From the NCBI GenBank assembly GCA_016200085.1, contig JACQFL010000032.1:1-64000 (forward strand): DNA of 64,000 bases. The letters are read 5' to 3'. Under the pieces are notes generated by a model. That model was not told the origin of the DNA. It did not search any database and saw only the letters and a list, made by a program, of their open reading frames with translations. Source of the DNA: Candidatus Rokuibacteriota bacterium. GTDB lineage: Bacteria > Methylomirabilota > Methylomirabilia > Rokubacteriales > CSP1-6. Positions 1 through 64,000 of this stretch are shown one piece after another. Every line of letters begins with the position of its first letter. Within the stretch, counting starts at the first letter, position 1. Position numbers and translations under genes: made by a program.

Positions 1-1112
1 CCGCTCGACAGGCTGACGTTGCCGCTGACCGTGGACGTGGCGCCGGCGATGGTCAGCGTGCCCGAGCTGCTCGTGAGCGCCACGTCGCCCGCGCCCGTCG
101 CGGTCGCCGTGACGCTCGCCCCGTCGCTCTCCGTGGCGAACACGCCGCCCGAGCCGGCGGCGGCGGTGACGGTGCCGGCCCGGGTCAGGATGTTGGCGCC
201 CCCGGTGCCGATGCCGCCGCCGGAGCCCGTGGACAGCGCCGCGGTGCCCGAGCCGACGTCGAGCAGCGTGCCGGCGGCCTGGGTGATCGAGCCGCCCGTG
301 GTGTTGCCGCCCGTGTTGGTGACCACGGTGATGGTGCCGGCGTTGCCGGTGGTGATGTCGCGCAGCGCCGCGCCGCCCGTGCCGCCCGCCGCGGCATTGA
401 CGTTGATCGCCACCGCCCCGGCGCCGGCGTTCGTCGTGGTGATCGAGGAGCCGGCGTTCATCGTGAAGCCCTGGGCGCCCGCGCCGTCGGTGTTGGCGGC
501 GATCGTCACCGTGCCCGAGCCCGCGTTCACGGTCGAGGCCAGAGTCACTCCGTCGCCGCTCGACAGGCTGACGTTGCCGCTGACCGTGGACGTGGCGCCG
601 GCGATCGTCAGCGTCCCCGACGTGCTCGTGAGCGCCACGTTGCCCGCGCCCGTCGCGGTCGCCGTGACGCTCGCCCCGTCGCTCTCCGTGACGAACACGC
701 CGCCGGCGCCGGCGGCGGCCGTGACGGTGCCGGCCTGGGTCAGGATGTTGGCGCCGACCGTGCCGATGCCCGCGCCGCCGCCCGTCGGGGTCGAGAGGGC
801 CACCGTGCCCGAGCCCGCGTTGAGCAGCGTGCCCGCGGCCTGGGTGATCGAGCCGCCCGTGGTGTTGCCGCCGGTGTCGGTGGCGACGGTGATGGTCCCG
901 CCCGAGCCCGTGGTGATGTCGCGCAGCGCCGCGCCGCCCGTGCCACCCGCCGCGGCGTTGACGTTGATGGCGACGGCGCTGCCCGTGGCGCTGGTGGTGG
1001 TGATCGACGAGCCGGCGTTCATCGTGAAGCCGCTGGCGCCGGCGCCGGCGGTGTTCGCGTTGATGGTGACCGTCCCCGCCCCCGCGCTGACCGCACCGTT
1101 GAGCGCGACCGC
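1..1112 (-). repeat. Two tandem 185-187-codon repeats inside the exoprotein gene
   Basis: The DNA at 1-555 recurs at 556 to about 1112 with high identity. For example, the block at position 1 restarts at 556 (offset 555) and the block at 451 restarts at 1012 (offset 561, so one two-codon indel). Each unit encodes a Gly/Thr/Ala-rich stretch carrying the words GFTMNAGSSITTT, GGAALRDITTG and GGSITQAAGTLL. The array runs off the window, so the copy number is unknown. Near-identical long repeats of this kind often collapse during assembly. Confidence 0.85.
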
Positions 1113-2939
1113 GCCGCGCGAGTCGATGAGCACGTTGCCGCCGCCCGTGGCCAGGGTGCGGGCCGTGATGTCCCCCGGCGTGCCCCCGGCGAGGTTGCCG
1201 ATGCGCAGCGTGATGTCGCCGCCGCCGGAGCTCAGCGTGGTGCCCGGAGCCATCGTGATGGATCCGGCGCCAGCGTCGCGGTCGCCGAGGCTGGCGCCGG
1301 GATCGTTCGCCGTGAGCGAGATCGCGCCGTTGTTCGTGCTGACGTCGGCGTTGACGGCGATGCTGCGGCCGGCCTGCATCGTCACGCCGACGCCGGCCGT
1401 GGCCGTCGCGATCGGATCGACCACCGTGATGTCGGTGTTGGCCTGGAGGACAACGTTCGTGGCGGAGGCGTCGATGCTGGAGGGCGTGATCTGCGTCGAG
1501 CCCGACGTGTTGTTGGCGAAGAGGTTGTTGTTGCCGGCGTCGTAGGCGTCGCCGCCGGCCTCCTGCACCACGATGAACTTGGGATCGAGGAGCAGCGTGC
1601 CGGTCTTCCCCTGCGGGGCCCGGGTGTCGACGAAGGCGCCGAACTGGAGGTTCTCGCGGCCGGAGACCTCCACGAAGCCGCCGTCGCCGCCCGACTCGCC
1701 GCCGCGCGCCAGGACCTGCGCGCCCGGCGCGGCGGCCGTGAAGTTGTCGGACCAGACGCGCACGGTGCCGGCGCTGCCCGTGCCCGTGCCGCTGACGTCG
1801 ATGGTGCTGCCGCTGCCGAGCACCGTGCGGTCGGTCGAGGTGATGATCACCGTGCCGCCGGCGCTGCCGGAGGCGCCACGGGCGTCGATGGTGCCGCTCT
1901 GGCCGACGCGCTCGCCGATCATGAGCACGCGGCCGGGCGCGGCGCCCGCCTCGGCGGCGGAGACGTCCAGCGTCCCGGTGTTCACCACCACCCCCGCGAC
2001 CTCGCCCGCCGGGCGCAGCGCGCCCGCGGAGGTCGCCGCCGCCACCGCGGTGTCGCCGCCCGAGAGCACGATCGTGCCCCCGCGGTCGACGAGCGAGCGG
2101 GCCTCGATCACCCCGCTGTTGTTCACGACCCCGGCCAGGACGTCGCGCGCGGCCTTGGCGGTGAGCGTGACGCTCCCGCCGGCCGCGGAGATCTTCCCGG
2201 CGTTCGAGACGCGCCAGTCGAGCGGCTTGCCGTCGGGGCCGACCGGCGTGCCCGACACCGCGCCGTCCACGGCGAACTTGATGAGCCCGTCGCCCGCGAA
2301 GTCCACCGTGAACTGCTGGCCGGAGGCGAGATGCACCGCGCCCGCCTGCGCGGTGATCGTCCCCTTGTTGACGACGCCCGGGGCCACGAGGACCACGAAG
2401 CCGCCGGGCGCGGCCGTGATCGAGCCCTCGTTGACGACGCTCGCCAGCGTACCGCCGGCCTGCTGCTGGAACACGTAGCGGCCGGCCAGGAAGTCGGAGT
2501 CCTTCATGTTCAGCGTCGTCGCGAGCAGGCCGCCCACGTCGACCTTCGCGGTGCCGCCGAACACGATGCCCGCCGGGTTGATCAGGAAGATGCGGCCGTT
2601 GGCCTGGAGCGCGCCGAGGATGATCGAGGGATCGCCGCCGTTCACGCGGTTGAGCGCGGTGGACCCCGCGCTCGGCTGGAGGAACCGCACGAGCTCCCTG
2701 GTGTCGATGTTGAAGCCGCGCCAGTTGATGATCGCCTTGTCGCTGAGCTGGGTGATCACCAGCGTGCTGGCGTTCGTCTGGGTGATGGCCGCCTGGCCGG
2801 AGGCGACCGAGCCGCCCTGCGGCAGCGCGCACGCGGGACCCGCGGCGAGGGTGCCGATCAGAAACGCAAGCAGGAGCGCGCGGAGGGCCTTGAGGGCGAC
2901 CGCGGTCGGGGGAAACGCGGATGCGGGACGGGGCCGCAT
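1..2939 (-). CDS. Filamentous haemagglutinin-type exoprotein (two-partner secretion), 3' end outside window
   Basis: This is a large secreted adhesin-type protein, exported in two-partner-secretion systems through a TpsB outer-membrane pore. ATG at 2939 opens about 979 codons without a stop to the window edge, so the C-terminus is missing. A basic, hydrophobic signal peptide ends near ACA (residues ~37-40). Next comes the haemagglutination-activity domain: QTNAS, NWRGFNID, and the NPAGIVFGG form of the NPNGI motif near residue 105. From about residue 610 the sequence becomes Gly/Ala/Thr/Ser-rich beta-helix repeats of 185-187 residues. No TpsB partner gene lies on the visible side. The first domain makes the family secure; the ligand cannot be told. 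Confidence 0.85.
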   Translation of the reverse strand, partial: MRPRPASAFPPTAVALKALRALLLAFLIGTLAAGPACALPQGGSVASGQAAITQTNASTLVITQLSDKAIINWRGFNIDTRELVRFLQPSAGSTALNRVNGGDPSIILGALQANGRIFLINPAGIVFGGTAKVDVGGLLATTLNMKDSDFLAGRYVFQQQAGGTLASVVNEGSITAAPGGFVVLVAPGVVNKGTITAQAGAVHLASGQQFTVDFAGDGLIKFAVDGAVSGTPVGPDGKPLDWRVSNAGKISAAGGSVTLTAKAARDVLAGVVNNSGVIEARSLVDRGGTIVLSGGDTAVAAATSAGALRPAGEVAGVVVNTGTLDVSAAEAGAAPGRVLMIGERVGQSGTIDARGASGSAGGTVIITSTDRTVLGSGSTIDVSGTGTGSAGTVRVWSDNFTAAAPGAQVLARGGESGGDGGFVEVSGRENLQFGAFVDTRAPQGKTGTLLLDPKFIVVQEAGGDAYDAGNNNLFANNTSGSTQITPSSIDASATNVVLQANTDITVVDPIATATAGVGVTMQAGRSIAVNADVSTNNGAISLTANDPGASLGDRDAGAGSITMAPGTTLSSGGGDITLRIGNLAGGTPGDITARTLATGGGNVLIDSRGAVALNGAVSAGAGTVTINANTAGAGASGFTMNAGSSITTTSATGSAVAINVNAAAGGTGGAALRDITTGSGGTITVATDTGGNTTGGSITQAAGTLLNAGSGTVALSTPTGGGAGIGTVGANILTQAGTVTAAAGAGGVFVTESDGASVTATATGAGNVALTSTSGTLTIAGATSTVSGNVSLSSGDGVTLASTVNAGSGTVTIAANTDGAGAQGFTMNAGSSITTTNAGAGAVAINVNAAAGGTGGAALRDITTGNAGTITVVTNTGGNTTGGSITQAAGTLLDVGSGTAALSTGSGGGIGTGGANILTRAGTVTAAAGSGGVFATESDGASVTATATGAGDVALTSSSGTLTIAGATSTVSGNVSLSS

Positions 2940-3113
2940 ACAGAGGTTGTCGGCGCGTGACGGGAAAAATCGGAGAAATCGGGGCGATCTGACATGGCTC
3001 GAAGCCGACGCGAAAGCGCCGGGATATCAGTCACTTGCCGGACGGCACATGTTGCCGCCCGGAGGGCGTTCGTGCCGGGCCCGCCGAGAGCCCGGGAGCG
3101 GGGCGCGCGCCCG

Positions 3114-3902
3114 TCAGGCGAGGCCCGCGAGGCGAGCGAGCTCGGCGAAGGACCGGACGACGGCGATCGCCGGCGCCGATTCCCGGGCGCCGTCGGGCGC
3201 GTAGAGCACGGCGCGCATGCCGACCGCCACCGCGCCGCCGATGTCGGACTTGAGGCTGTCGCCCACCATCACCGCGGCGCTCGCGGGCAGGCCGAGGCGG
3301 TCGAGCGCCATCAGGAAGAGCGGCGGCTCGGGCTTGCCGACCACGACGGGAACAGCGAACGAGACCACGGCCACCGCGGACACGAACGCGCCGCATCCGG
3401 GCAGGAAGTCGCCGCCCTCGATGGGCAGCCGCGGATCGACGTTGGGCGTGATGAGGGGCGCGCCGCGTGCCGCCGCGCGACAGGCCGCGGTCAGCCGCTC
3501 GTAGGTGAGGTCGAAGTCGTTGCCCACGGCCACCACGCTGGCCTCGCGCCAGCGCTCGATCTCGATGACCTCGTGGCCCGCGGCGACGATCACGGCGGCC
3601 ATCTCGTCCGCGCCCATCACGAGCACGCGCGAGCGCCCCCAGCGCTCGGTGATCACCTGTCCGATGATCTCGAGCGGGGTCAGCGCGTGCCGCGCGAACG
3701 TCACCCCCAGCTCGTGCAGGCGGCCGAGGACGTCGGCGCCGGTGGCGCGCGAGTTGTTGGTGAGGAACGCGATGCCCTGCCCGGCACGGTCCAGCGCCGC
3801 GAGCGTCTCGAGCGCGCCCGGGTTCAGCTGGTTGCCGTTCCAGACGCAGCCGTCGAGGTCGAAGACGAAGCCGCGGGCGCCGGCGAGCGGGGAGACGCTC
3901 AC
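3114..3902 (-). CDS. HAD-superfamily sugar-phosphatase-like hydrolase (NagD / HAD-IIA type)
   Basis: A 262-residue haloacid-dehalogenase-fold phosphatase. Motif I is FDLDGCVW near residue 15, with the aspartyl nucleophile and the general acid. Motif II is LTNNS, typical of the NagD/4-nitrophenylphosphatase branch. GKPEPP and VGDSLKSDIGGA near residue 210 supply the late Lys and the Asp pair that binds magnesium. The GTG start at 3902 overlaps the TGA of the upstream glycosyltransferase by four bases, so the pair is translationally coupled. A role in dephosphorylating a sugar phosphate linked to glycogen or trehalose metabolism is inferred from that neighbour. Substrate unknown. Confidence 0.85.
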   Translation of the reverse strand: MSVSPLAGARGFVFDLDGCVWNGNQLNPGALETLAALDRAGQGIAFLTNNSRATGADVLGRLHELGVTFARHALTPLEIIGQVITERWGRSRVLVMGADEMAAVIVAAGHEVIEIERWREASVVAVGNDFDLTYERLTAACRAAARGAPLITPNVDPRLPIEGGDFLPGCGAFVSAVAVVSFAVPVVVGKPEPPLFLMALDRLGLPASAAVMVGDSLKSDIGGAVAVGMRAVLYAPDGARESAPAIAVVRSFAELARLAGLA

Positions 3903-5077
3903 GAGTCGCCGGCGGTGCGCTTGAACTCGGCGATCGCCTCCGCGTACACGCGCTCGGTCCGCTCCGCCACGCTGGCCCAGCTGAAGAGGCGCTCGACCCG
4001 CGCGCGGCCCGCGCGCCCCATCGTCCGCGCCCGCTCGGGATCCTCGAGCAGACCGGTGAGCGCGGCGGCGAGCGCCGCGGGCTGGGCCGGGGGCACGAGG
4101 AGGCCCGTCTCGCCGTCGACCACGACCTCGAGGATCCCGCCCACGGCGGCGGCCACCACCGGCGTGCCGCACGCCATGGCCTCCAGGTTGATCAGGCCGA
4201 ACGGCTCGTAGACCGACGGGCAGCAGAAGACAGCCGCGTGGCTGTAGAGCTGGACGACCTCCTGGACGGGGATCATCTTGGGGACCCACAGGACGTTGGG
4301 ATGCTGCGCCAGCGCGGCCCGGAGACGCTCCTCGATCTCGGGGGTGTCGGGCGCCGAGGCGCACAGCACGACCTGCACGCCCGCGGGCAGGCGCGGCGCC
4401 GCCTCGAGGAGGTGGAAGATCCCCTTCTGGTCGGTGATGCGTCCCACGAACAGCACGTACGGGAGCGTGACGCCGTAGCGCTCGAGGGCGTCGCGCCGGT
4501 CGGTCCGCTTGAACTGCTCGGGGTCGATGCCGTTGTGGATGACGACGACCTTCGCGGGGTCGACCGTGAAGTGACGGACGATGTCCTCGCGCATCTGCGC
4601 CGAGACCGCGATCACCCGGTCGGCCGCTTCCACCGCCGTCTTCTCGATCCAGCCCGAGAGCAGGTAGCCGGTGCCGAGCTGGTCGGCCTTCCACGGTCGC
4701 AGCGGCTCCATGCTGTGCAGGGTCACGATCAGCGGGATCCGGTGCAGCGTGCGGATCCACAGCCCGGCCATGTCGGCGTACCAGGTGTGGGCGTGGGCGA
4801 CGTCGGCGTCCACGGGATCGCGGGCCATGGCCAGCCCGATCGAGAGCGTCTCGAGCGCGGGGGCGAAGCGCGGCGCGTCGGGGCCGGCCTTCAGGCGCTC
4901 CCACGGCTCGTAGCCACGGACGGTGACGTTCGCCACGCCGTCCGGGTCGCGCGGGCCGAAGCAGCGCACCTCGACGGCCATGCGCTGCGACAGCGCGCGC
5001 GTCAGCTGATCGGCGACGACGCCGGCGCCGCCGTAGATGTGCGGCGGATACTCGCGCGTGATGATGAGCGCCTTCAC
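3899..5077 (-). CDS. glgA: Glycogen synthase-like GT4 glycosyltransferase (Corynebacterium-type GlgA)
   Basis: A 392-residue GT-B glycosyltransferase of family 4. The N-terminus (ITREYPPHIYGGAG) is the nucleotide-sugar/acceptor loop shared with corynebacterial-type glycogen synthases. The C-terminal Rossmann half shows FVGRITDQKG, then YEPFGLINLEAMACGTPVV, which contains the E-x7-E donor-binding motif, then GGILEVVVDGETG. GTG at 5077 is chosen because it starts exactly at the first beta-strand, and extension upstream would run into the divergent gene at 5096. No good Shine-Dalgarno is visible. It probably makes alpha-1,4-glucan or a maltosyl phosphate from ADP- or UDP-glucose. Other GT4 activities cannot be excluded. 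Confidence 0.8.
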   Translation of the reverse strand: MKALIITREYPPHIYGGAGVVADQLTRALSQRMAVEVRCFGPRDPDGVANVTVRGYEPWERLKAGPDAPRFAPALETLSIGLAMARDPVDADVAHAHTWYADMAGLWIRTLHRIPLIVTLHSMEPLRPWKADQLGTGYLLSGWIEKTAVEAADRVIAVSAQMREDIVRHFTVDPAKVVVIHNGIDPEQFKRTDRRDALERYGVTLPYVLFVGRITDQKGIFHLLEAAPRLPAGVQVVLCASAPDTPEIEERLRAALAQHPNVLWVPKMIPVQEVVQLYSHAAVFCCPSVYEPFGLINLEAMACGTPVVAAAVGGILEVVVDGETGLLVPPAQPAALAAALTGLLEDPERARTMGRAGRARVERLFSWASVAERTERVYAEAIAEFKRTAGDS

Positions 5078-5095
5078 GAAGCGTAGAATACCATC

Positions 5096-5563
5096 ATGGT
5101 TTCCACGCCCCGTCTGCCCGCGCTCGTCGTCGTCGGGTTCCTCGGCACGCTGATGCTCCCTGGCGCCGCCCTCGCGCAGCCGCGCTGTGCGCCGAGCCGC
5201 CCGGACATGCTCGGGCCGATGTACGAGCCGAACGCTCCGGAGCGGGCGCGCACCGGCGAGGGCTTCACCGTCGCCGGGGCCGTGCGGTCGGCGGGCTCGT
5301 GCGCGCCGATCGCCGGCGCGAAGCTGGAATGGTGGTCGGTCAACGTCCGGGGTGAGTACGACACCGCCCATCGCGCGACCCAGACGACCGGCGCGGACGG
5401 CGCCTTCCGCTACGAGACCGATCAGCCGAAGCCTTACTTCAACCGCCCCGCCCACGTGCACGTCAAGATCAGCGCCCCGGGCCACAAGCCCCTGATCACC
5501 CAGATCTACCCCAAGCCCACCGACGCCCAGATCACCACCGACTTCGTCCTGGCCCGGGACTAG
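5096..5563 (+). CDS. Secreted intradiol ring-cleavage dioxygenase-like protein
   Basis: A 155-residue protein with a clear signal peptide (hydrophobic core after MVSTPRLPAL, cleavage near ALA-QP). The mature part follows the catechol/protocatechuate dioxygenase beta-sandwich: LGPMYEPN at the start, then TVAGAVRSAGSCAPIAGAKL, a WWSVN..GEYD strand, a TGADGAFRYET turn, and RPAHVHVK, which supplies the His-x-His iron ligands. The GEYD tyrosine and the PYF tyrosine could complete the non-heme iron site. It is shorter than classical enzymes (about 200-260 residues) and is exported, as in other secreted homologues. Substrate unknown; a lignin or phenolic role is inference. Confidence 0.75.
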   Translation: MVSTPRLPALVVVGFLGTLMLPGAALAQPRCAPSRPDMLGPMYEPNAPERARTGEGFTVAGAVRSAGSCAPIAGAKLEWWSVNVRGEYDTAHRATQTTGADGAFRYETDQPKPYFNRPAHVHVKISAPGHKPLITQIYPKPTDAQITTDFVLARD

Positions 5564-5590
5564 CGCAGACGGCACGCTGGCGAGCTCCGC

Positions 5591-5883
5591 CGCCGCGCCG
5601 GGACGACGGGGGTGGGCCGGACGGGTCCGGGGAGCCGTTGGGTACGCCGGGTCGTCGCGGGGCCGGTGACGCGAGCGACCGCGAGCGCGCCCGGTATCGA
5701 GTGCCTACGCGGTCCGGCTCCCCGGACCCGCACCGCCGCGCCGGGGCCACGGGGGTGGGCCGGACGGGTCCGGGGAGCCGTGGGGTACGCTGGTCGTCGC
5801 GGGGCCGGTGAAGCGAGCGAACGCGAGCACGCCCCGGTATCGAGTGCCTACGCGGTCCGGCTCCCCGGACCCGTCCGGCCCAC
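5591..5883. repeat. Two tandem copies of a 143-144 bp palindromic intergenic element
   Basis: The whole gap between the convergent genes ending at 5563 and 5898 is a repeat. A unit beginning at 5591 recurs at 5735. Each unit is bounded by a 16-base inverted repeat (cgggtccggggagccg at 5621 and 5765, its complement at 5715 and 5858). The outermost arms extend to 26 perfect bases (5755-5780 against 5858-5883, also matching 5611-5636). Long hairpins on either strand would follow both genes' stops. There is no U-tract, so it is not a textbook rho-independent terminator. A REP/BIME-like element is the nearest description. Confidence 0.85.
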
Positions 5884-5897
5884 CCCCGGCGCCCCGA

Positions 5898-7290
<1,393 letters not shown>

Positions 7291-7298
<8 letters not shown>

Positions 7299-8598
7299 CG
7301 ACGAGGCTCCGCTTGAGCGGCAGGCGAATGGTGAAGGTGGCGCCGACCCCGGCCTCGCTCGCCCAGCGCACCTCGCCGCCGTGCTCCTCGGAGATGAGCT
7401 GGGTGATGGACAGCCCGAGCCCGGTGCCCTGCGGCTTGGTGGTGAAGAACGGCTCGAACAGCCGCTTGCCGACTTCCTCGGGGATGCCGCCGCCGGTGTC
7501 GCGGACGGCGATCTCGACCGCGGCCGCGTCCTCGCGAAGCCGGCTGGTGATGGTCAGCTCGCCGCCGCGCGAGAGCGCCTCCAGGCCGTTCTTCACGAGG
7601 TTGAGGATGGCCTGGCGCAGGAGCCCGCGGTCGATCTCCATCATCGGCAGCTTCGGATCGGTCTCCACCTTCAGCGTCAGCCCCTGGCGCACCGCCACCG
7701 GGCGGATGAAGTCGGCCAGCTCCTCCACGAGGTCGTTGATCGACTCCTCCTCGAAGTGCGGGCGCGGGAAGCGGCCGAACGTCAGGTACTCCTCGGTGAG
7801 CGCGTCGAGGGTCTTGACCTGATCGCGGATGGCCGACACGAGCCCCCCCGCCTCCTCCATGTCGTCGCCCCGACGCTCGCGCACGATGTCCTGGAGGATC
7901 TCGGCGTTGAGCTGGATGGCGGCGATCGGGTTGCGCACCTCGTGGGCGACCTTCAGCGACCACCGCCCCATGGTCGCCATCCGCTCGGCCACGAGCAGCT
8001 CCTGCTGGGCGGCCTGCAGGCGGCTCAGGGTTCCCGTGAGCTCCGAGTTCAGGCGCTCCACCTCCTGGCGCGAGTGCCGCTCGCGATCGGCGACGAGGCC
8101 GAGCGTCACGGCGGGCAGCCCCCACATGGCGGCCAGCAGCACCGCCGGGGTCCACCCCACCCACGGGGGCACCAGCCACGCGGAGAGCGCGTAGAGCCCG
8201 CCGGCGATCAGCGCGGCGCCGAAGCCGACGCGCGCGCCGAAGTAGTAGGCGTTGACGGCCACGAGCGGGAAGAAGAGCAGGTAGAAGAGGCTGTCGGCGG
8301 CGCCGGTGAGGCAGAGCAGGGTGAAGATCAGCAGCAGGTCGATGGCGAGGGCGCCGAGGAAGATCGCCCGCGTGTTGCGCGGGTTGACGGTGACGAGGGC
8401 GAAGATGCCGATCTTGTACGCGGCGAACTTGATGACGAGGGAGTAGAGGTCGATGCTCTGGCGCGGCCGGAGGGGCACGAGCCCCAGGGTGGCGAGACCG
8501 CCGACCATCGCGACGGCGAGGAGCACCGCGAACACCCGCTCGTCGCGCTCGAGCAGGCGGAAGATCGCGTGCCACCGCTTGCGTTCGCTGGTCGTCAC
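7291..8598 (-). CDS. Membrane sensor histidine kinase
   Basis: A 435-residue kinase with five to six hydrophobic N-terminal helices (residues ~20-175) and no obvious PAS or periplasmic domain, so sensing is probably within the membrane. A short coiled-coil linker (RHSRQEVERLNSEL) leads to the dimerisation domain with the phospho-acceptor in VAHEVRNPIAAIQ. The ATPase domain shows the N box NLVKNGLEAL, the G1 box DTGGGIPEE, FEPFFTTKPQGTGLGL, and GGEVRW. It overlaps its sigma-54 response regulator by eight bases, which makes a cognate pair. The architecture recalls NtrB/ZraS-type kinases. The signal is unknown. Confidence 0.92.
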
Positions 8599-8619
8599 GT
8601 CTGCGTCCGGTTGGACGAA

Positions 8620-9264
8620 CTATACATCATCCTTCTCCGTGTCCGTCGCCTCGCCGGTGGCGGGGTCGATCCCGACGTCGCGCCGGGCCCGCCGGTAGGC
8701 GGCGATGGCCAGGCCGGCGGCGACCGCCACCAGCAGGACCAGCGCCGCCCAGCGCTCCGCGCGGTGAACGTCGATGAGGATGCGCTCGATCTGGTCGGTG
8801 AAGAGGTAGGCGAGCGTGAACTGCAGCGAGACACCCACGATCGCCGCCCCGGCGTCGACGAGGAAGAACCTCCAGAAGGAGAAGCGCGCGATGCCGGCGG
8901 TGAGGAACGCCGCGGCGCGCAGCCCCATCACGTGCCGCGCGGCGAAGACGATGCGCACGCCGTAGCGCCGGTAGCGCGCCTTCAGCCATTCCGCGCGCCG
9001 GCGCGGCAACACCCGACGCACGAGGGGCCACTCGAGGATGCGCTCGCCCCAGTGGTGCCCGACCCAGTAGAGCACGACGTCGCCGCTGAGCACGCCGACC
9101 AGGCAGACGGGCAGCGCGATCCACCAGCGCACGACCAGCTGGTGGGCGAGCACGCCGCTGGTCACGATGGGCAGCTCCTCGGGGATGGGCAGGCCGAGGC
9201 TGCCGCCGAGGAGCGTCAGGAAGATGCCGAGGTAAGCGAACTCCTCGATGAAGGTTTCGAGCAC
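8620..9264 (-). CDS. DedA-family (SNARE-associated) membrane protein
   Basis: A 214-residue inner-membrane protein of the DedA/VTT family, whose members are linked to undecaprenyl-phosphate or phospholipid flipping. The re-entrant N-terminal motif LGLPIPEELPI carries the family acidic residues. The second signature, FAARHVMGLRAAAFLTAG, carries the conserved arginine and AG. Further helices lie at residues 45-70, 130-160 and 175-195, and the tail is charged. It sits 21 bases before the kinase gene on the same strand, so read-through is possible, though no functional link is known. Only 27 bases separate it from the divergent glycosyltransferase at 9292. Confidence 0.85.
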   Translation of the reverse strand: MLETFIEEFAYLGIFLTLLGGSLGLPIPEELPIVTSGVLAHQLVVRWWIALPVCLVGVLSGDVVLYWVGHHWGERILEWPLVRRVLPRRRAEWLKARYRRYGVRIVFAARHVMGLRAAAFLTAGIARFSFWRFFLVDAGAAIVGVSLQFTLAYLFTDQIERILIDVHRAERWAALVLLVAVAAGLAIAAYRRARRDVGIDPATGEATDTEKDDV

Positions 9265-9291
9265 GGTGTCCCCAGTTTATACTGGCGCTGC

Positions 9292-10389
9292 GTGCCGACC
9301 TCGAAGCCTCTGATCCTCCACACCGAGTCCTCGCGTGGGCTCGGCGGCCAGGAGCTCCGCATCCTCACGGAAGTGCGCTGGCTGCTCGACGCCGGCTGGG
9401 GCGCGCTCGTCGCTGGCCAGCCCGGGAGCCACCTGGTGACGGAGGCGGGCGCGGCCGGCCTGCCCGTCGTCGAGATCGCCATGCGCGGCGCGACCGACCT
9501 CCGCGCGCTCCTGGCGCTGCGGCGGCTGATGCGCCGGCGTCAGGTCGCGCTCGTGCACACCCACAGCTCCGTCGACAGCTGGCTCGCCGGCCTGGCCGCG
9601 CGCTCGCTCGGCCGCCGCGTCGTGCGCGGCCGTCACGTCTCGATCCCGATTCCCCGGCGACGGGCGCTCGTCTACCGGATCGCCGACCGGGTGCTGACGA
9701 CGGGCGAGGCGATCCGCCAGATCGTGATCGCCGCCGGCGTGCCGGCCGCGCGCGTCATCTCGGTGCCCGCGGGGATCGACACCCGGCGCTTCCATCCCGG
9801 CGTGTCCGGCAAGACCGTGCGCGACGAGCTCGGGCTCACGGGGCCCGTCGTGGGGCTGGTCGCCAACATCCGCGGCTCCAAGGGCCACAACGACTTCCTC
9901 GAGGCAGCCCGGCGCGTGCTCGCGGCGATGCCCGACACGCGCTTCCTGATCGTGGGCGCCGGCGTCGGCTTCGACGAAGTCTCGCGGCGGGTCCGCGAGA
10001 TGGGGCTCGCGGCCGCGGTGATCATGACCGGCTTCCGGCGCGACGTCCCCGAGGTCATGGCCGCGCTCGACGTGCTCGCGCTCCCCTCGACCAGATCGGA
10101 GGCAACGTCGCAGGTGATCCCGCAAGCGTTCGCCGTCGGCACGCCTGCGGTCGGTACCGCGGTGGGCGGGATCCCGGAGATCATCCAGGATGGCGTGACG
10201 GGTCGCCTCGTGGCGCCTGGCGATCCCGCGGCGCTCGCCGGAGCGATCCTCGCGCTCCTGCGCGACCCGGCGGCGGCGCGGGCGATGGCCGAGGCCGGCC
10301 GCCGCCTCGTGCTCGAGCGCCTGACCGTGGACGCCATGATGGCCACCACGACCCGCGTCTACGCCGATCTCCTCGGGCGCGCGCCCTAG
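9292..10389 (+). CDS. GT4-family glycosyltransferase
   Basis: A 365-residue GT-B glycosyltransferase, probably for a cell-surface glycan or glycolipid. The N-terminal half has the glycine loop GLGGQELR and VALVHTHSS. The C-terminal half has GLVANIRGSKGHNDFL, the partner of the FVGR..KG donor loop. SEATSQVIPQAFAVGTPAV is the E-x7-E region with Gln in place of the second acid, followed by GGIPEIIQDGVTG. GTG at 9292 is the only start in front of the first strand. No Shine-Dalgarno precedes it, but a TATACT box lies at 9278-9283, eight bases upstream, so the transcript could be leaderless. Donor and acceptor unknown. Confidence 0.85.
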   Translation: MPTSKPLILHTESSRGLGGQELRILTEVRWLLDAGWGALVAGQPGSHLVTEAGAAGLPVVEIAMRGATDLRALLALRRLMRRRQVALVHTHSSVDSWLAGLAARSLGRRVVRGRHVSIPIPRRRALVYRIADRVLTTGEAIRQIVIAAGVPAARVISVPAGIDTRRFHPGVSGKTVRDELGLTGPVVGLVANIRGSKGHNDFLEAARRVLAAMPDTRFLIVGAGVGFDEVSRRVREMGLAAAVIMTGFRRDVPEVMAALDVLALPSTRSEATSQVIPQAFAVGTPAVGTAVGGIPEIIQDGVTGRLVAPGDPAALAGAILALLRDPAAARAMAEAGRRLVLERLTVDAMMATTTRVYADLLGRAP

Positions 10390-10405
10390 GCGCTGCGCCG
10401 GAGCA

Positions 10406-10858
10406 TCATCCCTCCTCCGGGGGCAGGAAGCCGCGCGGCACCAGGCAGTGGCCCGTGCCGATGGCGGTGGTTTCCCCTTGCTCGTTCGTCGCGGCGACCT
10501 CCACGATCACGCGGGTGCCATTGGCTTCCTGGGCGACGCCTGTCACGTGGCCGGTGAAGGTGAGCGTATCCCCGGGCCGCACGGGGCGCAGGAAACGGAC
10601 ATCCACCATCCCGCCGCGGTTGAAGAGATCCGCCCCGAAGTAGCGGCGCAGCAGTTCCAGGGCAAAGCTGAGGGACATGCGACCGGAGGCCACCGTCCCG
10701 CGCGTCCCGAGCGTGTGGCGCGCGGTCTCCTCGTCGGTGAACTGGCTGGGGCCGCTCCGCCCGCTGCTGCCCTCGAACGCGTTGATCGCCTCCTGGGTCA
10801 TGTGCTTGACCAGGGACGGCACGACGTCCCCCGCCGTGAACGCGCGGACTACCCCCAT
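10406..10858 (-). CDS. MaoC-like hotdog dehydratase/hydratase, subunit B
   Basis: A 150-residue single hotdog-fold protein. The hydratase signature is partly visible: HTLGTRGTVASGRMSLSF sits where the (R)-hydratase helix carries its catalytic residues, although the canonical Asp/His pair is not obvious. It is followed by FLRPVRPGDTLTFTGHV and the long central strand VIVEVAATNEQGE. Its ATG overlaps the upstream hotdog gene by ten bases, so the two probably form a heteromeric enoyl-CoA hydratase or dehydratase. It is the last gene of an operon that begins with MmgE/PrpD at 17370. The substrate CoA ester is unknown. Confidence 0.75.
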   Translation of the reverse strand: MGVVRAFTAGDVVPSLVKHMTQEAINAFEGSSGRSGPSQFTDEETARHTLGTRGTVASGRMSLSFALELLRRYFGADLFNRGGMVDVRFLRPVRPGDTLTFTGHVTGVAQEANGTRVIVEVAATNEQGETTAIGTGHCLVPRGFLPPEEG

Positions 10859-11256
10859 TTCTTGCCCACCTCCCAGGGCTGCTTCAGCTCGTGGGTGATC
10901 ACCCGGTCCAGCAGCCGTCCATCTTCGTCCACCGAGACCGCCTCGGTCACGATGTACGTCTTGCCGCGACGGCGGTACTTGTCGGCGATCCAGGCATGGA
11001 CCGTGATGCGCTTGTCCGGAATGGGCGGGTTGTAACAGTGGAACGCGCAGCGTGCATTCACCGATCCGGCGTCCTTGTGGGCGCGGTTGTATGCCGCCAC
11101 GTCCACCTTGTGGGCGATGGTCGGGAAGGGAGCCTCCGCGTCCAGGACGCCCTTGCGGTACTCGTCGAGCATCTCCTGCGTCAGGACGTACGACCAGGCC
11201 TCGAAGGTCTGACCGATCGCCAGCTTCTCCCAGTCCAGCGGTTTCCGTGTGTCCAT
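10849..11256 (-). CDS. MaoC-like hotdog protein, subunit A
   Basis: A 135-residue hotdog-fold protein of the N-terminal FAS1-like dehydratase type (GQTFEAWSYVLTQEMLDEYRKGV, then FPTIAHKVDVAAYNR). The strand KRITVHAWIADKYRRRGKTYIVTEAVSVDEDGRLL ends the domain. ATG at 11256 shares a base with the TGA of the preceding permease (TGATG), so the gene belongs to the transporter operon. On its own this half lacks a convincing catalytic dyad, whereas two-subunit hydratases divide active-site residues between subunits. A CoA-ester hydratase role is inferred from the CoA transferase upstream. Confidence 0.7.
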   Translation of the reverse strand: MDTRKPLDWEKLAIGQTFEAWSYVLTQEMLDEYRKGVLDAEAPFPTIAHKVDVAAYNRAHKDAGSVNARCAFHCYNPPIPDKRITVHAWIADKYRRRGKTYIVTEAVSVDEDGRLLDRVITHELKQPWEVGKKWG

Positions 11257-12083
11257 CAGTGCCCTTTCAGCTTCGGATCGAGCACGTCGCGAAGCGCGTC
11301 GCCGAACATGTTGAACCCGAACACCGCCAGGCTGATCGCCACGCCGGGGTAGATCGCCATCCAGGGGGCGCGGAAGAGATAGCCCTGCGCCGCGCCGCTC
11401 AGCATGCTGCCCCACGCCGGGGTCGGCGGCGGCACGCCGAGACCGAGAAAGCCGAGCGCGGCCTCGGCCAGGATGGCGGTGCCGAGGTTGGCCGTGGCGA
11501 TGACCACGTACGGGGCGAAACAGTAGGGCAGGACGTGGACGAAGACCACACGCGGCTCCGAACCTCCGAGGCCTCGCGCGGCCATCACGTACGCGGTCTC
11601 GCGCACGCTGAGGGCCACGGAGCGGACGACGCGATTGGCCGCGGGAATGAGCGTGAGGGCCACGGCGACGATGACGTTGAACAGGCTCGCCCCCAGGGCC
11701 GCCACCACGGCCAGGGCGAGGACGAGCGTGGGGAAAGCCATCAGCGCATCCATGACCCGCTGGATCGTGAGATCCGTCCGGCCGCCGACGTAGCCGGAGA
11801 TCAGGCCCGACAGGGCGCCCACCGACGTGCCCAGGAGCACCGCCGCGATACCGATCTGGAGCGAGATGCGCGCCCCGTGGACGACCCGGCTGAAGACGTC
11901 GCGGCCGAAATCGTCCGTGCCGAACCAGAACACGCGACCTGGCGGCTGGAATCGCTGCACCGCGCGGACCCGATCGGGATTGTGCCGCGCGATCTGGTCC
12001 GCAAAGATCGCCATCACCACCAGCGAGCAGACGAGCACCGCGCCCACGGCCCCCATCGGCTTTCGCCGTACCGCGTCCATCAT
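11256..12083 (-). CDS. Oligopeptide/dipeptide-type ABC transporter permease (DppC-like)
   Basis: A 275-residue inner-membrane permease of the DppC/OppC class. An N-terminal OppC helix (MGAVGAVLVCSLVVMAIFAD) is followed by FGTDDFGRDVFSRVVHGAR, the family signature, then five more helices. The ATPase-coupling EAA loop is AARGLGGSEPRVVFVHVLP. The C-terminus, FGDALRDVLDPKLKGH, is diagnostic. The start ATG overlaps the TGA of the DppB-like gene (ATGA). It forms a channel with the adjacent permease, fed by the binding protein at 14662. No ATPase genes are present nearby. Confidence 0.92.
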   Translation of the reverse strand: MMDAVRRKPMGAVGAVLVCSLVVMAIFADQIARHNPDRVRAVQRFQPPGRVFWFGTDDFGRDVFSRVVHGARISLQIGIAAVLLGTSVGALSGLISGYVGGRTDLTIQRVMDALMAFPTLVLALAVVAALGASLFNVIVAVALTLIPAANRVVRSVALSVRETAYVMAARGLGGSEPRVVFVHVLPYCFAPYVVIATANLGTAILAEAALGFLGLGVPPPTPAWGSMLSGAAQGYLFRAPWMAIYPGVAISLAVFGFNMFGDALRDVLDPKLKGH

Positions 12084-13036
12084 GCGTACCGCGTCCTCGG
12101 ATCGAACCAGGCGTAGAGCAGGTCCGTGATCAGGTTGAGCGCGATCACCACGACGGCGAACAGGATCACGATGGTCTGCACGACCGGGTAGTCCCGGTGC
12201 AGGATCGCATCGACCAGGAACCGGCCCACCCCCGGCAGCGTGAAGATCGTCTCGCTGATCACCGCGCCGCCGAGGAGATTGCCCATCTGGACCGCCGAGA
12301 GCGTCAGCACCGGCGCCAGCGCGTTCTTGAGGACGTGGCGGCCCACGACCATCGCGCCGTGCAGGCCCTTGGCGTGGGCGGTGCGCACGTAATCCTCCCG
12401 GAGGACCTCGAGCACCGACGACCGGGTGATGCGGCTCAGGATCGCGGCCGTCGCGTATCCGATGATCAGCGCGGGCCAGATGAACTGCTGGAGGTTGAGC
12501 CGCGGGTTGTCCGTCGGGCTCACGTAGCCGAGCGGCGGCATCCAGTGAAACTGCTGGGCCAGCAGGAGCACCAGCAGCGTCCCGGTCCAGAACGCGGGAA
12601 GCGCGAGACCGGCGACGGAGAAGACCCGGAAGACATAATCGATCCAGGTGTCCTGGAAGACGGCGGACAGGACCCCGGTCGGCAGCGCGATCGTCCACGA
12701 GATGACGACCGCCAGCACGGCGAGCTCCAGGGTGACCGGGATCCGCCGGCCGAGCTCCACCATGACCGGCTCGTTCGTCCAGAGCGACGTCCCGGGATCG
12801 AGACGCGCGACTCCCGCGAGGAACGTGAGGTACTGGACGTGATACGGCCGGTCGAGGCCGAGCTGCTGGCGGAGCTGGCGCACCTCCTGGGCGCTGGCGA
12901 CGCTGCCCGACTCGCCGCTCAGGAGCATCTGCGCGACGTCCCCCGGCGCGACGCGCATGATCACGAACACGATCATGGACACGGCGATCAGGACGGGCAC
13001 GGTGGCGATCAGCCGGCGCAGCAGATACCGGGACAC
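12080..13036 (-). CDS. Oligopeptide/dipeptide-type ABC transporter permease (DppB-like)
   Basis: A 318-residue permease of the DppB class. It starts with the typical YLLRRLIATVPVLIAVSMIVF helix and LAPGD-like box (MRVAPGDVA). After a periplasmic loop come five helices, with the EAA coupling loop YVRTAHAKGLHGAMVVGRHVLKNAL. It ends in LITDLLYAWFDPRTRYA, the canonical DppB tail. It overlaps the DppC-like gene by four bases and follows the binding protein by 18 bases. It is clearly paralogous to the permease at 19287 (shared TRSSVLEVLR and GVLSAV words), so the two transporter sets come from one duplication. Confidence 0.93.
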   Translation of the reverse strand: MSRYLLRRLIATVPVLIAVSMIVFVIMRVAPGDVAQMLLSGESGSVASAQEVRQLRQQLGLDRPYHVQYLTFLAGVARLDPGTSLWTNEPVMVELGRRIPVTLELAVLAVVISWTIALPTGVLSAVFQDTWIDYVFRVFSVAGLALPAFWTGTLLVLLLAQQFHWMPPLGYVSPTDNPRLNLQQFIWPALIIGYATAAILSRITRSSVLEVLREDYVRTAHAKGLHGAMVVGRHVLKNALAPVLTLSAVQMGNLLGGAVISETIFTLPGVGRFLVDAILHRDYPVVQTIVILFAVVVIALNLITDLLYAWFDPRTRYA

Positions 13037-13054
13037 GTCGCCCTCCCGGCGGGG

Positions 13055-14662
13055 CTAGCCCCGCGCCAGCCAGACCTGCTCGCGGCTCTCGCTCAGATAC
13101 CGGCTGTAGTGCGGGCGATAGTTGCGCACGACGCCGGCGTAGAGATAGAAGGTCACCCGGAAGCCCAGCACGGCCTTCATGACGTTCTGGAGCGCGACCC
13201 GCTGGAGCTGGTGGACGACGGGCAGCCGTGCTTTCGGGTCCCGGATCTGCGACTGCTCGAGGAAGAGCTTCTCCACCTCCGGCACGCACATCGCGGAGTA
13301 GTTGCGCCCGGCGTTGCAGAGGTAGTTCTGGCCGAAGATCGCGTCGGGATCGTCCACCGCGGTGGAGTAACTGCCCCCGTAGAGCTCGAAGTCGCGCTTC
13401 CGCGTCTTGTCGTAGAACGCGGCGGTCTCGTGGATCTCGAGGTTCACGTCGATACCGACCTGGCCGAGCTGGTCCTTCAGCAAGACGGCGGCGCTCTCGA
13501 ACTGCTGGCCCCGTCGCACGATCATCGTCGCCTTGAAGCCGTTGGGGAAGCCGGCCTCGGCCAGGAGCTTCCGGGCCCTGGCGCGCTCGGCGGCCTTGTC
13601 GAGCGCGTAGCCCGGCAGCTTCTGGAGCTCAGCGGCGGGAAGCGCCCACGGGCCGGTGGACAGCATCATGCCGCTGGGCTCGCCGGCGCCGTCCGTCATC
13701 ACATCGACGGCCTCCTTCCGGTCGATCGCCATCGAGGCGGCCTGGCGGACGCGGGGATCGCTCCAGGGCTTGCGCGTCGCGTTCATCTCCATGGTGAGGG
13801 CGCTCATCTGGGTGAGCCTGGCGATCACGCCCCGCGAGCCCACCCGCAGTCGGGCCTGCTCGGCCTGGGACTCGGTGGTCGCCTCGTGCAGGAGCAGCTG
13901 GCCTGCGATGTAGGCGTTCACGGCCGTGTTGAGATCCGGGATGACGAAGGTCTTGACGCCGTCCAGGTACGGCCGGCCCTTGACGTGGTAGTCGGGATAC
14001 TTCTCGACCTCCAGGCTCACGCCGCGCACGTACTGCTTCAGCTTGAACGGGCCGGTCCCCACGACGTCCCGCTTCATGTCGCCCTTGGCGTCGAGGACGT
14101 CCTTCGGGAAGATGACGTTCCACCCCTGGCCGATGTTGGCGAGCAGGGACGCCATCGGCCGCTTGAGCACGAAGCGCACCGTGTGGTCGTCCGGGGTCTC
14201 GATGCCGCTGACGGCGTCGAAGATCAGCTTGCGGACGCTGAACACCCCTTTCGGCGGGTCGATGATGCGATCCCAGCTGGCCCTGACGTCCTCCGCCTTG
14301 AACGGCTTGCCGTGGTGGAACTTGACGCCCCGACGCAGGTGGAACGTGTAGAGCCTTCCGTCCTGGCTGATCTCCCAGCGCTCGGCCAGGTCGGGGACGA
14401 TCCGGGTCGAGTCGAAGGGATCGTACTGGACCAGGCGGTTGTAGCAGGGCGCCAGGGGCAAGAGCGCCGCGATCGTCTCCGATTGATGCAGATCGAAGTG
14501 GGGCGCGTCGGCAAATGTGTCCTGGGTCAGGATCCCGCCGTACCGCGGCGGCTCGTCGGCGGCTCCGGCGCCACGCGGCGTCGCGCCCCAGGCCGCCCAG
14601 CCGACCCCCGCTACCAGCAGCTCTCGGCGGGACAGGGACGAGTCGATCCTCTTCTGATCCAT
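13055..14662 (-). CDS. ABC transporter substrate-binding protein, family 5
   Basis: A 535-residue extracytoplasmic binding protein of the DppA/OppA family. ATG at 14662 is set by a strong GGAGGAGG Shine-Dalgarno ten bases upstream. The signal peptide SLSRRELLVAGVGWAAWG has a twin-arginine-like pair and an alanine-rich cleavage site (GAGAADEPP). Family signatures are YDPFDSTRIVPDLAERW, FHLRRGVKFHHGKPFKAEDV and GTGPFKLK. An NxLCNAGRNYS region with two cysteines near the C-lobe resembles the other binding protein at 17642. Ligands of the family range from peptides to sugars, opines and organic acids. Here the operon suggests a carboxylic acid. Confidence 0.92.
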   Translation of the reverse strand: MDQKRIDSSLSRRELLVAGVGWAAWGATPRGAGAADEPPRYGGILTQDTFADAPHFDLHQSETIAALLPLAPCYNRLVQYDPFDSTRIVPDLAERWEISQDGRLYTFHLRRGVKFHHGKPFKAEDVRASWDRIIDPPKGVFSVRKLIFDAVSGIETPDDHTVRFVLKRPMASLLANIGQGWNVIFPKDVLDAKGDMKRDVVGTGPFKLKQYVRGVSLEVEKYPDYHVKGRPYLDGVKTFVIPDLNTAVNAYIAGQLLLHEATTESQAEQARLRVGSRGVIARLTQMSALTMEMNATRKPWSDPRVRQAASMAIDRKEAVDVMTDGAGEPSGMMLSTGPWALPAAELQKLPGYALDKAAERARARKLLAEAGFPNGFKATMIVRRGQQFESAAVLLKDQLGQVGIDVNLEIHETAAFYDKTRKRDFELYGGSYSTAVDDPDAIFGQNYLCNAGRNYSAMCVPEVEKLFLEQSQIRDPKARLPVVHQLQRVALQNVMKAVLGFRVTFYLYAGVVRNYRPHYSRYLSESREQVWLARG

Positions 14663-14789
14663 CGTCCGGCCTCCTCCGTCAAGGGCTCGGGCATTGTATG
14701 CCGGCACCGTAGGCGTCGTCCCATCGGAGGGCAATGGTCCGAACGGCCCATTTTGGCGGCGCGAACGACGGGCGCGAAGGGCCAACCGA

Positions 14790-16001
14790 TCAGGCCGTCG
14801 GGCGAGTGCCCACGCGAACGATCCCCTTCCGCGCCAGGGCCTCGACCTCCTGCACCGTGTAGCCCAGCTCCAGCAGCACCTCCCCCGAGTGCTGCCCGGG
14901 CTCGCCGGGAGCGTGCCGGCGCACGGAAAAGCGGTACGCGTTGCTCTCGTAGGGAAGCGCCGGGAGTCGTCCGGCCACGTTCCCGATCTCGGCAGGCAGG
15001 GTACGGCGCTCGGCGGTCACGTGCGGATCCTCCAGCACGCTGAGTGGCGTGTGCACGGGAGCGACCGTCACGTCCGCCCGCACGAGGACGTCCACCACCT
15101 CCTGGCTCTCCCGACCGGCGACGGCCTGGACGATGCGAGGCAGCAGCCACTCCCGCTCCATCGCGCGGCCGGCGTTGTGCTGGAGTCGCGGATCGTCCAT
15201 CAGGTCTTCCATCCCGAACACCGAGCAGAAGCGACGCCACTGGTTGTCACTCACGACGCCGACGAAGACCTGCCTGCCGTCCTTGCAGGTGAACAGGTCG
15301 TAGATGGCCGCGCGTCGCCGCTCGGCACCGGTCTGCGCGGTCGCCATGGGAGGCGGGGTCTCTCCGGTGAGCTGCGCATGGGCCATGTGCTGGCCGACGT
15401 AGAACAGCGCCGTCTCGAAGAGTCCTCCGGTCACGTGCTGTCCCTCGCCGGTCGTCTGACGCTCGAGCAGGGCGGCCAGCACCCCGATCACCGCATAGGT
15501 GGCGGCGCCGATGTCCACCACGGACGCGCCGGCGCGCAGCGGCCGCCCGGGCGGGCCCGTCATGTAGGCGAGACCGGTCGCCATCTGGGCCGGCTCGTCC
15601 AGCAGGGGACGCGACTGGTGCGGGCCGGTGAGATAGCCCTTGAGGCTGCAGTACACCAGGCGCGAATTCTCCCGGTGCACGTCCGCATGGCCGAGGCCCA
15701 GCCGCTCCATCGTGCCCGGAGCCATGTTCTCGATGAGCACGTCGGCGCGACGGATCAGTCGCAGAGCCACCTGGTGCCCCTCCGGGGTGGCGAGGTCGAC
15801 CACGAGGCTGCGCTTGTTGCGGTTGAAGAAGAAGAAGGAGCCGCTGCGCAGGCTCCCCGGACGGCGTGGAGTCCCGGCGTCGGGAGGCTCTACCTTGATG
15901 ACGTCGGCTCCCATATCGGCGAGGATCAGCCCCGCGGTCGGCCCCGCGACGATCTGGCCCACTTCGACGACGTGCATCCCCTCGAGAGGCAGGCGGCCCA
16001 C
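14790..16001 (-). CDS. CaiB/BaiF family (class III) CoA transferase
   Basis: A 403-residue class III CoA transferase, which moves CoA between an acyl-CoA and a free acid. N-terminal signatures are VVEVGQIVAGPTAGLILADMGADVIKVEPP and FFFFNRNKRSLVVDL, followed by ADVLIENMAPGTMERLGLG. The catalytic aspartate should be the D of VVDIGAATYAVIGVLAAL (~residue 160). GTG at 16001 is four bases from the stop of the MmgE/PrpD gene, so the two are co-transcribed. It probably activates the acid imported by the downstream ABC transporter. The exact acid cannot be read from sequence. Confidence 0.9.
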   Translation of the reverse strand: MGRLPLEGMHVVEVGQIVAGPTAGLILADMGADVIKVEPPDAGTPRRPGSLRSGSFFFFNRNKRSLVVDLATPEGHQVALRLIRRADVLIENMAPGTMERLGLGHADVHRENSRLVYCSLKGYLTGPHQSRPLLDEPAQMATGLAYMTGPPGRPLRAGASVVDIGAATYAVIGVLAALLERQTTGEGQHVTGGLFETALFYVGQHMAHAQLTGETPPPMATAQTGAERRRAAIYDLFTCKDGRQVFVGVVSDNQWRRFCSVFGMEDLMDDPRLQHNAGRAMEREWLLPRIVQAVAGRESQEVVDVLVRADVTVAPVHTPLSVLEDPHVTAERRTLPAEIGNVAGRLPALPYESNAYRFSVRRHAPGEPGQHSGEVLLELGYTVQEVEALARKGIVRVGTRPTA

Positions 16002-16005
16002 GCGA

Positions 16006-17370
16006 TCAACCGGCCACGGCGTCCATCGCCTGACGGATGTCGGGCACCTCGTCGACGTGGAGCCAGAGGTCCGCCGCCCTCGTCACGGCGTCGGGCGGGA
16101 GGGTGAGGCCGGCATTGCACGTGAACTTCGCCACGAGCTCGTCCCGGCTCAGCGGGTCCTCGTGCGTGCCGTGCATCGTGTGTCGGTTGGTGGAGCGCGT
16201 GAGGACCCGGCCATCCGTGAGCCGCAAGGTCACCGGGGTTTCGATCGGAGCGGCCGTGTACGCGGGATCCCAGCGGGACTGCACGTCGACGCGCACTTTC
16301 TCCAGGGCCTCCTGCACCCCTGGCCGGCGCACCATCTGATCGCTGTGGCTGTCGATCGCCACCTTGCCGTCGAGGATGGCGGCCGCCACGTTGTAATGGA
16401 TGCTGAACTTGCCGTTGATGCCGTGCTTCGGCCGAGGATAGAGGAGCACGTGGGAGAGATAGGGGAGACCTTCCACGGAGACCTGGGCGATCTCGTCGAA
16501 GGAGAGATGCTCCTCCCGCATCAGCGACAGGATGGAGTCGAGCGCGCTGTGGTTGGTGCCGCAGCACGGGTACTTCTTGATGACCAGCCTGTCGTGCAAG
16601 AGAAAGGGCTTGCCGAGGCCGTTCACGGCCTTCTCGAGGTCGTAGTGGCCTTCGCCGACATAGGTGGCGAAGAAGCCGAGCTTGCTCTCGAAGATGATGT
16701 CCGTCCCCGTGTAGCCCTTCCGGGCGAGCAGCGCCGCCAGCACCCCGTTGCGAGCGGCCATCCCGGCATGGAGAGGCTTGACCATCGTGCCGAAGTTCTG
16801 GACCACGCCGGCTGGCATCGAGCCGGCGATCCCCAGCGCCATCACGGTCTGCTCCACGTCGAGCTCGAGGAGCCTGGCCGCCGCCGCGGTGGCGCCCATC
16901 GTCCCGAAGACGGCGGTGCTGTGGAAGCCCCGCTCCGTCTGGACGTAGTGGCTGGCCGCGCTCAGATTGGCCGCGACCTCGAACCCGATCACGTAGGCAT
17001 CGAGGACCTCACGCCCCGACACGCCGAGCTTCTCGCCGAGCGCGAGCACCGGCGGAAGCAGCGCGACCGAGGGATGGCCGAAGGCTCCCATGTCGTCGTA
17101 GTCGAGCGCATGGGCCAGGGTGCCGTTGGCCAGCGCGGCCATCGTGGTCGAGGCGCGCAGGCCACCGCCGATGACGGTGGCCTCGGCGTTCCCGCCTTCC
17201 TCCCGCGTCAGCTCCAGCATCATCTTGCCGAGAGGCTGGGCGGCTCCGGCCAGCGCGACGCCAACGCAGTCGAAGACGGCGTCCCTGGCGGTGCGGAGGG
17301 CTTCTGGCGGGACCGCGTCGTCCCTGGTCTCCACGATGAACCGGGCGATCCGCTCTTCGGTAGCCGCCAT
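16006..17370 (-). CDS. MmgE/PrpD family protein (2-methylcitrate dehydratase / cis-aconitate decarboxylase superfamily)
   Basis: A 454-residue member of the MmgE/PrpD superfamily. It shows VFDCVGVALAG near the N-terminus, ANGTLAHALDYDDMG with the conserved DD pair, GFHSTAVFGTMGATAAAARLL, KPLHAGMAARNGVLAALLARKG, and a C-terminal-domain KYPCCGTNHSALD. ATG at 17370 follows an AGGAGG-type Shine-Dalgarno. Characterised relatives dehydrate 2-methylcitrate, decarboxylate cis-aconitate or isomerise related acids. The DYDD and lid-domain residues are kept, so it is probably active. It heads an operon with a CoA transferase, uptake genes and two MaoC proteins. Confidence 0.88.
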   Translation of the reverse strand: MAATEERIARFIVETRDDAVPPEALRTARDAVFDCVGVALAGAAQPLGKMMLELTREEGGNAEATVIGGGLRASTTMAALANGTLAHALDYDDMGAFGHPSVALLPPVLALGEKLGVSGREVLDAYVIGFEVAANLSAASHYVQTERGFHSTAVFGTMGATAAAARLLELDVEQTVMALGIAGSMPAGVVQNFGTMVKPLHAGMAARNGVLAALLARKGYTGTDIIFESKLGFFATYVGEGHYDLEKAVNGLGKPFLLHDRLVIKKYPCCGTNHSALDSILSLMREEHLSFDEIAQVSVEGLPYLSHVLLYPRPKHGINGKFSIHYNVAAAILDGKVAIDSHSDQMVRRPGVQEALEKVRVDVQSRWDPAYTAAPIETPVTLRLTDGRVLTRSTNRHTMHGTHEDPLSRDELVAKFTCNAGLTLPPDAVTRAADLWLHVDEVPDIRQAMDAVAG

Positions 17371-17641
17371 CGCTTCCTCCTCTTCCTTCGCCTCCGCGGG
17401 CCGCTCACGTTCCAACGCGTCGCCGACGTTGTCTGGCCCTCCGTGTACCTCGAACGCGCGCGTCGCACAAGGTCTCCGGGGCGGAAAAGTCGGCGCATGG
17501 AACATCTGTGCTATGGAGTGCGTCGTTTGCCTCATTGACTCTGAATATACCCTCGTCGTACCAGGGCTCATCATCTCTGAAGCGTCAGACGCGCCACGGC
17601 GTTGATGGACGGGACCCGACCCGCCGGAGAGGAGTGTGACG
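17371..17641. promoter_or_regulatory. Divergent intergenic region between the two transporter operons
   Basis: These 271 bases separate the divergent MmgE/PrpD gene and the second binding-protein gene, so both promoters should lie here. The stretch around 17530-17570 is locally AT-richer (cattgactctgaatatac) and is the likeliest promoter area, but no -35/-10 pair with good spacing is convincing on either strand. No operator palindrome or riboswitch was recognised. Confidence 0.35.
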
Positions 17642-19273
17642 ATGCGTACGTTGTCTTCCTCTGGCGACCCGCAGCGTACCCACCGCGGCCTGAGCCTCCC
17701 CGTGCTCCTTCTGGGATCGATGATCGTGCTGGTACTCGGTCCGGCCGCCCTGGCGGCCGACCGACCCGACAGAGGAGGGACGGTGGTCTGGGCCGTCCAC
17801 GAGTACATGCCGAGCTTCGACCTCCATTACGAGACCAGCTACATCGCCGGCCAGCCGCTCGGTCCGCTCTACAACAACCTGGTCACGCTCGACGTCTACG
17901 ACGGGAACAAGATCGTCGGTGATCTGGCCGAGCGCTGGGACGTCGGCGACGACGGCACGCGTGTGACGTTCCGTCTCCGCAAAGGCGTGAAGTTCCACGA
18001 CGGCTCGGACTTCACGTGTGCCGACGCCCAGTGGAGTCTCGACCGCCTTGCCAAGCGCGGCAACCCGACCTTCACGTCCGTGCTCAAGGGCGTCTACGGC
18101 TCGTCGAGGTGCACCGACGACTTCACGCTGGTGGTCTCCCTCAAGCAGCCGTCGGCGGGCTTCCTGTCGCTGCTGGCCGGCGTCAACGCGGCGGTGATGA
18201 AGCGGGGCATCGACGAGCGCGCCGACCGCAAGCACCCCGGGTTCCTCGTCGGCACGGGACCGTTCAAGTACAAGTCGCACACGCCAGGGGTCGATTTCCA
18301 GGCGCAGCGCAACCCGAGCTACTGGAAACCCGGCCTCCCGCACCTCGACGGCTATCGTGCGGTGGTCATGTCCGACCTGACCAAGATCTTCGCCTCCTTC
18401 CGGGCCCGCCAGCTCACCATGACGGGCATCGCCCGGCACCTCGAGAAGCCGGAAGCCGACATCTTGAAGAAGGAGTTTCCGGACGCGGTGGTCGGCCTCG
18501 GGCCGCGCGCCTGCTGGGACAACTACGTGATGAACGTCACGGCGCCTCCGTTCAACGACCGGCGCGTGCGCAAGGCGATCGCGCTGGCCACCGACCGGGA
18601 GAAGATGATCGAGATCGCCGTCGAAGGATGGGGGCTCCTCGGAGGTTTCATCAGTCCCTACCTCCCCTTTGCGCTGCCGGCCGAGGAGCTGAAGCAGTAC
18701 GCGCAGTACCAGCCCGACATGGACAAGCGCCGCGCCGAGGCCCGGCGCCTGCTGGCGGACGCGGGATATGCGAAGGGCCTGACCGTCGAACTGCTGCTGC
18801 GCCGCGGACCGCTGTACGAGCCGGGCGCGCTGTCGCGGCAGGACGACCTCAAGAAAATCGGGGTCACCGAGAAGATCGTCCTCCTCGACACGGCCACGAT
18901 CCGCGATCGAACGTTGAAGGGCGACTTCCAGACCTACACCCTGCCCGCCGCGGTTCAGTACGACGACCCCGATGTCTACTACGGGCGGCTCGTCTGCGAG
19001 AACGCGTCCAACACGGGCCGGTACTGCAACGCGGAGTTCGACAAGCTCTACAGGGCCCAGACCGAGACCTTCGACGTCACCAAGCGGGCCGAGATCACGC
19101 GCAAGATGGAGCGCATCCTGCTTGCCGACCTCCCCGACGATCGCGGCTACTACTGGACGTCCTCGATGGGGTACTGGAACCGGGTGCAGAAGTGGCCGCC
19201 CATCGCCGGCACGTCCGTGTACAACTTCGGCAAGTTCGAGCAGGTCTGGTGCCGCGGCGGCAAGTGCATGTAG
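17642..19273 (+). CDS. ABC transporter substrate-binding protein, family 5 (second set)
   Basis: A 543-residue binding protein with a signal peptide (SLPVLLLGSMIVLVLGPAALAAD, cleavage near ALA-AD). Family 5 signatures are GTVVWAVHEYMPSFDLHYET, NKIVGDLAERWDV, FRLRKGVKFHDGSDF and VGTGPFKYK. ATG at 17642 is preferred over an in-frame GTG at 17636, because the ggagaggag ribosome site at 17625-17633 is eight bases from the ATG but only two from the GTG. It starts a plus-strand operon with its own DppB- and DppC-like permeases, 13 bases downstream. Like the first set it keeps paired cysteines near the C-lobe (VCENASNTGRYC). Confidence 0.92.
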   Translation: MRTLSSSGDPQRTHRGLSLPVLLLGSMIVLVLGPAALAADRPDRGGTVVWAVHEYMPSFDLHYETSYIAGQPLGPLYNNLVTLDVYDGNKIVGDLAERWDVGDDGTRVTFRLRKGVKFHDGSDFTCADAQWSLDRLAKRGNPTFTSVLKGVYGSSRCTDDFTLVVSLKQPSAGFLSLLAGVNAAVMKRGIDERADRKHPGFLVGTGPFKYKSHTPGVDFQAQRNPSYWKPGLPHLDGYRAVVMSDLTKIFASFRARQLTMTGIARHLEKPEADILKKEFPDAVVGLGPRACWDNYVMNVTAPPFNDRRVRKAIALATDREKMIEIAVEGWGLLGGFISPYLPFALPAEELKQYAQYQPDMDKRRAEARRLLADAGYAKGLTVELLLRRGPLYEPGALSRQDDLKKIGVTEKIVLLDTATIRDRTLKGDFQTYTLPAAVQYDDPDVYYGRLVCENASNTGRYCNAEFDKLYRAQTETFDVTKRAEITRKMERILLADLPDDRGYYWTSSMGYWNRVQKWPPIAGTSVYNFGKFEQVWCRGGKCM

Positions 19274-19286
19274 ACCGGTACCCCCC

Positions 19287-20243
19287 ATGGTCACGTACAT
19301 CCTGCGTCGGATCCTCCTGATGGTCCCGACGCTCCTGGGAGCCGTCACGCTGATCTTCCTGGTCATGCGCCTGCTCCCGGGGGATGCCGCGCTGTACATC
19401 CTGGGATCGGACGAAGCGAGCCAGCTCAACAAGGAGGCGCTGGCGCAGGTCAGGCAGGAGCTGGGACTCGACCACTCGCTGCCGGTGCAGTACGTGCAAT
19501 GGCTCTGGGGCGTCGTGCGGCTAGACTTCGGCACCTCGTACTGGACGAAGCAGCCGGTCATCGAGGAGCTCGCCCAGCGCTATCCCATGACGGCGAACCT
19601 GGCGGTGCTGAGCCTGCTCCTGTCGACCGTGATCGCGGTGCCGATCGGCGTCCTCTCGGCGGTGAAGCAGGACACGTTCGCCGACTATGCCGCGCGAATC
19701 TTCGTCATCACCGGGCTGTCGCTGCCCAACTTCTGGCTGGCCATCCTCATCATCCTGGGGCTGGTCCACTACTTCAGGTGGCTGCCGCCCCTCGACTACG
19801 CACCGTTCTGGGTGGACCCGTGGCTGAACGTGAAGCAGCTCGTGTTCCCGGCCGCGGCCACCGGATACCGCCTCTCCGCCATCAGCGCGCGCATGACGCG
19901 CTCCAGTGTCCTCGAGGTCCTGCGCGACGACTACGTGCGCACGGCGCGGGCCAAGGGCTTGCACGAGCGGGCCGTCGTGCTCAAGCACGCGCTCAGGAAC
20001 GCATTGCTGCCGGTGATCACGATCACCAGCGTCGAGCTGCTGATCCTCTTCGGGGGCCTGGTCGTGGTCGAGACGGTGTTCACGATCCCGGGCATCGGGA
20101 GGTTCCTGGTGGACGCCATCATCCATCGGGACTACCCCTCGATCCAGGCCCTGGTCTTCGTGTTCTCCGTGTTCGTGGTGGTGGTGAACTTGCTCGTCGA
20201 CATCATCTACGCGCTCCTGGACCCACGGATCCGGTATGCCTGA
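19287..20243 (+). CDS. ABC transporter permease, DppB-like (second set)
   Basis: A 318-residue DppB-class permease, exactly the length of its paralogue at 12080. It opens with YILRRILLMVPTLLGAVTLIFLVMRLLPGD. It has the EAA loop YVRTARAKGLHERAVVLKHALRNAL and closes with LVDIIYALLDPRIRYA. ATG at 19287 follows the binding-protein stop by 13 bases. The final codons overlap the start of the DppC-like gene by eight bases. Membrane topology is six helices with a periplasmic loop after helix one. It would pair with the permease at 20236. Confidence 0.93.
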   Translation: MVTYILRRILLMVPTLLGAVTLIFLVMRLLPGDAALYILGSDEASQLNKEALAQVRQELGLDHSLPVQYVQWLWGVVRLDFGTSYWTKQPVIEELAQRYPMTANLAVLSLLLSTVIAVPIGVLSAVKQDTFADYAARIFVITGLSLPNFWLAILIILGLVHYFRWLPPLDYAPFWVDPWLNVKQLVFPAAATGYRLSAISARMTRSSVLEVLRDDYVRTARAKGLHERAVVLKHALRNALLPVITITSVELLILFGGLVVVETVFTIPGIGRFLVDAIIHRDYPSIQALVFVFSVFVVVVNLLVDIIYALLDPRIRYA

Positions 20244-21177
20244 GCTCGAGGGCGGCGCGCTCCGGATCCCCGCGGTGCCGGTCACCACGGTCGAGGTGAC
20301 CGACGCGGCGGCGGCGCGGGCGCGCGTGGTATCGGCTGCCTGGCACTCGTTGACGTCGTTTCTCAGGCGGAAACCGCTGGGGGCCATTGGCGCGGTGGTG
20401 CTGCTGATATTCGTGGCGGTGGCCGTCCTGGCGCCCGTGCTGGCCACGCACGATCCGGATCTGAACAACCACCGTGCGCGGATCAAATCTCCGTCGGCGC
20501 AGCACTGGTTCGGGACCGACAATTTCGGCCGGGACATCTACAGCCGCGTCGTCTACGGGGCGCGGATCTCCATGTCCGTGGGGATCCTGGCCACGCTGCT
20601 CGGGACCCTGGTCGGCGCGCTGGCCGGCCTGTGCAGCGGGTTCTTCGGGGGCCGGGTCGATCAGACCGTCCAGCGGATCGCCGACGTCATGTTCACCATT
20701 CCGCCGCTGGTCCTGGCGATGGCAATCGTGACCATGCTGGGGCCCTCGATGGTCAACGTCACCATCGCGATCGCCATCCCGCGCATGCCGAACACGAACC
20801 GGGTGATCCGGTCCGCCGTGCTCGGCGTCAAGGAGAGCCTCTTCGTCGAGGCGTCACGCGCCGTCGGCTCCACGAGCTGGCACATCATGTGGCGCCACCT
20901 GCTTCCCAACATTACCGCCCCGTACATCGTGGTCGCCACCGCCAGCCTGGGAGGCGCGATCCTCGTCGAAGCGTCCCTCAGCTTTCTGGGGCTGGGCGTG
21001 CCGCCCCCCGTGCCGTCGTGGGGCCGCATGCTGTCGCTGGAAGGGATGCGCTACTTCGAGACGGCGCCCTGGATGGCGTTTGCCCCGGGGGTGTTCATCA
21101 GCGCGGCCGTCTTCGGCGCCAACCTGTTCGGCGACGCGCTGCGCGACGTCCTGGACCCGAAGCTGCGCGGCCAATGA
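20236..21177 (+). CDS. ABC transporter permease, DppC-like (second set)
   Basis: A 313-residue DppC-class permease with a 40-residue cytoplasmic N-terminal extension, longer than its paralogue at 11256. It has FLRRKPLGAIGAVVLLIFVAVAVLAPVLA as the first helix, FGTDNFGRDIYSRVVYGAR, the EAA loop EASRAVGSTSWHIMWRHLLP, and the terminal FGDALRDVLDPKLRGQ. The start overlaps the DppB-like gene by eight bases. No ATP-binding subunit follows: the next 130 bases are empty and then comes a decayed gene on the other strand. The ATPases must be encoded elsewhere or shared. Confidence 0.92.
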   Translation: MPELEGGALRIPAVPVTTVEVTDAAAARARVVSAAWHSLTSFLRRKPLGAIGAVVLLIFVAVAVLAPVLATHDPDLNNHRARIKSPSAQHWFGTDNFGRDIYSRVVYGARISMSVGILATLLGTLVGALAGLCSGFFGGRVDQTVQRIADVMFTIPPLVLAMAIVTMLGPSMVNVTIAIAIPRMPNTNRVIRSAVLGVKESLFVEASRAVGSTSWHIMWRHLLPNITAPYIVVATASLGGAILVEASLSFLGLGVPPPVPSWGRMLSLEGMRYFETAPWMAFAPGVFISAAVFGANLFGDALRDVLDPKLRGQ

Positions 21178-21307
21178 TCAGTCTCCGGCGGGACCCGGTC
21201 GAGCGCGGGCGCGGAGAGCTTGCCCGGTGCTGTGATCTCGATGCCGATGGGCTTGCCGCCTCGAAGGCTCAGCCCTCTCCGTCCGATAGCTCGTGTCGGT
21301 CGGCCGC

Positions 21308-21703
21308 TTATCTCGCCGCCGGCTCCATCCCTCTCTTCTTGATGATGGCCGCCGCCGCCGGCGAGGAGAGGAACTGGATCAGGGCTCGGCCCGCTTCGGC
21401 TGAGGTCGCCGTGGCGGCGATGCCGGCCGCCCAGGTGAATCGCTCGGCGAGTTCGACGACGGTCCCTTTCATCAGCTTCGCTTTGGCGTCGACTTCGTTG
21501 GTGATGGCGAGTCGATCCATCACCCAGCGGAAAGGGATGCCGCGCGCGTGCCCGAGGTTCCCATCGGGATACGCGATCGACTTCGCGGCGAGCAGCCGGC
21601 GCTTCAGCGCATCGACCGAGCTGATGTCAGGTTTGGAGCGGCCCGCCGGCACGCCCACCGCGACCCCCGACCGCGCGAGCGTGACTACGGTCCTGCGGGT
21701 CAT
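21308..21703 (-). pseudogene. Remnant of a molybdate-type ABC substrate-binding protein (ModA-like)
   Basis: An open stretch of 131 codons that matches only the C-terminal half of ModA-type proteins: LARSGVAVGVPAGRSKPDISSVDALKR, then AKSIAYPDGNLGHARG, and finally ALIQFLSSPAAAAIIKKRGMEPA. ModA is normally about 250 residues. The whole N-terminal lobe is missing, and about 50 residues have been deleted between GTVVELAE and WAAGIAATA. No signal peptide is present. It converges on the permease operon and lies next to a transposase fragment, which fits loss through rearrangement. Confidence 0.7.
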
Positions 21704-21839
21704 CGCCGCCGTGCAGGATCCCCTCGCCGTTGCCGGCCATCCTCACCCACCTTGCCCGCTCCGGCGCCCCCGCGCCGCCCGGCCCGGCCCCCACCCGCGC
21801 CCGCCGCCCTCACGTAGCCCCGAGGGAACAGCGCTTGTC

Positions 21840-22155
21840 CGTCCCATGCGCCGCGGCGCGCGAGTTTTTTTACCCGGGACCAGTCCTGCTGGATCCACTC
21901 GCGCACGCGGCGATCGTCGCGCTCCTTGGTGCGCGGCTGAGGGCGTTGAGGACTGAACCCGCACGCGCGCAGCAGCCGCCCGACGTGATCGGGATGGTAG
22001 ACGACCTTGAGCTGGTGGCGGATGACATCGACGATCCACCGGCACGTCCACAGGCTCGTGGCATAGCCAGCCGCTTCCGGCCCCGCCACCACCATGCGCA
22101 CCAACCGACGCCGCTGCGCAGCGCTCAGCTTCGGAGGGCGGCCCGGCGCGGCCGC
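21840..22155 (-). mobile_element. Truncated IS630-family transposase remnant
   Basis: The minus strand encodes the N-terminal helix-turn-helix region of an IS630-type transposase: GRPPKLSAAQRRRLVRMV, LWTCRWIVDVIRHQLKVVYHPDHVGRLLRACGFSPQ, and REWIQQDWSRVKKLARR. The reading frame then diverges, and the DDE catalytic part (normally a further 170 or more residues) is absent. No terminal inverted repeats or TA target duplications could be identified. It is a dead insertion-sequence fragment and may have promoted the deletions around it. Confidence 0.75.
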
Positions 22156-22184
22156 GCGCGCAGGCCGCTGCGACCCCGTCCCCG

Positions 22185-22353
22185 GACTCCTCCTTGCAGA
22201 TCTCGCCTCTCGCGCAACGTTCCCTCAGGATCTCGAGTGCGCGGTCACCGCCGACGCCGGGGGCTCGGTTGAATGCCCACTGTGGGCACGAGCCATCGGA
22301 TGGTCGCGACGACTACCATGATCAGCACGATCCACGGATCCCATCGGCATCAT
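22185..22353 (-). pseudogene. Frameshifted small membrane protein with SHOCT domain
   Basis: A GGAGG site and ATG ATG at 22353 mark a former start. In successive frames the sequence encodes MMPMG, then WDPWIVLIMVVVATIRWLV (one membrane helix), then the SHOCT-type tail DRALEILRERCARGEICKEE. Two frameshifts separate these pieces, and the tail runs directly into the transposase remnant. Intact relatives are 70-90 residues. The start lies 24 bases after the end of the flavoprotein gene, so it was probably the second gene of that operon. No product can be made now. Confidence 0.6.
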
Positions 22354-22377
22354 CTGATCCTCCGCCCGTTGCGACGG

Positions 22378-23529
22378 TCAGAACCAGCGCCGCAGCCACC
22401 ACTGCTCGAAGCCGACCTTGCCCCAGTGCCAGAAGCGGCTCGGCCGTCGCATCGTCACGGTGGGCGCCGGCTCGCTGTAGAAGTTCCCGCCCGCGTACGT
22501 GGCCACGCCGTGGCCCATCTCCACGATTCAGTAGCCCGAGCCGTCGAAGCGTTGGTGGGCCGCGCGCCCCGTGATCGCCGCCGCGATGTTCTCGGCCACG
22601 GCCTCGGCCTGGTGGTGGGCGAACACCCCGGCCTTCGGCAGCATCAGCCCGACCGGAAGCTTGATCGCCGTCACGTCGCCGATCGCGAACACGCGCTCGT
22701 GTGTCGTGGCGAGCGTGCCGGGATCCACCGCGACCCAGCCGCTGTCTCCCGCCAGTCCCGCCTCTTTGACGACCGCGGGGCAGCGGTGCGGCGGTGTGAG
22801 GACAAGGAGATCGTAGTTGGCGCGCGCTCCGTTTTCGAACGTGAGCTCCCTTCGACCGGGGTCCACCGCGGAGAGCTTGTGCTGACCGTGGAACCCGATA
22901 CCCTTGCCCTCCACCATCCCCTTGATGGCCTCGCCCATCGCCTTGCCGGCGACAGGCATGGGAAGCGTCTCGGGGGTGTAGACGTCCACCTCGCTCCGCT
23001 CCCGCAGCCGACGCTCCCTGAGCGACGCCTCGATCAGCATCGCGGTCTCGTAGGGCGCCGCGGGGCAGCGGAACGGCAGCCCGGCGACGAGAACCACAAC
23101 GCGTCCGCCCCGGAACCCGGCCAGCGCGTCGCGGAGACGGAGGACGTCGTCGAGGACGTTGATGTCGTAGCCCTCCTCCGCAAGCCCCGGGATGCCGCCG
23201 CGCCATCCCTCGGCGCCGAGGGCGACGACGACGAAGTCGCTCGACACCTCGCGCCGCTCGGTCCGCACGATGCGGCGCGCGGAGTCGATCGCGCGGACGT
23301 CGTCCTGGAGGACCTCGATGCCCTTCCTCGCGAGCCGCCCGAAGTCGCGGCTGATGTGCCGCGGCTGGCGGCGGCCGAGCATCATCCAGAGAAACGACGG
23401 CGTGAACACGTGCTGCGCCTCGCGCTCGACGAGGACCACCCGGTGCGACTGGTCGAGCCGGCGTCGCAGCATGTTGGCGGCCACGAGCCCGCCGACGCCG
23501 CCGCCGAGGATCACTGTCGTCGCCATCAC
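22378..23529 (-). CDS. Sulfide:quinone reductase-like FAD flavoprotein with one in-frame TGA (selenocysteine candidate or nonsense mutation)
   Basis: Codons 1-333 encode an FAD/NAD(P)-binding oxidoreductase of the sulfide:quinone reductase-like group. The dinucleotide fold is VILGGGVGGLVAANML, the second FAD motif is VFAIGDVTA near residue 285, and LPFRCPAAPYE near residue 155 carries the first redox cysteine. At 22528-22530 a TGA follows FDGSGY. Reading on in the same frame gives 49 more codons (IVEMGHGVATYAGGNFYSEP ... WHWGKVGFEQWWLRRWF) to a second TGA at 22378. That tail is typical of the family, which normally has Cys at the TGA position. A hairpin follows directly. Either the gene is newly inactivated or TGA is decoded. 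Confidence 0.7.
22501..22515 (-). promoter_or_regulatory. Stem-loop 12 bases after the in-frame TGA (bacterial SECIS-like)
   Basis: On the coding (minus) strand, bases 13-27 after the TGA form ggccac-ggc-gtggcc: a perfect 6-bp stem with a 3-base loop whose first base is G. The loop begins 18 bases after the TGA. This fits the published description of bacterial SECIS elements (apical loop 16-37 bases after UGA, small loop, G among its first two bases). Chance hairpins are frequent at this GC content, so this supports but does not prove recoding. Confidence 0.4.
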
Positions 23530-23541
23530 CGGCCTCCTCTC

Positions 23542-24681
23542 TCAGAACGTGTAACGGACGACCGCGAACACGTTCGAGTTGCCCTCGAATTGGCCGAACT
23601 CGCTGCGACGCGGACCACGGAAGACGTTCAGGCCCAGGATGAACGAGAGCGCGTCGGTTACATGGTAGCGTGCCTCCGGCCCCGCGTACCAGTCGCCCTC
23701 GTTCGGGCTCGCGAGCGCGAACAGACCCAGCTTCAGCGTCTGGTGCAGGAAGAGCCGCGTGAGCCGCGCCGTGAGGACATGCCGCACGGCGGGCCGCTTC
23801 GGCATCCCCGGGCCGCGGGTCGCGACGTACGCTTCGTGGTCCTCCATCACCTGGACGGAGTACTGGCCGGCGACCGTGAAGTCTGGCCGGACCTCGCGCT
23901 GGTACCCGGCGAGCAGCCTCACCGAGGAGTTCTCGACCGCCGGGTTGCGCCCGGAACGCTCGGAGCGCGAGTCATAGTAGCCGGTCTCGAAGCTCAGGAC
24001 GCCGCCCAGCGTCGCGCCTTGAGCGCTCGCGCCATACACGTTGAGGGGCGGGAAGAAGAGCCGCAGGCGCGGTCCGGATTCCACCTCGCCCGCCGGGGCA
24101 TGGAAGAACCCCCGGTAGGTGTAGAGCGAGACGCCCCATCGGAGGAGGTTCCGGAACAACCGCAGCCCGGCGTCGGCGTGCTCGACGGACGGCGAGGGAT
24201 CGTCGGTCCGCCGCGACTCGATGGCGGCCATGGGATCGTCGGTCCTCCTCACCATTCGTTGACGGTCGGGCGGGGCGATGACGTCCCGGGCGACGACGCC
24301 CGGCAGCCGGAGGATCCTGTCGGTGAGCCGCGCGATGCGGCCGAGCGTTTCGGGCGTGAAGACGCCGGCCTCGCTCCACACGCCGACGACCCGGTCGGGG
24401 CCGGGGGCGAGCCCGGGGATCACCTCGGGGTAGTCGATCGCCTGCGCGTGCGGATCGGGCTCGAGTCCCCGGAGGCCGAGGTCGGTGCCGAGCACCGAAC
24501 AGCGCGCCCCGCGGTCGCGGAGCCGGTCGAGCGTGGCCCGCGCCTCTCTCGGCGCGCGCGTGCTACCGAGCAGCGCGGCGTCCTGGAGGCAGCAGAGGGT
24601 GAGCGCATGGCCGTCGCCAGCGGGGGACTCGGCGAGCGCGAGCGCGCGCCGGCTCGCCGGCGTGTCGGGCGAGCTCGTGAG
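23542..24681 (-). pseudogene. In-frame chimera of DsrE-like, RND-exporter and outer-membrane-barrel fragments
   Basis: One open frame of 380 codons (in-frame GTG at 24495) joins three unrelated pieces. The first, roughly 24681-24400, resembles DsrE/DsrF-type sulfur-relay proteins (ALALAESPAGDGHALTLCCL, GARCSVLGTDLGLRGLEP). The second, roughly 24400-24260, looks like the periplasmic loop of RND exporters (GVFTPETLGRIARLTDRILRLPGV). The last 200 codons look like the C-terminal strands of an outer-membrane barrel, with alternating hydrophobics and the terminal VFAVVRYTF ending in Phe. No complete domain is present, and no start or signal peptide precedes it. Deletion scars are the likeliest cause. 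Confidence 0.5.
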
Positions 24682-24768
24682 TTAAAGCCAAAGTGCCCCA
24701 GCCGCCGGATCTTGAACGGGCGCCGAAGAAGGACTCCACCGACGTTATACTGGCGTTGACTTTTCCAT
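24681..24768 (-). pseudogene. N-terminal stub of a glyoxalase/VOC dioxygenase
   Basis: A GGAGG ribosome site followed by ATG at 24768 starts MEKSTPV and a stop. Shifted by one base, the frame continues YNVGGVLLRRPFKIRRLGHFGFN, which is the characteristic first beta-strand (RRLGHFGFN) of VOC-fold ring-cleavage dioxygenases. It then breaks off at 24681 into the DsrE-like fragment. Only about 30 residues of an expected 300 remain. Confidence 0.5.
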
Positions 24769-24897
24769 AAGACACCTCCGCTGAGATCACCGAAAGTGAG
24801 GGGCCACGTCACGGACGAAGCGGTCCGTCCGCCGGTGCGCGTCCGGGGTCCTCCGACGGGCCGCCGCGCCGGCGGCGGGGCTTTGAACGGCCTACGC

Positions 24898-25974
24898 TCA
24901 CGCTCCCTTTGCCTCCCGGAGGACGGGCATGACGTGCTTGGTAAACAGCTCCATAGAGCGCAACACCTTGCTGTGCTCCAGGCCGCCGACCTTGAACCAG
25001 AGCATCCAGTGGTTGATGCGGGTACGGCTCATGTAGAAACGCAGCTGTTCGATGACCCGCTCCGGTGAGCCGAAAACGGTCCCCGATCCCACGTCCACCC
25101 CCGCATTCCACAATTGGTCTTCGGTAAGCTCTCCCAGGAACGACGGGTCTCTGGGGTACTGCTCATAGCCCGCCGGGGTCGGCCGACCGGGCGCTCCAGG
25201 GAGTAGCTTCGACAACGTGTGATAGAACCAGAGGGCGTGGTGGATCTCTGCCTTGGCCTCCTCGTCGGTGGGTGCCACGTAGATCTTCAGGGAGAAGGGC
25301 AGGTCCATCTTGCCCAGGTCGTGGCCATGCTTCTGAAGGCTTGCGGTGTAAGTCGCAAAGGCCTGCTCCACCGCGCTGATGGAGGTAAAGTTGGGCCCCC
25401 GAAGGACGTTGTAGCCGAGACGGCCCGCCAGCTCGTAGGTGGCGGGACTGATGCCCGCCCAGTAGATGGGTGGGTGGGGCTTCTGTATCGGCTTGGGGAA
25501 CACCGTGGCATTCTTCACTTTCCAGAACTTGCCATCGTACGAGAAGTTTTCCTCGGTGAAAGCCATCTTGATGATGTCCAGGCTCTCCATGAACATGGCC
25601 CGGGAGGCGTCCTGCGGAATATCAAACACGTCGAACTCGGGGACCTGGTAGCCCCGACCCAATCCCAAGAGCAGCCTCCCCCCACTCAAGGCATCCACCA
25701 GGGCGGCGTCCTCGGCGAGCCGCAAGGGGTGTTGGAAGGGCAGGACCATCACCGCCGTGCCGATGAGCATCCGCTTGGTCCGCTGGGCGATGGCCGAGGC
25801 GAAGGTCATGGGGTTCCCCAGCGTCCCGTAGACCGAGAAGTGGTGTTCGGGAAGCCACACGGAATCGAACCCCAATTGCTCGCCGTAGTCGATCTCCTCC
25901 AGCACCTCGCCAAAGATCCTGTCCTGGGGGACGTTCCCGAATTCGCTGAAGAGATAGAACAGTCCGATTCTCAT
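24898..25974 (-). CDS. Luciferase-like (LLM class) flavin-dependent oxidoreductase
   Basis: A 358-residue TIM-barrel flavoprotein of the bacterial luciferase-like family, using FMN or F420. It shows MRIGLFYLF at the first strand, DSVWLPEHHFS, AQRTKRMLIGTAVMVLPFQHPLRLAEDAALVDALSGGRLLLGLGRGY, and PKPIQKPHPPIYWAG. ATG at 25974 overlaps the stop of a small upstream frame (ATGA) and has a GAGGGG ribosome site. It is intact although surrounded by gene fragments. Base composition of the first part is slightly lower in GC than its neighbours, which may mean transfer. The oxidised substrate is unknown. Confidence 0.85.
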   Translation of the reverse strand: MRIGLFYLFSEFGNVPQDRIFGEVLEEIDYGEQLGFDSVWLPEHHFSVYGTLGNPMTFASAIAQRTKRMLIGTAVMVLPFQHPLRLAEDAALVDALSGGRLLLGLGRGYQVPEFDVFDIPQDASRAMFMESLDIIKMAFTEENFSYDGKFWKVKNATVFPKPIQKPHPPIYWAGISPATYELAGRLGYNVLRGPNFTSISAVEQAFATYTASLQKHGHDLGKMDLPFSLKIYVAPTDEEAKAEIHHALWFYHTLSKLLPGAPGRPTPAGYEQYPRDPSFLGELTEDQLWNAGVDVGSGTVFGSPERVIEQLRFYMSRTRINHWMLWFKVGGLEHSKVLRSMELFTKHVMPVLREAKGA

Positions 25975-26120
25975 GGCTTCCCCTCGTCTTCCATCTCGAG
26001 GTGGAACTTCCGGTTTCCGTGACGCCGCGCAGCTTGGATATCGGCCAACGCATCGTTCAGGCCGACAATGACGAATGGGCCCGGTATCGCCGCCGCTCGC
26101 ATCAACGTGAGCTGGTCCAC
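25971..26120 (-). CDS. Small unrecognised open frame overlapping the luciferase-like gene
   Basis: A 49-codon frame from GTG at 26120 whose TGA overlaps the downstream ATG by four bases, the usual sign of translational coupling. It has a hydrophobic strand (IPGPFVIVGLNDALADIQAARRHG) and an acidic, helical end (KFHLEMEDEGKP). I do not recognise a family. It may be the C-terminal stub of a larger gene lost during the deletions seen on both sides, since an in-frame stop closes it about 60 bases farther upstream. Confidence 0.3.
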   Translation of the reverse strand: MDQLTLMRAAAIPGPFVIVGLNDALADIQAARRHGNRKFHLEMEDEGKP

Positions 26121-26267
26121 AACGATCGCGCGCTTGGATTCCCGGGGACAATCCGGCGAGTGCCTCGTTTCCCTGGTGCACGTGCACTAGACGCGCGCTC
26201 GCCGGGACCGGGTGTGCCTCAGGGCAGCGAGCTGGCCCGCGACCGGGCGACCTGCGTGGAAATGTCG

Positions 26268-26410
26268 GCCGACCCTCACCGACGCCGGCCTCGACGTAGT
26301 GGGGCCGCTGGTTGGCGGTGTCGATGCCCCGGAAGCTCATCCGGAGCGCGAGCTCGGTGAGGGCCGGGGTCCGGTCTTCCTTCCAGGCGGTGCCGTAGAG
26401 GAAATCGGGA
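26268..26410 (-). pseudogene. N-terminal fragment of an aldo/keto reductase
   Basis: The minus strand reads PDFLYGTAWKEDRTPALTE and then FRGIDTANQRPHYVEAGVGEG. These are the first strands of aldo/keto reductases, where the D of IDTA is part of the Asp-Tyr-Lys-His active site. The similarity ends near 26268, and the remaining 220 or so residues are absent. The bases between this fragment and the frame at 26120 show nothing recognisable. Confidence 0.6.
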
Positions 26411-26469
26411 ACGCCGCTGCCTCCGTGGTTGCCAAGGCTCTACGGCACACCGAGCGCACGAGACCCCGC

Positions 26470-26765
26470 CGTGAGGTCGATCGTCGCCGAGTTCCTGGAG
26501 GTCGCCGCGCTGAGCCTCGACAACGCCATGGTCCTCGAGCGGCTGCAAGGCACCGGGCGGCTCACCACGCGCACCGCGCGCGACATGCGGGTGGTCGGGC
26601 TGGTGGCGCGCGCGCGCGGGATCGACGCCAACGCACGGCGTGACGCGCCCTTCGCCGCCTACGCGGGCCTGCAGGTGCAGGTGCCGGCCTACCACACGGG
26701 CAATGTGTGGGCACGCACGATGGTCCGCCTGGACGAGGCCCGCGAATCGGCCCGTCAACCTCTCG
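26470..26765 (+). pseudogene. Fragment of a hydrogenase-large-subunit / NuoD-like protein
   Basis: The plus strand encodes VRSIVAEFLEVAALSLDNAMVLERLQGTGRLT, then ARRDAPFAAYAGLQV and TGNVWARTMVRLDEARES. This is the central block of the NuoD / energy-converting hydrogenase large-subunit family (the VxRDHPYAAY-like motif and TGR turn). Metal-binding cysteine motifs at both ends, and roughly 350 residues, are missing, and the frame breaks after 26765. It is therefore a relic. From 26766 to 26928 nothing else could be identified. Confidence 0.55.
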
Positions 26766-26928
26766 TACTCGGGCAACGATCTCTGGCCCGGAGGGGGATT
26801 CACGCCCCCGTCTGAGCCATTCGAAGGGCGCCTCCGGCAAAGCCGGCGCTCGAAGCGTCTGCTCCAAGGCGTCGTCGCCATCCCAGTGACAACGGATTAC
26901 ACTAGGGCCCGACCGGGGAGGTTGGGGC

Positions 26929-27321
26929 ATGGACGAGACGGCGGCGGGGACGACAACGGGGTGCGCGCAGGTGTTCGACCTCCACGCCCTCAAAGCCTTT
27001 GCCCCCGACAAGCGGGTGCGCAAGATGCTCTTCAAGACCGACCAGCTCTGGTCGGAGATCGCCTGCTACGAGCCCGGGCAGCGCACCGTCATGCACAGCC
27101 ATCCGAAGGAGGAGGAGGCGATCTTCGTCCTCCAGGGGACCGCGAACATGAGCATCGACGGCCACGAGGTCGTCGTGCCGGCGGGCTCGATCGTCAAGTT
27201 CCCGCACGACGTGCCGCACGACGTGCGCAACCTCGGCGCCGAGCGCTGCGTGATCATGTTCGTCAAGGTCAACCCGAGAGTCCTCAAGGCCGCCGCCGCG
27301 GAGAGGAACGGCGATGGGTAA
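26929..27321 (+). CDS. Cupin-domain protein
   Basis: A 130-residue single cupin. Motif 1 is EPGQRTVMHSHPKEEEAIFVLQGTA, with metal ligands His, His and Glu. Motif 2 is PAGSIVKFPHDVPHDVRNLG, with the third His. It is the right length for a small mononuclear metal enzyme or a sensor. Its end overlaps the LigA-like gene by eight bases, placing it first in a ring-cleavage operon that continues to 31576. In such operons small cupins act as isomerases, decarboxylases or hydrolases on cleavage products. The exact role here is unknown. Confidence 0.8.
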   Translation: MDETAAGTTTGCAQVFDLHALKAFAPDKRVRKMLFKTDQLWSEIACYEPGQRTVMHSHPKEEEAIFVLQGTANMSIDGHEVVVPAGSIVKFPHDVPHDVRNLGAERCVIMFVKVNPRVLKAAAAERNGDG

Positions 27322-27670
27322 CGTCGAGCGCTGCGACAAGACCCTCCCGCTGAACGAGATGATCTTCTACGTGCGCCGCGACGGGCGCCTGCGCGAGCGC
27401 TGGCTCTCCGACCTCGAGGGCCTCGCGCGCGAGTTCGGCCTGAGCGCGGCGGAGTACGAGGCGCTGCGCGACCAGGACGTGCGGCGCCTCATGGACCTCG
27501 GCGTGCACCAGTACTACGTCCCCCAGATCTTGCGATTGTTCTTCGGGGCCAGCGGCAACACCAACGCCCATCCCGCCCTGGCGGCCTACCAGCGCGCCTA
27601 CCCCGAGGAGACGGCGAAGGCCTTCGCGATGCAGGCCGAGCTCGAGCGACGGGCGGCGGCGGAGAGGTAG
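27314..27670 (+). CDS. LigA-like alpha subunit of class III extradiol dioxygenase
   Basis: A 118-residue helical protein of the protocatechuate 4,5-dioxygenase alpha-subunit family (PF07746 type). It shows RERWLSDLEGLAREFGLSAAEYEALRDQDVRRLMDLGVHQYYVPQILRLFFG, which is the region that covers the active site of the catalytic subunit. It lies six bases upstream of the LigB-like gene, as in ligAB. A charged, alanine-rich tail ends the protein. It has no catalytic residues of its own. Confidence 0.85.
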   Translation: MGNVERCDKTLPLNEMIFYVRRDGRLRERWLSDLEGLAREFGLSAAEYEALRDQDVRRLMDLGVHQYYVPQILRLFFGASGNTNAHPALAAYQRAYPEETAKAFAMQAELERRAAAER

Positions 27671-27676
27671 GGGGCG

Positions 27677-28516
27677 ATGGCGCGCATCGTGGCCGCGATG
27701 GCGATGACCCACGCCCCCGGGCTCACCGGCTGGTTCGCCCGCGCGCCCGAGGACCACCAGGCCCAGGCCCTGGCCGCGCTCGGCGAGATGCGCGAGCGCC
27801 TGGAGGCCGCGCGGCCGGACGTGATCGTGGGCTTCAGCAACGACCACCTGCTCAACTGGCCGATCAACAACACGCCGGAGTACACGGTGGGCATCGGCGA
27901 GGAGCACGTGGGGCCGGCGGACTGGTACGACGAGTGGCTCGCACTCGACAAGTACCGCATCCCCGGGCACCCCGCCCTCGCCCGCTATCTCGTCAACGAG
28001 GGCGCGCGGCGGCGCGTCGCCTTAGCGTACCTGCGCCAGATGCAGTTCGACGACGGCTTCTCGGTGCCGATGCACTACCTGAACCCCAAGGGCTCGATCG
28101 CGCTGGTGCCCGTGTCGATGAACTGCACGGTCCCGCCCATCCCCACCGCCGAGCGGGCCTACCACGTCGGCGCCACCCTGCGCGTGATGCTTCGCGCCTA
28201 TCCCGACGATCTGCGCGTGGCCGTGCTCGGCACGGGCGGGCTCTCGCACGAGCCCGGGGGGCCGCGGTACTTCTGGGTGGACGAGCCGTTCGATCTCTGG
28301 TTCCTCGACCTGCTCAAGCAAGGCGATCACGCAGCACTCCTCCGCGAGTGCACCCTCGAGCGGATGGAGGCGGCGGGATCGGGCGGCACCGCGGAGCTGC
28401 TCGCGTGGATCCTCACCCTGGCCTTCACCACCGGCCCCGCCGACGTCCTCGCCTACATGCCCGCCCTCGCCTGGCGGTCGGGCACGGGCATGGTCGTCTG
28501 GAACCAGTTCGCCTGA
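27677..28516 (+). CDS. LigB-like catalytic subunit of class III extradiol ring-cleavage dioxygenase
   Basis: A 279-residue type III extradiol dioxygenase. Iron ligands should be the His of AMTHAPGL (~residue 12) and the His of FSNDHLLNWPINN (~residue 57), with the Glu near residue 225-240. The general base is the His of GGLSHEPGGP (~residue 195). It would open a dihydroxylated (or amino-hydroxylated) aromatic or heteroaromatic ring between adjacent carbons. It pairs with the LigA-like subunit just upstream. The next gene encodes an acetamidase/formamidase, suggesting that the cleavage product contains an amide or formamide. That point is inference. Confidence 0.88.
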   Translation: MARIVAAMAMTHAPGLTGWFARAPEDHQAQALAALGEMRERLEAARPDVIVGFSNDHLLNWPINNTPEYTVGIGEEHVGPADWYDEWLALDKYRIPGHPALARYLVNEGARRRVALAYLRQMQFDDGFSVPMHYLNPKGSIALVPVSMNCTVPPIPTAERAYHVGATLRVMLRAYPDDLRVAVLGTGGLSHEPGGPRYFWVDEPFDLWFLDLLKQGDHAALLRECTLERMEAAGSGGTAELLAWILTLAFTTGPADVLAYMPALAWRSGTGMVVWNQFA

Positions 28517-28527
28517 TCGGAGGGCCT

Positions 28528-29466
28528 ATGCCCCGCACGCACAGCCTGGACGGCGAGACCATCCATCGCGAGTGGAACAACGCGATCGCGCCCCGGATCG
28601 AGATCGATCCCGGCGACACCGTGCACTTCGAGACCCGCGATGCCTCCAACCGCCATTTCACGCCGACCTCCACGCCCGAGGACGTGCTGAATCGCGGGCC
28701 CTTCGTGGGCCACCCGCTGACCGGGCCCGTGCTCGTCAAGGGCGCCCGGCCCGGCGACACGCTCACCGTCGAGATCCTCGAGGTGCGGTCCTCGCTCGGC
28801 TGGGGCTGGACGCAGATCCGTCCCGGCCGCGGCCTGCTCCCCGAGGAGGACTTCCCGAAGCCGTTCCTCCAGATCTGGGACCTGGCGGACGGCAAGGTCG
28901 CGCACATGGGCCACGGCGTGCGCGTGCCGATCGAGGCGTTCCCCGGCGTCATGGGCGTGGCCCTCGACGAGCCGGGCGCGCACAGCACGATGCCCCCCCG
29001 GCGGAGCGGTGGCAACATGGACATCAAGCAGCTCACCGCGGGCAGCACGCTCTACCTGCCCGTGCTCGTCGACGGTGCGCTGTTCAGCACGGGCGACGCC
29101 CACGCCGCCCAGGGCGACGGCGAGGTCTGCATCACGGCGATCGAGATGAGCGCCCACGTCACCCTGCGCTTCGGTCTGGAACGCGGGCGGCGCATCGCCG
29201 AGCCACGGTTCCGCACCTCGGGACCGGTGGGCGTCGGCACCAACCGCGGTCCGCACTTCGTGACCACCGCCCACGGCCCGGACCTCTTCCGGAACTCGCA
29301 GCAGGCCGTGCGCTACATGATCGAGCACCTCGTGGAGACGCGCGGGCTCAGCCGCGAGCAGGCCTACGTGGTCTGCAGCGTGGCCGTGGATCTGAGAATC
29401 AGCGAGATCGTCGACGCGCCGAACTGGATCGTCTCCGCGTTCCTCCCCGAGTCCATCTTCGCGTAG
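28528..29466 (+). CDS. Acetamidase/formamidase family amidohydrolase
   Basis: A 312-residue member of the FmdA_AmdA family, zinc-dependent hydrolases of small amides. It has TGPVLVKGARPGDTLTVEILEV, PGVMGVALDEPG, RRSGGNMDIKQLTAGSTLYLPV and LFSTGDAHAAQGDGEV, which contains the HAAQGDGE metal/active-site motif. ATG at 28528 has an agg ribosome site and follows LigB by 11 bases. Formamidase releasing ammonium and formate is the typical reaction, but family members also hydrolyse larger amides. Its position within a ring-cleavage operon suggests action on a pathway intermediate. Confidence 0.88.
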   Translation: MPRTHSLDGETIHREWNNAIAPRIEIDPGDTVHFETRDASNRHFTPTSTPEDVLNRGPFVGHPLTGPVLVKGARPGDTLTVEILEVRSSLGWGWTQIRPGRGLLPEEDFPKPFLQIWDLADGKVAHMGHGVRVPIEAFPGVMGVALDEPGAHSTMPPRRSGGNMDIKQLTAGSTLYLPVLVDGALFSTGDAHAAQGDGEVCITAIEMSAHVTLRFGLERGRRIAEPRFRTSGPVGVGTNRGPHFVTTAHGPDLFRNSQQAVRYMIEHLVETRGLSREQAYVVCSVAVDLRISEIVDAPNWIVSAFLPESIFA

Positions 29467-30291
<825 letters not shown>

Positions 30292-30308
30292 CAATCCAGG
30301 AGGACCGC

Positions 30309-31145
30309 ATGCACTACGGCGTGACCATGTTCGCCACCGACTACGCGATGCGCATCGACGAGCTCGCCCGGGCCTGCGAGGAGCGCGGCTACGAGTCGCT
30401 CTTCGTGCCCGAGCACACCCACATCCCGGCCAGCCGGCGCACACCCTTCGCGGGGGGAGAGCTGCCCAACGAGTACTGGCACACCAACGACCCGTTCGTG
30501 GCGCTCGCCTTCGCGGCCGCCGCCACCAAGACGCTGAAGGTCGGCACCGGGATCTGCCTGCTCATCGAGCGCGATACGATCACCACCGCCAAGGAGGTGG
30601 CGAGCCTGGACGCGCTCTCCAACGGGCGCGTCCTCTTCGGCATCGGCGGCGGCTGGAACGCGGAGGAGATGGAGAACCACGGCACCGAGTACAAGAGCCG
30701 CTTCCGCAAGCTGCGCGAGCAGGTGCTCGCCATGAAGGAGATCTGGACGAAGGACGCCCCGGCCTTCCACGGCGAGTTCGTCAACTTCGACCCGATCTGG
30801 TCGTGGCCGAAGCCCGCGCAGCGGCCACACCCGCCCGTCTACCTCGGCGGCGAGAGCGGTTACACCCTGCAGCGCGTGGTCGACTGGTGCGAGGGCTGGT
30901 TCCCGCGCGGCCGCGCCGGCGCCGAGCCGATCCTGGCCGGTCTCAAGGACCTCCAGGCGCGGGCCGTCAAGGCCGGGCGCGACATGAAGACCATCGCGGT
31001 CAACGTCTTCGCCGTGAAGCCCGACGAGGCGACCATCGGGAAGCTCGCGGAGGCCGGCGTCGCGCGCGTGCTCTTCCGGCTGCCGTCCGAGGGCCGCGAC
31101 AGCGTGCTGCCCCTGCTCGACCAGTACGCGAAGCTGATGCGTTGA
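30309..31145 (+). CDS. Luciferase-like (LLM class) F420-type oxidoreductase
   Basis: A 278-residue LLM-class TIM barrel close to the F420-dependent subgroup: HYGVTMFATDYAMRIDELARACEERGYESLFVPEHTHIP, TKTLKVGTGICLLIERDTITTAKEVASLDALSNGRVLFGIGGGWN and RPHPPVYLGGES. ATG at 30309 is preceded by AGGAGG, six bases away. The gene is followed, with a three-base overlap, by a PPOX-type F420/FMN protein, supporting F420 as the cofactor. It probably oxidises or reduces a pathway compound of the same operon. Confidence 0.85.
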   Translation: MHYGVTMFATDYAMRIDELARACEERGYESLFVPEHTHIPASRRTPFAGGELPNEYWHTNDPFVALAFAAAATKTLKVGTGICLLIERDTITTAKEVASLDALSNGRVLFGIGGGWNAEEMENHGTEYKSRFRKLREQVLAMKEIWTKDAPAFHGEFVNFDPIWSWPKPAQRPHPPVYLGGESGYTLQRVVDWCEGWFPRGRAGAEPILAGLKDLQARAVKAGRDMKTIAVNVFAVKPDEATIGKLAEAGVARVLFRLPSEGRDSVLPLLDQYAKLMR

Positions 31146-31576
31146 CGGCCGGCGCCCCGGCCTGGGCGCTCGAGATGCTGCGGCACGGGCGGGTGGCACG
31201 GCTGGCCACCGCGGACGTCGGCGGCCAGCCGCTCGTCGTGCCCGTCTGCTACGCCCTGCTCGACGGGCTCGTCTACTCGGCGGTCGACGCCAAGCCGAAG
31301 CGGACGCGGTCGCTGCGCCGGCTCGCGAACGTCGCCGTCAACCCCCGGGTCTCCCTGGTCGTGGATCACTACGACGAGGACTGGACGCGCTTGCGCTGGG
31401 TCATGGCGGAGGGCGTCGCCACGGTGCTCACGGGCGGCGACGACTTCGCCCGCGGCATCGACGCGCTGGCGGCGAAGTACCCCCAGTACCTGACCCTCGG
31501 GCTTTCGCGCGACTCGGGCGCCGTCATCCGCATCGCCCCCACCCGCATCCTCTCCTGGCGCTGGAGCGAGTCCTAG
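31142..31576 (+). CDS. PPOX-class F420/FMN-binding protein (Rv0121-like)
   Basis: A 144-residue split-barrel protein of the pyridoxamine-phosphate-oxidase superfamily. GRVARLATADVGGQPLVVPVCYALLDGLVYSAVDAKPKRTRSLRRLANV is the flavin/F420-binding core, and RLRWVMAEGVATVL and RDSGAVIRIAPTRILSWRW follow. No ATG or GTG precedes the barrel. TTG at 31142, which overlaps the previous TGA, gives the usual N-terminal length of the family, whereas ATG at 31174 would cut the first strand. It is last in the operon; the next gene converges nine bases away. Confidence 0.75.
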   Translation: MTAGAPAWALEMLRHGRVARLATADVGGQPLVVPVCYALLDGLVYSAVDAKPKRTRSLRRLANVAVNPRVSLVVDHYDEDWTRLRWVMAEGVATVLTGGDDFARGIDALAAKYPQYLTLGLSRDSGAVIRIAPTRILSWRWSES

Positions 31577-31585
31577 CAGTTGCCG

Positions 31586-31999
31586 TCAGCGCTCGGCGAG
31601 GATCTCGCGAATCTTTCGGGCGAATTGCTCGACGTTGAAGGGCTTGGGCAGGAAGTGGGTGTCGGGCTCGAGCATGAAGCGCGAGGTGACGCCCCGCGCC
31701 GGGTGCCCGGAGATGTACAGGATCTTCATGTCCGGCCGGGTCGGCCCGAGCTGCTCGGCGAGCCGGCGGCCGCCCTCGTTGGGCATGACGATGTCGGTGA
31801 TGAGCAGGTCGATGACGCCGCGGAAGTTCTCGGCCCGCGCGCGCGCCTCCCGCGGATCGCGCGCCTCGAGGACGCTGTAGCCGTACTCCTTCAGGATGTC
31901 GGCGATCAGCTCCCGGACGTCGTCCTCGTCCTCCACCACGAGGATGGTCTCCGTTCCACGGAGCGCGTTCCGGCTCGACACCGCCGCTGATCCACCCAT
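31586..31999 (-). CDS. Single-domain response regulator (CheY-like)
   Basis: A 137-residue stand-alone receiver domain. The acidic cluster is VVEDEDDV, the phospho-acceptor is the Asp of LLITDIVMPNEGG (~residue 67), the switch Thr/Ser is in YISGHPARG, and the lysine is LPKPF. No output domain is present, so it acts by protein-protein contact, as in phosphorelays. It lies nine bases after the HDOD response regulator on the same strand and probably belongs to the same signalling operon. It has a 17-residue flexible N-terminal lead. Confidence 0.9.
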   Translation of the reverse strand: MGGSAAVSSRNALRGTETILVVEDEDDVRELIADILKEYGYSVLEARDPREARARAENFRGVIDLLITDIVMPNEGGRRLAEQLGPTRPDMKILYISGHPARGVTSRFMLEPDTHFLPKPFNVEQFARKIREILAER

Positions 32000-32008
32000 G
32001 AGTTCGCG

Positions 32009-33256
32009 CTAGGACGATCGGCGGGTCGTGGTCGCCGCCGGAGGGTCGAGCTCCTCCTCGTCCATGTCCGCCGCGCGCAGCTTCGGCCGCCAGGCCTCGA
32101 GTCGATCGGCGAGCCCGAGGGCGGCGAGGTACCCCTCATCGATGCCCGTGTTCACGTGCCCCACGTTGAAGGCGTGGGCCTCGTCGGCGAAGACGTCGGC
32201 GACGTGCACGGCCGTGAGCGGCGCGAAGCCGTCGTGCGGCCACTCCGCCGGCGCGTGGTGGAACGCCACCGCCTCGACGATCGGATCGGGCAGCGCCCAG
32301 AGATTGAGCAGATAGGCGCCGACCGAGGCGTTGGTGGTCCCGAACACCAGGTGCTCCGCCTCGTGCAGGCTGATCCCCCGCGCCGCCGCCAGGGCCATCG
32401 CTTCCGCGTAGCGCGCGGGCGTGGCCGCGGCGAGCACGAGCTGGCCGCAGTCGTGCAGCAGCGCGGCCACCGAGGCGTCGTCCACCAGATGCTGGTCGGC
32501 CCGCTCGAGCCGGGCCACCCGGCCCGCGAAGGCGCTGGCGGCCAGGCTGTGCTTCCAGAGCTGGACCATGGGGAAGCCGCCGGCGCGCGCGGCGTCGAAC
32601 CGCGCGAAGACGTGGGCGCAGAGCACGAGCGCCTTCACCGTCTCGAAGCCGAGCATCTGCACGGCGTGGGCCGGGTTGGCCACCCTGACCCGCAGCCCGA
32701 AGTACGAGGAATTCACCAGCTGGAGGATCTTGGCCGTCATGCCCACGTCGTCGCCGATGATCTCCGCCACCGAGGCGGCGGTGGCGATCGACGAGCGACA
32801 CTCGGCCATCAGCTCATCGTACAGCTCGGGCAGGGTCGGCAGCGTGCCGACCTGCGACACCACGCGCTTGAGCTGCTCGTCGCGCAGCAGGCGCCGCAGC
32901 GCGCACGCCCGGGCGATGACGTTCTTGAGCCGTTCGGGCTCGCAGGGCTTGGCCAGGTGCTGGTGGCTGGCCTCGAGGATCCGGCCGAGGGCGTCGCGCT
33001 CGTCCTGCCCGGTCAGCATGATGCGCGCGGTGTCCGGATAGCGGCGCCGCACCTCCGTCAGCAGCTGGACCCCGTCCATGCCGGGCAGACCCATGTCCGA
33101 CACCACCACCTCGAACCGCGCCTGCGCCAGCCGCTCGAGCGCCTGGGAGCCGGTCTCCACGAACTCCGCCTGCCACTCCTCCTTCATGCCGCGGATCATG
33201 CGGCGGAAGGACTGCAAGATGTCCGGGTCGTCGTCGACGAAGAGGACGCGGTTCAG
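32009..33256 (-). CDS. Response regulator with HDOD output domain
   Basis: Receiver domain (residues ~1-115: VLFVDDDPDILQSF, phospho-Asp in VVVSDMGLPGMDG, switch MLTGQD, lysine AKPCEPE) followed by an HDOD domain (LPTLPELYDEL, AEIIGDDVGMTAKILQLVNSSYFG, AVQMLGFETVKALVLCAHVF, LLHDCGQLVLA, FHHAPAEW). HDOD proteins are degenerate HD-domain signalling modules. No ATG, GTG or TTG precedes VLFVDDD. CTG at 33256 starts exactly at NRVLFVDD, and ATT at 33274 is nine bases from a GGAGG ribosome site. The first usual start, TTG at 33217, would delete the phosphorylation-site acids, so a rare start is assumed. Confidence 0.85.
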   Translation of the reverse strand: MNRVLFVDDDPDILQSFRRMIRGMKEEWQAEFVETGSQALERLAQARFEVVVSDMGLPGMDGVQLLTEVRRRYPDTARIMLTGQDERDALGRILEASHQHLAKPCEPERLKNVIARACALRRLLRDEQLKRVVSQVGTLPTLPELYDELMAECRSSIATAASVAEIIGDDVGMTAKILQLVNSSYFGLRVRVANPAHAVQMLGFETVKALVLCAHVFARFDAARAGGFPMVQLWKHSLAASAFAGRVARLERADQHLVDDASVAALLHDCGQLVLAAATPARYAEAMALAAARGISLHEAEHLVFGTTNASVGAYLLNLWALPDPIVEAVAFHHAPAEWPHDGFAPLTAVHVADVFADEAHAFNVGHVNTGIDEGYLAALGLADRLEAWRPKLRAADMDEEELDPPAATTTRRSS

Positions 33257-33468
33257 CGGGGCGTCGTATCGAATGGCGGCGTTCCTCCGTGAGCATCGGC
33301 CGGGCGGGTGGCCTCGGCAGGGACGACCCCCCGGCTCGTCCTGGCACGGGGCGCCTGCCTCCGCGCGGGACGGTTTTCGGGCTCCTCCTGGGTGATCGGC
33401 GCGTCTGGGCAGGAGTCGGAGGGGGTCAGCGGCCGGTCGGGCTCACCGCGGTTCGAGCGACCGGTCAG

Positions 33469-34344
33469 CTACTCGCCGGCGATGCGCGCGCAGCCGTCCC
33501 GCCAGACCGCCAGGCGGTCGGAGAGCCCGAGGTCGTCGAGGTACCGCGTGTCGATCTCCCGCGGGCCCGGGATCACGTCGCCGGCGGCGAGCTCGTCGGC
33601 GAGGGCGTCGGCCACATGGACGGCGGTGACGGTCGAGAACCGGTCGCCTCCCGCCTGCCAGGGCGTGTGGTGAAAGGCCACCGCCTCGAGGATCGGGGCC
33701 GGCAGCGCCCAGAACCCGAGCAGGTACGCGCCCACGGCGGCGTGCGTGGTGCCGATCGTCTCGGCCTCGGCGTCGGCGAGCGGCACGCCGCGCGCGTGGG
33801 CGAGGGCGAGGACGTCCGCGTAGCGATCGGGCACGCGCGAGGCGAGGACCAGCTGGCCGACGTCGTGCAGGATGGCCGCCACCGTGGCCATGTCCACCAC
33901 GGCCTCCTCCTCGCGCTCGGAGGCGGCGATCAGCCGGGCGAACGCGCTGCTGGCCAGGCTGTGGCGCCACAGCACCTCGATCGGGAAATGGCCCAGCTTG
34001 ATGTCGTCGAACTGCGAGAACACGTGGGCGCAGAGCACGAGGGCCTTGACCGTCTCGAGGCCGAGAAGCTGTACGCCGTGGACCGGGCTGGACACCCGGC
34101 CGCGCAGACCGAAGAACGAGGAGTTCACCATCTGGAGGATCTTCGCCGTCATGGCCACGTCCTCGGCGATGATCTCGCCGACCGTCTTGAGCGAGCCGCG
34201 CGGCGACTGACACTCCGCGAGCACGCGCACGTAGAGGGACGGCAGGCTCGGCAGCGAGCGCATCTGCGAGACCAGGGACTTGAGCCCCGGGTCGGCCAGC
34301 ACCGCGGCCAGGGCGCTTCCGGGCTGCACCGCTGTCTCCATCAC
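33469..34344 (-). CDS. HDOD-domain protein
   Basis: A 291-residue HDOD protein without a receiver domain. It is closely related to the neighbour's output domain (LPSLPSLYVRVLAEC, AEDVAMTAKILQMVNSSFFG, GVQLLGLETVKALVLCAHVFSQFD, ILHDVGQLVLASR, HHTPWQAGG), so the two arose by tandem duplication. GTG at 34344 is nine bases from a GGAGG site; an ATG lies one codon in. The adjacent receiver-HDOD and receiver genes suggest one signalling unit. The partner kinase is not in the window, unless it is the orphan-type kinase at 7291, which already has a partner. Confidence 0.85.
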   Translation of the reverse strand: MMETAVQPGSALAAVLADPGLKSLVSQMRSLPSLPSLYVRVLAECQSPRGSLKTVGEIIAEDVAMTAKILQMVNSSFFGLRGRVSSPVHGVQLLGLETVKALVLCAHVFSQFDDIKLGHFPIEVLWRHSLASSAFARLIAASEREEEAVVDMATVAAILHDVGQLVLASRVPDRYADVLALAHARGVPLADAEAETIGTTHAAVGAYLLGFWALPAPILEAVAFHHTPWQAGGDRFSTVTAVHVADALADELAAGDVIPGPREIDTRYLDDLGLSDRLAVWRDGCARIAGE

Positions 34345-34471
34345 CGCCGTCGACCTCCGCCGGGCAAGTCACGCGGACGGACACCCGCGTCAGCAAGGTA
34401 ATCGGCATGGACGGGCGCGAGGGAAACCCGGGAACGGACGCCCGGGATCGGGGCGGCAGATCCTGCCGCCG

Positions 34472-34950
34472 TCAGTCCACGCGGGACTGGTCGCGGTACA
34501 TCGCCTTGTGCCGCATGGTCCGGATCCACTCGTCGATCTGCGCGTCGCTCGGGCACCAGGCGGGATCGAAGCGGCCCCAGTGGACGATCTCGTCGAGCGC
34601 GCGCTTCCCGCGCTTGTACGACGGCTCGAGCGATGGGCCGAAGCACACCGAGCCGTCGTTGAGGACCGGAAAGGCCCGCACGGGGTCGGGAACCCATGCG
34701 CAAGCGCGCCCGCCGCTGCTGCTCCTCGACGAAGCACGCCGATGCGCCGCTTGACGTCCGGATCGGTGACGCTCACGTAGTGCCAGGGCTGAGCGTTGGC
34801 GCCCGATGGCGCGTGGCGGGCCGCCTCGAGGATCATCTCGTGGTGCTCGCGCGGGATCTCGCACCGCGCGAAGCCGCGATTGGTCATGCGGAGGCGCACC
34901 ACCTCCATCAGCGCCTCGTGCCGGGAAACATCCGCCGGAGCGGTGGTCAC
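34472..34950 (-). pseudogene. Nitroreductase-family gene broken by frameshifts and an internal deletion
   Basis: From GTG at 34950 the frame encodes the flavin-binding N-terminus of a nitroreductase: MEVVRLRMTNRGFARCEIP, EAARHAPSGANAQPWHYVSV, DPDVKRRIG. It then shifts frame (ACFVEEQQRRARLRM) and shifts again into AFPVLNDGS and the C-terminal block YKRGKRALDEIVHWGRFDP ... MRHKAMYRD. The central 80-90 residues that form the FMN site and dimer core are absent. At 159 codons it is far below the usual 220-250 residues. A working protein is not expected. Confidence 0.75.
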
Positions 34951-35155
34951 GCGCGGACCTCTTCGTCCCCGGAGCCCGAGCGCGCGCACCGCAGGCTCGT
35001 CGTTGAACTGGAACAGGCACGCCGGGCGGTCGCCGGCGAGGTGGCGGTGCACCCCGCGGGTCCCGCGCTGGGCGGGCAAGAGCATGTGGAGCGCGGTGCA
35101 CAGGCGACCGACGGACCGGGCTTCGAGGTCGCGCGGAGCGCGGGCAAGCGGACCC

Positions 35156-35180
35156 TTGACATGTATACATCTGATATGTA
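35156..35180 (+). promoter_or_regulatory. Promoter/operator of the GntR regulator gene
   Basis: Thirteen bases before the GntR start lies a sharply AT-rich island in GC-rich DNA: ttgacatgtatacatctgat and following bases. It holds a perfect TTGACA (-35-like, 35156-35161) overlapping the perfect 10-base palindrome atgtatacat (35161-35170), plus a partly repeated tgatatgta. FCD-type GntR regulators commonly bind short palindromes of the form TnGTATACnA, so this is a likely autoregulatory operator. The -10 element is poorly defined. Confidence 0.6.
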
Positions 35181-35192
35181 ACGTCGCGGGCC

Positions 35193-35843
35193 ATGGCGAG
35201 GAGCCAGCCCCGGCCGTCCCTGGCCGAGCACGTGTACGCGAGCCTGCGACGGGCGCTCGTCGAGCGCGAGTTCGACCCCGGCGAGCCCCTGACCGAGCAC
35301 GAGCTGTGCCGCCGCTTCAAGGTCAGCCGCACCCCGGTCCGCGAGGCCCTCAAGAAGCTCGAGCGCGATCACCTCGTGCGCGTGGTGCCCAAGAAGGGCG
35401 CGTTCGTGCAAACCCTCGGCCATGCGGAGATTCGTGATCTGTACCAGCTGCGCGAGGCCCTCGAGGCCCTCGCCGTGCGCCTGGCCGCCCCGCGGATCGA
35501 GCGCGCGGACCTGGAGGACTTCGAGCGGCGCTTCCGCGAGCTCCGCGCGCGCGGCGCCCGCCTCGCCTACACGGACGTGCGCCGGCTCGGCGAGGAGTTC
35601 CACCTGTTCCTCCTCAAGGCCTCGGGCAACGGCAAGCTCGTCCAGGTCCTCGAGGAGATCCGCGAGCAGATCCAGTCGGTGTGGACGATGTCCATCCTGG
35701 CTCCCCGGCGGATCCAGGCCCTGGTGCGCGAGCACCTCGCCATCGTCACGGCACTCGGGCGCGGCGAGAGCGCCTGCGCGGAGCGGCTGATGGGGGCGCA
35801 CGTGCGGCGCGTGCGCGAGGCGATCTTCACGCTGGTCGACTGA
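35193..35843 (+). CDS. GntR-family transcriptional regulator (FadR/FCD subfamily)
   Basis: A 216-residue regulator. The N-terminal winged helix reads LAEHVYASLRRALVEREFDPGEPLTEHELCRRFKVSRTPVREALKKLERDHLVRVVPKKGAFV, the classic GntR signature. The C-terminal all-helical FCD domain has LYQLREALEALAVRLAA, then EFHLFLLKASGN with a metal-binding His, and VREHLAIVTAL and MGAHVRRVREAI with further His residues. It is a ligand-responsive repressor, usually of catabolic genes. An AT-rich palindrome just upstream is its probable operator. It is followed 19 bases later by the diiron-protein operon, its likely target. Confidence 0.93.
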   Translation: MARSQPRPSLAEHVYASLRRALVEREFDPGEPLTEHELCRRFKVSRTPVREALKKLERDHLVRVVPKKGAFVQTLGHAEIRDLYQLREALEALAVRLAAPRIERADLEDFERRFRELRARGARLAYTDVRRLGEEFHLFLLKASGNGKLVQVLEEIREQIQSVWTMSILAPRRIQALVREHLAIVTALGRGESACAERLMGAHVRRVREAIFTLVD

Positions 35844-35862
35844 GCCCAGAGGAGACGACGCC

Positions 35863-36546
35863 ATGGCAGAACCCAGCGCGTTCCGGCGAGACCTCGAGGC
35901 GGCCGTCAACGCCCGGCACAGCCGCCTGAACCCCTTCACCGAGCGGTGGGTCAAGGGCGAGCTCACCCGCGCGCAGCTCGGCGCGTGGGCGGCCCAGCAC
36001 TACCAGTACGTGGGGCAGTTCCCCCGCTGGTGCGCCCGCGTGTACGCCGACTGCCCCTACCCCGATGCGCGGGATTTCCTGCTCGAGAACATCATCGAGG
36101 AGGAGTCGGGGACCAAGCACGTCGACCTCCTCATCCGCTTCGCCGAGGCGTGCGGGGTGAGCCGCGCCGAGGTCGAGAGCACGCCGCAGATCCCGACCAC
36201 GCGCGCGCTGACCGCGTGGTGCTACGAGATGTCGCACAAGCCCTTCTACGAGGCGGCGGCGGGCCTGCTGGTCGGCCTGGAGTCGCAGGTGCCGGGCATC
36301 TACAAGCGCAACCTGCCCCCGCTCACCACGCACTACGGCTTCAACGATCGCGAGATCGAGTTCTTCGCCATCCACATCGAGGCCGACGAGGTCCACGGCG
36401 AGCGCGGGTACGAGATCGTCGAGCACGCCTGCACGACCCCGGAGATGAAGGCGCGCGCGGTGGAGGCGGTGCGCCAAGCGACGGAGATGCGCTGGCAGTA
36501 CATGACCGGGCTCCATCGCACGTACGTCCTCAAGGAGGACGCGTGA
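35863..36546 (+). CDS. Heme-oxygenase-like diiron protein (TenA/PqqC/CADD-type)
   Basis: A 227-residue all-helical protein of the heme-oxygenase-like fold. The metal ligand pattern of the HDO/CADD group is visible: Glu and His in ENIIEEESGTKH (~residues 75-86), Glu near GLESQVPG, and the HxxxDxxH signature in IHIEADEVHGERG (~residues 168-176). Such proteins bind one or two iron ions and activate oxygen for oxidative bond cleavage or self-hydroxylation. Strict TenA thiaminase residues (Cys nucleophile) are not apparent. The next gene, overlapping by four bases, is a Rieske ferredoxin, a natural electron donor. The substrate is unknown. Confidence 0.8.
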   Translation: MAEPSAFRRDLEAAVNARHSRLNPFTERWVKGELTRAQLGAWAAQHYQYVGQFPRWCARVYADCPYPDARDFLLENIIEEESGTKHVDLLIRFAEACGVSRAEVESTPQIPTTRALTAWCYEMSHKPFYEAAAGLLVGLESQVPGIYKRNLPPLTTHYGFNDREIEFFAIHIEADEVHGERGYEIVEHACTTPEMKARAVEAVRQATEMRWQYMTGLHRTYVLKEDA

Positions 36547-36851
36547 AGCCGGTCACCGTGGCCCGCCGGGACGACGTCCAGGCGGGCCGGCCCCGGCTCG
36601 TGACCGTCGAGGACACCCGCCTCGTGATCACGCGCGTGGGCGACACCGTGTACGCGTGCGCGGACGCGTGCGCTCACAAGGGCGGCCCGCTCAGCGAGGG
36701 CAAGCAGAGCGGCACCCGCCTGGCCTGCCCGTGGCACGGCTGGATGTACGACGTGAGGACCGGACAGTGCACCTTTCCGGGCCGCGGCGCCGCCGTCGCG
36801 GCCTACCCGGTCCGCATCGAGGCCGGCGGGATCGTGCCCGAGCTCCCGTGA
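36543..36851 (+). CDS. Rieske [2Fe-2S] ferredoxin
   Basis: A 102-residue soluble Rieske protein with both cluster-binding boxes: CAHKGGPL (Cys and His) and CPWHGWMYD (Cys and His), separated by about 17 residues as in bacterial Rieske ferredoxins. It lacks a membrane anchor, so it serves as an electron carrier or a small NirD-like subunit. GTG at 36543 overlaps the diiron-protein stop. Tight coupling suggests it reduces that protein. No reductase gene follows directly. Confidence 0.88.
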   Translation: MKPVTVARRDDVQAGRPRLVTVEDTRLVITRVGDTVYACADACAHKGGPLSEGKQSGTRLACPWHGWMYDVRTGQCTFPGRGAAVAAYPVRIEAGGIVPELP

Positions 36852-36873
36852 CCTCCCACGCATCGAGGTTCCC

Positions 36874-37299
36874 ATGGCGCTGACCCTGGACACGGCCGTC
36901 AAGTGCATCGAGCGGGGCGTGGGCAAGGCCCGCGCGCTCGGCTTCAAGGTGGCGATCGCGGTGGTGGACGAGGGCGGGCACCTGGTGGCCTGCCATCGCA
37001 TGGACGGGGCGATCTGGGTGGCGCCGGAGATCGCGCGCGGCAAGGCGAACGCCGCCGCGGCGTTCCAGGCGACGACACTGGACCTCGAGGACCGGTTCGC
37101 CCCCCAGCGCTCGCTCTTCGCGTCCAACGTCGCCAGCCTGCCCGACTACCAGTTCGTGTTCGGCAAGGGCGCCGTGCCGCTCGTGGAGAACGGCGTCATC
37201 GTCGGCGCGGTCGGGGTGAGCGGCGCCGTGCCGGCCGACAACGACCACGCCATCGCCGACGAGGCCGCGGGGCGCCCGGTCATCCCCCGGAGCCACTGA
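36874..37299 (+). CDS. GlcG/HbpS family heme-binding-like protein
   Basis: A 141-residue protein of the GlcG/DUF336 family: IAVVDEGGHLVACHRMDGA, ARGKANAAAAFQATT, and VPLVENGVIVGAVGVSGAVPADNDHAIADEAA, all typical. Characterised members bind heme or corrinoids, or act as small chaperones beside oxidoreductases. ATG at 36874 follows a weak gag site. It is in line with the Rieske gene (22 bases apart). The fold octamerises in known structures. Function here is unknown. Confidence 0.82.
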   Translation: MALTLDTAVKCIERGVGKARALGFKVAIAVVDEGGHLVACHRMDGAIWVAPEIARGKANAAAAFQATTLDLEDRFAPQRSLFASNVASLPDYQFVFGKGAVPLVENGVIVGAVGVSGAVPADNDHAIADEAAGRPVIPRSH

Positions 37300-37353
37300 C
37301 GCGCGTCACGTCGCCCGCCGTCGTCCCGGCGCTTTCTGGTAGGATCGGGCCGC

Positions 37354-37512
37354 ATGAAGTTCGAGGTCGAGGTCTACCAGAACGAGGGCGGCCAGTGGAT
37401 CGCCACCGCCGTGGAGCACGACGTCACCGCGAAGGGCATGACCGAGAAGGAGGCCCTCGCCCGGGTGGTGGAAGCGCTCGCCGCGCACTTCAAGACGTCC
37501 GCCAAGCGCTGA
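37354..37512 (+). CDS. Small HicB-like/antitoxin-fold protein, no partner
   Basis: A 52-residue protein with a beta-beta-beta-alpha pattern (KFEVEVYQNEGGQWIATAVEHDV, then MTEKEALARVVEALAAHFKT). It resembles the partial RNase-H-like fold of HicB antitoxins, where an edge strand is followed by the helix of xTxEEAl. No HicA-like toxin is adjacent. ATG at 37354 has aggatcgg upstream as a weak ribosome site, and its stop is 10 bases from the ligase start. Coding pattern (G/C at third positions) supports a real gene. Confidence 0.65.
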   Translation: MKFEVEVYQNEGGQWIATAVEHDVTAKGMTEKEALARVVEALAAHFKTSAKR

Positions 37513-37522
37513 GGCTCGGGCG

Positions 37523-39163
37523 GTGAACCCCTTCACGGACGCGACCGCCCCGTCCATGCTCGACGCCGTGGCCGCCCGCCACGGGGCGCGCGAGGCCATG
37601 GTCTTCGGCGACGAGCGGGTGACCTTCGCGGGGTTCGCGGCGCGCAGCCGGCGGCTGGCCGGCGGGCTGGCCGCCCTCGGCATCGGCCGCGGCGACAAGG
37701 TCGCCATCTGGCTGCCCAACCGGCCGGCGTGGTACGTGGCGCAGTACGCGTGCGCGCGCCTCGGCGCCGTGGTGGTCGCCCTCAACCCGCGCTACCGCTC
37801 GCACGAGCTGTCCTACATCCTCGCCCAGTCCGACGCCGCCGCGCTCATTCTCGCCGATCACCTCGGCGGCGTCGACTACTTCGAGACGCTCCACCAGGTG
37901 GTGCCCGAGGTGGCGGCCGCGGTGCCCGGCGAGGTCGAGAGCGCGCGCTGCCCGCGCCTGCGCCACGTGATCGTCGACGCCGAGGACCCCTACCCCGGCT
38001 GCCACCGCCTCGCCGACCTGCTGGACGCGCCGCCGCTCGTTCACGCCGCCGTCGGCCCCGACGACCTCTTCACGCTGCTCTACACGTCGGGCACGACGTC
38101 GTTCCCCAAGGGCGCCATGATGTCCCACCGCAACTGCGTGCCGCACGGCTGGAACTGCGGCGAGATCTTGAAGATGACGCCCCAGGACCGCGTGCTCCAC
38201 GCGCTCCCCGCGGCGGGGACGTGGGGCGGGCTCAACATTCCGCTGACCACGTGGAGCCACGGCGCCTGCCTGGTGCTCATGGACGTCTTCGACCCGGCAC
38301 GCGCGCTGTCGCTCGTCGAGCGCGAGCGCTGCACGGTGTGGAACGCCGTCGACTCGATGGCGGTGCCCGTGCTCGACCATCCCGCGCTCGACCGCTTCGA
38401 CCGCTCCTCGCTCCGTACGGGCGCCATCGCGGCGACGGGAGGCGGCCGTCACGGGCTCTTCGAGGAGTTCGTCGAGCGCATCGGCGTGCCGCTCGCCTAC
38501 CAGCCCTACGGCATGACCGAGGTCAACGCCCTCTCCCTGCTGCACGAGCTGGACGAGCCACTCGAGCTCCGCAGGCTGTCGGGCGTCAAGACCGCACCCG
38601 GCATCGAGGCACGCGTCGCGCACCCGGAGACCGGCGCGCCCTGCCAGGCGGGTGAGGAGGGCGAGCTGCAGTTTCGCGGCCGGCTCGTCACGCGCGGCTA
38701 CTACGGCAAGCCCGAGGAGACGGCGAAGGCGTTCACCGAGGACGGCTGGTTCAGCTCGGGCGACCTCGGCGTGCGGGACGAGCGCGGCTACACCTTCTTC
38801 AAGGGCCGGCTGCGCGAGGTGCTTCGCATCAGCCACTTCATGGTCTCGCCGGGCGAGATCGAGGCCTTCCTGATGTCGCATCCCGACGTGCAGCAGGCGT
38901 TCGTGGTCGGCGTGCCCGACGCACGCACCAACGAGGCCGCCGTCGCGTACGTGATCCCGAAGACGGGCGCGCTCCTCGCCGAGGACGTGCTCCAGGGCTG
39001 GTGCCGCGGCAAGATCGCGTCCTACAAGATCCCGCGGGCCATCCGCTTCGTGAAGGACGTGCCGCGCACGCCCGGCCCCCACGGCGACAAGGTCCAGCGC
39101 GGCAGGCTCCGCGAGCAGGCGATCGCTGACCTCGGCCTCGGCGCGCCGGAGACGACACCATGA
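37523..39163 (+). CDS. AMP-dependent acyl-CoA synthetase/ligase
   Basis: A 546-residue adenylate-forming enzyme that activates a carboxylic acid to its CoA thioester via acyl-AMP. Motifs in order: A3 LYTSGTTSFPKGAMMSH, A5 YQPYGMTE, A7 GWFSSGDLG, and A8 FKGRLREVLRISHFMVSPGEIE, where the hinge is kept. In A10 the catalytic lysine lies in IASYKIPRAIRF. GTG at 37523 is chosen because it gives the normal N-terminus (MLDAVAARHGAREAMVFGDERVTF). The start is ten bases after the small gene, and the stop overlaps the nitronate monooxygenase ATG by four. A medium-chain or aromatic acid substrate is likely. Confidence 0.9.
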   Translation: MNPFTDATAPSMLDAVAARHGAREAMVFGDERVTFAGFAARSRRLAGGLAALGIGRGDKVAIWLPNRPAWYVAQYACARLGAVVVALNPRYRSHELSYILAQSDAAALILADHLGGVDYFETLHQVVPEVAAAVPGEVESARCPRLRHVIVDAEDPYPGCHRLADLLDAPPLVHAAVGPDDLFTLLYTSGTTSFPKGAMMSHRNCVPHGWNCGEILKMTPQDRVLHALPAAGTWGGLNIPLTTWSHGACLVLMDVFDPARALSLVERERCTVWNAVDSMAVPVLDHPALDRFDRSSLRTGAIAATGGGRHGLFEEFVERIGVPLAYQPYGMTEVNALSLLHELDEPLELRRLSGVKTAPGIEARVAHPETGAPCQAGEEGELQFRGRLVTRGYYGKPEETAKAFTEDGWFSSGDLGVRDERGYTFFKGRLREVLRISHFMVSPGEIEAFLMSHPDVQQAFVVGVPDARTNEAAVAYVIPKTGALLAEDVLQGWCRGKIASYKIPRAIRFVKDVPRTPGPHGDKVQRGRLREQAIADLGLGAPETTP

Positions 39164-40282
39164 GCGTGCCCTTCCGGACGAGGCTCTGCGACGTGCTCGG
39201 GATCGAGGTCCCGATCATGCAGTCGGGGATGGGCGGCGTGGCGGGCCCGGAGCTGGTCGCCGAAGTCTCGCGCGCCGGCGCCCTCGGGGTCCTCGCCGCG
39301 CTCAACATGCCGCCGGACGAGACACGGCGCCGCATCCACCGCATCCGCGAGCTCACCGATCGTCCCTTCGGGGTCAACCTCTGGCTCCACTCGGAGCTGC
39401 GGCCGCCGGTCGATCCCGCCACGCTGCCGTCCGCCACCGTCGCGGCCGTGCAGGGCGCCCTGAACGAGTTCCGCGCGCGGCTCGGCGTGGGGCCGAAGAC
39501 CGGGCCGCCTGCGCAGGCCCCCAACGTGATCGACGCCGCCATCGACGTGATCGTGGACGAGCGGGTGCCGGTGTTCGCCGCCGGGATCGGCAATCCTACT
39601 GCGGAGATGGTCCGGCGGTGTCACGCGCGCGGGATCAAGGTCGTGTCGATGGTGGCGACGGTCGACGACGCGCGCGCGGTGGCCGCGACGGGCGTCGACG
39701 TCATCGTCGCCCAGGGCGGCGAGGCCGGGGGCCACCGGTCGGTCGGCAGAAAGCCGGCCACGCCGGAGACGGTGAGCATAGGCACGATGGCCCTGGTCCC
39801 GCAGGTGGTCGACGCCGTGCGCGTACCCGTCGTCGCCGCCGGCGGCCTCGCCGACGGCCGCGGGCTGGTGGCCGCCCTCGCGCTCGGCGCGACGGGCATC
39901 CTCATGGGCACGCGCTTCGTCGCCACCCGCGAGTCCGCGGCGCCGGAGTTCTGGAAGAAGGCCCTGCTGGAGCGCGGGTCGGAGACCACGACGCTGACGG
40001 ACTCGTTCACCGGCCAGTGGGGCCGGGCGCTGCGCAACGCCTTCCACCGAGTACCGCGCCTCCGGCGCCCCCACCCTGCCGAGCCTGCTGCAGACGGTCC
40101 TCGCCCGCGACGTCTACGAGGCCGCCGCCGCGCGCCAGGATCCCGAGTACTTCCCGATGTGGGCCGGGCAAGGCGTCGGGCTGATCCACGACCTGCCCGG
40201 CGCGGCCGAGGTGGTCGAGGCGATCATGCGCGAAGCGCGCGCCGTGCTGGCGGGCCTGTCCGCCGCCGTGCGCCTCGCGTGA
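39160..40282 (+). pseudogene. Nitronate monooxygenase-like gene with a single-base frameshift
   Basis: The first 295 codons encode an NPD/nitronate-monooxygenase barrel: VPIMQSGMGGVAGPELVAEVSRAGALGVL, VIVAQGGEAGGHR, and VPVVAAGGLADGRGLVAALALGATGILMGTRF. At 40045, after ALRNAF, one extra C shifts the frame. The expected C-terminus (EYRASGAPTLPSLL ... YFPMWAGQGVGLIHDLPGA) continues in the next frame from 40046 to TGA at 40282. Without the shift the protein would have a 100-residue arginine-rich tail from the wrong frame. Either this is a fresh mutation or a base error in ccttccacc. The stop then falls 79 bases before the next gene. Confidence 0.8.
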
Positions 40283-40328
40283 CGATCGTGCGCTCCCGAG
40301 CCAGAGGTCTGTCGGCCCCGGGATTCGA

Positions 40329-40348
40329 GCGCCCGCCGTTGCGGGCGC
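40329..40348 (+). terminator. 8-bp hairpin between genes
   Basis: Sequence gcgcccgc-cgtt-gcgggcgc forms a perfect 8-bp stem with a four-base loop, ending 13 bases before the GTG of the luciferase-like gene. No run of T follows, so it is not a typical intrinsic terminator. It could act as an RNA-stability or attenuating structure between the monooxygenase and the next cistron. Confidence 0.4.
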
Positions 40349-40361
40349 CAAGGAGAGAGCC

Positions 40362-41378
40362 GTGAAGCTCGACGCCGGCATGCTGACCCACGATCTGAAG
40401 ACCATCGCGTCCCATGCGCGCAAGGTGGAGGCGATGGGCTACGACTGCCTCTGGTCCTCGGAGACCCAGCACGATCCCTACCTGCCGCTCGCCGTCGCCG
40501 CCACCGCGACCACCAGGGTCAGGCTCGGCACCGCGATCGCCGTCGCCTTCCCGCGCAGCCCCATGATCACCGCGCACATCGCGTGGGACCTCCAGAAGGC
40601 CTCCGACGGCCGCCTGCTCCTCGGGCTCGGCTCGCAGGTCAAGGGCCACAACGAGCGGCGCTTCTCGGTGAAGTACGAGGCGCCGGCGAAGAAGATGCGC
40701 GAGATCGTGCTCGCGTTGCGCGCCATCTGGGACTGCTGGCAGAACGGCACCCGGCTGAACTTCAAGGGCGAGTTCTACCGCTTCGACCTCATGACGCCGT
40801 TCTTCGACCCCGGGCCCATCCCGCATCCCCGGATTCCCGTGATGATCTCCGGCGTGAACGAGCGGATGTGCAAGGTGGCCGGCGAGGTCTGCGACGGCCT
40901 GCACGTGCACCCGTTCAACAGCCCGAAGTACCTGCGCGAGATGGTGCATCCCTGGGCGGAGGCCGGCATGCGGAAGGCCGGCCGCGCGCGCGAGACGTTC
41001 ACCTACGTCACCTCGACGTTCGTGGTCGTGGGCGACACCGAGGCGGAGCGCGCGAAGAACGCGCAGTCGGTCAAGCAGCAGATCGCCTTCTATGGCTCGA
41101 CCCGGACGTACGAGCCCGTGCTCGCCGCCCACGGCTGGGAGGGGCTGGTGTCCCAGCTGCATCGCAAGTCGGTGGAGGGCGACTGGACGGGCATGGCGGA
41201 CCTCATCAGCGACGAGATGCTCGACACCTACGCCGTGAGCGGCACCTACGAGACCATCGGCCGGAAGATCAAGGAGCGCTACGAGGGCCTGCTCGACCGC
41301 ACCTCGCTCTACCAGCCCTACCAGCCCGGGCTCGACGACCCGCGGCTGCCGAAGCTCGTGAAGGAATTCAACGGATGA
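40362..41378 (+). CDS. Luciferase-like (LLM class) F420-type oxidoreductase, TIGR03617-like
   Basis: A 338-residue LLM-class barrel: LDAGMLTHDLKTIASHARKVEAMGYDCLWSSETQHDPYLPL, TTRVRLGTAIAVAFPRSPM, KASDGRLLLGLGSQVKGHNERRF, and IPVMISGVNERM. GTG at 40362 lies six bases after AGGAGAGAG. It differs from the two other luciferase-like proteins in this window by having a C-terminal insertion (SVEGDWTGMADLIS) and belongs to the mycobacterial F420-type lineage. Its last bases overlap the quinone-oxidoreductase start by four. F420 or FMN dependence cannot be decided. Confidence 0.85.
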   Translation: MKLDAGMLTHDLKTIASHARKVEAMGYDCLWSSETQHDPYLPLAVAATATTRVRLGTAIAVAFPRSPMITAHIAWDLQKASDGRLLLGLGSQVKGHNERRFSVKYEAPAKKMREIVLALRAIWDCWQNGTRLNFKGEFYRFDLMTPFFDPGPIPHPRIPVMISGVNERMCKVAGEVCDGLHVHPFNSPKYLREMVHPWAEAGMRKAGRARETFTYVTSTFVVVGDTEAERAKNAQSVKQQIAFYGSTRTYEPVLAAHGWEGLVSQLHRKSVEGDWTGMADLISDEMLDTYAVSGTYETIGRKIKERYEGLLDRTSLYQPYQPGLDDPRLPKLVKEFNG

Positions 41379-42406
41379 AGGCGCTCGCGTTCAACGAGTT
41401 CGGCGGCCCCGACAGGCTCAAGCTCCAGGACGTCCCCGATCCCCGGCCCGCCGCGGGCGAGGTGCTCGTCCGCGTGCGCGCGTGCGCGCTCAATCACCTC
41501 GACCTCTTCGTGCGCGAGGGCATTCCCGCGCTCAAGACCCCGCTGCCGTTCTGGACGGGCTGCGACATCGCGGGCGACGTGGCCGAGCTCGGCGCCGGTG
41601 CGCCGGGCGTCAAGGTGGGCGAGCGCGTGGCCATCAACCCGAACCTCACCTGCGGCGCCTGCGAGTTCTGCATCCAGGGCGAGGACAGCCTCTGCGTGCG
41701 CTACGGCATCCTCGGCGAGCACAGGCCCGGCGGCATGGCGGAGCTGGTGACCGTGCGCGCGGACCACGTGCTGCCCCTGCCCGCCCACGTCACCTACGAG
41801 GACGCCGCCTCGTTCGTGCTCACCAACATGACGGCGTGGCGCATGGTGGTCACCCAGGGGCAGTGCCGCGCCGGTCAGGACGTGCTGATCATCGGCGTGG
41901 GCGGGGGCGTGTCGTCGACCGCCGTGCAGATCGCCAAGCTCTGCGGGGCACGCGTGATCGTGACCTCCTCCAGCGACGAGAAGCTGGAGCGCGCCCGGGC
42001 GCTCGGCGCGGACGTCGGCCTCAACTACGCCAGGGACAAGGACTGGGCCCGGGCCGTCTTCGAGGCGACCGGGCGCCGCGGCGTCGACCTGGTCATCGAG
42101 AACGTCGGCGCGGCGACGTGGAAGGCGTCGATCCAGGCGCTCAAGAAGGGCGGGCGCCTCGTCACCTGCGGCGCGACGTCGGGACCGATCGGCGAGACGG
42201 ACATCCGCCTCGTGTTCTGGAAGCAGATCGCGATCGTCGGGTCGACCATGGGCAATCGCAAGGAGTTCAACGACGTCATGCGGCTCTTCTTCGCGGGCCG
42301 GCTGCGGGCGATCGTGGACGAGGTGGTGCCGCTGGCCGAGGGCGCGGCGGCCCAGCAACGGCTGGCCGAGGGCAAGCAGTTCGGCAAGATCGTCCTCACG
42401 GTGTAG
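41375..42406 (+). CDS. Zinc-type alcohol dehydrogenase / quinone oxidoreductase family (MDR)
   Basis: A 343-residue medium-chain dehydrogenase/reductase. The structural zinc cysteines are present (CGACEFC, then C seven residues later in GEDSLC), as are LNHLDLFVREG and GCDIAGDVAELG. The NAD(P)-binding glycine motif reads IIGVGGGVSSTAVQIAKL. The tail HQRLAEGKQFGKIVL-like region (AQQRLAEGKQFGKIVLTV) is typical of crotonyl-CoA-reductase-like and quinone-reductase branches. ATG at 41375 overlaps the upstream TGA. It probably reduces an enoyl or carbonyl product of the acyl-CoA ligase pathway. Confidence 0.88.
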   Translation: MKALAFNEFGGPDRLKLQDVPDPRPAAGEVLVRVRACALNHLDLFVREGIPALKTPLPFWTGCDIAGDVAELGAGAPGVKVGERVAINPNLTCGACEFCIQGEDSLCVRYGILGEHRPGGMAELVTVRADHVLPLPAHVTYEDAASFVLTNMTAWRMVVTQGQCRAGQDVLIIGVGGGVSSTAVQIAKLCGARVIVTSSSDEKLERARALGADVGLNYARDKDWARAVFEATGRRGVDLVIENVGAATWKASIQALKKGGRLVTCGATSGPIGETDIRLVFWKQIAIVGSTMGNRKEFNDVMRLFFAGRLRAIVDEVVPLAEGAAAQQRLAEGKQFGKIVLTV

Positions 42407-42451
42407 CGCACGAGCGGCTGGCGTCTCGTCCGCGCGCTCGCCCGTCTGCTC

Positions 42452-43738
42452 GTGGCGGTCTTCTACCGCCGGGTCGACGTCGTGGGCGTCGAGCGCGTGC
42501 CGCGCGAGGGCCCGCTGGTGGTCGCGGCCAACCACCAGAACGCGCTCGTCGACCCGATGCTCGTCATGGCGGCGCTGCCCCGCCGCCTCGTGCCCATCGC
42601 CAAGACGCCGCTGTTCCGTCATCCGCTGATCGGCCCCTTTCTCCGGCTCGCCGGCGCGGTGCCCGTGCAGCGGCCGCAGGACCTTGCCGGAGCCGCCCCC
42701 GACAACGCCGCCATGTTCGCCGAGGCCGCGCGGACGTTGGCCGCCGGCGGCGCCATCCTCATCTTCCCGGAGGGCACGAGTCAGCCCGAGCCGGCGCTGA
42801 TGCCGCTGCGCACGGGCGCCGCGCGCATGCTCGTCGCCGCGTGGAGCGCCCACGGCGCCCGCGTGAGCCTCCTGCCCGTCGGCCTCGTGCTCGAAGCGCC
42901 CGGGAGCTTTCGCGAGGGCCGCGCCACCGTGGTCGTGGGCGACCCCGTGCGCGTGGCCGACCTTCTCGCGCCCGGCACGTCCCCCGAGGCGGCCGTCCGG
43001 GAGATCACCGAGCGCCTGGCCACGGCGCTCCGTCGCCTCATGGTCGAGGCCGGCGACCGCGAGACGCTACGCCTGCTGCACCTCGTCGACGAGATCTGGC
43101 GCCTCGAGTCGACGGACGCCGAGCCCGGCGCGGCCGGGCGGCTGGCCCGCCTGCACCGCGCGGTCCGCGCTCACGAGCGCCTGCGTGCGGTGGCGCCCGA
43201 CCGGATCGAGCGCCTGCGCGCCGACCTCGAGCGGTACGCCGCAGACCTGGACGCCCTGAGGCTGAGCGGCCGCGCGCTCGCGCGCGCGTACCCGTTCCGC
43301 GCGGTCCTGCGCTTCGCGCTGCGCGAGGCGCTGTCCCTGCTCGCCGGCCTGCCGGGGCTGGCGGTCGGGCTCGTCATCCACGGCGCGCCGTATCAGCTCA
43401 CCGCGCTCGCCGCCCGGGCCCTCGGGCCGGCGCCCGACGAAGAGGCGACGTACAAGATCGCGGCGGGCCTCGCCCTCTATCCGCTGTGCTGGGCGCTCGA
43501 GGCGTGGATGGCCAGGCGTCTCGGCGGGCTGGCCGACCTCGTCATCTTCCTGCTCGCGTTGCCGCCCGCGGCGCTCTTCGCGCTGAGCTGGCGGGCACGC
43601 CTGGCCCGCGTGGCGCGGCAGACTCGCGCGTATCTCACGTTCCTCCGCCGACGCGACCTCCACCTCGACCTGCTCGAGCGCCGGCGTGCCCTGCGCAACG
43701 AGCTGGAGGCGCTGGACGCCCTCGCCTCGTCGCCCTAG
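42452..43738 (+). CDS. 1-acyl-glycerol-3-phosphate acyltransferase-like protein (PlsC family) with membrane C-domain
   Basis: The acyltransferase block has NHQNALVD (NHx4D catalytic motif), FPEGTSQPEP (motif III) and LPVGLVLEAPG. After residue 190 comes a helical linker and then a membrane region with three or four hydrophobic helices (SLLAGLPGLAVGLVI, IAAGLALYPLCWAL, LADLVIFLLALPPAALFALSW), which makes it longer than plain PlsC. GTG at 42452 is the first usual start. However, the upstream in-frame codons from 42410 read TSGWRLVRALARLLVAVFY, a typical amphipathic N-terminus, so translation may begin at a non-standard codon there. Confidence 0.8.
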   Translation: MAVFYRRVDVVGVERVPREGPLVVAANHQNALVDPMLVMAALPRRLVPIAKTPLFRHPLIGPFLRLAGAVPVQRPQDLAGAAPDNAAMFAEAARTLAAGGAILIFPEGTSQPEPALMPLRTGAARMLVAAWSAHGARVSLLPVGLVLEAPGSFREGRATVVVGDPVRVADLLAPGTSPEAAVREITERLATALRRLMVEAGDRETLRLLHLVDEIWRLESTDAEPGAAGRLARLHRAVRAHERLRAVAPDRIERLRADLERYAADLDALRLSGRALARAYPFRAVLRFALREALSLLAGLPGLAVGLVIHGAPYQLTALAARALGPAPDEEATYKIAAGLALYPLCWALEAWMARRLGGLADLVIFLLALPPAALFALSWRARLARVARQTRAYLTFLRRRDLHLDLLERRRALRNELEALDALASSP

Positions 43739-43773
43739 GCGACGATGCGGGTCTCGACGGTCAGCACGTCCGG

Positions 43774-44247
43774 ATGCTCGTTGCGCGCCCCGGGACCGTC
43801 GTCACGGAGCGGTCGCCCTTCCACACCGACACCCACGTCATGAACGCGCTCGTCTTCCAGCACTTCGCGAGCGCCCTCGTCACCGGCGCACAGATGAACG
43901 ACGACGGTACCGCGCGCATGGACTTCGACCTCCCGGCCGTGGACAACGACCGGCTCCGCGCGCTGGAGGCGCCGATCAACGACGTGATCCGGCGGGACCT
44001 GCCCCTGCGCTTCAGCTACGTGTCCGAGCAGGATGCGGCCGGCGAGCCCGGCGTGATCCGCTGCCGCTCCGTCGCGCCACCGCCGGCCCCCGACGGCACG
44101 GTCCGGATCGTCGAGATCGTCGGCCTCGACCGTCAGACCTGCGGCGGCACCCACCTGCCCTCCACGGGATACGCCCGCCCGATCCGCATCCTGAAGATCG
44201 ACAACAAGGGGCGGCACAACCGCCGGGTGCGCATCGGCCTGGCCTGA
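43774..44247 (+). CDS. AlaX-like alanyl-tRNA editing hydrolase
   Basis: A 157-residue protein matching the editing domain of alanyl-tRNA synthetase. The zinc motifs are HTDTH (HxxxH, ~residue 17) and CGGTH (CxxxH, ~residue 127). Between them lies ARMDFDLPAVDNDRLRALEAPINDVIRRDLPLRFSYV, and the tail is KIDNKGRHNRRVRIGL. Stand-alone AlaX proteins deacylate Ser- or Gly-tRNA(Ala). The N-terminal beta-barrel present in longer AlaX forms is missing, so this is the short class. ATG at 43774 lacks a clear ribosome site. Confidence 0.85.
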   Translation: MLVARPGTVVTERSPFHTDTHVMNALVFQHFASALVTGAQMNDDGTARMDFDLPAVDNDRLRALEAPINDVIRRDLPLRFSYVSEQDAAGEPGVIRCRSVAPPPAPDGTVRIVEIVGLDRQTCGGTHLPSTGYARPIRILKIDNKGRHNRRVRIGLA

Positions 44248-44291
44248 CCTCGCGCGCGCGCACGTACGCCCCGACGGGAGGGCCGGGGTGG

Positions 44292-44706
44292 GGCTTCTGC
44301 GATCCGACTGACTGTGTTGATCGACGCCGGGGGCCGCGCGCCGCGTTGTGCGCGCGAAGACTTCGACCCCTACCCAACGGGTCGGCGATGTCAGGTCCAG
44401 GGACCGCGGCTCGGCGGGTTGTTCAAGAACGTCAAACTCGCCGGGGCCGGGGCCACGAGGTAGCGGTGCGGCCTCCGCGCGCCCTGGCTCCAGCCACAGT
44501 CACCGCGCGCCCGGCGGCGGGAGGCCGGGGCTCTCTCAGCGATCCGCTGGGTGCAGGTTGACGTGGTCGCGCGCCAGGCAGCGCGGGGGCGGGGGCGGCT
44601 TCAGCGATCCGTTGGGTACGGCCAGTCTCGCCGCGCCCACGGCGCGGCGCGCGGACGCGGCCTCAAAGAACACAGTCAGTCGGATCGCTGAAGCCGCCCC
44701 CGCCCC
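44292..44706. repeat. Mosaic of palindromic intergenic repeats between convergent genes
   Basis: The 480-base gap between genes ending at 44247 (+) and 44729 (-) is non-coding and repetitive. A perfect 26-base inverted repeat (44586-44611 against 44681-44706) brackets 69 bases. The block 44294-44318 is the inverted copy of 44669-44693 (24 of 25 bases). The word tcagcgatccg followed by c/t-tgggt recurs at 44536 and 44601. The word ccgttgggtacg at 44609 is shared with the element at 5634. No T-run follows the stems. This is a REP-like or bidirectional-terminator-like family. Confidence 0.8.
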
Positions 44707-44728
44707 TGCGCCGCCGTGACGCTCGCCG

Positions 44729-45253
44729 CTACGGCTGGATGCGCAATCGAGGGTGCCGCCGCCAGAAGTACGCGGCCATGGCCGCCGCCGCGATCAGGTT
44801 CGCGACGAGGACGGCCGGCCACGTCAGGGCCTTGAGCACCGGCGTCGCCAGCAGCATCGCCACGATCGTGAAGCCCGCCTCGAAGAAGACGAACAGCAGC
44901 AGCACGCCGAAGCCGAGGCTCGGATGCTCCTCGGCCGCCGCGAGCAGCCGCGAGGCGAGGCCGCCGATGGCGGCGAAGACGAGGGCGTGCACCCACGTGA
45001 ACATCAGCACCATGTCGAGCGAGACGGGCAGGGTGTCGAGCGAGCCGACGGCGCCCCGGCCGAACAGCACGGTGCCGAGCACGGTCGGTGTGTACAGCGG
45101 CCGTCCGTGCAGGGTGTCGACGATCAGGAACCAGATGGCGACGCTCGCCGCGCCGATGAGTCCGGCGATCACGCCCTCCTGATAGACCCGCGACATGTCC
45201 TCGGAAGCCTGGGTGGGGGGACTGCTGGTGGTCGCGCCGGGTTGAGCGGTCAT
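44729..45253 (-). CDS. Unrecognised four-helix membrane protein
   Basis: A 174-residue protein with a polar N-terminus (~20 residues) and four hydrophobic helices: VIAGLIGAASVAIWFLIVD, MVLMFTWVHALVFAAIGGLA, FGVLLLFVFFEAGFTIVAMLLA and LVANLIAAAAMAAYFW. An AAGGAG ribosome site precedes ATG at 45253. I do not recognise the family. GLIGAASVAIWF is a motif common to small glycine-zipper membrane proteins of this type of bacterium. A tatact box lies at 45303-45308 on this strand, but no good -35 accompanies it. Function unknown. Confidence 0.7.
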   Translation of the reverse strand: MTAQPGATTSSPPTQASEDMSRVYQEGVIAGLIGAASVAIWFLIVDTLHGRPLYTPTVLGTVLFGRGAVGSLDTLPVSLDMVLMFTWVHALVFAAIGGLASRLLAAAEEHPSLGFGVLLLFVFFEAGFTIVAMLLATPVLKALTWPAVLVANLIAAAAMAAYFWRRHPRLRIQP

Positions 45254-45407
45254 CGCGCACTCCTTTCAAGGGTGCCAGGGACCGACCCTTTCGACGGTGA
45301 CCAGAGTATAGACCCGGCCTCACGAAGCGCCACGTCGCGCCACCGGCGCTCGTGAACGCGGGCACAGGTTGACGGCTCGCGTAGCATGAAAGGCAGGGCA
45401 CCATGCC

Positions 45408-46655
45408 GTGAGCCACGAGAAGATCCTGGCCATCCTCGTCGGGGGCGGGCCCGCCCCGGGCATCAACGCGGTGATCGCCGCGGCCACCATCGAAGCGCGC
45501 AATCACGGTGTGCGCGTGCTCGGCTGCTACGACGGCTTCAAGTGGCTGCTCCAGGGCGACACCCAGCACGCGATCGAGCTCGACATCAACGACCTCTCGC
45601 GCATCCACTTCGAGGGCGGCTCCATCTTGCGCACCTCGCGCGCCAATCCCACCCGCACGCCCGACGGCGTGCAGCGCGTGGCGGACACGCTGCGGCAGCT
45701 GGGCGTCGACCACCTCATCACCATCGGCGGCGACGACACGGCCTACTCGGCGTCACGGCTGGCGCGGCTCATGCCCGGCCTCACCGTCGCCCACGTGCCG
45801 AAGACGATCGACAACGACCTGCCGTTGCCGAGCGACAACCCGACGTTCGGTTTCACCACCGCGTGCAACCTCGGCAAGGAGCTGGTGCGCAACCTGATGC
45901 AGGACGCAGCGACGACCGAGCGCTGGTTCTTCGTCACGGTCATGGGCCGCCACGCCGGCCACCTCGCGCTCGGGATCGGCGGCTCCGCGGCCGCCACCCT
46001 GACCGTCATCGCCGAGGAGTTCGCCGAGCCCCGGATCGCGCTCGCCCGGCTCGCCGACGTGCTCGAGGGCGCCGTCATCAAGCGCCGGAGCCACGGCCGC
46101 GAGCATGGCGTGGCGATCCTCTCCGAGGGCCTCGGGGAACGGCTCGACCCCACGACCCTCGGCACCGTGGAGCGCGACCAGTACGGTAACGTGCGCCTGG
46201 CCGAGCTGGAGCTCGGGCGCCTGCTCAAGGAGCGTGTCGCCGCCAGCCTCAGGAGCCGCGGCATCGACGTGACGATCGTCGCCAAGGAGCTCGGCTATGA
46301 GCTGCGCTGCGCGCCGCCCGGCGCCCACGACATCCAGTACTGCCGCAGCCTGGGCTACTGGGCGACGCGCTTCCTGCTCGAGGGCGGGGGCAGCGCGATG
46401 GTGACCATCCAGGCCGGCCGCCTGGTACCCATCCCGTTCGGGCTCATGATCGATTCCAGGACAGGCAAGGTGCGGGTGCGCTACGTCGACGTGGACTCGG
46501 AGATGTACCAGACCCTCGACGCCTACATGATCCGGCTCAAGCGCGAGGACTTCGACAGCCCCGACACGATCGCTGCGCTGGCCAAGGCCGGCCACTTGAG
46601 CGCGCCGGAGTTCACCAAGCGCTTCGCGCCGGTGGTCGGGCTCGACGGCGGCTAG
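45408..46655 (+). CDS. Phosphofructokinase, pyrophosphate-type active site
   Basis: A 415-residue phosphofructokinase-family enzyme converting fructose 6-phosphate to the 1,6-bisphosphate. The nucleotide/PPi loop is LVGGGPAPGINAVI, and the GGDDT signature has Asp where ATP enzymes have Gly, which predicts pyrophosphate as phosphoryl donor. The catalytic base motif is PKTIDNDL, and MGRHAGHLAL, SEGLGE and GYELRCAPPGAHD follow. GTG at 45408 is the only start before the loop. It reads alone, divergent from the membrane protein, with 154 bases between for promoters. A PPi enzyme would make glycolysis reversible. Confidence 0.9.
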   Translation: MSHEKILAILVGGGPAPGINAVIAAATIEARNHGVRVLGCYDGFKWLLQGDTQHAIELDINDLSRIHFEGGSILRTSRANPTRTPDGVQRVADTLRQLGVDHLITIGGDDTAYSASRLARLMPGLTVAHVPKTIDNDLPLPSDNPTFGFTTACNLGKELVRNLMQDAATTERWFFVTVMGRHAGHLALGIGGSAAATLTVIAEEFAEPRIALARLADVLEGAVIKRRSHGREHGVAILSEGLGERLDPTTLGTVERDQYGNVRLAELELGRLLKERVAASLRSRGIDVTIVAKELGYELRCAPPGAHDIQYCRSLGYWATRFLLEGGGSAMVTIQAGRLVPIPFGLMIDSRTGKVRVRYVDVDSEMYQTLDAYMIRLKREDFDSPDTIAALAKAGHLSAPEFTKRFAPVVGLDGG

Positions 46656-46694
46656 GCGACCGCGCCGCCGGCTGCGAAGGTCGGCAGCGCCGCG

Positions 46695-47549
46695 TCAGTA
46701 CCATCCGGGCTCGCCCGGCATGATCGGCCGCGGCTTGCCGTTTTCCGTCACCACGCGCGGGCGGATGGTCGGGATCGTGCGGCCGGCCAGGGCGTCGATC
46801 GCGGCCTGGGCCGTCTCCGCCGGCTCGCCCGTGGCGGCCAGGCCGCTCACGAGCTTGATGTTCTCGACGGTCGGCCGGCGCAGCGAGATCTCCCCGCGCT
46901 TGAAGGTCTCCAGGGCCTCGCGCGGGCCGAGCCAGCGCACATCGATGATCTCGTGCTCGTCGGCGACCGCATCCTGATCGGGCGGGGCCATCGCCACGAA
47001 GAAGCGGGTGTCGAATCGCAGCGGGTTCTCCTCGGGGGTGATCCAGTGGGCGAAGTAGCGCAGCCGATCGGTGGCGAGCGTCAGGCGCTCGGCCGCGAGG
47101 AGGTCCCGGAACGCGCGGTTGTCCTTGTGGCAGGCGACGCGGGCCGCCGCGCTCACCCCGGGGTCGAGCCGGACCCATTGCCCGGAGGCGTCGTACGCCA
47201 GGAGTATTCCGACCTCCTCGAACGTCTCGCGGATCGCCCCGATCCAGTAGCCGAGCGCCGTGCGCGGCGCCGTCTCGAGCCCGAGCGTGCTCGCGGCGTC
47301 GGTGACGTCGAGGCCTGCGCACCACGCCGTCGGGTCGTCGGGGCTGTCGTCGGCCGCGACCTTGCCGCCCGGGAACACGTAGTCGCCCGCGGCGAACTTG
47401 CTCGCGCGATGACGCTGGATCAGGAGGAGCTCGAAGCCGCCGGCCGAGCGGTCCCGGAGGAGCACGAGCGTGGCGGCGGGGGCCGGAACGACGGGCGAAG
47501 GTTTGACGGACACCACGACAGTGTGACACGATGGCTCGACCTCTGTCAT
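46695..47549 (-). CDS. Nudix hydrolase (NUDT19-like)
   Basis: A 284-residue Nudix protein. The substrate-side element is FAAGDYVFPGGKV. The catalytic helix motif is extended by an insertion of about 40 residues and reads GAIRETFEEVGIL (REx2EE form), as in the NUDT19/CoA-hydrolase subgroup. EHEIIDVRWLGPREAL and a C-terminal helix follow. Long insertions between PGG and REUXEE are typical of this branch, so nucleoside diphosphate-X or acyl-CoA substrates are possible. It converges on the phosphofructokinase (39 bases) and diverges from RidA. Confidence 0.88.
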   Translation of the reverse strand: MTEVEPSCHTVVVSVKPSPVVPAPAATLVLLRDRSAGGFELLLIQRHRASKFAAGDYVFPGGKVAADDSPDDPTAWCAGLDVTDAASTLGLETAPRTALGYWIGAIRETFEEVGILLAYDASGQWVRLDPGVSAAARVACHKDNRAFRDLLAAERLTLATDRLRYFAHWITPEENPLRFDTRFFVAMAPPDQDAVADEHEIIDVRWLGPREALETFKRGEISLRRPTVENIKLVSGLAATGEPAETAQAAIDALAGRTIPTIRPRVVTENGKPRPIMPGEPGWY

Positions 47550-47588
47550 CTCTCGAAGCGGGCACGCGCGCAGATCTCAGGAGGGTGA

Positions 47589-48053
47589 ATGGGAGCCGAG
47601 GCCACACTGAAGGAGAAGGGCATCACCCTGCCCCAGCCGTCGACGCCGATCGCGAACTACATCGGCGCCGTGCGGGTCGGCAATCTGCTGTTCCTCGCCG
47701 GTCACGGCCCGCTCATGGAGGCCGGCAAGCCGCGCGTGAGCGGCAAGCTCGGCCGCGAGCTCTCCGTCGAGCAGGGCTACCAGGCCGCCCGGGAGGTCGG
47801 GCTCAACCTGCTCGCGACGGCGCGGGCCAGCCTCGGCAGCCTGGACAGGGTGAAGAAGATCGTGAAGGTGCTCGGCATGGTGCGGTCTGCGGAGGGGTTC
47901 GGCGATCAGCCGAAGGTGATCAACGGCTTCTCCGACCTCATGGTGGAGGTGTTCGGCGAGACGATCGGCAAGCACGCGCGCTCGGCCGTCGGCATGGCCG
48001 AGCTGCCCAGCGGCATCCCCGTCGAGATCGAGATGATCCTGGAGGTCGACTAA
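47589..48053 (+). CDS. RidA/YjgF-family protein
   Basis: A 154-residue trimer-forming RidA-fold protein of the YjgF_like_4 type: LPQPSTPIANYIGAVRVGNLLFLAGHGPL, QGYQAAREVGLNLLATARASLGSLDRVKKIVKVLG, and GKHARSAVGMAELPSGIPVEIEMILEV. The active-site Arg of canonical RidA (R105) matches HARSAVG, and the terminal Glu is kept. Such proteins hydrolyse reactive enamine/imine intermediates. ATG at 47589 follows AGGAGG. It is followed two bases later by a tiny membrane protein gene and then a molybdenum hydroxylase subunit. Confidence 0.88.
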   Translation: MGAEATLKEKGITLPQPSTPIANYIGAVRVGNLLFLAGHGPLMEAGKPRVSGKLGRELSVEQGYQAAREVGLNLLATARASLGSLDRVKKIVKVLGMVRSAEGFGDQPKVINGFSDLMVEVFGETIGKHARSAVGMAELPSGIPVEIEMILEVD

Positions 48054-48054
48054 C

Positions 48055-48204
48055 GTGGCGCCGCTCCTCGACACGCTCATCATGCTCATCTCGCTCGTCT
48101 TCCTCGGCATCGTCGGCATGATCGCCGGCGTCGCCATCCCGGGGCTGTTCATGGCCGCCGCCGCGCCCTGGCTCGACCGGATCCTGCCCGCGCGCAAGAA
48201 GTAG
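48055..48204 (+). CDS. Tiny single-pass membrane protein
   Basis: A 49-residue protein, nearly all one hydrophobic stretch (LIMLISLVFLGIVGMIAGVAIPGLFMAAAAPWL) ending in a basic tail (RILPARKK). GTG at 48055 starts two bases after the RidA stop and is nine bases from a GGAGG site inside the RidA end, so it is translationally coupled. The family is not recognised. The position between RidA and the hydroxylase gene suggests one operon. Confidence 0.6.
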   Translation: MAPLLDTLIMLISLVFLGIVGMIAGVAIPGLFMAAAAPWLDRILPARKK

Positions 48205-48214
48205 CGCCGCGCCC

Positions 48215-50557
48215 GTGGGCGTCAGGTACTTCGGCGCGGCCGTCCCGCGCCGCGAGGATCCGCGCTTCCTCCGCGGCGAGGGCCGCTTCGTCGACGACGT
48301 CACCCTCCCCGGCCTGCTCCACGCCGCCTTTCTCCGCTCGCCCCACGCGCACGCCGCCATCCGCGCCATTCGCACCGCCGCGGCCGCCGCCCTGCCCGGT
48401 GTCGTCCGCGTCTTCACCTTCGCCGACCTCGCGCCCTGGATGAAGCCCTTGCCCCTGTTCGGGGCGCCGCCGCCCGGCCTCGCCGCCGCCATCGACTTCG
48501 AGGTCCGCACGGCGCCACAGCACGCGCTCTGCCGCGATCGCGCGCGCTACGTCGGTGAGATCGTGGCCATGGTGGTCGCGGACAGCCGCGCGCGCGCCGA
48601 GGACGCCGTCGCGCGCATCGAGGTGGACTGGGAGCCGCTGCCCGTCGCCGCCGACATGCTCGAATCCACCGCCGCGGGGGCGCCACTCGTCCACGACGAC
48701 TGGGGGACCAACCTGGCCGTGGCCTTCACCCACGCCATCGGCGACGTCGACGCCGCCGTCGCGCGCGCCGATCACGTCATGACCGAGACGTTCCGGACCC
48801 AGCGCTACGCCGGCATGCCCCTGGAGGGGCGCGGCGCCGTCGCGCTCTGGGACCGGCGGGACGGCACGCTGACGACGTGGAACAGCACCCAGGTCTCGCA
48901 CTTCGTCCAGCAGGGCCTCGCCGTCACCCTGGGCCTGCCGCCCTCGAAGATTCGCGTGATCGCGCCCGACCTCGGCGGCGGCTTCGGCACCAAGGCTTCG
49001 GGCTACGCCGAGGACGCCCTCGTGCCCATCGCGGCGCGCGTGCTCGGGCGGCCCGTGAAGTGGATCGAGGACCGCCGCGAGCACATGATGGCCGCGGCGC
49101 ACGCGCGCCACCAGACCCACCGCATCACGCTCGCCGCCACGCGCGACGGGGTGATCCTGGGGCTGCGCGACCACATCTGGCTCGACCTCGGCGCCTACAA
49201 CGTCTGGGGCATCGTGCTGCCCTACAACACCGTGGCCCACCTCATCGGCCCCCACCGCATCCGCGACATGCGCGTCGACGTGCAGGCCGTGGTGACCCAC
49301 AAGACGCCGAACGCGCCCTACCGCGGCGCGGGACGCCCGGAGGCGGTCTTCGCCATGGACCGCGCGGTGGACTGCCTGGCCCGCGAGCTCGGGCTCGACC
49401 CCGCCGAGATCCGGCGGCGCAACTACCTCACCGCCGCCGATCTGCCGTGGGACCTCCGCATGCCGTACCGCGACGGCAACCCGCTCGTCTACGACACCGG
49501 CGACTTCCGCGGCGCGCTCGACGCCGCGCTCGCGGCCGCGGGCTACGAGGCGTTCCGCCGCGAGCAGGCCGACCTTCGCGCGCGCGGCATCCACCGCGGC
49601 ATCGGGATCTCGGGGTACGTCGAGGGCACCGCCATCGGCCCCTTCGAGGGCGCGACGGTGAAGCTCGACCTCGCGGGCCACGTCGTGGTGGCGACCGGCG
49701 CCGTCAACTCCGGCCAGGGTCACGAGACGAGCTTCGCCCAGATCGCCGCCGACGCGCTCGGCGTGCCCCTCGACTGGGTGGCGGTGATCGGGGGCGACAC
49801 CGCCGCGGTGCCGTTCGGGGTGGGCACCTTCGCGAGCCGCAGCGCGGTCACCGCGGGCAGCTCCATCGTGGAGGCCGCCGCGAGCGTCAGGGACAAGCTC
49901 GTGCGCGCGGCGGCGGCGCTGCTCGAGGCGGCCCCCGGGGACGTCGCGATCGAGGACGGTCAGGTCTCGGTGCGCGGCGCCCCGGCGTCGTCCGTGCCGC
50001 TGGCCCGCGTGATCCAGGCCTCGATCCCCACGTTCGCGAAGCCGGGCGTCGCCTCACCGGACTTCGAGGCGACCGCCTACCATCACGTGCCGACCGTGAC
50101 GTACGCCAGCGCGGTCCACGTCGCCCAGGTCGAGGTCGACACGGCCACGGGGCGCGTCAAGCTCCTGCGTTACGTCGTGGCCCACGACTGCGGCAAGGTC
50201 ATCAACCCGCTGATCGTCGAGGGGCAGGTCCACGGCGGCGTGGCCCAGGGCGTGGGCGGCGCGCTCTTCGAGGAGATGGTCTATGACGGCCAGGGCCAGC
50301 TCCTGACCGGCTCGCTCATGGACTATGCGGTGCCGGCGGCCGGCGACCTGCCGCCGATCGAGACCGTCCACCTCGAGTTTCCCTCGCCCCGCAATCCGCT
50401 CGGCGCCAAGGGACTCGGCGAGGGTGGCGCGATCTCGCCGCCCGCGGCCATCGCCAACGCGGTCGAGGACGCGCTGGCGCCGTTCGGGGTCCGGATCACG
50501 GCCACACCCGTGAGCGCGGCCCGCGTCCTCGCCCTGCTCGACGCCCGCCGCCGATAA
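48215..50557 (+). CDS. Xanthine dehydrogenase-family molybdopterin-binding (large) subunit
   Basis: A 780-residue molybdenum hydroxylase large subunit (aldehyde oxidase / CoxL superfamily). Motifs seen are FVDDVTLPGLLHAAFLRSPHAHA, LEGRGAVA, LGGGFGTK, APYRGAGRPEA (not the AYRCSFR loop of true CO dehydrogenase), SGQGHETSF, VAHDCGKVINPLIVEGQVHGGVAQGVG, and the active-site glutamate in KGLGEGGAI. It binds the Mo cofactor and needs an Fe-S small subunit and an FAD medium subunit. Neither is next to it: the following gene is antisense. It is either assembled with partners encoded elsewhere or an orphan. GTG at 48215. Confidence 0.9.
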   Translation: MGVRYFGAAVPRREDPRFLRGEGRFVDDVTLPGLLHAAFLRSPHAHAAIRAIRTAAAAALPGVVRVFTFADLAPWMKPLPLFGAPPPGLAAAIDFEVRTAPQHALCRDRARYVGEIVAMVVADSRARAEDAVARIEVDWEPLPVAADMLESTAAGAPLVHDDWGTNLAVAFTHAIGDVDAAVARADHVMTETFRTQRYAGMPLEGRGAVALWDRRDGTLTTWNSTQVSHFVQQGLAVTLGLPPSKIRVIAPDLGGGFGTKASGYAEDALVPIAARVLGRPVKWIEDRREHMMAAAHARHQTHRITLAATRDGVILGLRDHIWLDLGAYNVWGIVLPYNTVAHLIGPHRIRDMRVDVQAVVTHKTPNAPYRGAGRPEAVFAMDRAVDCLARELGLDPAEIRRRNYLTAADLPWDLRMPYRDGNPLVYDTGDFRGALDAALAAAGYEAFRREQADLRARGIHRGIGISGYVEGTAIGPFEGATVKLDLAGHVVVATGAVNSGQGHETSFAQIAADALGVPLDWVAVIGGDTAAVPFGVGTFASRSAVTAGSSIVEAAASVRDKLVRAAAALLEAAPGDVAIEDGQVSVRGAPASSVPLARVIQASIPTFAKPGVASPDFEATAYHHVPTVTYASAVHVAQVEVDTATGRVKLLRYVVAHDCGKVINPLIVEGQVHGGVAQGVGGALFEEMVYDGQGQLLTGSLMDYAVPAAGDLPPIETVHLEFPSPRNPLGAKGLGEGGAISPPAAIANAVEDALAPFGVRITATPVSAARVLALLDARRR

Positions 50558-50568
50558 CGCAGCGCCCC

Positions 50569-51399
50569 TCAGCCGCCGCGCGCGGACGCGAACAGGGCGG
50601 GCAGCCGGGCCAGCGCGTCCGCGATGCGCGGGCCATACCAGCAGAACAGCTTGCCATCCACGAAATGGATGCGGCCGTCGCGCACGGCGGGCAGGGCCGG
50701 CCAGGGATCGAAGTCACGCGCGTGGACGCGCCGGAAGCGGAACGGCTCGTCCGGAAGCACGATCACCTCGGGCGCCGCGGCGGCGACCTCGGGCAGCGTC
50801 ACCGTGGGGTAACGCTCCGGCCGGTCACCGAAGACGTTCGCGGCGCCGCACGCGCGCAGCATGTCGTGGACGTACGTGTCCGCGCTGATCGTCATGTACG
50901 GCCCGCGCCAGATGGGATAGAAGACGCGCGCGGGACGCCGGGCGCGCCCCGCGGCCTCGACGCGCGCCAGCAACGCCTCGAGGGGGTCCGCGATGGCGGC
51001 CGCGCGCGCCGCCGTCCCCGTCACCGCGCCCAGCTCGCGGATCATGGTGATCCCCTCGGCCACCGTGCGTGGATAGGTGACCCAGACCGGGATGCCCCAC
51101 GCCCGGAGGGCGTCGACGTGCTCGCGCAGGTTCTCCTCGACGTTGGCCACCACGAGATCGGGCACGAGGCTCCGGATCTTCTCGAGATCCGGATTCTTCT
51201 CGCCGCCGATCTTCGTCTTGCCCCGGACGATGGCGGCGGGCTCGACGCAGTAGACGGTCACGCCGACGAGCGCCTCCCCGAGACCGAGCGCGCAGAGCGT
51301 CTCCGTGACGCTCGGGACGAGGGAGACGATGCGGCGCGGCGGCGCCCCGTCGGGCCACGGCGCGCCCGAGGCGTCGACGGGCGCCGCGGGCGCGCTCAC
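50569..51399 (-). CDS. Cobalamin/metal-chelate ABC binding protein-like (BtuF family)
   Basis: A 276-residue helical-backbone metal-receptor protein of the BtuF/FhuD type: RIVSLVPSVTETLCALGLGEALVGVTVYC at the start, IRSLVPDLVVANVEENLREHVDALRAWGIPVWVTYP, and a C-terminal lobe ending FVDGKLFCWYGPRIADALARLPAL. No signal peptide or lipobox precedes it: GTG at 51399 overlaps the upstream stop. It may therefore be cytoplasmic or exported by another route. No permease or ATPase is adjacent. It could bind a corrinoid or Fe-chelate; the ligand is not predictable. Confidence 0.75.
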   Translation of the reverse strand: MSAPAAPVDASGAPWPDGAPPRRIVSLVPSVTETLCALGLGEALVGVTVYCVEPAAIVRGKTKIGGEKNPDLEKIRSLVPDLVVANVEENLREHVDALRAWGIPVWVTYPRTVAEGITMIRELGAVTGTAARAAAIADPLEALLARVEAAGRARRPARVFYPIWRGPYMTISADTYVHDMLRACGAANVFGDRPERYPTVTLPEVAAAAPEVIVLPDEPFRFRRVHARDFDPWPALPAVRDGRIHFVDGKLFCWYGPRIADALARLPALFASARGG

Positions 51400-51578
51400 G
51401 CGATGCGCCGGCTCCTCAGGCGGTCGACGAAGTCGATGACCTCGCGGGTCCGGTCGGCCAGCGCCTGGTCCCACCGCGCGATCTCCTCGAGCGGCGCGCG
51501 GCGATCGATCGCGTCCTCGAGGCTCGTGACCGCCACCCCGAACGCCTTCAGCAGCTTGCGCGTGTCGTCACTCGGCAT
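51396..51578 (-). CDS. Small unrecognised helical protein
   Basis: A 60-residue, charged, probably all-helical protein (KLLKAFGVAVTSLEDAIDRRA, EEIARWDQALADRTREVIDFVDRLRSRRIA). ATG at 51578 is nine bases from a GGAGG ribosome site, and the stop overlaps the BtuF-like start by four bases. A longer reading from 51605 lacks a site. I recognise no family. It may be co-translated with the binding protein. Confidence 0.6.
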   Translation of the reverse strand: MPSDDTRKLLKAFGVAVTSLEDAIDRRAPLEEIARWDQALADRTREVIDFVDRLRSRRIA

Positions 51579-51717
51579 GTGGGATGGCCTCCGGTGTCGC
51601 ATCACATCATCAGGAATTTCACCGCTCGGCCGGCGCGCTCCCGCGCGCCGCCTCGCACCCCGTTCGGCTCGCGGCGATCGCGGCCTCCGGCCGCTCCGCC
51701 GCCGCTCACCTCACACT

Positions 51718-52086
51718 TCAATCGATGGCCAGCTCGGGCGCGTCCCGCCACCTGGCGTCGCCGTCGGGCTTGAAGTTCTTCGTGTTGACGAAGTGCAGGC
51801 CGTGGTGGAGGTTCATCTTGAACTTGCCGCCGCCGAAGCGCTCGCCGATGAAGCCGATCGGATCGTCGAGGAACGGGCCCATCTCCGCCGAGGGCAGACG
51901 CGCGAGCCACTTGAAGCGGATGGTCCCCGCGAAGGGCTCCTGCACGCCGATGGTCGCGGTGAACTCCGGCCAGACGCGCGCGAACTCCTCCAGCACCTGG
52001 CGGCGGGTCGGTCGCTCGACGCCGCGGTTGAGGAGGTTGCGCCTCAGGTAGGGCTCGACGAGATCCCAGCACCAGGCGGCGATCAC
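51718..52086 (-). CDS. Unrecognised 122-residue protein
   Basis: A 122-residue protein from GTG at 52086, mainly alpha/beta, with several aromatics (WCWDLVEPYLRR, FARVWPEFTATIG, HHGLHFVNTKNF) and no signal peptide or membrane helix. No family was recognised. It diverges from polX by 122 bases. Third-position G/C preference supports coding. The bases 51606-51717 between it and the small helical protein show no feature. Confidence 0.55.
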   Translation of the reverse strand: MIAAWCWDLVEPYLRRNLLNRGVERPTRRQVLEEFARVWPEFTATIGVQEPFAGTIRFKWLARLPSAEMGPFLDDPIGFIGERFGGGKFKMNLHHGLHFVNTKNFKPDGDARWRDAPELAID

Positions 52087-52208
52087 GGCGAGCCGAGTGT
52101 ATCACCGGCGCCGGGGATCGGGACCCGGCGCCGGCCGCCGCGCGCCGGGGTCAGCCTCTCCATGACCGGCCGCCGGGGCGATCCGATCGGACGCGGTATC
52201 ATCGAGCG

Positions 52209-53927
52209 GTGAAGAACTTCGACGTCGCGCGCCTGTTCTCCGAGATGGCGACGCTGCTCGAGGTCAACGACGAGAGCGTGTTCCGCGTGCGCGCCTACCA
52301 GCGCGCCGCGCGTACCCTGGAGGCCCTGCCCGTCGACGTCGCCGAGGTCGCCGCCCGCGGCGGCCTGACCGACCTGCCCGGCATCGGCCGCGACCTCGCG
52401 GCCCGGGTCGAGGAGTACCTGGCCACCGGCCGCATCGAGCAGCTGGAGCGGCTGCGGGGCGGGCTGCCCGCGAGCTTCGTCGATCTCCTCGAGATCCGCG
52501 GTCTCGGGCCCAAGACCGCCCGGCTCCTCTACGACCGCCTGGGCGTGCACACCGTCGAGCGGCTGGAGGAGCTCTGCCGGTCCCGGGAGATCCTCGCCGT
52601 GGCCGGCATCCGCGACAAGACCCGCGCGAACATCCTCAAGGGCATCGCGCAGTGGCGCGCGGGGCGCACGCGCACGCTGCTCTCGCGCGCCCGCGGCATC
52701 GCCGAGCAGCTCGTGCAGACGCTCACCGCGCACGGGGGCGTGGACCGGATCGAGATCGCGGGCTCGCTGCGGCGCATGAAGGAGACCGTGAAGGACATCG
52801 ACATCCTGGTCACCTCGACGGAGCCCGCCCGGGTGATCGAGACCTTCGCGTCCCTGCCCTCCGTGCTCGAGGTGGTCGCGCGCGGCGACACCAAGGTGAC
52901 CGTGCGCCACCCGGACGGGCTCCACGTCGACCTCCGCGTGGTGGCGCCGGACGCCTTCGGCGCCGCGCTCCAGTACTTCACGGGCTCCAAGGAACACAAC
53001 GTGCGGGTGCGCGAGATGGCCGTGCGCCGGGGTCTGCGCGTGAGCGAGTACGGCGTCTTCGAGGAGGCGACGGGGCGGAAGATCGCGGGCCGGGCGGAGG
53101 CGGAGGTCTACGAGGCGGTCGGGCTGCCCTGGATCCCGCCCGAGCTGCGCGAGGACGCCGGCGAGATCGAGGCCGCCCGCGAGGGGCGCCTGCCCGAGCT
53201 GGTCACGCGCGCGGCCATATGCGGCGACCTGCACGCCCACACCGACTGGTCGGACGGCCACCACCCGCTCGAGCGGCTGATCGAGGCGGCGCAGGCCCGG
53301 GGCTACGAGTACGTGATCGTGTCCGACCACTCGCAGTCCCTGGCCATCGCCAACGGGCTGACGCCGGACCGGCTGCGGGAGCAGCTCGCCCGGATCCGCG
53401 CGCTGCAGCCGCGATACCGGATCCGCATCCTCGCGGGCTGCGAGTGCGACATCCTCGCCGACGGCTCGATGGACTTCCCCGATGACCTCCTCGCCGAGCT
53501 GGACGTCGTCCTCGCCGCCGTGCACTCGCGCTTCCGGCAGGACCGCGGGGCGATGACGGCGCGCATCGTGCGCGCGCTCGCCAACCCGCACGTCGACATC
53601 CTCGCGCATCCCACGGGCCGGCTCATCGGCTCGCGCGAGCCCTCGGACGTGGACATGGAGGCCGTGCTCGCCGCCGCCTTGCGCCACGGCAAGGCCGTCG
53701 AGATCAACGCCTCGCCCGACCGGCTCGACTTGAAGGACACGCATGCGCGCCGGGCCGCCGAGCTCGGCGTCCCGATCGCGATCAGCACGGACACGCATCA
53801 CCTGTCCCACCTCGACTTCCTCGATCTCGGCCTCGCGGTGGCGCGGCGGGCGTGGATCACGTCAGGCCAGGTCCTGAACGCCAGACCCCTGGACGCGCTG
53901 CTCGCCTGGACCCACCGCTCCGGCTAG
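52209..53927 (+). CDS. polX: DNA polymerase X family with C-terminal PHP domain
   Basis: A 572-residue bacterial PolX. The N-terminal helix-hairpin-helix region (TDLPGIGRDLAARVEEYLATG, DLLEIRGLGPKTARLLYD) binds DNA. The nucleotidyltransferase domain has GSLRRMKETVKDIDILV, with two of the catalytic Asp residues, and DLRVVAPDAFGAALQYFTGSKEHNVRVR. The C-terminal PHP phosphoesterase (CGDLHAHTDWSDGHHPLERLI, SDHSQSLAIANG, HPTGRL, STDTHH) supplies 3'-5' exonuclease activity in this family. It functions in gap filling and base-excision repair. GTG at 52209 is the first start. It reads alone. Confidence 0.95.
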   Translation: MKNFDVARLFSEMATLLEVNDESVFRVRAYQRAARTLEALPVDVAEVAARGGLTDLPGIGRDLAARVEEYLATGRIEQLERLRGGLPASFVDLLEIRGLGPKTARLLYDRLGVHTVERLEELCRSREILAVAGIRDKTRANILKGIAQWRAGRTRTLLSRARGIAEQLVQTLTAHGGVDRIEIAGSLRRMKETVKDIDILVTSTEPARVIETFASLPSVLEVVARGDTKVTVRHPDGLHVDLRVVAPDAFGAALQYFTGSKEHNVRVREMAVRRGLRVSEYGVFEEATGRKIAGRAEAEVYEAVGLPWIPPELREDAGEIEAAREGRLPELVTRAAICGDLHAHTDWSDGHHPLERLIEAAQARGYEYVIVSDHSQSLAIANGLTPDRLREQLARIRALQPRYRIRILAGCECDILADGSMDFPDDLLAELDVVLAAVHSRFRQDRGAMTARIVRALANPHVDILAHPTGRLIGSREPSDVDMEAVLAAALRHGKAVEINASPDRLDLKDTHARRAAELGVPIAISTDTHHLSHLDFLDLGLAVARRAWITSGQVLNARPLDALLAWTHRSG

Positions 53928-53946
53928 ACTAGAAGCCCGTCGGGAT

Positions 53947-54023
53947 ATCGAGGAGCGCCACAGCTTTGCCGGGGTGCTCCGAGCGCTGGGGGGTCTGGGG
54001 GGCGCCCGGAGCCCCAGCTTCAA
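53947..54023 (-). repeat. Copy A of a 77-78 bp dispersed intergenic repeat
   Basis: Read on the minus strand this is almost the same as 59751-59828 read on the plus strand: it begins ttgaagctgggg, shares cccccagacccccca and gctcggagc, and ends gtggcgctcctcgat. It lies 19 bases after polX and 13 bases before the next gene. Internal arms ggagc-a/g-cc ... ggcgctcc can pair in RNA. No transposase feature is present. Confidence 0.8.
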
Positions 54024-54036
54024 CTAGAATCGCCGG

Positions 54037-55206
54037 GTGACGTCCGACCTCTCGCTGCGCCGGGCCGCGCTCCGGACCCTGCTCGTGGCCAAGCTCGTGG
54101 GCGGCTGGGGGCTCGGCTGGGACATCCGCTGGCATCTCTTCGTGGGCCGCGACTCCTTCTGGATCCCGCCCCACGTCATGACCTACGCGTCGGTCACCGT
54201 CGTCGCGCTGCTCGCCTTTGCGATGCTCGCGCGCGACACGCTGGTTGCCCGGCGCGGCGCGCCGTCCGCCGGCGCGATCCGGGTGCTCGGTCTCACGGGG
54301 ACGCCGGGCGTCCAGCTGCTGTGGTGGGGGATCGCGGTGACGATCGTGGCCGCCCCCATCGACGATCTCTGGCACCGGCTGTTCGGGATCGACGTCACCC
54401 TCTGGAGCCCGCCGCACCTGCTGGGGATCGCCGGCGCGCAGATCAACACCACGGCGTGCCTGGTGATCGCGACCGAGTGCTGGCCCCGCGGCAACGGGCG
54501 CCGCCGCGTCACGCTCGTGATCGCCGCGGCGTTCCTGCTCGGGCTGTTCGAGGTCGTGGTCGATCCGGGATTCGTCACCGCGTTCCAGTATGGCGGCGTG
54601 TTCTTCTTCACGGTCGCCGTGCTCGGCGGCGCGTGCTTCACCTTCACGCTCGTGCTCGCGGCCCGCGCCATCGACCTGCGCTCGGGGCCGCTGCTCGTCG
54701 CCATCGTCGCCGTCCTCGTGCAGTACTCGATCATCGCGGTTTCGGATGCGGGCTTCGCCGTCTTCCAGCCGGTCCCCGTCATCCAGCAGGCGATCGCGGA
54801 GGATCCGACGTCCGTCATCGCCCTGACCCACGAGATCGGCCGGCGCACCGGCCAGCCGCCCGGCCGCTCGGTCGCCCAGCGTGTCTTCGTGGCCATCGCC
54901 GCGGTGGCCCTCGTCGCCGTCGACGCGCGACGGCGCCCGCGCGCGGCCTCGCTGGCCTTCGGCGCGGCCTTCATCGCCGTCTCGAGCTGGGGCTTCTCCC
55001 GCGCGCCCGCGCTGCGGGGGCTTCTGCCCCACGGCCTGGAGATCCCGTTCGGCGTCGGGCTTGCACTGCTGATGGCGCTCGCGGGGGGCGCGGCCGGTGT
55101 GGCCGTCGCCTCGTGGCTGAGCGAGGTAAGCCGCCCCGGAGCGCCTTCGGCCGCGACGGAAGCGAGCCGCACGGTACGCGCATCAGCGCTCCCGGCCAAG
55201 CGATGA
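54037..55206 (+). CDS. Polytopic membrane protein with a duplicated W-H / PPH motif
   Basis: A 389-residue integral membrane protein with about nine hydrophobic helices and a basic, polar tail. Two similar segments stand out: WDIRWHLFVGRDSFWIPPH (residues ~28-46) and DDLWHRLFGIDVTLWSPPH (residues ~111-129). Both contain D-x-x-W-H, a later G-x-D and a closing PPH. The pattern suggests an internal duplication and a metal- or ligand-binding pair of sites at the membrane surface. I do not recognise the family and give no function. GTG at 54037 lies just downstream of a dispersed repeat. Confidence 0.7.
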   Translation: MTSDLSLRRAALRTLLVAKLVGGWGLGWDIRWHLFVGRDSFWIPPHVMTYASVTVVALLAFAMLARDTLVARRGAPSAGAIRVLGLTGTPGVQLLWWGIAVTIVAAPIDDLWHRLFGIDVTLWSPPHLLGIAGAQINTTACLVIATECWPRGNGRRRVTLVIAAAFLLGLFEVVVDPGFVTAFQYGGVFFFTVAVLGGACFTFTLVLAARAIDLRSGPLLVAIVAVLVQYSIIAVSDAGFAVFQPVPVIQQAIAEDPTSVIALTHEIGRRTGQPPGRSVAQRVFVAIAAVALVAVDARRRPRAASLAFGAAFIAVSSWGFSRAPALRGLLPHGLEIPFGVGLALLMALAGGAAGVAVASWLSEVSRPGAPSAATEASRTVRASALPAKR

Positions 55207-55224
55207 AATCCGTGATCGCGTGAG

Positions 55225-55499
55225 GTGACCAAGCAGGCACTGCGCGAGCGCATCTGGTCGCTGGTGCGCGAGCGCCGCGCCGGGCGCTTTCCCTTCCGGT
55301 GCCGCGCCCAGCTCGTCGCCCCACGCCATCCCGATGACGCTGCACGACGTCCCCCTCGACCTGATCGTCACCCCCGAGCGCGTGGTCCGCCCTTCACGCC
55401 GGCTGGCCAAGCCCAGGGGGTATCCACTGGGAGGAGCTGTCGGAGGCGCAGATCGCCGAGATCCGCGTGCTGCGGCGGCGGCGTGACAACAGGCGCTAG
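55225..55499 (+). pseudogene. Remnant of a 5-formyltetrahydrofolate cyclo-ligase-like gene
   Basis: GTG at 55225 begins TKQALRERIWSLVRERRAGRFPF, the first helix of the 5-FCL/MTHFS-like family. After a frame break and a large deletion, the sequence HDVPLDLIVTPERVVR and, after another break, GIHWEELSEAQIAEIRVLRRRRD matches the family C-terminus. The central ATP-binding part (about 120 residues) is gone. The stop TAG at 55499 touches the end of the convergent vapC gene. No working enzyme is expected. Confidence 0.65.
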
Positions 55500-55918
55500 G
55501 CCGAGTCGCCCACGACGGCGAGTCCGCACGAGCGCGCGGCCGTGCCCAGGGCGGCGTCGTGGGTGGCCATGATGATGTCGCCACCGCTCTGCTCGCGCCA
55601 CAGGAGCGCCGTGGCGAGGTGGATGGCGTCGAGCGTGCCGAGCTCGGTCGGCAACGGATGGGCGGCGCGGGCGAGCACTGGCGCGGTGACTTCCACGACC
55701 TCGATGCTCTCCAGCAGGCGGAAGACGGCCTCGCGTCGCCGCGCCAGCTCCTTGTCCGGGAGGCCCATGCGCAGACGCACACGGTCAAGGGTACGGAGGC
55801 ACTCCGTCTCGACGAGCGCGCTCGCCACTCCTGTCTGGATGGCTGCCCACTCACGGAGTGCGCCGGGCTGGCGCAGCACCTTGCGAAGAAGCACGGACGA
55901 GTCGACGTACGCGATCAC
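55496..55918 (-). CDS. PIN-domain ribonuclease toxin (VapC family)
   Basis: A 140-residue PIN domain. Acidic catalytic residues are present: Asp of YVDSSVLL (~residue 6), Glu of ALVETECLRTL (~residue 38), Asp of LGTLDAIHLATAL (~residue 95), and Asp of ATHDAAL (~residue 120), so it should be a Mg-dependent RNase. GTG at 55918 overlaps the antitoxin stop by four bases (GTGA). It is the toxin of a type II toxin-antitoxin pair. Targets of VapC toxins are usually tRNA or rRNA loops. Confidence 0.88.
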   Translation of the reverse strand: MIAYVDSSVLLRKVLRQPGALREWAAIQTGVASALVETECLRTLDRVRLRMGLPDKELARRREAVFRLLESIEVVEVTAPVLARAAHPLPTELGTLDAIHLATALLWREQSGGDIIMATHDAALGTAARSCGLAVVGDSA

Positions 55919-56178
55919 CGCTCGGACTGTCGCTCCTGGGCGAGGAGGGCCACGACGTCCACCTTGAGCCGAAGCCGCGGCGGCAGCGGCACGCGAGCCA
56001 GCCGGGGCGCTCCCGGTCGGGGCGAGCGCACGGTGAGCGGCCGGCGCTCCCCGTCATAGGGCACGATCCGCGCGATTGCCGTGTTGCGGTCGAGCACGGT
56101 GAGCGTGTGCCCCCGCCGCACCGCGCGGAGATGCTCGCTCAGGCGTGCCTTGAGGTCCGCGATCCGCACCGTATCCAT
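55915..56178 (-). CDS. VapB/Phd-type antitoxin
   Basis: An 87-residue antitoxin. The N-terminal Phd/YefM-type DNA-binding part reads VRIADLKARLSEHLRAVRRGHTLTVLDRNTAIARIVPYD. A disordered, proline- and arginine-rich C-terminus (RSPRPGAPRLARVPLPPRLRLKVDV) would wrap the toxin. ATG at 56178 is preferred over ATG at 56184, because the predicted transcription start coincides with the first and its palindrome covers both. It overlaps the vapC gene by four bases and should repress its own operon with VapC as co-repressor. Confidence 0.85.
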   Translation of the reverse strand: MDTVRIADLKARLSEHLRAVRRGHTLTVLDRNTAIARIVPYDGERRPLTVRSPRPGAPRLARVPLPPRLRLKVDVVALLAQERQSER

Positions 56179-56213
56179 GACCATAATATGGTCATGACTG
56201 GTCACATTGTCAA
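56176..56213 (-). promoter_or_regulatory. VapBC promoter and palindromic operator
   Basis: On the minus strand a perfect -35 TTGACA (56213-56208), a 17-base spacer and a -10 CATATT (56190-56185) put the transcription start within a base or two of the antitoxin ATG at 56178, which predicts a leaderless mRNA. The -10 and the ATG lie inside a perfect inverted repeat, catgaccat-aat-atggtcatg (56176-56196), a natural site for the antitoxin. The region is notably AT-rich for this DNA. Confidence 0.75.
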
Positions 56214-56278
56214 CCCAGGGAGGCGCCGGGACAGGCTCCCACGTCATATGCCGTACCGACCGGCCCCGAAGACCACGC

Positions 56279-56863
56279 TCAGGTCTGGCCGGGTCGAAGC
56301 CACGGGCCCGGCAATGCCGGCGGCCGCCAGGCGAGGACGGCGTCCAGCAGCGCGGGCACGCGCTCCTCGAAGAGGAGGAGCGCGGCGTACTCCGGGCGCA
56401 CGAATCCTTCCCCTACCGCGTGCGCCAGCTGCACCCGCAGGCCGTCGAAGTAGCCGAGGACGTTGAGAACGCCGACGGGCTTGCGATGGATGCCGAGCTG
56501 CGACCACGTCAGCGTCTCCAGGGTCTCCTCGAAGGTGCCGAGGCCGCCGGGGAGCGCGAGGAAGCCGTCGGAGAGCGAGGCCATCCGTGTCTTGCGCTCG
56601 TGCATGCTGCCCACGACGTGCATCGCCGTCACCCCGGGATGCGCCAGCTCGCGGGTGGCGAGCGGGCCGGGGATGACGCCGATGACCTCGCCGCCCGCGG
56701 CGAGCACAGCGTCGGCGAGCACCCCCATCAGCCCGACCGAGCCGCCGCCGTAGACCAGGCCGAGCCGGCGGCGCGCCAGGGCGGCGCCGAGATCGCGCGC
56801 GGTCTCCGCGTACTCGGGGCGGGCGCCCGCCGACGAGCCGCAGAACACGCACAGCCGCGACAT
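56279..56863 (-). CDS. LOG-family protein (cytokinin riboside 5'-monophosphate phosphoribohydrolase type)
   Basis: A 194-residue LOG ('lysine decarboxylase-like') protein: RLCVFCGSSAG, RRLGLVYGGGSVGLMGVLADAVLAAGGEVIGVIP, MHERKTRMASLSDGFLALPGG, and the PGGxGTxxE active-site motif PGGLGTFEE. The arginine of KTRM and the Glu of FEE are the catalytic residues. Such enzymes remove ribose 5-phosphate from nucleotides, giving free bases. ATG at 56863 shares a base with the stop of the DapF-like gene (TGATG). It is last of a four-gene overlapping operon, so its substrate may belong to that pathway. Confidence 0.92.
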   Translation of the reverse strand: MSRLCVFCGSSAGARPEYAETARDLGAALARRRLGLVYGGGSVGLMGVLADAVLAAGGEVIGVIPGPLATRELAHPGVTAMHVVGSMHERKTRMASLSDGFLALPGGLGTFEETLETLTWSQLGIHRKPVGVLNVLGYFDGLRVQLAHAVGEGFVRPEYAALLLFEERVPALLDAVLAWRPPALPGPWLRPGQT

Positions 56864-57738
56864 CAGCCCCGCGGAGCCACGTAGGCCTCGAAGAACTCGC
56901 GGGTGAGCGTCCCCGTGCAGACCTCCTCGACCGGGCCTTCGAGCCGGAGCGACCAGTCGGGCCGCACGTGGATGGCCAGCTCGCCGCCCGGCATCGTCAC
57001 CGTGACACGTCCGTGCTCGCAGCGCCCGGTCCTCACCGCGGCGGAGGCCGCGCCGCAGGACGACGAGCCCGAGGCCAGCGTGAAGCCGGCTCCGCGCTCC
57101 CAGATCCGGATCTCGATGGCGTCGCGGCCGAGCGCGCGCGCGAACTGGACGTTGGTGCGGTTGGGGAACGCGGCGTGGGTCTCGATCAGCGGGCCGAGGC
57201 GCCGGGTCTCGCCGTCGTCCAGCCGGTCGACGAAGACCACGCAGTGCGGGTTGCCGACCGACACGACCGTCGCCCGCACCTCGGTGCCGTCGGGCAAGCG
57301 CAGCGGCTCGTCGACGACCTGGCGGTCGGGGCCGGTCATCGGGATCTCGGGCGCGCGGAAGGTCGCGCGGCCCATCTCGACGGTGACGAAGTTCACGTGG
57401 CCCTCGCGCACCGCGCACTGGCACTCCACGATCCCGCCCAGGGTCTCGACGGTGAACGTCGGGCTCTTCGCGTGGCCGTGATCCCAGAGGTACTTGGCAA
57501 AGATGCGCAGGCCGTTCCCGGACTTCTCCGCCTCGCTGCCGTCGGGGTTGAAGATGCGCACGCCGAAGTCCGCACGGGTGCTCCGGTGGAAGAGCAGGAT
57601 GCCGTCGGAGCCGACCCCCCAGTTGCGATCACAGATCTTCACGATGGCGGGCACGGAGAGCGTCCGCCCCTTCAGATCCCCCTCGTCGACGACGAGGTAG
57701 TCGTTGCCGAGGCCGTGGCCCTTGGCGAACGGGATCAT
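56863..57738 (-). CDS. dapF: Diaminopimelate epimerase-like protein with Ser/Ser in place of the catalytic cysteines
   Basis: A 291-residue DapF-fold protein: FAKGHGLGNDYLVVDE, FNPDGSEAEKSGNGLRIFAKYLW, VSVGNPHCVVFVD, FPNRTNVQFA, and ERGAGFTLASGSSSCGAASAA. In true DapF the two active-site cysteines lie in CGNGxR and ACGTGACA. Here both are Ser (KSGNG and ASGSSS), while the substrate-contacting Asn, Glu and Arg residues are kept. It may therefore be an epimerase or isomerase of altered chemistry rather than lysine biosynthesis. It overlaps its neighbours by 1-4 bases inside a sugar-like operon. ATG at 57738. Confidence 0.8.
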   Translation of the reverse strand: MIPFAKGHGLGNDYLVVDEGDLKGRTLSVPAIVKICDRNWGVGSDGILLFHRSTRADFGVRIFNPDGSEAEKSGNGLRIFAKYLWDHGHAKSPTFTVETLGGIVECQCAVREGHVNFVTVEMGRATFRAPEIPMTGPDRQVVDEPLRLPDGTEVRATVVSVGNPHCVVFVDRLDDGETRRLGPLIETHAAFPNRTNVQFARALGRDAIEIRIWERGAGFTLASGSSSCGAASAAVRTGRCEHGRVTVTMPGGELAIHVRPDWSLRLEGPVEEVCTGTLTREFFEAYVAPRG

Positions 57739-58895
57739 CGCGCCAGCTCCACGCGGCGGCCGGTGGCCGCCGAGAGATAGCCCGCGTAGATGACCTCGAC
57801 CACCTCGCGCGCGAGGGCGCCGCCGGAGAGCGGCTCGCGCCGCGCCTGGATGGCGTCGACGAAGTCTTCCAATTCTTGGGGATAGCCGCGCATCCAGTCC
57901 TCCTCGGGGCTCGGGAACTGCCAGCCCGCGGTGGTTTCGACCTTCTCGGTGATGTACTCGTCGCCCCACACGCCGGCGTCCGGCGCGTAGACCTGCACGG
58001 CGTTGTTGGGGTTGATGTTGGCCTGCACCACGCCGTTGGTCATGTAGGCCGTGACCGTGTTGCGCACGCCTCCCAGGGTGACGTCGTTGGCGTGCACGGT
58101 GGCGCGCGTGCCGTCCTCGAAGGTGATGATGGCCACGGACCAGTCTTCCACGTCCTCCGCCGACGTGCGCGTGTAACGCCGCGCCCTGGCCACGGCGGGC
58201 AGCTTGGTGATCGTGGCCACGTCCGCGAGCACGGAGCGCGCCCGGATGGGGCGGCCGCCCCGCAGTGTGCCCTCGAAGTGCTTGAGCTGGAGCACGACGC
58301 CGACGGGGTGCGAGCCCATGCGCAGCAGCGCGCCGCCGCCCGCGCTCTTCCAGTGCCGGGCGTACGCCGCGTGCGAGCCGGAGTGGCTCTCCTCGGCTCG
58401 CAGCTCCATGACCGTGCCGCCGCCGGCCTGCATCAGCCGCCGCAGCTTGGCCACCGGCGGCGCGTACACGAAGTCCTCGGCGTAGCACAGCGTGACCCCG
58501 GCCCTGGCGACCGCCTCCAGCACCGCATCCGCGCTGCGCAGCGCCTCGGCGAGCATCCTCTCGCGCGGCACGCTCGCCTCGCCGAAGAAGCCCGTGAGCG
58601 GCTTCTCGACGATCACGTGCTTGCCCGCGCGCGCCGCCGCGATGGCGATCTCGGGATGCGCGTCGGTCGTCGCGCACACGTCGACGACGTCGACGTCGGG
58701 CGACTCGACGAGCGCGCGGTGATCGGTGAAGACGCGCGGGATCTCGAACTTTCGCGCGAAGGCCTCCGCCTGCTCCCTGGTGCGGGCGCAGGCGGCGGCC
58801 AGCTCCACCTTGACCCCGCGCAGCGGCCGGTAATTCACCGCGTGCAGGTCGGCGGCGAAGCGCGCCCCGACGATCCCGACGCGCAGCGGCGTCAT
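57735..58895 (-). CDS. Gfo/Idh/MocA-family oxidoreductase
   Basis: A 386-residue NAD(P)-dependent oxidoreductase of the Gfo/Idh/MocA type. The N-terminal Rossmann fold starts VGIVGARFAADLHAVNY, with VDVCATTDAHPEIAIAAARAGKHVIVEKPL carrying the family EKP lysine. The C-terminal beta-sheet domain includes GGGALLRMGSHPVGVVLQL, the place of the catalytic D/H-x3-H motif (GSHPVGV). Typical reactions are oxidation of sugars or inositol at one hydroxyl. ATG at 58895 overlaps the upstream GT2 stop by four bases. Its substrate is unknown. Confidence 0.9.
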   Translation of the reverse strand: MTPLRVGIVGARFAADLHAVNYRPLRGVKVELAAACARTREQAEAFARKFEIPRVFTDHRALVESPDVDVVDVCATTDAHPEIAIAAARAGKHVIVEKPLTGFFGEASVPRERMLAEALRSADAVLEAVARAGVTLCYAEDFVYAPPVAKLRRLMQAGGGTVMELRAEESHSGSHAAYARHWKSAGGGALLRMGSHPVGVVLQLKHFEGTLRGGRPIRARSVLADVATITKLPAVARARRYTRTSAEDVEDWSVAIITFEDGTRATVHANDVTLGGVRNTVTAYMTNGVVQANINPNNAVQVYAPDAGVWGDEYITEKVETTAGWQFPSPEEDWMRGYPQELEDFVDAIQARREPLSGGALAREVVEVIYAGYLSAATGRRVELAR

Positions 58896-59725
58896 CGATC
58901 GCCGTCCGGGCGCGGCCCGCCGGGCGCGAGGAGCTTGGCGCTCACCCACTCCCGCACACGCCGGCCGCACGAGCGCGCGTCGGCCGGCAGCCGGTGCTGC
59001 CATTTCCTCGCGAACCGCTCGACGGCAGCGGCTCGCATCGCCAGGTCTGCCGCCTCGCGCGCGGGGTCGCGCGCGAAGTCGCGCGTGCGCGTGCCGCCGC
59101 CCCGGTGCACGAACGGCGCGCGCACGACCACGCACTTGAGCCCGCGCTCGCGGACGGCCAGCGAGAGATCGCGGTCGTGGCCGTGGTAGAAGCCGTAGCC
59201 CTCGTCGAAGCCGCCGATCTCCTCCATGAGCGCGCGCCTGAGGCACAGGCACACCGAGTCCACGAACGCCACCTCCTCCCACGGGCTGCGCACGCTCGGC
59301 CCCTCGGCCAGGCTGTGGACGATGGTCCGCCCGACGCTGGCGCCGTCACGCCGCAGTCGCTTGGCGCCGTAGAGCCCGGCCAGCCCCACCCTCGGGGCGT
59401 CGAGCGCGGCGAGCAGCCGCGTGAGCCCGTGGGCGTCCACCATCTCCGTGTCGTTGTGCAGGAAGCAGAGGGTCTCGGTCTCGGCCAGCCGCCAGGCGCG
59501 GTTCAGCGCCGCGATCACCGGGCCGTTGTCCGGATTCCGCTCGAACCGGAGCGGGAACGCGTAGGGGAAGTTGCCGAAGAACCGCGGCGTGGCGTCGGTG
59601 GAGCCGTTGTCCAGCACCACGAGGGCGAAGGGCTCGCGCGCGGCGCGCAGGCTCTCGAGGCAGGCGCGGGTGAGCTCGAGCCCGTCGTGCACGACCATCA
59701 CGAGCGTCACGCGGGGGGCCGTCAC
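58892..59725 (-). CDS. GT2-family glycosyltransferase
   Basis: A 277-residue GT-A glycosyltransferase of family 2: RVTLVMVVHDGLELTRACLESL, VVLDNGSTDATPRFF (nucleotide-binding), FLHNDTEMVD (the DxD-type motif as NDTE), and GGFDEGYGFYHGHDRDLSLAVRERGLKCV, which contains the ED-like catalytic acid (HDRD). GTG at 59725. It has no membrane helices, so it acts on a soluble or lipid-linked acceptor at the cytoplasmic face. It starts an operon with MocA, DapF-like and LOG genes. Rhamnosyl- or hexosyl-transfer to a surface glycan or a small molecule is possible. Confidence 0.88.
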   Translation of the reverse strand: MTAPRVTLVMVVHDGLELTRACLESLRAAREPFALVVLDNGSTDATPRFFGNFPYAFPLRFERNPDNGPVIAALNRAWRLAETETLCFLHNDTEMVDAHGLTRLLAALDAPRVGLAGLYGAKRLRRDGASVGRTIVHSLAEGPSVRSPWEEVAFVDSVCLCLRRALMEEIGGFDEGYGFYHGHDRDLSLAVRERGLKCVVVRAPFVHRGGGTRTRDFARDPAREAADLAMRAAAVERFARKWQHRLPADARSCGRRVREWVSAKLLAPGGPRPDGDR

Positions 59726-59750
59726 GCCCCGGCCACCCGGCTCAATCTGG

Positions 59751-59828
59751 TTGAAGCTGGGGGCCCCGACATGGCCCCCAGACCCCCCACGCTCGGAGCG
59801 CCCCGGGAAACCCGTGGCGCTCCTCGAT
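59751..59828 (+). repeat. Copy B of a 77-78 bp dispersed intergenic repeat
   Basis: This copy reads ttgaagctgggggccccg ... tggcgctcctcgat and matches the reverse complement of 53947-54023 over its length with a few substitutions. Internal arms tgggggcc/ggccccca and ggagcgcc/ggcgctcc form two stem-loops. It fills most of the gap between the GT2 start (59725) and the citrate synthase stop (59843). It may be a processing or termination signal for the citrate synthase transcript. Confidence 0.8.
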
Positions 59829-59842
59829 GCCGCGACACGCCG

Positions 59843-60973
59843 CTAGCGTTGGTCGATGGGCTTGTACTGCTCGCGCGTGGGGCCCGTGTACTCGGCGCGC
59901 GGCCGGATCAGCCGGTTGTTGCCGTGCTGCTCCATGACGTGGGCGGCCCAGCCCGACACCCGGCTCATCGCGAAGATGGGCGTGAACTGGTCGATCGGAA
60001 TGCCCATGGTCTTGTAGCCGGCCCCGGAGAACAGGTCCACGTTGGGGAAGATCTTCTTCTGCTCGCCCACCACGCGGTTGATGGTCTCGATGATCTGCAC
60101 GGAGGAGGTATCGCCCGCCTCCTGGCCGAGCTCGAGAGCCATGCGGCGCAGGTGCTTGGCCCGCGGGTCCTCGACGCGATAGACGCGGTGGCCGAAGCCC
60201 ATGATGCGGGCGCCCGGCTGGGCAAGGAAGTTCTTGACCCACGCATCCGCCCGCTCGGGCTTGCCGATCTTTTCGACCATCAGCATGACCTGCTCGTTGG
60301 CGCCGCCGTGCAGCGGCCCCTTGAGCGCGCCGATCGCCGAGACGATGCAGGAGTGCAGGTCGGCCAGCGTGCCCGCGGTGACGCGGGCAGCGAAGGTGGA
60401 GGCGTTGAACTCGTGATCGGCATGCAGGATGAGCGCGACGTCGAAGGTCTTGACGGCCAGGGGCGTCGGCTTCTTGCCGGTGAGCATGGTCAGGAAGTTG
60501 GCGGCCAGGCTCAGCCGGGGATTCGGCGCCACCACCGGCTTGCCGCGGCGGATGCGCTCCCAGGCCGCCACCAGCGTCGGCATCTGCGCCGTCAGCCGGA
60601 TGGTCTTGCGCAGCTCGGCCTCGTGCGAGAGGTTGCCGGCGTCGGGATCGAAGGCCGACAGCGCGGAGACGCCGGTGCGCAGTACCTCCATCGGCGTGGC
60701 CTTCTTCGGCAGCTGGCGCAGCATGGTGATGATCTTCGGCGGGAGCTTGCGATTGGCGGTCGAGGCAAGCGCCTTGACGTGGGCCTCCAGCTCCTTCCGG
60801 GTCGGCAGCCGGCCGTACCAGAGCAGGGAGCAGACCTCCTCGAAGGTGGAGCGCGCGACGAGATCGTTGACGTCGTACCCGCGATAGAGGAGGCGGCCCT
60901 CGTGGCCGTCGATGAAGCAGATGTCCGAGGTCGAGACGACGATGTCCTCGAGGCCGGCCTTCATCACGCTCAT
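59843..60973 (-). CDS. gltA: Citrate synthase
   Basis: A 376-residue citrate synthase, first step of the tricarboxylic acid cycle. Catalytic residues are visible: His of LHADHEFNASTF with GPLHGGANE (oxaloacetate/acetyl-CoA site), His of MGFGHRVYR, and the Asp of FPNVDLFSGAGYK. The short, Gram-positive-like/archaeal type I form is suggested by its length and absence of the NADH-inhibition N-terminal domain. ATG at 60973 follows GAGGAG. It is divergent from the methyltransferase (45 bases). A 2-methylcitrate synthase role is possible but not indicated. Confidence 0.93.
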   Translation of the reverse strand: MSVMKAGLEDIVVSTSDICFIDGHEGRLLYRGYDVNDLVARSTFEEVCSLLWYGRLPTRKELEAHVKALASTANRKLPPKIITMLRQLPKKATPMEVLRTGVSALSAFDPDAGNLSHEAELRKTIRLTAQMPTLVAAWERIRRGKPVVAPNPRLSLAANFLTMLTGKKPTPLAVKTFDVALILHADHEFNASTFAARVTAGTLADLHSCIVSAIGALKGPLHGGANEQVMLMVEKIGKPERADAWVKNFLAQPGARIMGFGHRVYRVEDPRAKHLRRMALELGQEAGDTSSVQIIETINRVVGEQKKIFPNVDLFSGAGYKTMGIPIDQFTPIFAMSRVSGWAAHVMEQHGNNRLIRPRAEYTGPTREQYKPIDQR

Positions 60974-61018
60974 GGGGCTCCTCTTATCGGGGAACGCTGA
61001 GAAACGCCTGCTTTTATC

Positions 61019-61858
61019 ATGGATCGGGCCATGCCTTCAACACGGGTCGTCGACTTCTACGACCGCCACCCCATCGACGAGGGCCAGATCCTGGACGCCC
61101 TGCGCCGGCGCGGCGTGGAGCCCGCCCAGGCGCGCCCGGACGACCTCTTCGACCTCGACCAGGACCACTACGGCGGCCCGGCGGCCGTCCAGGCGCTCGC
61201 CCGGCGCGCCGCCGTCGGGCCGGCCTCTCGCGTGCTGGACGTCTGCGCCGGGCTCGCCGGCCCCGCGCGCTTCCTGGCGGCGACCATCGGCTGCCGCGTG
61301 GTCGGCCTCGAGCTGCACCCGGGCCGCGCGGCCGCGGCGCGCAGGCTCACGAGGCTGGTCGGGCTCGAGAAGCAGGTCGCCGTGACGCAGGGGGATGCGA
61401 CCGCCCTGCCCTTCGGCGCCGGGGCCTTCGATGCCTGCATCAGCGAGGAAGGCCTGCTCCACGTGCCCGACAAGGCCGCCGTCCTCGCCGAGTGCCATCG
61501 CGTGCTGCGGCCGGGCGGCCGCCTGGCCTTCACCGACTGGGTCGCCCTGCCCCGCCTGGCCGACCGGGAGCGCACCCGGCTGTGGGAGTGGATGGCCGCC
61601 ACGACGCTGCAGACGTCCGACGGCTACCGCGCGCGGCTCGGCCGCGCCGGCTTCGGCGCCATCGCGGTCGAGGACCTCTCGCACGAGTGGCGCCCGGTCC
61701 TGGCCGCACGCCTGCAGATGTACCGCGCGCTGGCGCCGGCCACCATCGCGCGCTTCGGCGAGCGGTGGCACCGGGAGTACACCGACGTGTACGCGTTCTT
61801 CGTGGCCCTGGTGGAGGCGGGCAAGCTGGGCGGCGCGCGCTTCAGCGCCACGCGGTGA
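61019..61858 (+). CDS. Class I SAM-dependent methyltransferase
   Basis: A 279-residue Rossmann-fold methyltransferase. The N-terminal VVDFYDRHPIDEGQILDAL is the lead of dimethylglycine/sarcosine-type methyltransferases. Motif I is VLDVCAGLAGPARFLA (degenerate GxGxG), motif II is VVGLELHPG, and motif IV is DACISEEGLLHVPDKAAVL. RPGGRLAFTDWV follows. ATG at 61019 was chosen; ATG at 61031 is an alternative. The tail has no extra domain. The methyl acceptor is unknown, but a glycine-betaine-type or small-molecule role is plausible. Confidence 0.85.
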   Translation: MDRAMPSTRVVDFYDRHPIDEGQILDALRRRGVEPAQARPDDLFDLDQDHYGGPAAVQALARRAAVGPASRVLDVCAGLAGPARFLAATIGCRVVGLELHPGRAAAARRLTRLVGLEKQVAVTQGDATALPFGAGAFDACISEEGLLHVPDKAAVLAECHRVLRPGGRLAFTDWVALPRLADRERTRLWEWMAATTLQTSDGYRARLGRAGFGAIAVEDLSHEWRPVLAARLQMYRALAPATIARFGERWHREYTDVYAFFVALVEAGKLGGARFSATR

Positions 61859-61986
61859 CGGACGCTCTTCGCGCGCGGCACGGATCGCGGGGCCACGCGC
61901 ATCCCGCGCCCGTGTCAAGGAGTCGGCGCTCGCGCGCGGTCATCGCGAGGGCGGGGTGCCGGTGGCCGCCGCCGTCACGCGACCCC

Positions 61987-63555
61987 TCAGCGCATCCGCT
62001 TGAGCAGATCCTGCAGCCCCTTCTCGATGCGTCCGGCATCGCCGGGGGAAAGCAGTGAGGCGGGCACGACGCTGACGGACGGGGCGGCCGCGGTGCCCGT
62101 GACCCTGGCGCGGACGTTGCGGCCCGCGACCGCGGCGACCACGTCGAAGCTCAGGGCGCCGCTGGCGAGGTTGTACTGGCCGGCGATGGTCGCCTTGACC
62201 GCCCGGCCGTTGAAGACGAGGTCTCGCGAGGTGAGGACGCCGTCCCGGGCCTGGTACGTCCCGGTGATCGAGTCGAACTCCGCGAGCGCGGAGGACGACA
62301 CGGGCGTACCCGGTCCGAGGAGCGTCCCCACCGCGCCGGCGACGCTGGCGATCGCGTCGAGCATCCGGAGCGCCTGCACCCCGACGATGCGCCCGGCGCC
62401 GATCTTCACCTGCCCCGCCCCGGACAGCGTGCGGGGGATGTCGCCCGCGGTGAAGGCCGCGGTGCCCGTGAGGTCGAGCGGGCCGCTGACGGCCTGGGCG
62501 TGGCAGAGGAAATCGACGAGCACGCGCTCGAGGGGCAACGCCCGGATGGCGAGGTCGCCCAGTTGCACGGTGATGCGCCGGTCGACCTGCGCGATCACGG
62601 TGGCGGTCACGGTGCCGCCGGCCACCGAGGCCATGAGCGGGCGGCCCGTGAAGCGGCCGTCTTCCCAGCCGGCGGCGAGCGTCACCGACGGCAGCGCGAG
62701 CGTGCGACGCCTGGGCTCCGGGCACTGGGGGTTGGTCTCGGTCACCGTGACATTGGCCAGCGCGACCTCGCCGGTGAGGACCGGCCGGCCCGCGGTACCT
62801 GCAAGCGAGAAGGTGGCCTTGAGCCCGCCGCCGAGCCGGGGCTCCGGCCCCATCGCGACAGCGACGAGGCCCTCGAGGTCCTTGCCCTCGACGGTGATCC
62901 TGCCGCGGAGCGGCGCGTCCAGCGGCGTGCGCGCGCCACCGAGGCCGAAGGCGCCGTCGGCGAGCGTGAACGTGAGCCCGCCGGGCTCGAGGCGCCCCGC
63001 GGCGCTGAACGTCACCCCGCCGGACGCCGGCGCCACCGAGAGATCCAGGCCCTCCACGCGATAGCGCGCGCCCGGCCCCGGCCGGCGCGCCTCGTACTGC
63101 ACGCGCCCCTGCTCGACCATGATTCGCGAGCCGAGCAGGGCGACGTACCCGCCGCTGCCCGAACCGCCGCCCGCGCGCGGCCTCGGGGCGGGCCGCGGCT
63201 CGGCGGGCGTCACGCCGAGCGTGGCGACGTTCCAGCGACCATCGGGCGCCTGCACGAGCGAGATCGCCGGCTGCTTGAGCACCAGCGTGCCGAACTCCAT
63301 GCGTCCGGTGAGCAGCGGGCGCAGGCGCAGCTGGAGCCGGGCCTCGTCGAGCCGGAGGAGGGGCGCGGAGCCGAAGGCGGGATCCTCGGCCACCTCGAGC
63401 TCGCGCACGCTCACGGCGGGGCGCGGCAGGAGCGACACCGACAGCGCGGTGAACCTCGCCTCGCGGCCGAGGGCTTGCCTGAGGTGGGCGGCGATCAGCG
63501 CCTGGGCGCGCGGGCTATCGACGAGGCGCGGGAGCAACGCCGCGGCGGCGATCAC
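61987..63555 (-). CDS. AsmA-family protein
   Basis: A 522-residue AsmA-like protein, a bridge-type lipid-transport or outer-membrane-assembly factor. It starts with a membrane anchor, then RLVDSPRAQALIAAHLRQALGREARF (AsmA N-terminal signature), many short beta-repeat segments, and a C-terminal AsmA_2-like block (LEFDSITGTYQARDGVLTSRDLVFNG-type AEFDSITGTYQA). GTG at 63555 is the first usual start but cuts most of the anchor helix. The in-frame codons upstream from CTG 63606 read LRLRWWLLVVLAAIIVLVI, so a CTG start is likely. It follows the Tim44-like gene directly. Confidence 0.85.
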   Translation of the reverse strand: MIAAAALLPRLVDSPRAQALIAAHLRQALGREARFTALSVSLLPRPAVSVRELEVAEDPAFGSAPLLRLDEARLQLRLRPLLTGRMEFGTLVLKQPAISLVQAPDGRWNVATLGVTPAEPRPAPRPRAGGGSGSGGYVALLGSRIMVEQGRVQYEARRPGPGARYRVEGLDLSVAPASGGVTFSAAGRLEPGGLTFTLADGAFGLGGARTPLDAPLRGRITVEGKDLEGLVAVAMGPEPRLGGGLKATFSLAGTAGRPVLTGEVALANVTVTETNPQCPEPRRRTLALPSVTLAAGWEDGRFTGRPLMASVAGGTVTATVIAQVDRRITVQLGDLAIRALPLERVLVDFLCHAQAVSGPLDLTGTAAFTAGDIPRTLSGAGQVKIGAGRIVGVQALRMLDAIASVAGAVGTLLGPGTPVSSSALAEFDSITGTYQARDGVLTSRDLVFNGRAVKATIAGQYNLASGALSFDVVAAVAGRNVRARVTGTAAAPSVSVVPASLLSPGDAGRIEKGLQDLLKRMR

Positions 63556-63609
63556 CAGGACGATGATCGCCGCCAGGACGACGAGCAGCCACCAGCGGAG
63601 CCGCAGCCC

Positions 63610-64000
63610 CTACCCCGTCTGGATGGCGGAGAGCTGCCAGCGATTCGGACCGACGGGCCGCACGAAGGTCCAGAACTCGTTGACCTGCTGCGGCACCGTC
63701 CGCGAGCCGTCGACGAGCCCGCCGGTGGCGTCGTCGATCGTGTAGTCCATCAGCCCGACCTCGAAGCAGACGGTGATGTAGTCCTGGCCCGACTCCTGCC
63801 AGGCCTCGCTCACGTCGGCGCGCCGGATCTCGATGCCGTCGATGATGTTGGTCAGGTGCATGTCGCGCAGCTTGTCGACCTGCGGCTGGAGCACGCCGAA
63901 CATCTCCGCGGTCAGCCGCTCGCGCACCGCGGTGAGGTCGCGGCGCGCCACCGCGGCCTGGACTTCCAGGAACATCCCGCGCGCCACGTCGGCGACGTAC
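63610..64000 (-). CDS. Tim44-like domain protein, 5' end outside window
   Basis: The C-terminal part of a Tim44-like (TIM44/L45-type) protein. The frame is open to the window edge, giving VADVARGMFLEVQAAVARRDLTAVRERLT, then SEAWQESGQDYITVCFEV, LMDYTIDDATG, and VNEFWTFVRPVGPNRWQLSAIQ. The first visible ATG (63987) is inside the conserved helix, so the true start is beyond 64000. The N-terminal part usually carries a signal or membrane helix. It ends with TAG at 63610, four bases before the AsmA upstream CTG. Function in the envelope is not known. Confidence 0.75.
   Translation of the reverse strand, partial: YVADVARGMFLEVQAAVARRDLTAVRERLTAEMFGVLQPQVDKLRDMHLTNIIDGIEIRRADVSEAWQESGQDYITVCFEVGLMDYTIDDATGGLVDGSRTVPQQVNEFWTFVRPVGPNRWQLSAIQTG

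Follow-up and report, generated by a model that had tools for sequence, protein, structure and literature searches.

An SQR-like flavoprotein gene with a single in-frame TGA

The window analyzed here is a 64,000-nucleotide stretch of DNA (positions 1 to 64,000 of contig JACQFL010000032.1, assembly GCA_016200085.1) from Candidatus Rokuibacteriota bacterium, phylum Methylomirabilota. Its minus strand carries a gene for an FAD flavoprotein resembling sulfide:quinone reductase (SQR) and flavocytochrome c sulfide dehydrogenase (FCSD) (22378-23526), identified by Pfam, NCBIfam, homologue alignment, and an AlphaFold model. A first-pass annotation of this DNA had described the gene as open on either side of one TGA, and translation of the minus-strand frame 23529-22378 confirmed this: the TGA at 22530-22528 is the sole internal interruption, 49 codons lie between it and the terminal stop, which is also a TGA, and no further defect is present in the gene, which comprises 382 codons including the putative selenocysteine (Sec) codon. 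The ATG at 23526 is a likelier start than the GTG at 23529 used in the P0001 reading, since it is preceded by a Shine-Dalgarno-like AGGAGG and coincides with the starts of homologues, which begin MAT or MAS. Counted from this ATG, the internal TGA (22528-22530, minus strand) is residue 333 (334 in the GTG reading), and the Cys of the FRCPAAPYE motif, the putative redox partner (codon 23065-23067, minus strand), is residue 154 (Cys155 of P0001).

The internal TGA falls in an invariant cysteine column

In an alignment of 20 homologues that included the window protein, and in which TGA was entered as C, only two Cys columns are invariant, those of Cys154 and position 333 (ATG numbering). The latter holds TGA in 8/20 rows and Cys in 12/20. 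The eight TGA genes each belong to a different genome of one phylum, the window genome being G000. The seven found elsewhere, all in Methylomirabilota, share 59-89% identity with the window protein (G089, 89%; G010, 85%; G086, G006, G015, and G087, 69-70%; and G058, from another family of the same class, 59%), and each has its TGA at exactly the same column with an open frame after it. Judged from this alignment, the recurrence of TGA at the position 333 column is far beyond chance. Annotation blind to Sec would cut these genes off at 332 residues. Genome G087 has, in addition to its Sec-type copy, a second copy of the same SQR family without an internal stop (contigs C33 and C175).

The two invariant columns were then located on a characterized enzyme by profile alignment, which matched the first Cys to residue 161 and the TGA column to residue 339 of a human SQOR construct, corresponding to Cys201 and Cys379 with an offset of 40 counted by hand. 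By this alignment, Cys155 is the equivalent of Cys201 and the predicted Sec334 that of Cys379 (P0001 numbering), in agreement with the first-pass proposal that the TGA occupies the second redox-Cys position and pairs with the FRCPAAPYE Cys.

The genome encodes a complete selenocysteine system

The first-pass proposal depended on selA, selB, selC, and selD, and tRNA-Sec, selA, selB, and selD were all found in the genome, outside the window. The genes for tRNA-Sec (9397-9490, 69.8 bits), selA (10955-12307, 587 bits), and selB (12343-14226, 363 bits) are contiguous in one row of less than 5 kb on contig C54 (9397-14226), and selD is located on contig C12 (115796-116740, 335 bits). selD has an in-frame UGA of its own (SCAGU), as does fdhA, encoding formate dehydrogenase alpha, on contig C36 (655-3735, 1146 bits; HQARVUH). 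These findings indicate that the window organism uses selenocysteine. Across the phylum, tRNA-Sec is present in 77/95 genomes.

The open frame, and nothing beyond it, would also fit UGA being read as another amino acid, such as Trp, by suppression or under a variant genetic code. We give this explanation practically no credence, as every homologue lacking the TGA has Cys at this column, the same gene terminates with TGA, and the full Sec machinery is accompanied by in-frame UGA at the classical Sec positions of selD and fdhA.

Purifying selection extends past the TGA

Between the Sec genes, dN/dS (Nei-Gojobori) is mostly 0.1-0.4 on both sides of the TGA. The values before the TGA are about 0.14-0.3, and those after it, which are based on fewer sites, are 0.07-0.4, broadly the same as before it. 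Purifying selection past the TGA speaks against a true stop, because codons behind a true stop would go unprotected. The branch leading to the window gene since its split from G089 carries 13 synonymous and 8 non-synonymous codon changes, whereas its sister carries 22 and 14, respectively, indicating neither an excess of non-synonymous change nor relaxation on the window branch.

These data bear on the counter-argument raised in the first-pass annotation, namely that the flanking genes are decayed and that the TGA might be a fresh nonsense mutation from TGC or TGT, which would leave the gene with a truncated pseudogene product. The description of the flanks holds, in that adjacent operon genes are truncated or frameshifted in the window genome. 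However, the same TGA is found in seven other genomes that are up to 41% diverged, the 49 codons past it are under purifying selection, the SQR-like gene is otherwise without defect, and the genome has a complete Sec system. We therefore reject a recent nonsense mutation as very improbable.

A SECIS-like hairpin follows the TGA

The perfect 6-bp stem reported in the first-pass annotation as starting 12 bases after the TGA was also recovered (22501-22515, minus strand). It consists of GGCCAC paired with GTGGCC around a 3-nt loop, GGC, with GG first, and has a free energy of -8.9 kcal/mol for the hairpin alone; the hairpin begins 12 nt and its loop 18 nt after the TGA. This arrangement satisfies the published limits for bacterial SECIS elements (PMC13188914), as the earlier spacing argument held, but these limits are weakly discriminating, as codon redraws often yield such hairpins. 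When the protein was held fixed and codons were drawn from the family's usage, 39% of redraws gave some stem of at least 6 bp in an allowed position, and 12.5% gave this exact stem. By itself, the hairpin is weak evidence in a GC-rich gene. We rejected it as stand-alone evidence for Sec, given the redraws and the presence of a similar hairpin in a Cys form (G014). A scan of this region against Rfam returned no match, and covariation amounted to a single compensatory pair, a level reached in 42/500 shuffles and too weak to use.

Conservation of the stem codons is more telling than the presence of the hairpin. All seven rokubacterial Sec genes build the stem from the same four codons, GGC, CAC, GTG, and GCC, whereas the codon of the loop Gly varies. 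Elsewhere in the same seven genes, conserved Gly, His, Val, and Ala columns use a single codon in 4/24, 4/6, 1/20, and 2/21 cases, respectively, giving a rough joint expectation, as a product of counts worked out by hand, of 5 in 10,000 for all four stem codons being invariant. In G058, 5 of the 6 pairs are kept after a Val to Met change, leaving a 5-bp hairpin of -6.5 kcal/mol alone. At the positions occupied by His and Val in the Sec branch, distant Cys forms carry mostly Asp or Gly and Lys/Arg, so that the stem-forming residues are themselves a peculiarity of the Sec branch.

The encoded protein resembles sulfide:quinone reductases

The Pfam domains Pyr_redox_2 (PF07992) and FCSD_central (PF21706) both matched the window protein above cut-off, and sequence matches in the PDB were to human SQOR, flavocytochrome c, and bacterial SQRs. 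The AlphaFold model (pLDDT 93.7) has its nearest folds among SQRs and flavocytochrome c (TM 0.82-0.90). By Pfam, model, and fold match, the FAD two-domain fold with SQR-type topology is present, as are both redox positions flanking the FAD, one of which would be Sec. SQRs have C-terminal amphipathic membrane-contact helices; the model contains one Trp-rich C-terminal helix, formed by the amphipathic segment RFWHWGKVGFEQWWLRRWF (22381-22437, minus strand), a putative membrane contact. The protein thus shares with human SQOR and bacterial SQRs (PDB 6oi5, 8dhk, 3hyv, and 3sz0) the fold, FAD domain, and two redox positions, but is about 21-24% identical to them and has a predicted Sec in place of the Cys379 equivalent.

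It is conceivable that the protein is not a quinone reductase but a subunit of a sulfide dehydrogenase of the flavocytochrome c type, or another reductase that handles persulfides; the Sec reading would be unaffected. FCSD_central scores above cut-off, the fold similarity to FCSD almost equals that to SQR, and the flavin subunit of FCSD (1fcd and 5n1t) shares the RCPxxPYE motif at the first Cys. Unlike FCSD, however, the window protein has an intracellular-looking start and the C-terminal amphipathic helix, which resembles the SQR membrane-contact region; no cytochrome gene was observed immediately next to it, either here or in the operon of relatives, and SQRs are the best matches in both sequence and fold. 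We regard the FCSD-type assignment as unlikely.

Based on the data presented above, the gene very probably encodes a putatively membrane-associated SQR-like flavoenzyme whose second redox Cys is Sec, the UGA being read by tRNA-Sec and SelB, both of which are encoded in the genome, under the guidance of the downstream hairpin. In human SQOR, Cys201 and Cys379 hold a trisulfide, with Cys379 carrying a transferable persulfide and Cys201 forming a charge-transfer complex with FAD (PMC11039317). The Sec of the Methylomirabilota branch would sit at the persulfide-carrying residue. By analogy to the human enzyme, HS- would attack the Cys/Sec bridge, the selenium side would hold the sulfane sulfur, and the charge-transfer adduct with FAD would form at Cys155. 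Electrons would then pass through FAD to quinone, with substrate and quinone use predicted from the family, and the sulfane sulfur would be handed to an acceptor.

The Methylomirabilota genes form an apparently separate branch from NF049943

The first-pass annotation had considered a Sec flavoprotein to be new, a claim that did not stand. NF049943, "type III sulfide quinone reductase, selenoprotein subtype," was first predicted by deep-Sep in 2025 in Desulfosediminicola (PMC12013277) and is listed with an HxxU motif (PMC13188914). A Sec-containing FAD-dependent CoA-disulfide reductase-type protein (TIGR03385; PMC13188914, Table 1) has also been catalogued; it too is a flavoprotein disulfide reductase with Sec, but differs from the window protein in belonging to another subfamily and having a UGxP motif. 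Sec in an SQR at the Cys379-equivalent column is thus of a kind already predicted in 2025 in other bacteria, and the Methylomirabilota genes are a distinct branch of it.

NF049943 and the window protein are both SQR-like flavoproteins, and their Sec columns coincide: the HxxU column corresponds to the predicted Sec of the window protein, where the motif reads S-G-Y-U, and H-G-Y-U in L010 and L046. NF049943 is also the best NCBIfam match of the window protein, but the score of 215.6 bits falls short of the cut-off, which is 525. Among 95 Methylomirabilota genomes, the best score is about 250 bits and 0/95 reach 525. Single-substitution scoring against this profile indicated that Cys-to-Ala at 334 costs 5.6 bits, equal to the cost at the first redox Cys, that His placed at -3 gains 5.2 bits, and that substitution of Cys250 has no effect. 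Sec members, Cys members, and an ordinary Cys-type SQOR-like protein (L042, genome G037) score alike, at about 200-250 bits, and the nearest relatives outside the branch are Cys forms with 50-54% identity from Gemmatimonadota, Nitrospirota, Acidobacteriota, Chloroflexota, and others. The Methylomirabilota Sec-SQR therefore apparently constitutes a branch separate from NF049943, as judged by profile scores. Sec in this branch likely arose separately, because the branch is no nearer to NF049943 than mainstream SQOR is and its nearest outsiders are Cys forms.

In a maximum-likelihood tree built with the Sec column masked, the eight Sec genes and three Cys genes (L011, L049, and L054, from G019, G094, and G090, respectively) form one group (support 82/93), within which the Cys trio groups with the window's own sub-branch (95/89). 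The position of G058 is unstable when C-terminal columns are removed. An AU test rejected a single clade of all eight Sec genes (p = 5.5e-5), and did not reject a clade of the seven rokubacterial Sec genes without the Cys trio (p = 0.067). The tree is explained most economically by a single gain of Sec and a single reversion to Cys. We regard a Sec-to-Cys reversion in the Cys trio as likely, though tentative, because the latter p value leaves the seven-gene clade unrejected. All three Cys genes keep the hairpin behind a TGC codon, with one pair changed on both sides, from C-G to G-C, in G090, and this hairpin is possibly a fossil SECIS left after reversion.

The full scenario, in which the Methylomirabilota subfamily gained Sec independently of the desulfobacterial NF049943 and G019, G094, and G090 later returned to Cys with the now useless hairpin retained as a fossil, is one to which we assign slightly less than an even chance. 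If true, selenium would have been adopted convergently at a single active-site atom, and a rare return from Sec to Cys would have followed. The branch would in any case place a Sec-SQR lineage, apparently distinct from the single one catalogued so far, in a phylum widespread in soil and groundwater, and its natural Sec/Cys pairs, at about 70% identity, allow a direct test of the contribution of selenium to sulfide oxidation. In the accessible literature on Rokubacteria or Methylomirabilota selenoproteins, we found no report naming the window protein. A 2026 study of groundwater MAGs by Deng et al., as cited in a review, reportedly predicted 63 selenoprotein genes in one Methylomirabilota MAG, and it may already list this protein.

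The surrounding operon appears collapsed in the window genome

In relatives, the SQR gene is preceded by genes for an ArsR-type regulator, DsrE, DsrE/F-like, and DsrH-like proteins, an MMPL/RND transporter, a secreted-looking protein, and an outer-membrane protein; some operons also contain a UbiE-like methyltransferase, and a SHOCT-domain membrane protein lies downstream. DsrE-type proteins carry sulfane sulfur, and the DsrE/DsrF/DsrH-like neighbors in relatives are therefore natural candidate acceptors for the sulfur that the enzyme would release.

In the window, remnants of the DsrH, MMPL, and outer-membrane protein genes, which are separate and intact in relatives such as L073 and L077, are fused by deletions (23542-24696, minus strand). 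A chimeric upstream ORF (23542-24495, minus strand) joins a DsrH tail, an MMPL transporter fragment, and the C-terminal 234 residues of the outer-membrane protein, and a DsrH-like coding remnant with 71% identity to the DsrH of L073 occupies 24376-24696 (minus strand). Downstream, comparison with relatives revealed a frame-shifted remnant of the small SHOCT-domain membrane protein (22187-22334, minus strand). No close copy of the MMPL partner was found elsewhere in the window genome, the best matches being 24-26% identical. With the operon collapsed, another sulfur acceptor would be needed in this organism.

The upstream fusion, the frame-shifted SHOCT gene downstream, and the missing MMPL partner would fit a selenoprotein gene by descent that survives in the window genome as an unexpressed relic, the sulfur-relay operon having been deleted around it. 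Yet the gene, its ribosome site, and the hairpin are all intact, the window branch shows no relaxation, and the collapse of the flanks could also be an assembly error of the draft genome, and we consider a relic improbable. Two accounts of the flanks fit, partial decay of the locus with the gene itself still constrained or an error in the draft assembly at this point.

Directly downstream of the SHOCT remnant, an ORF at 21700-22104 (minus strand) resembles, by eye, the N-terminal part of an IS630-type transposase, which may explain the local decay. Farther along, an intact-looking ABC peptide-transporter set, comprising a solute-binding protein and two permeases, lies on the plus strand at 17636-21177, convergent with the selenoprotein gene, and two of its three genes have counterparts beside the SQR gene in L072.
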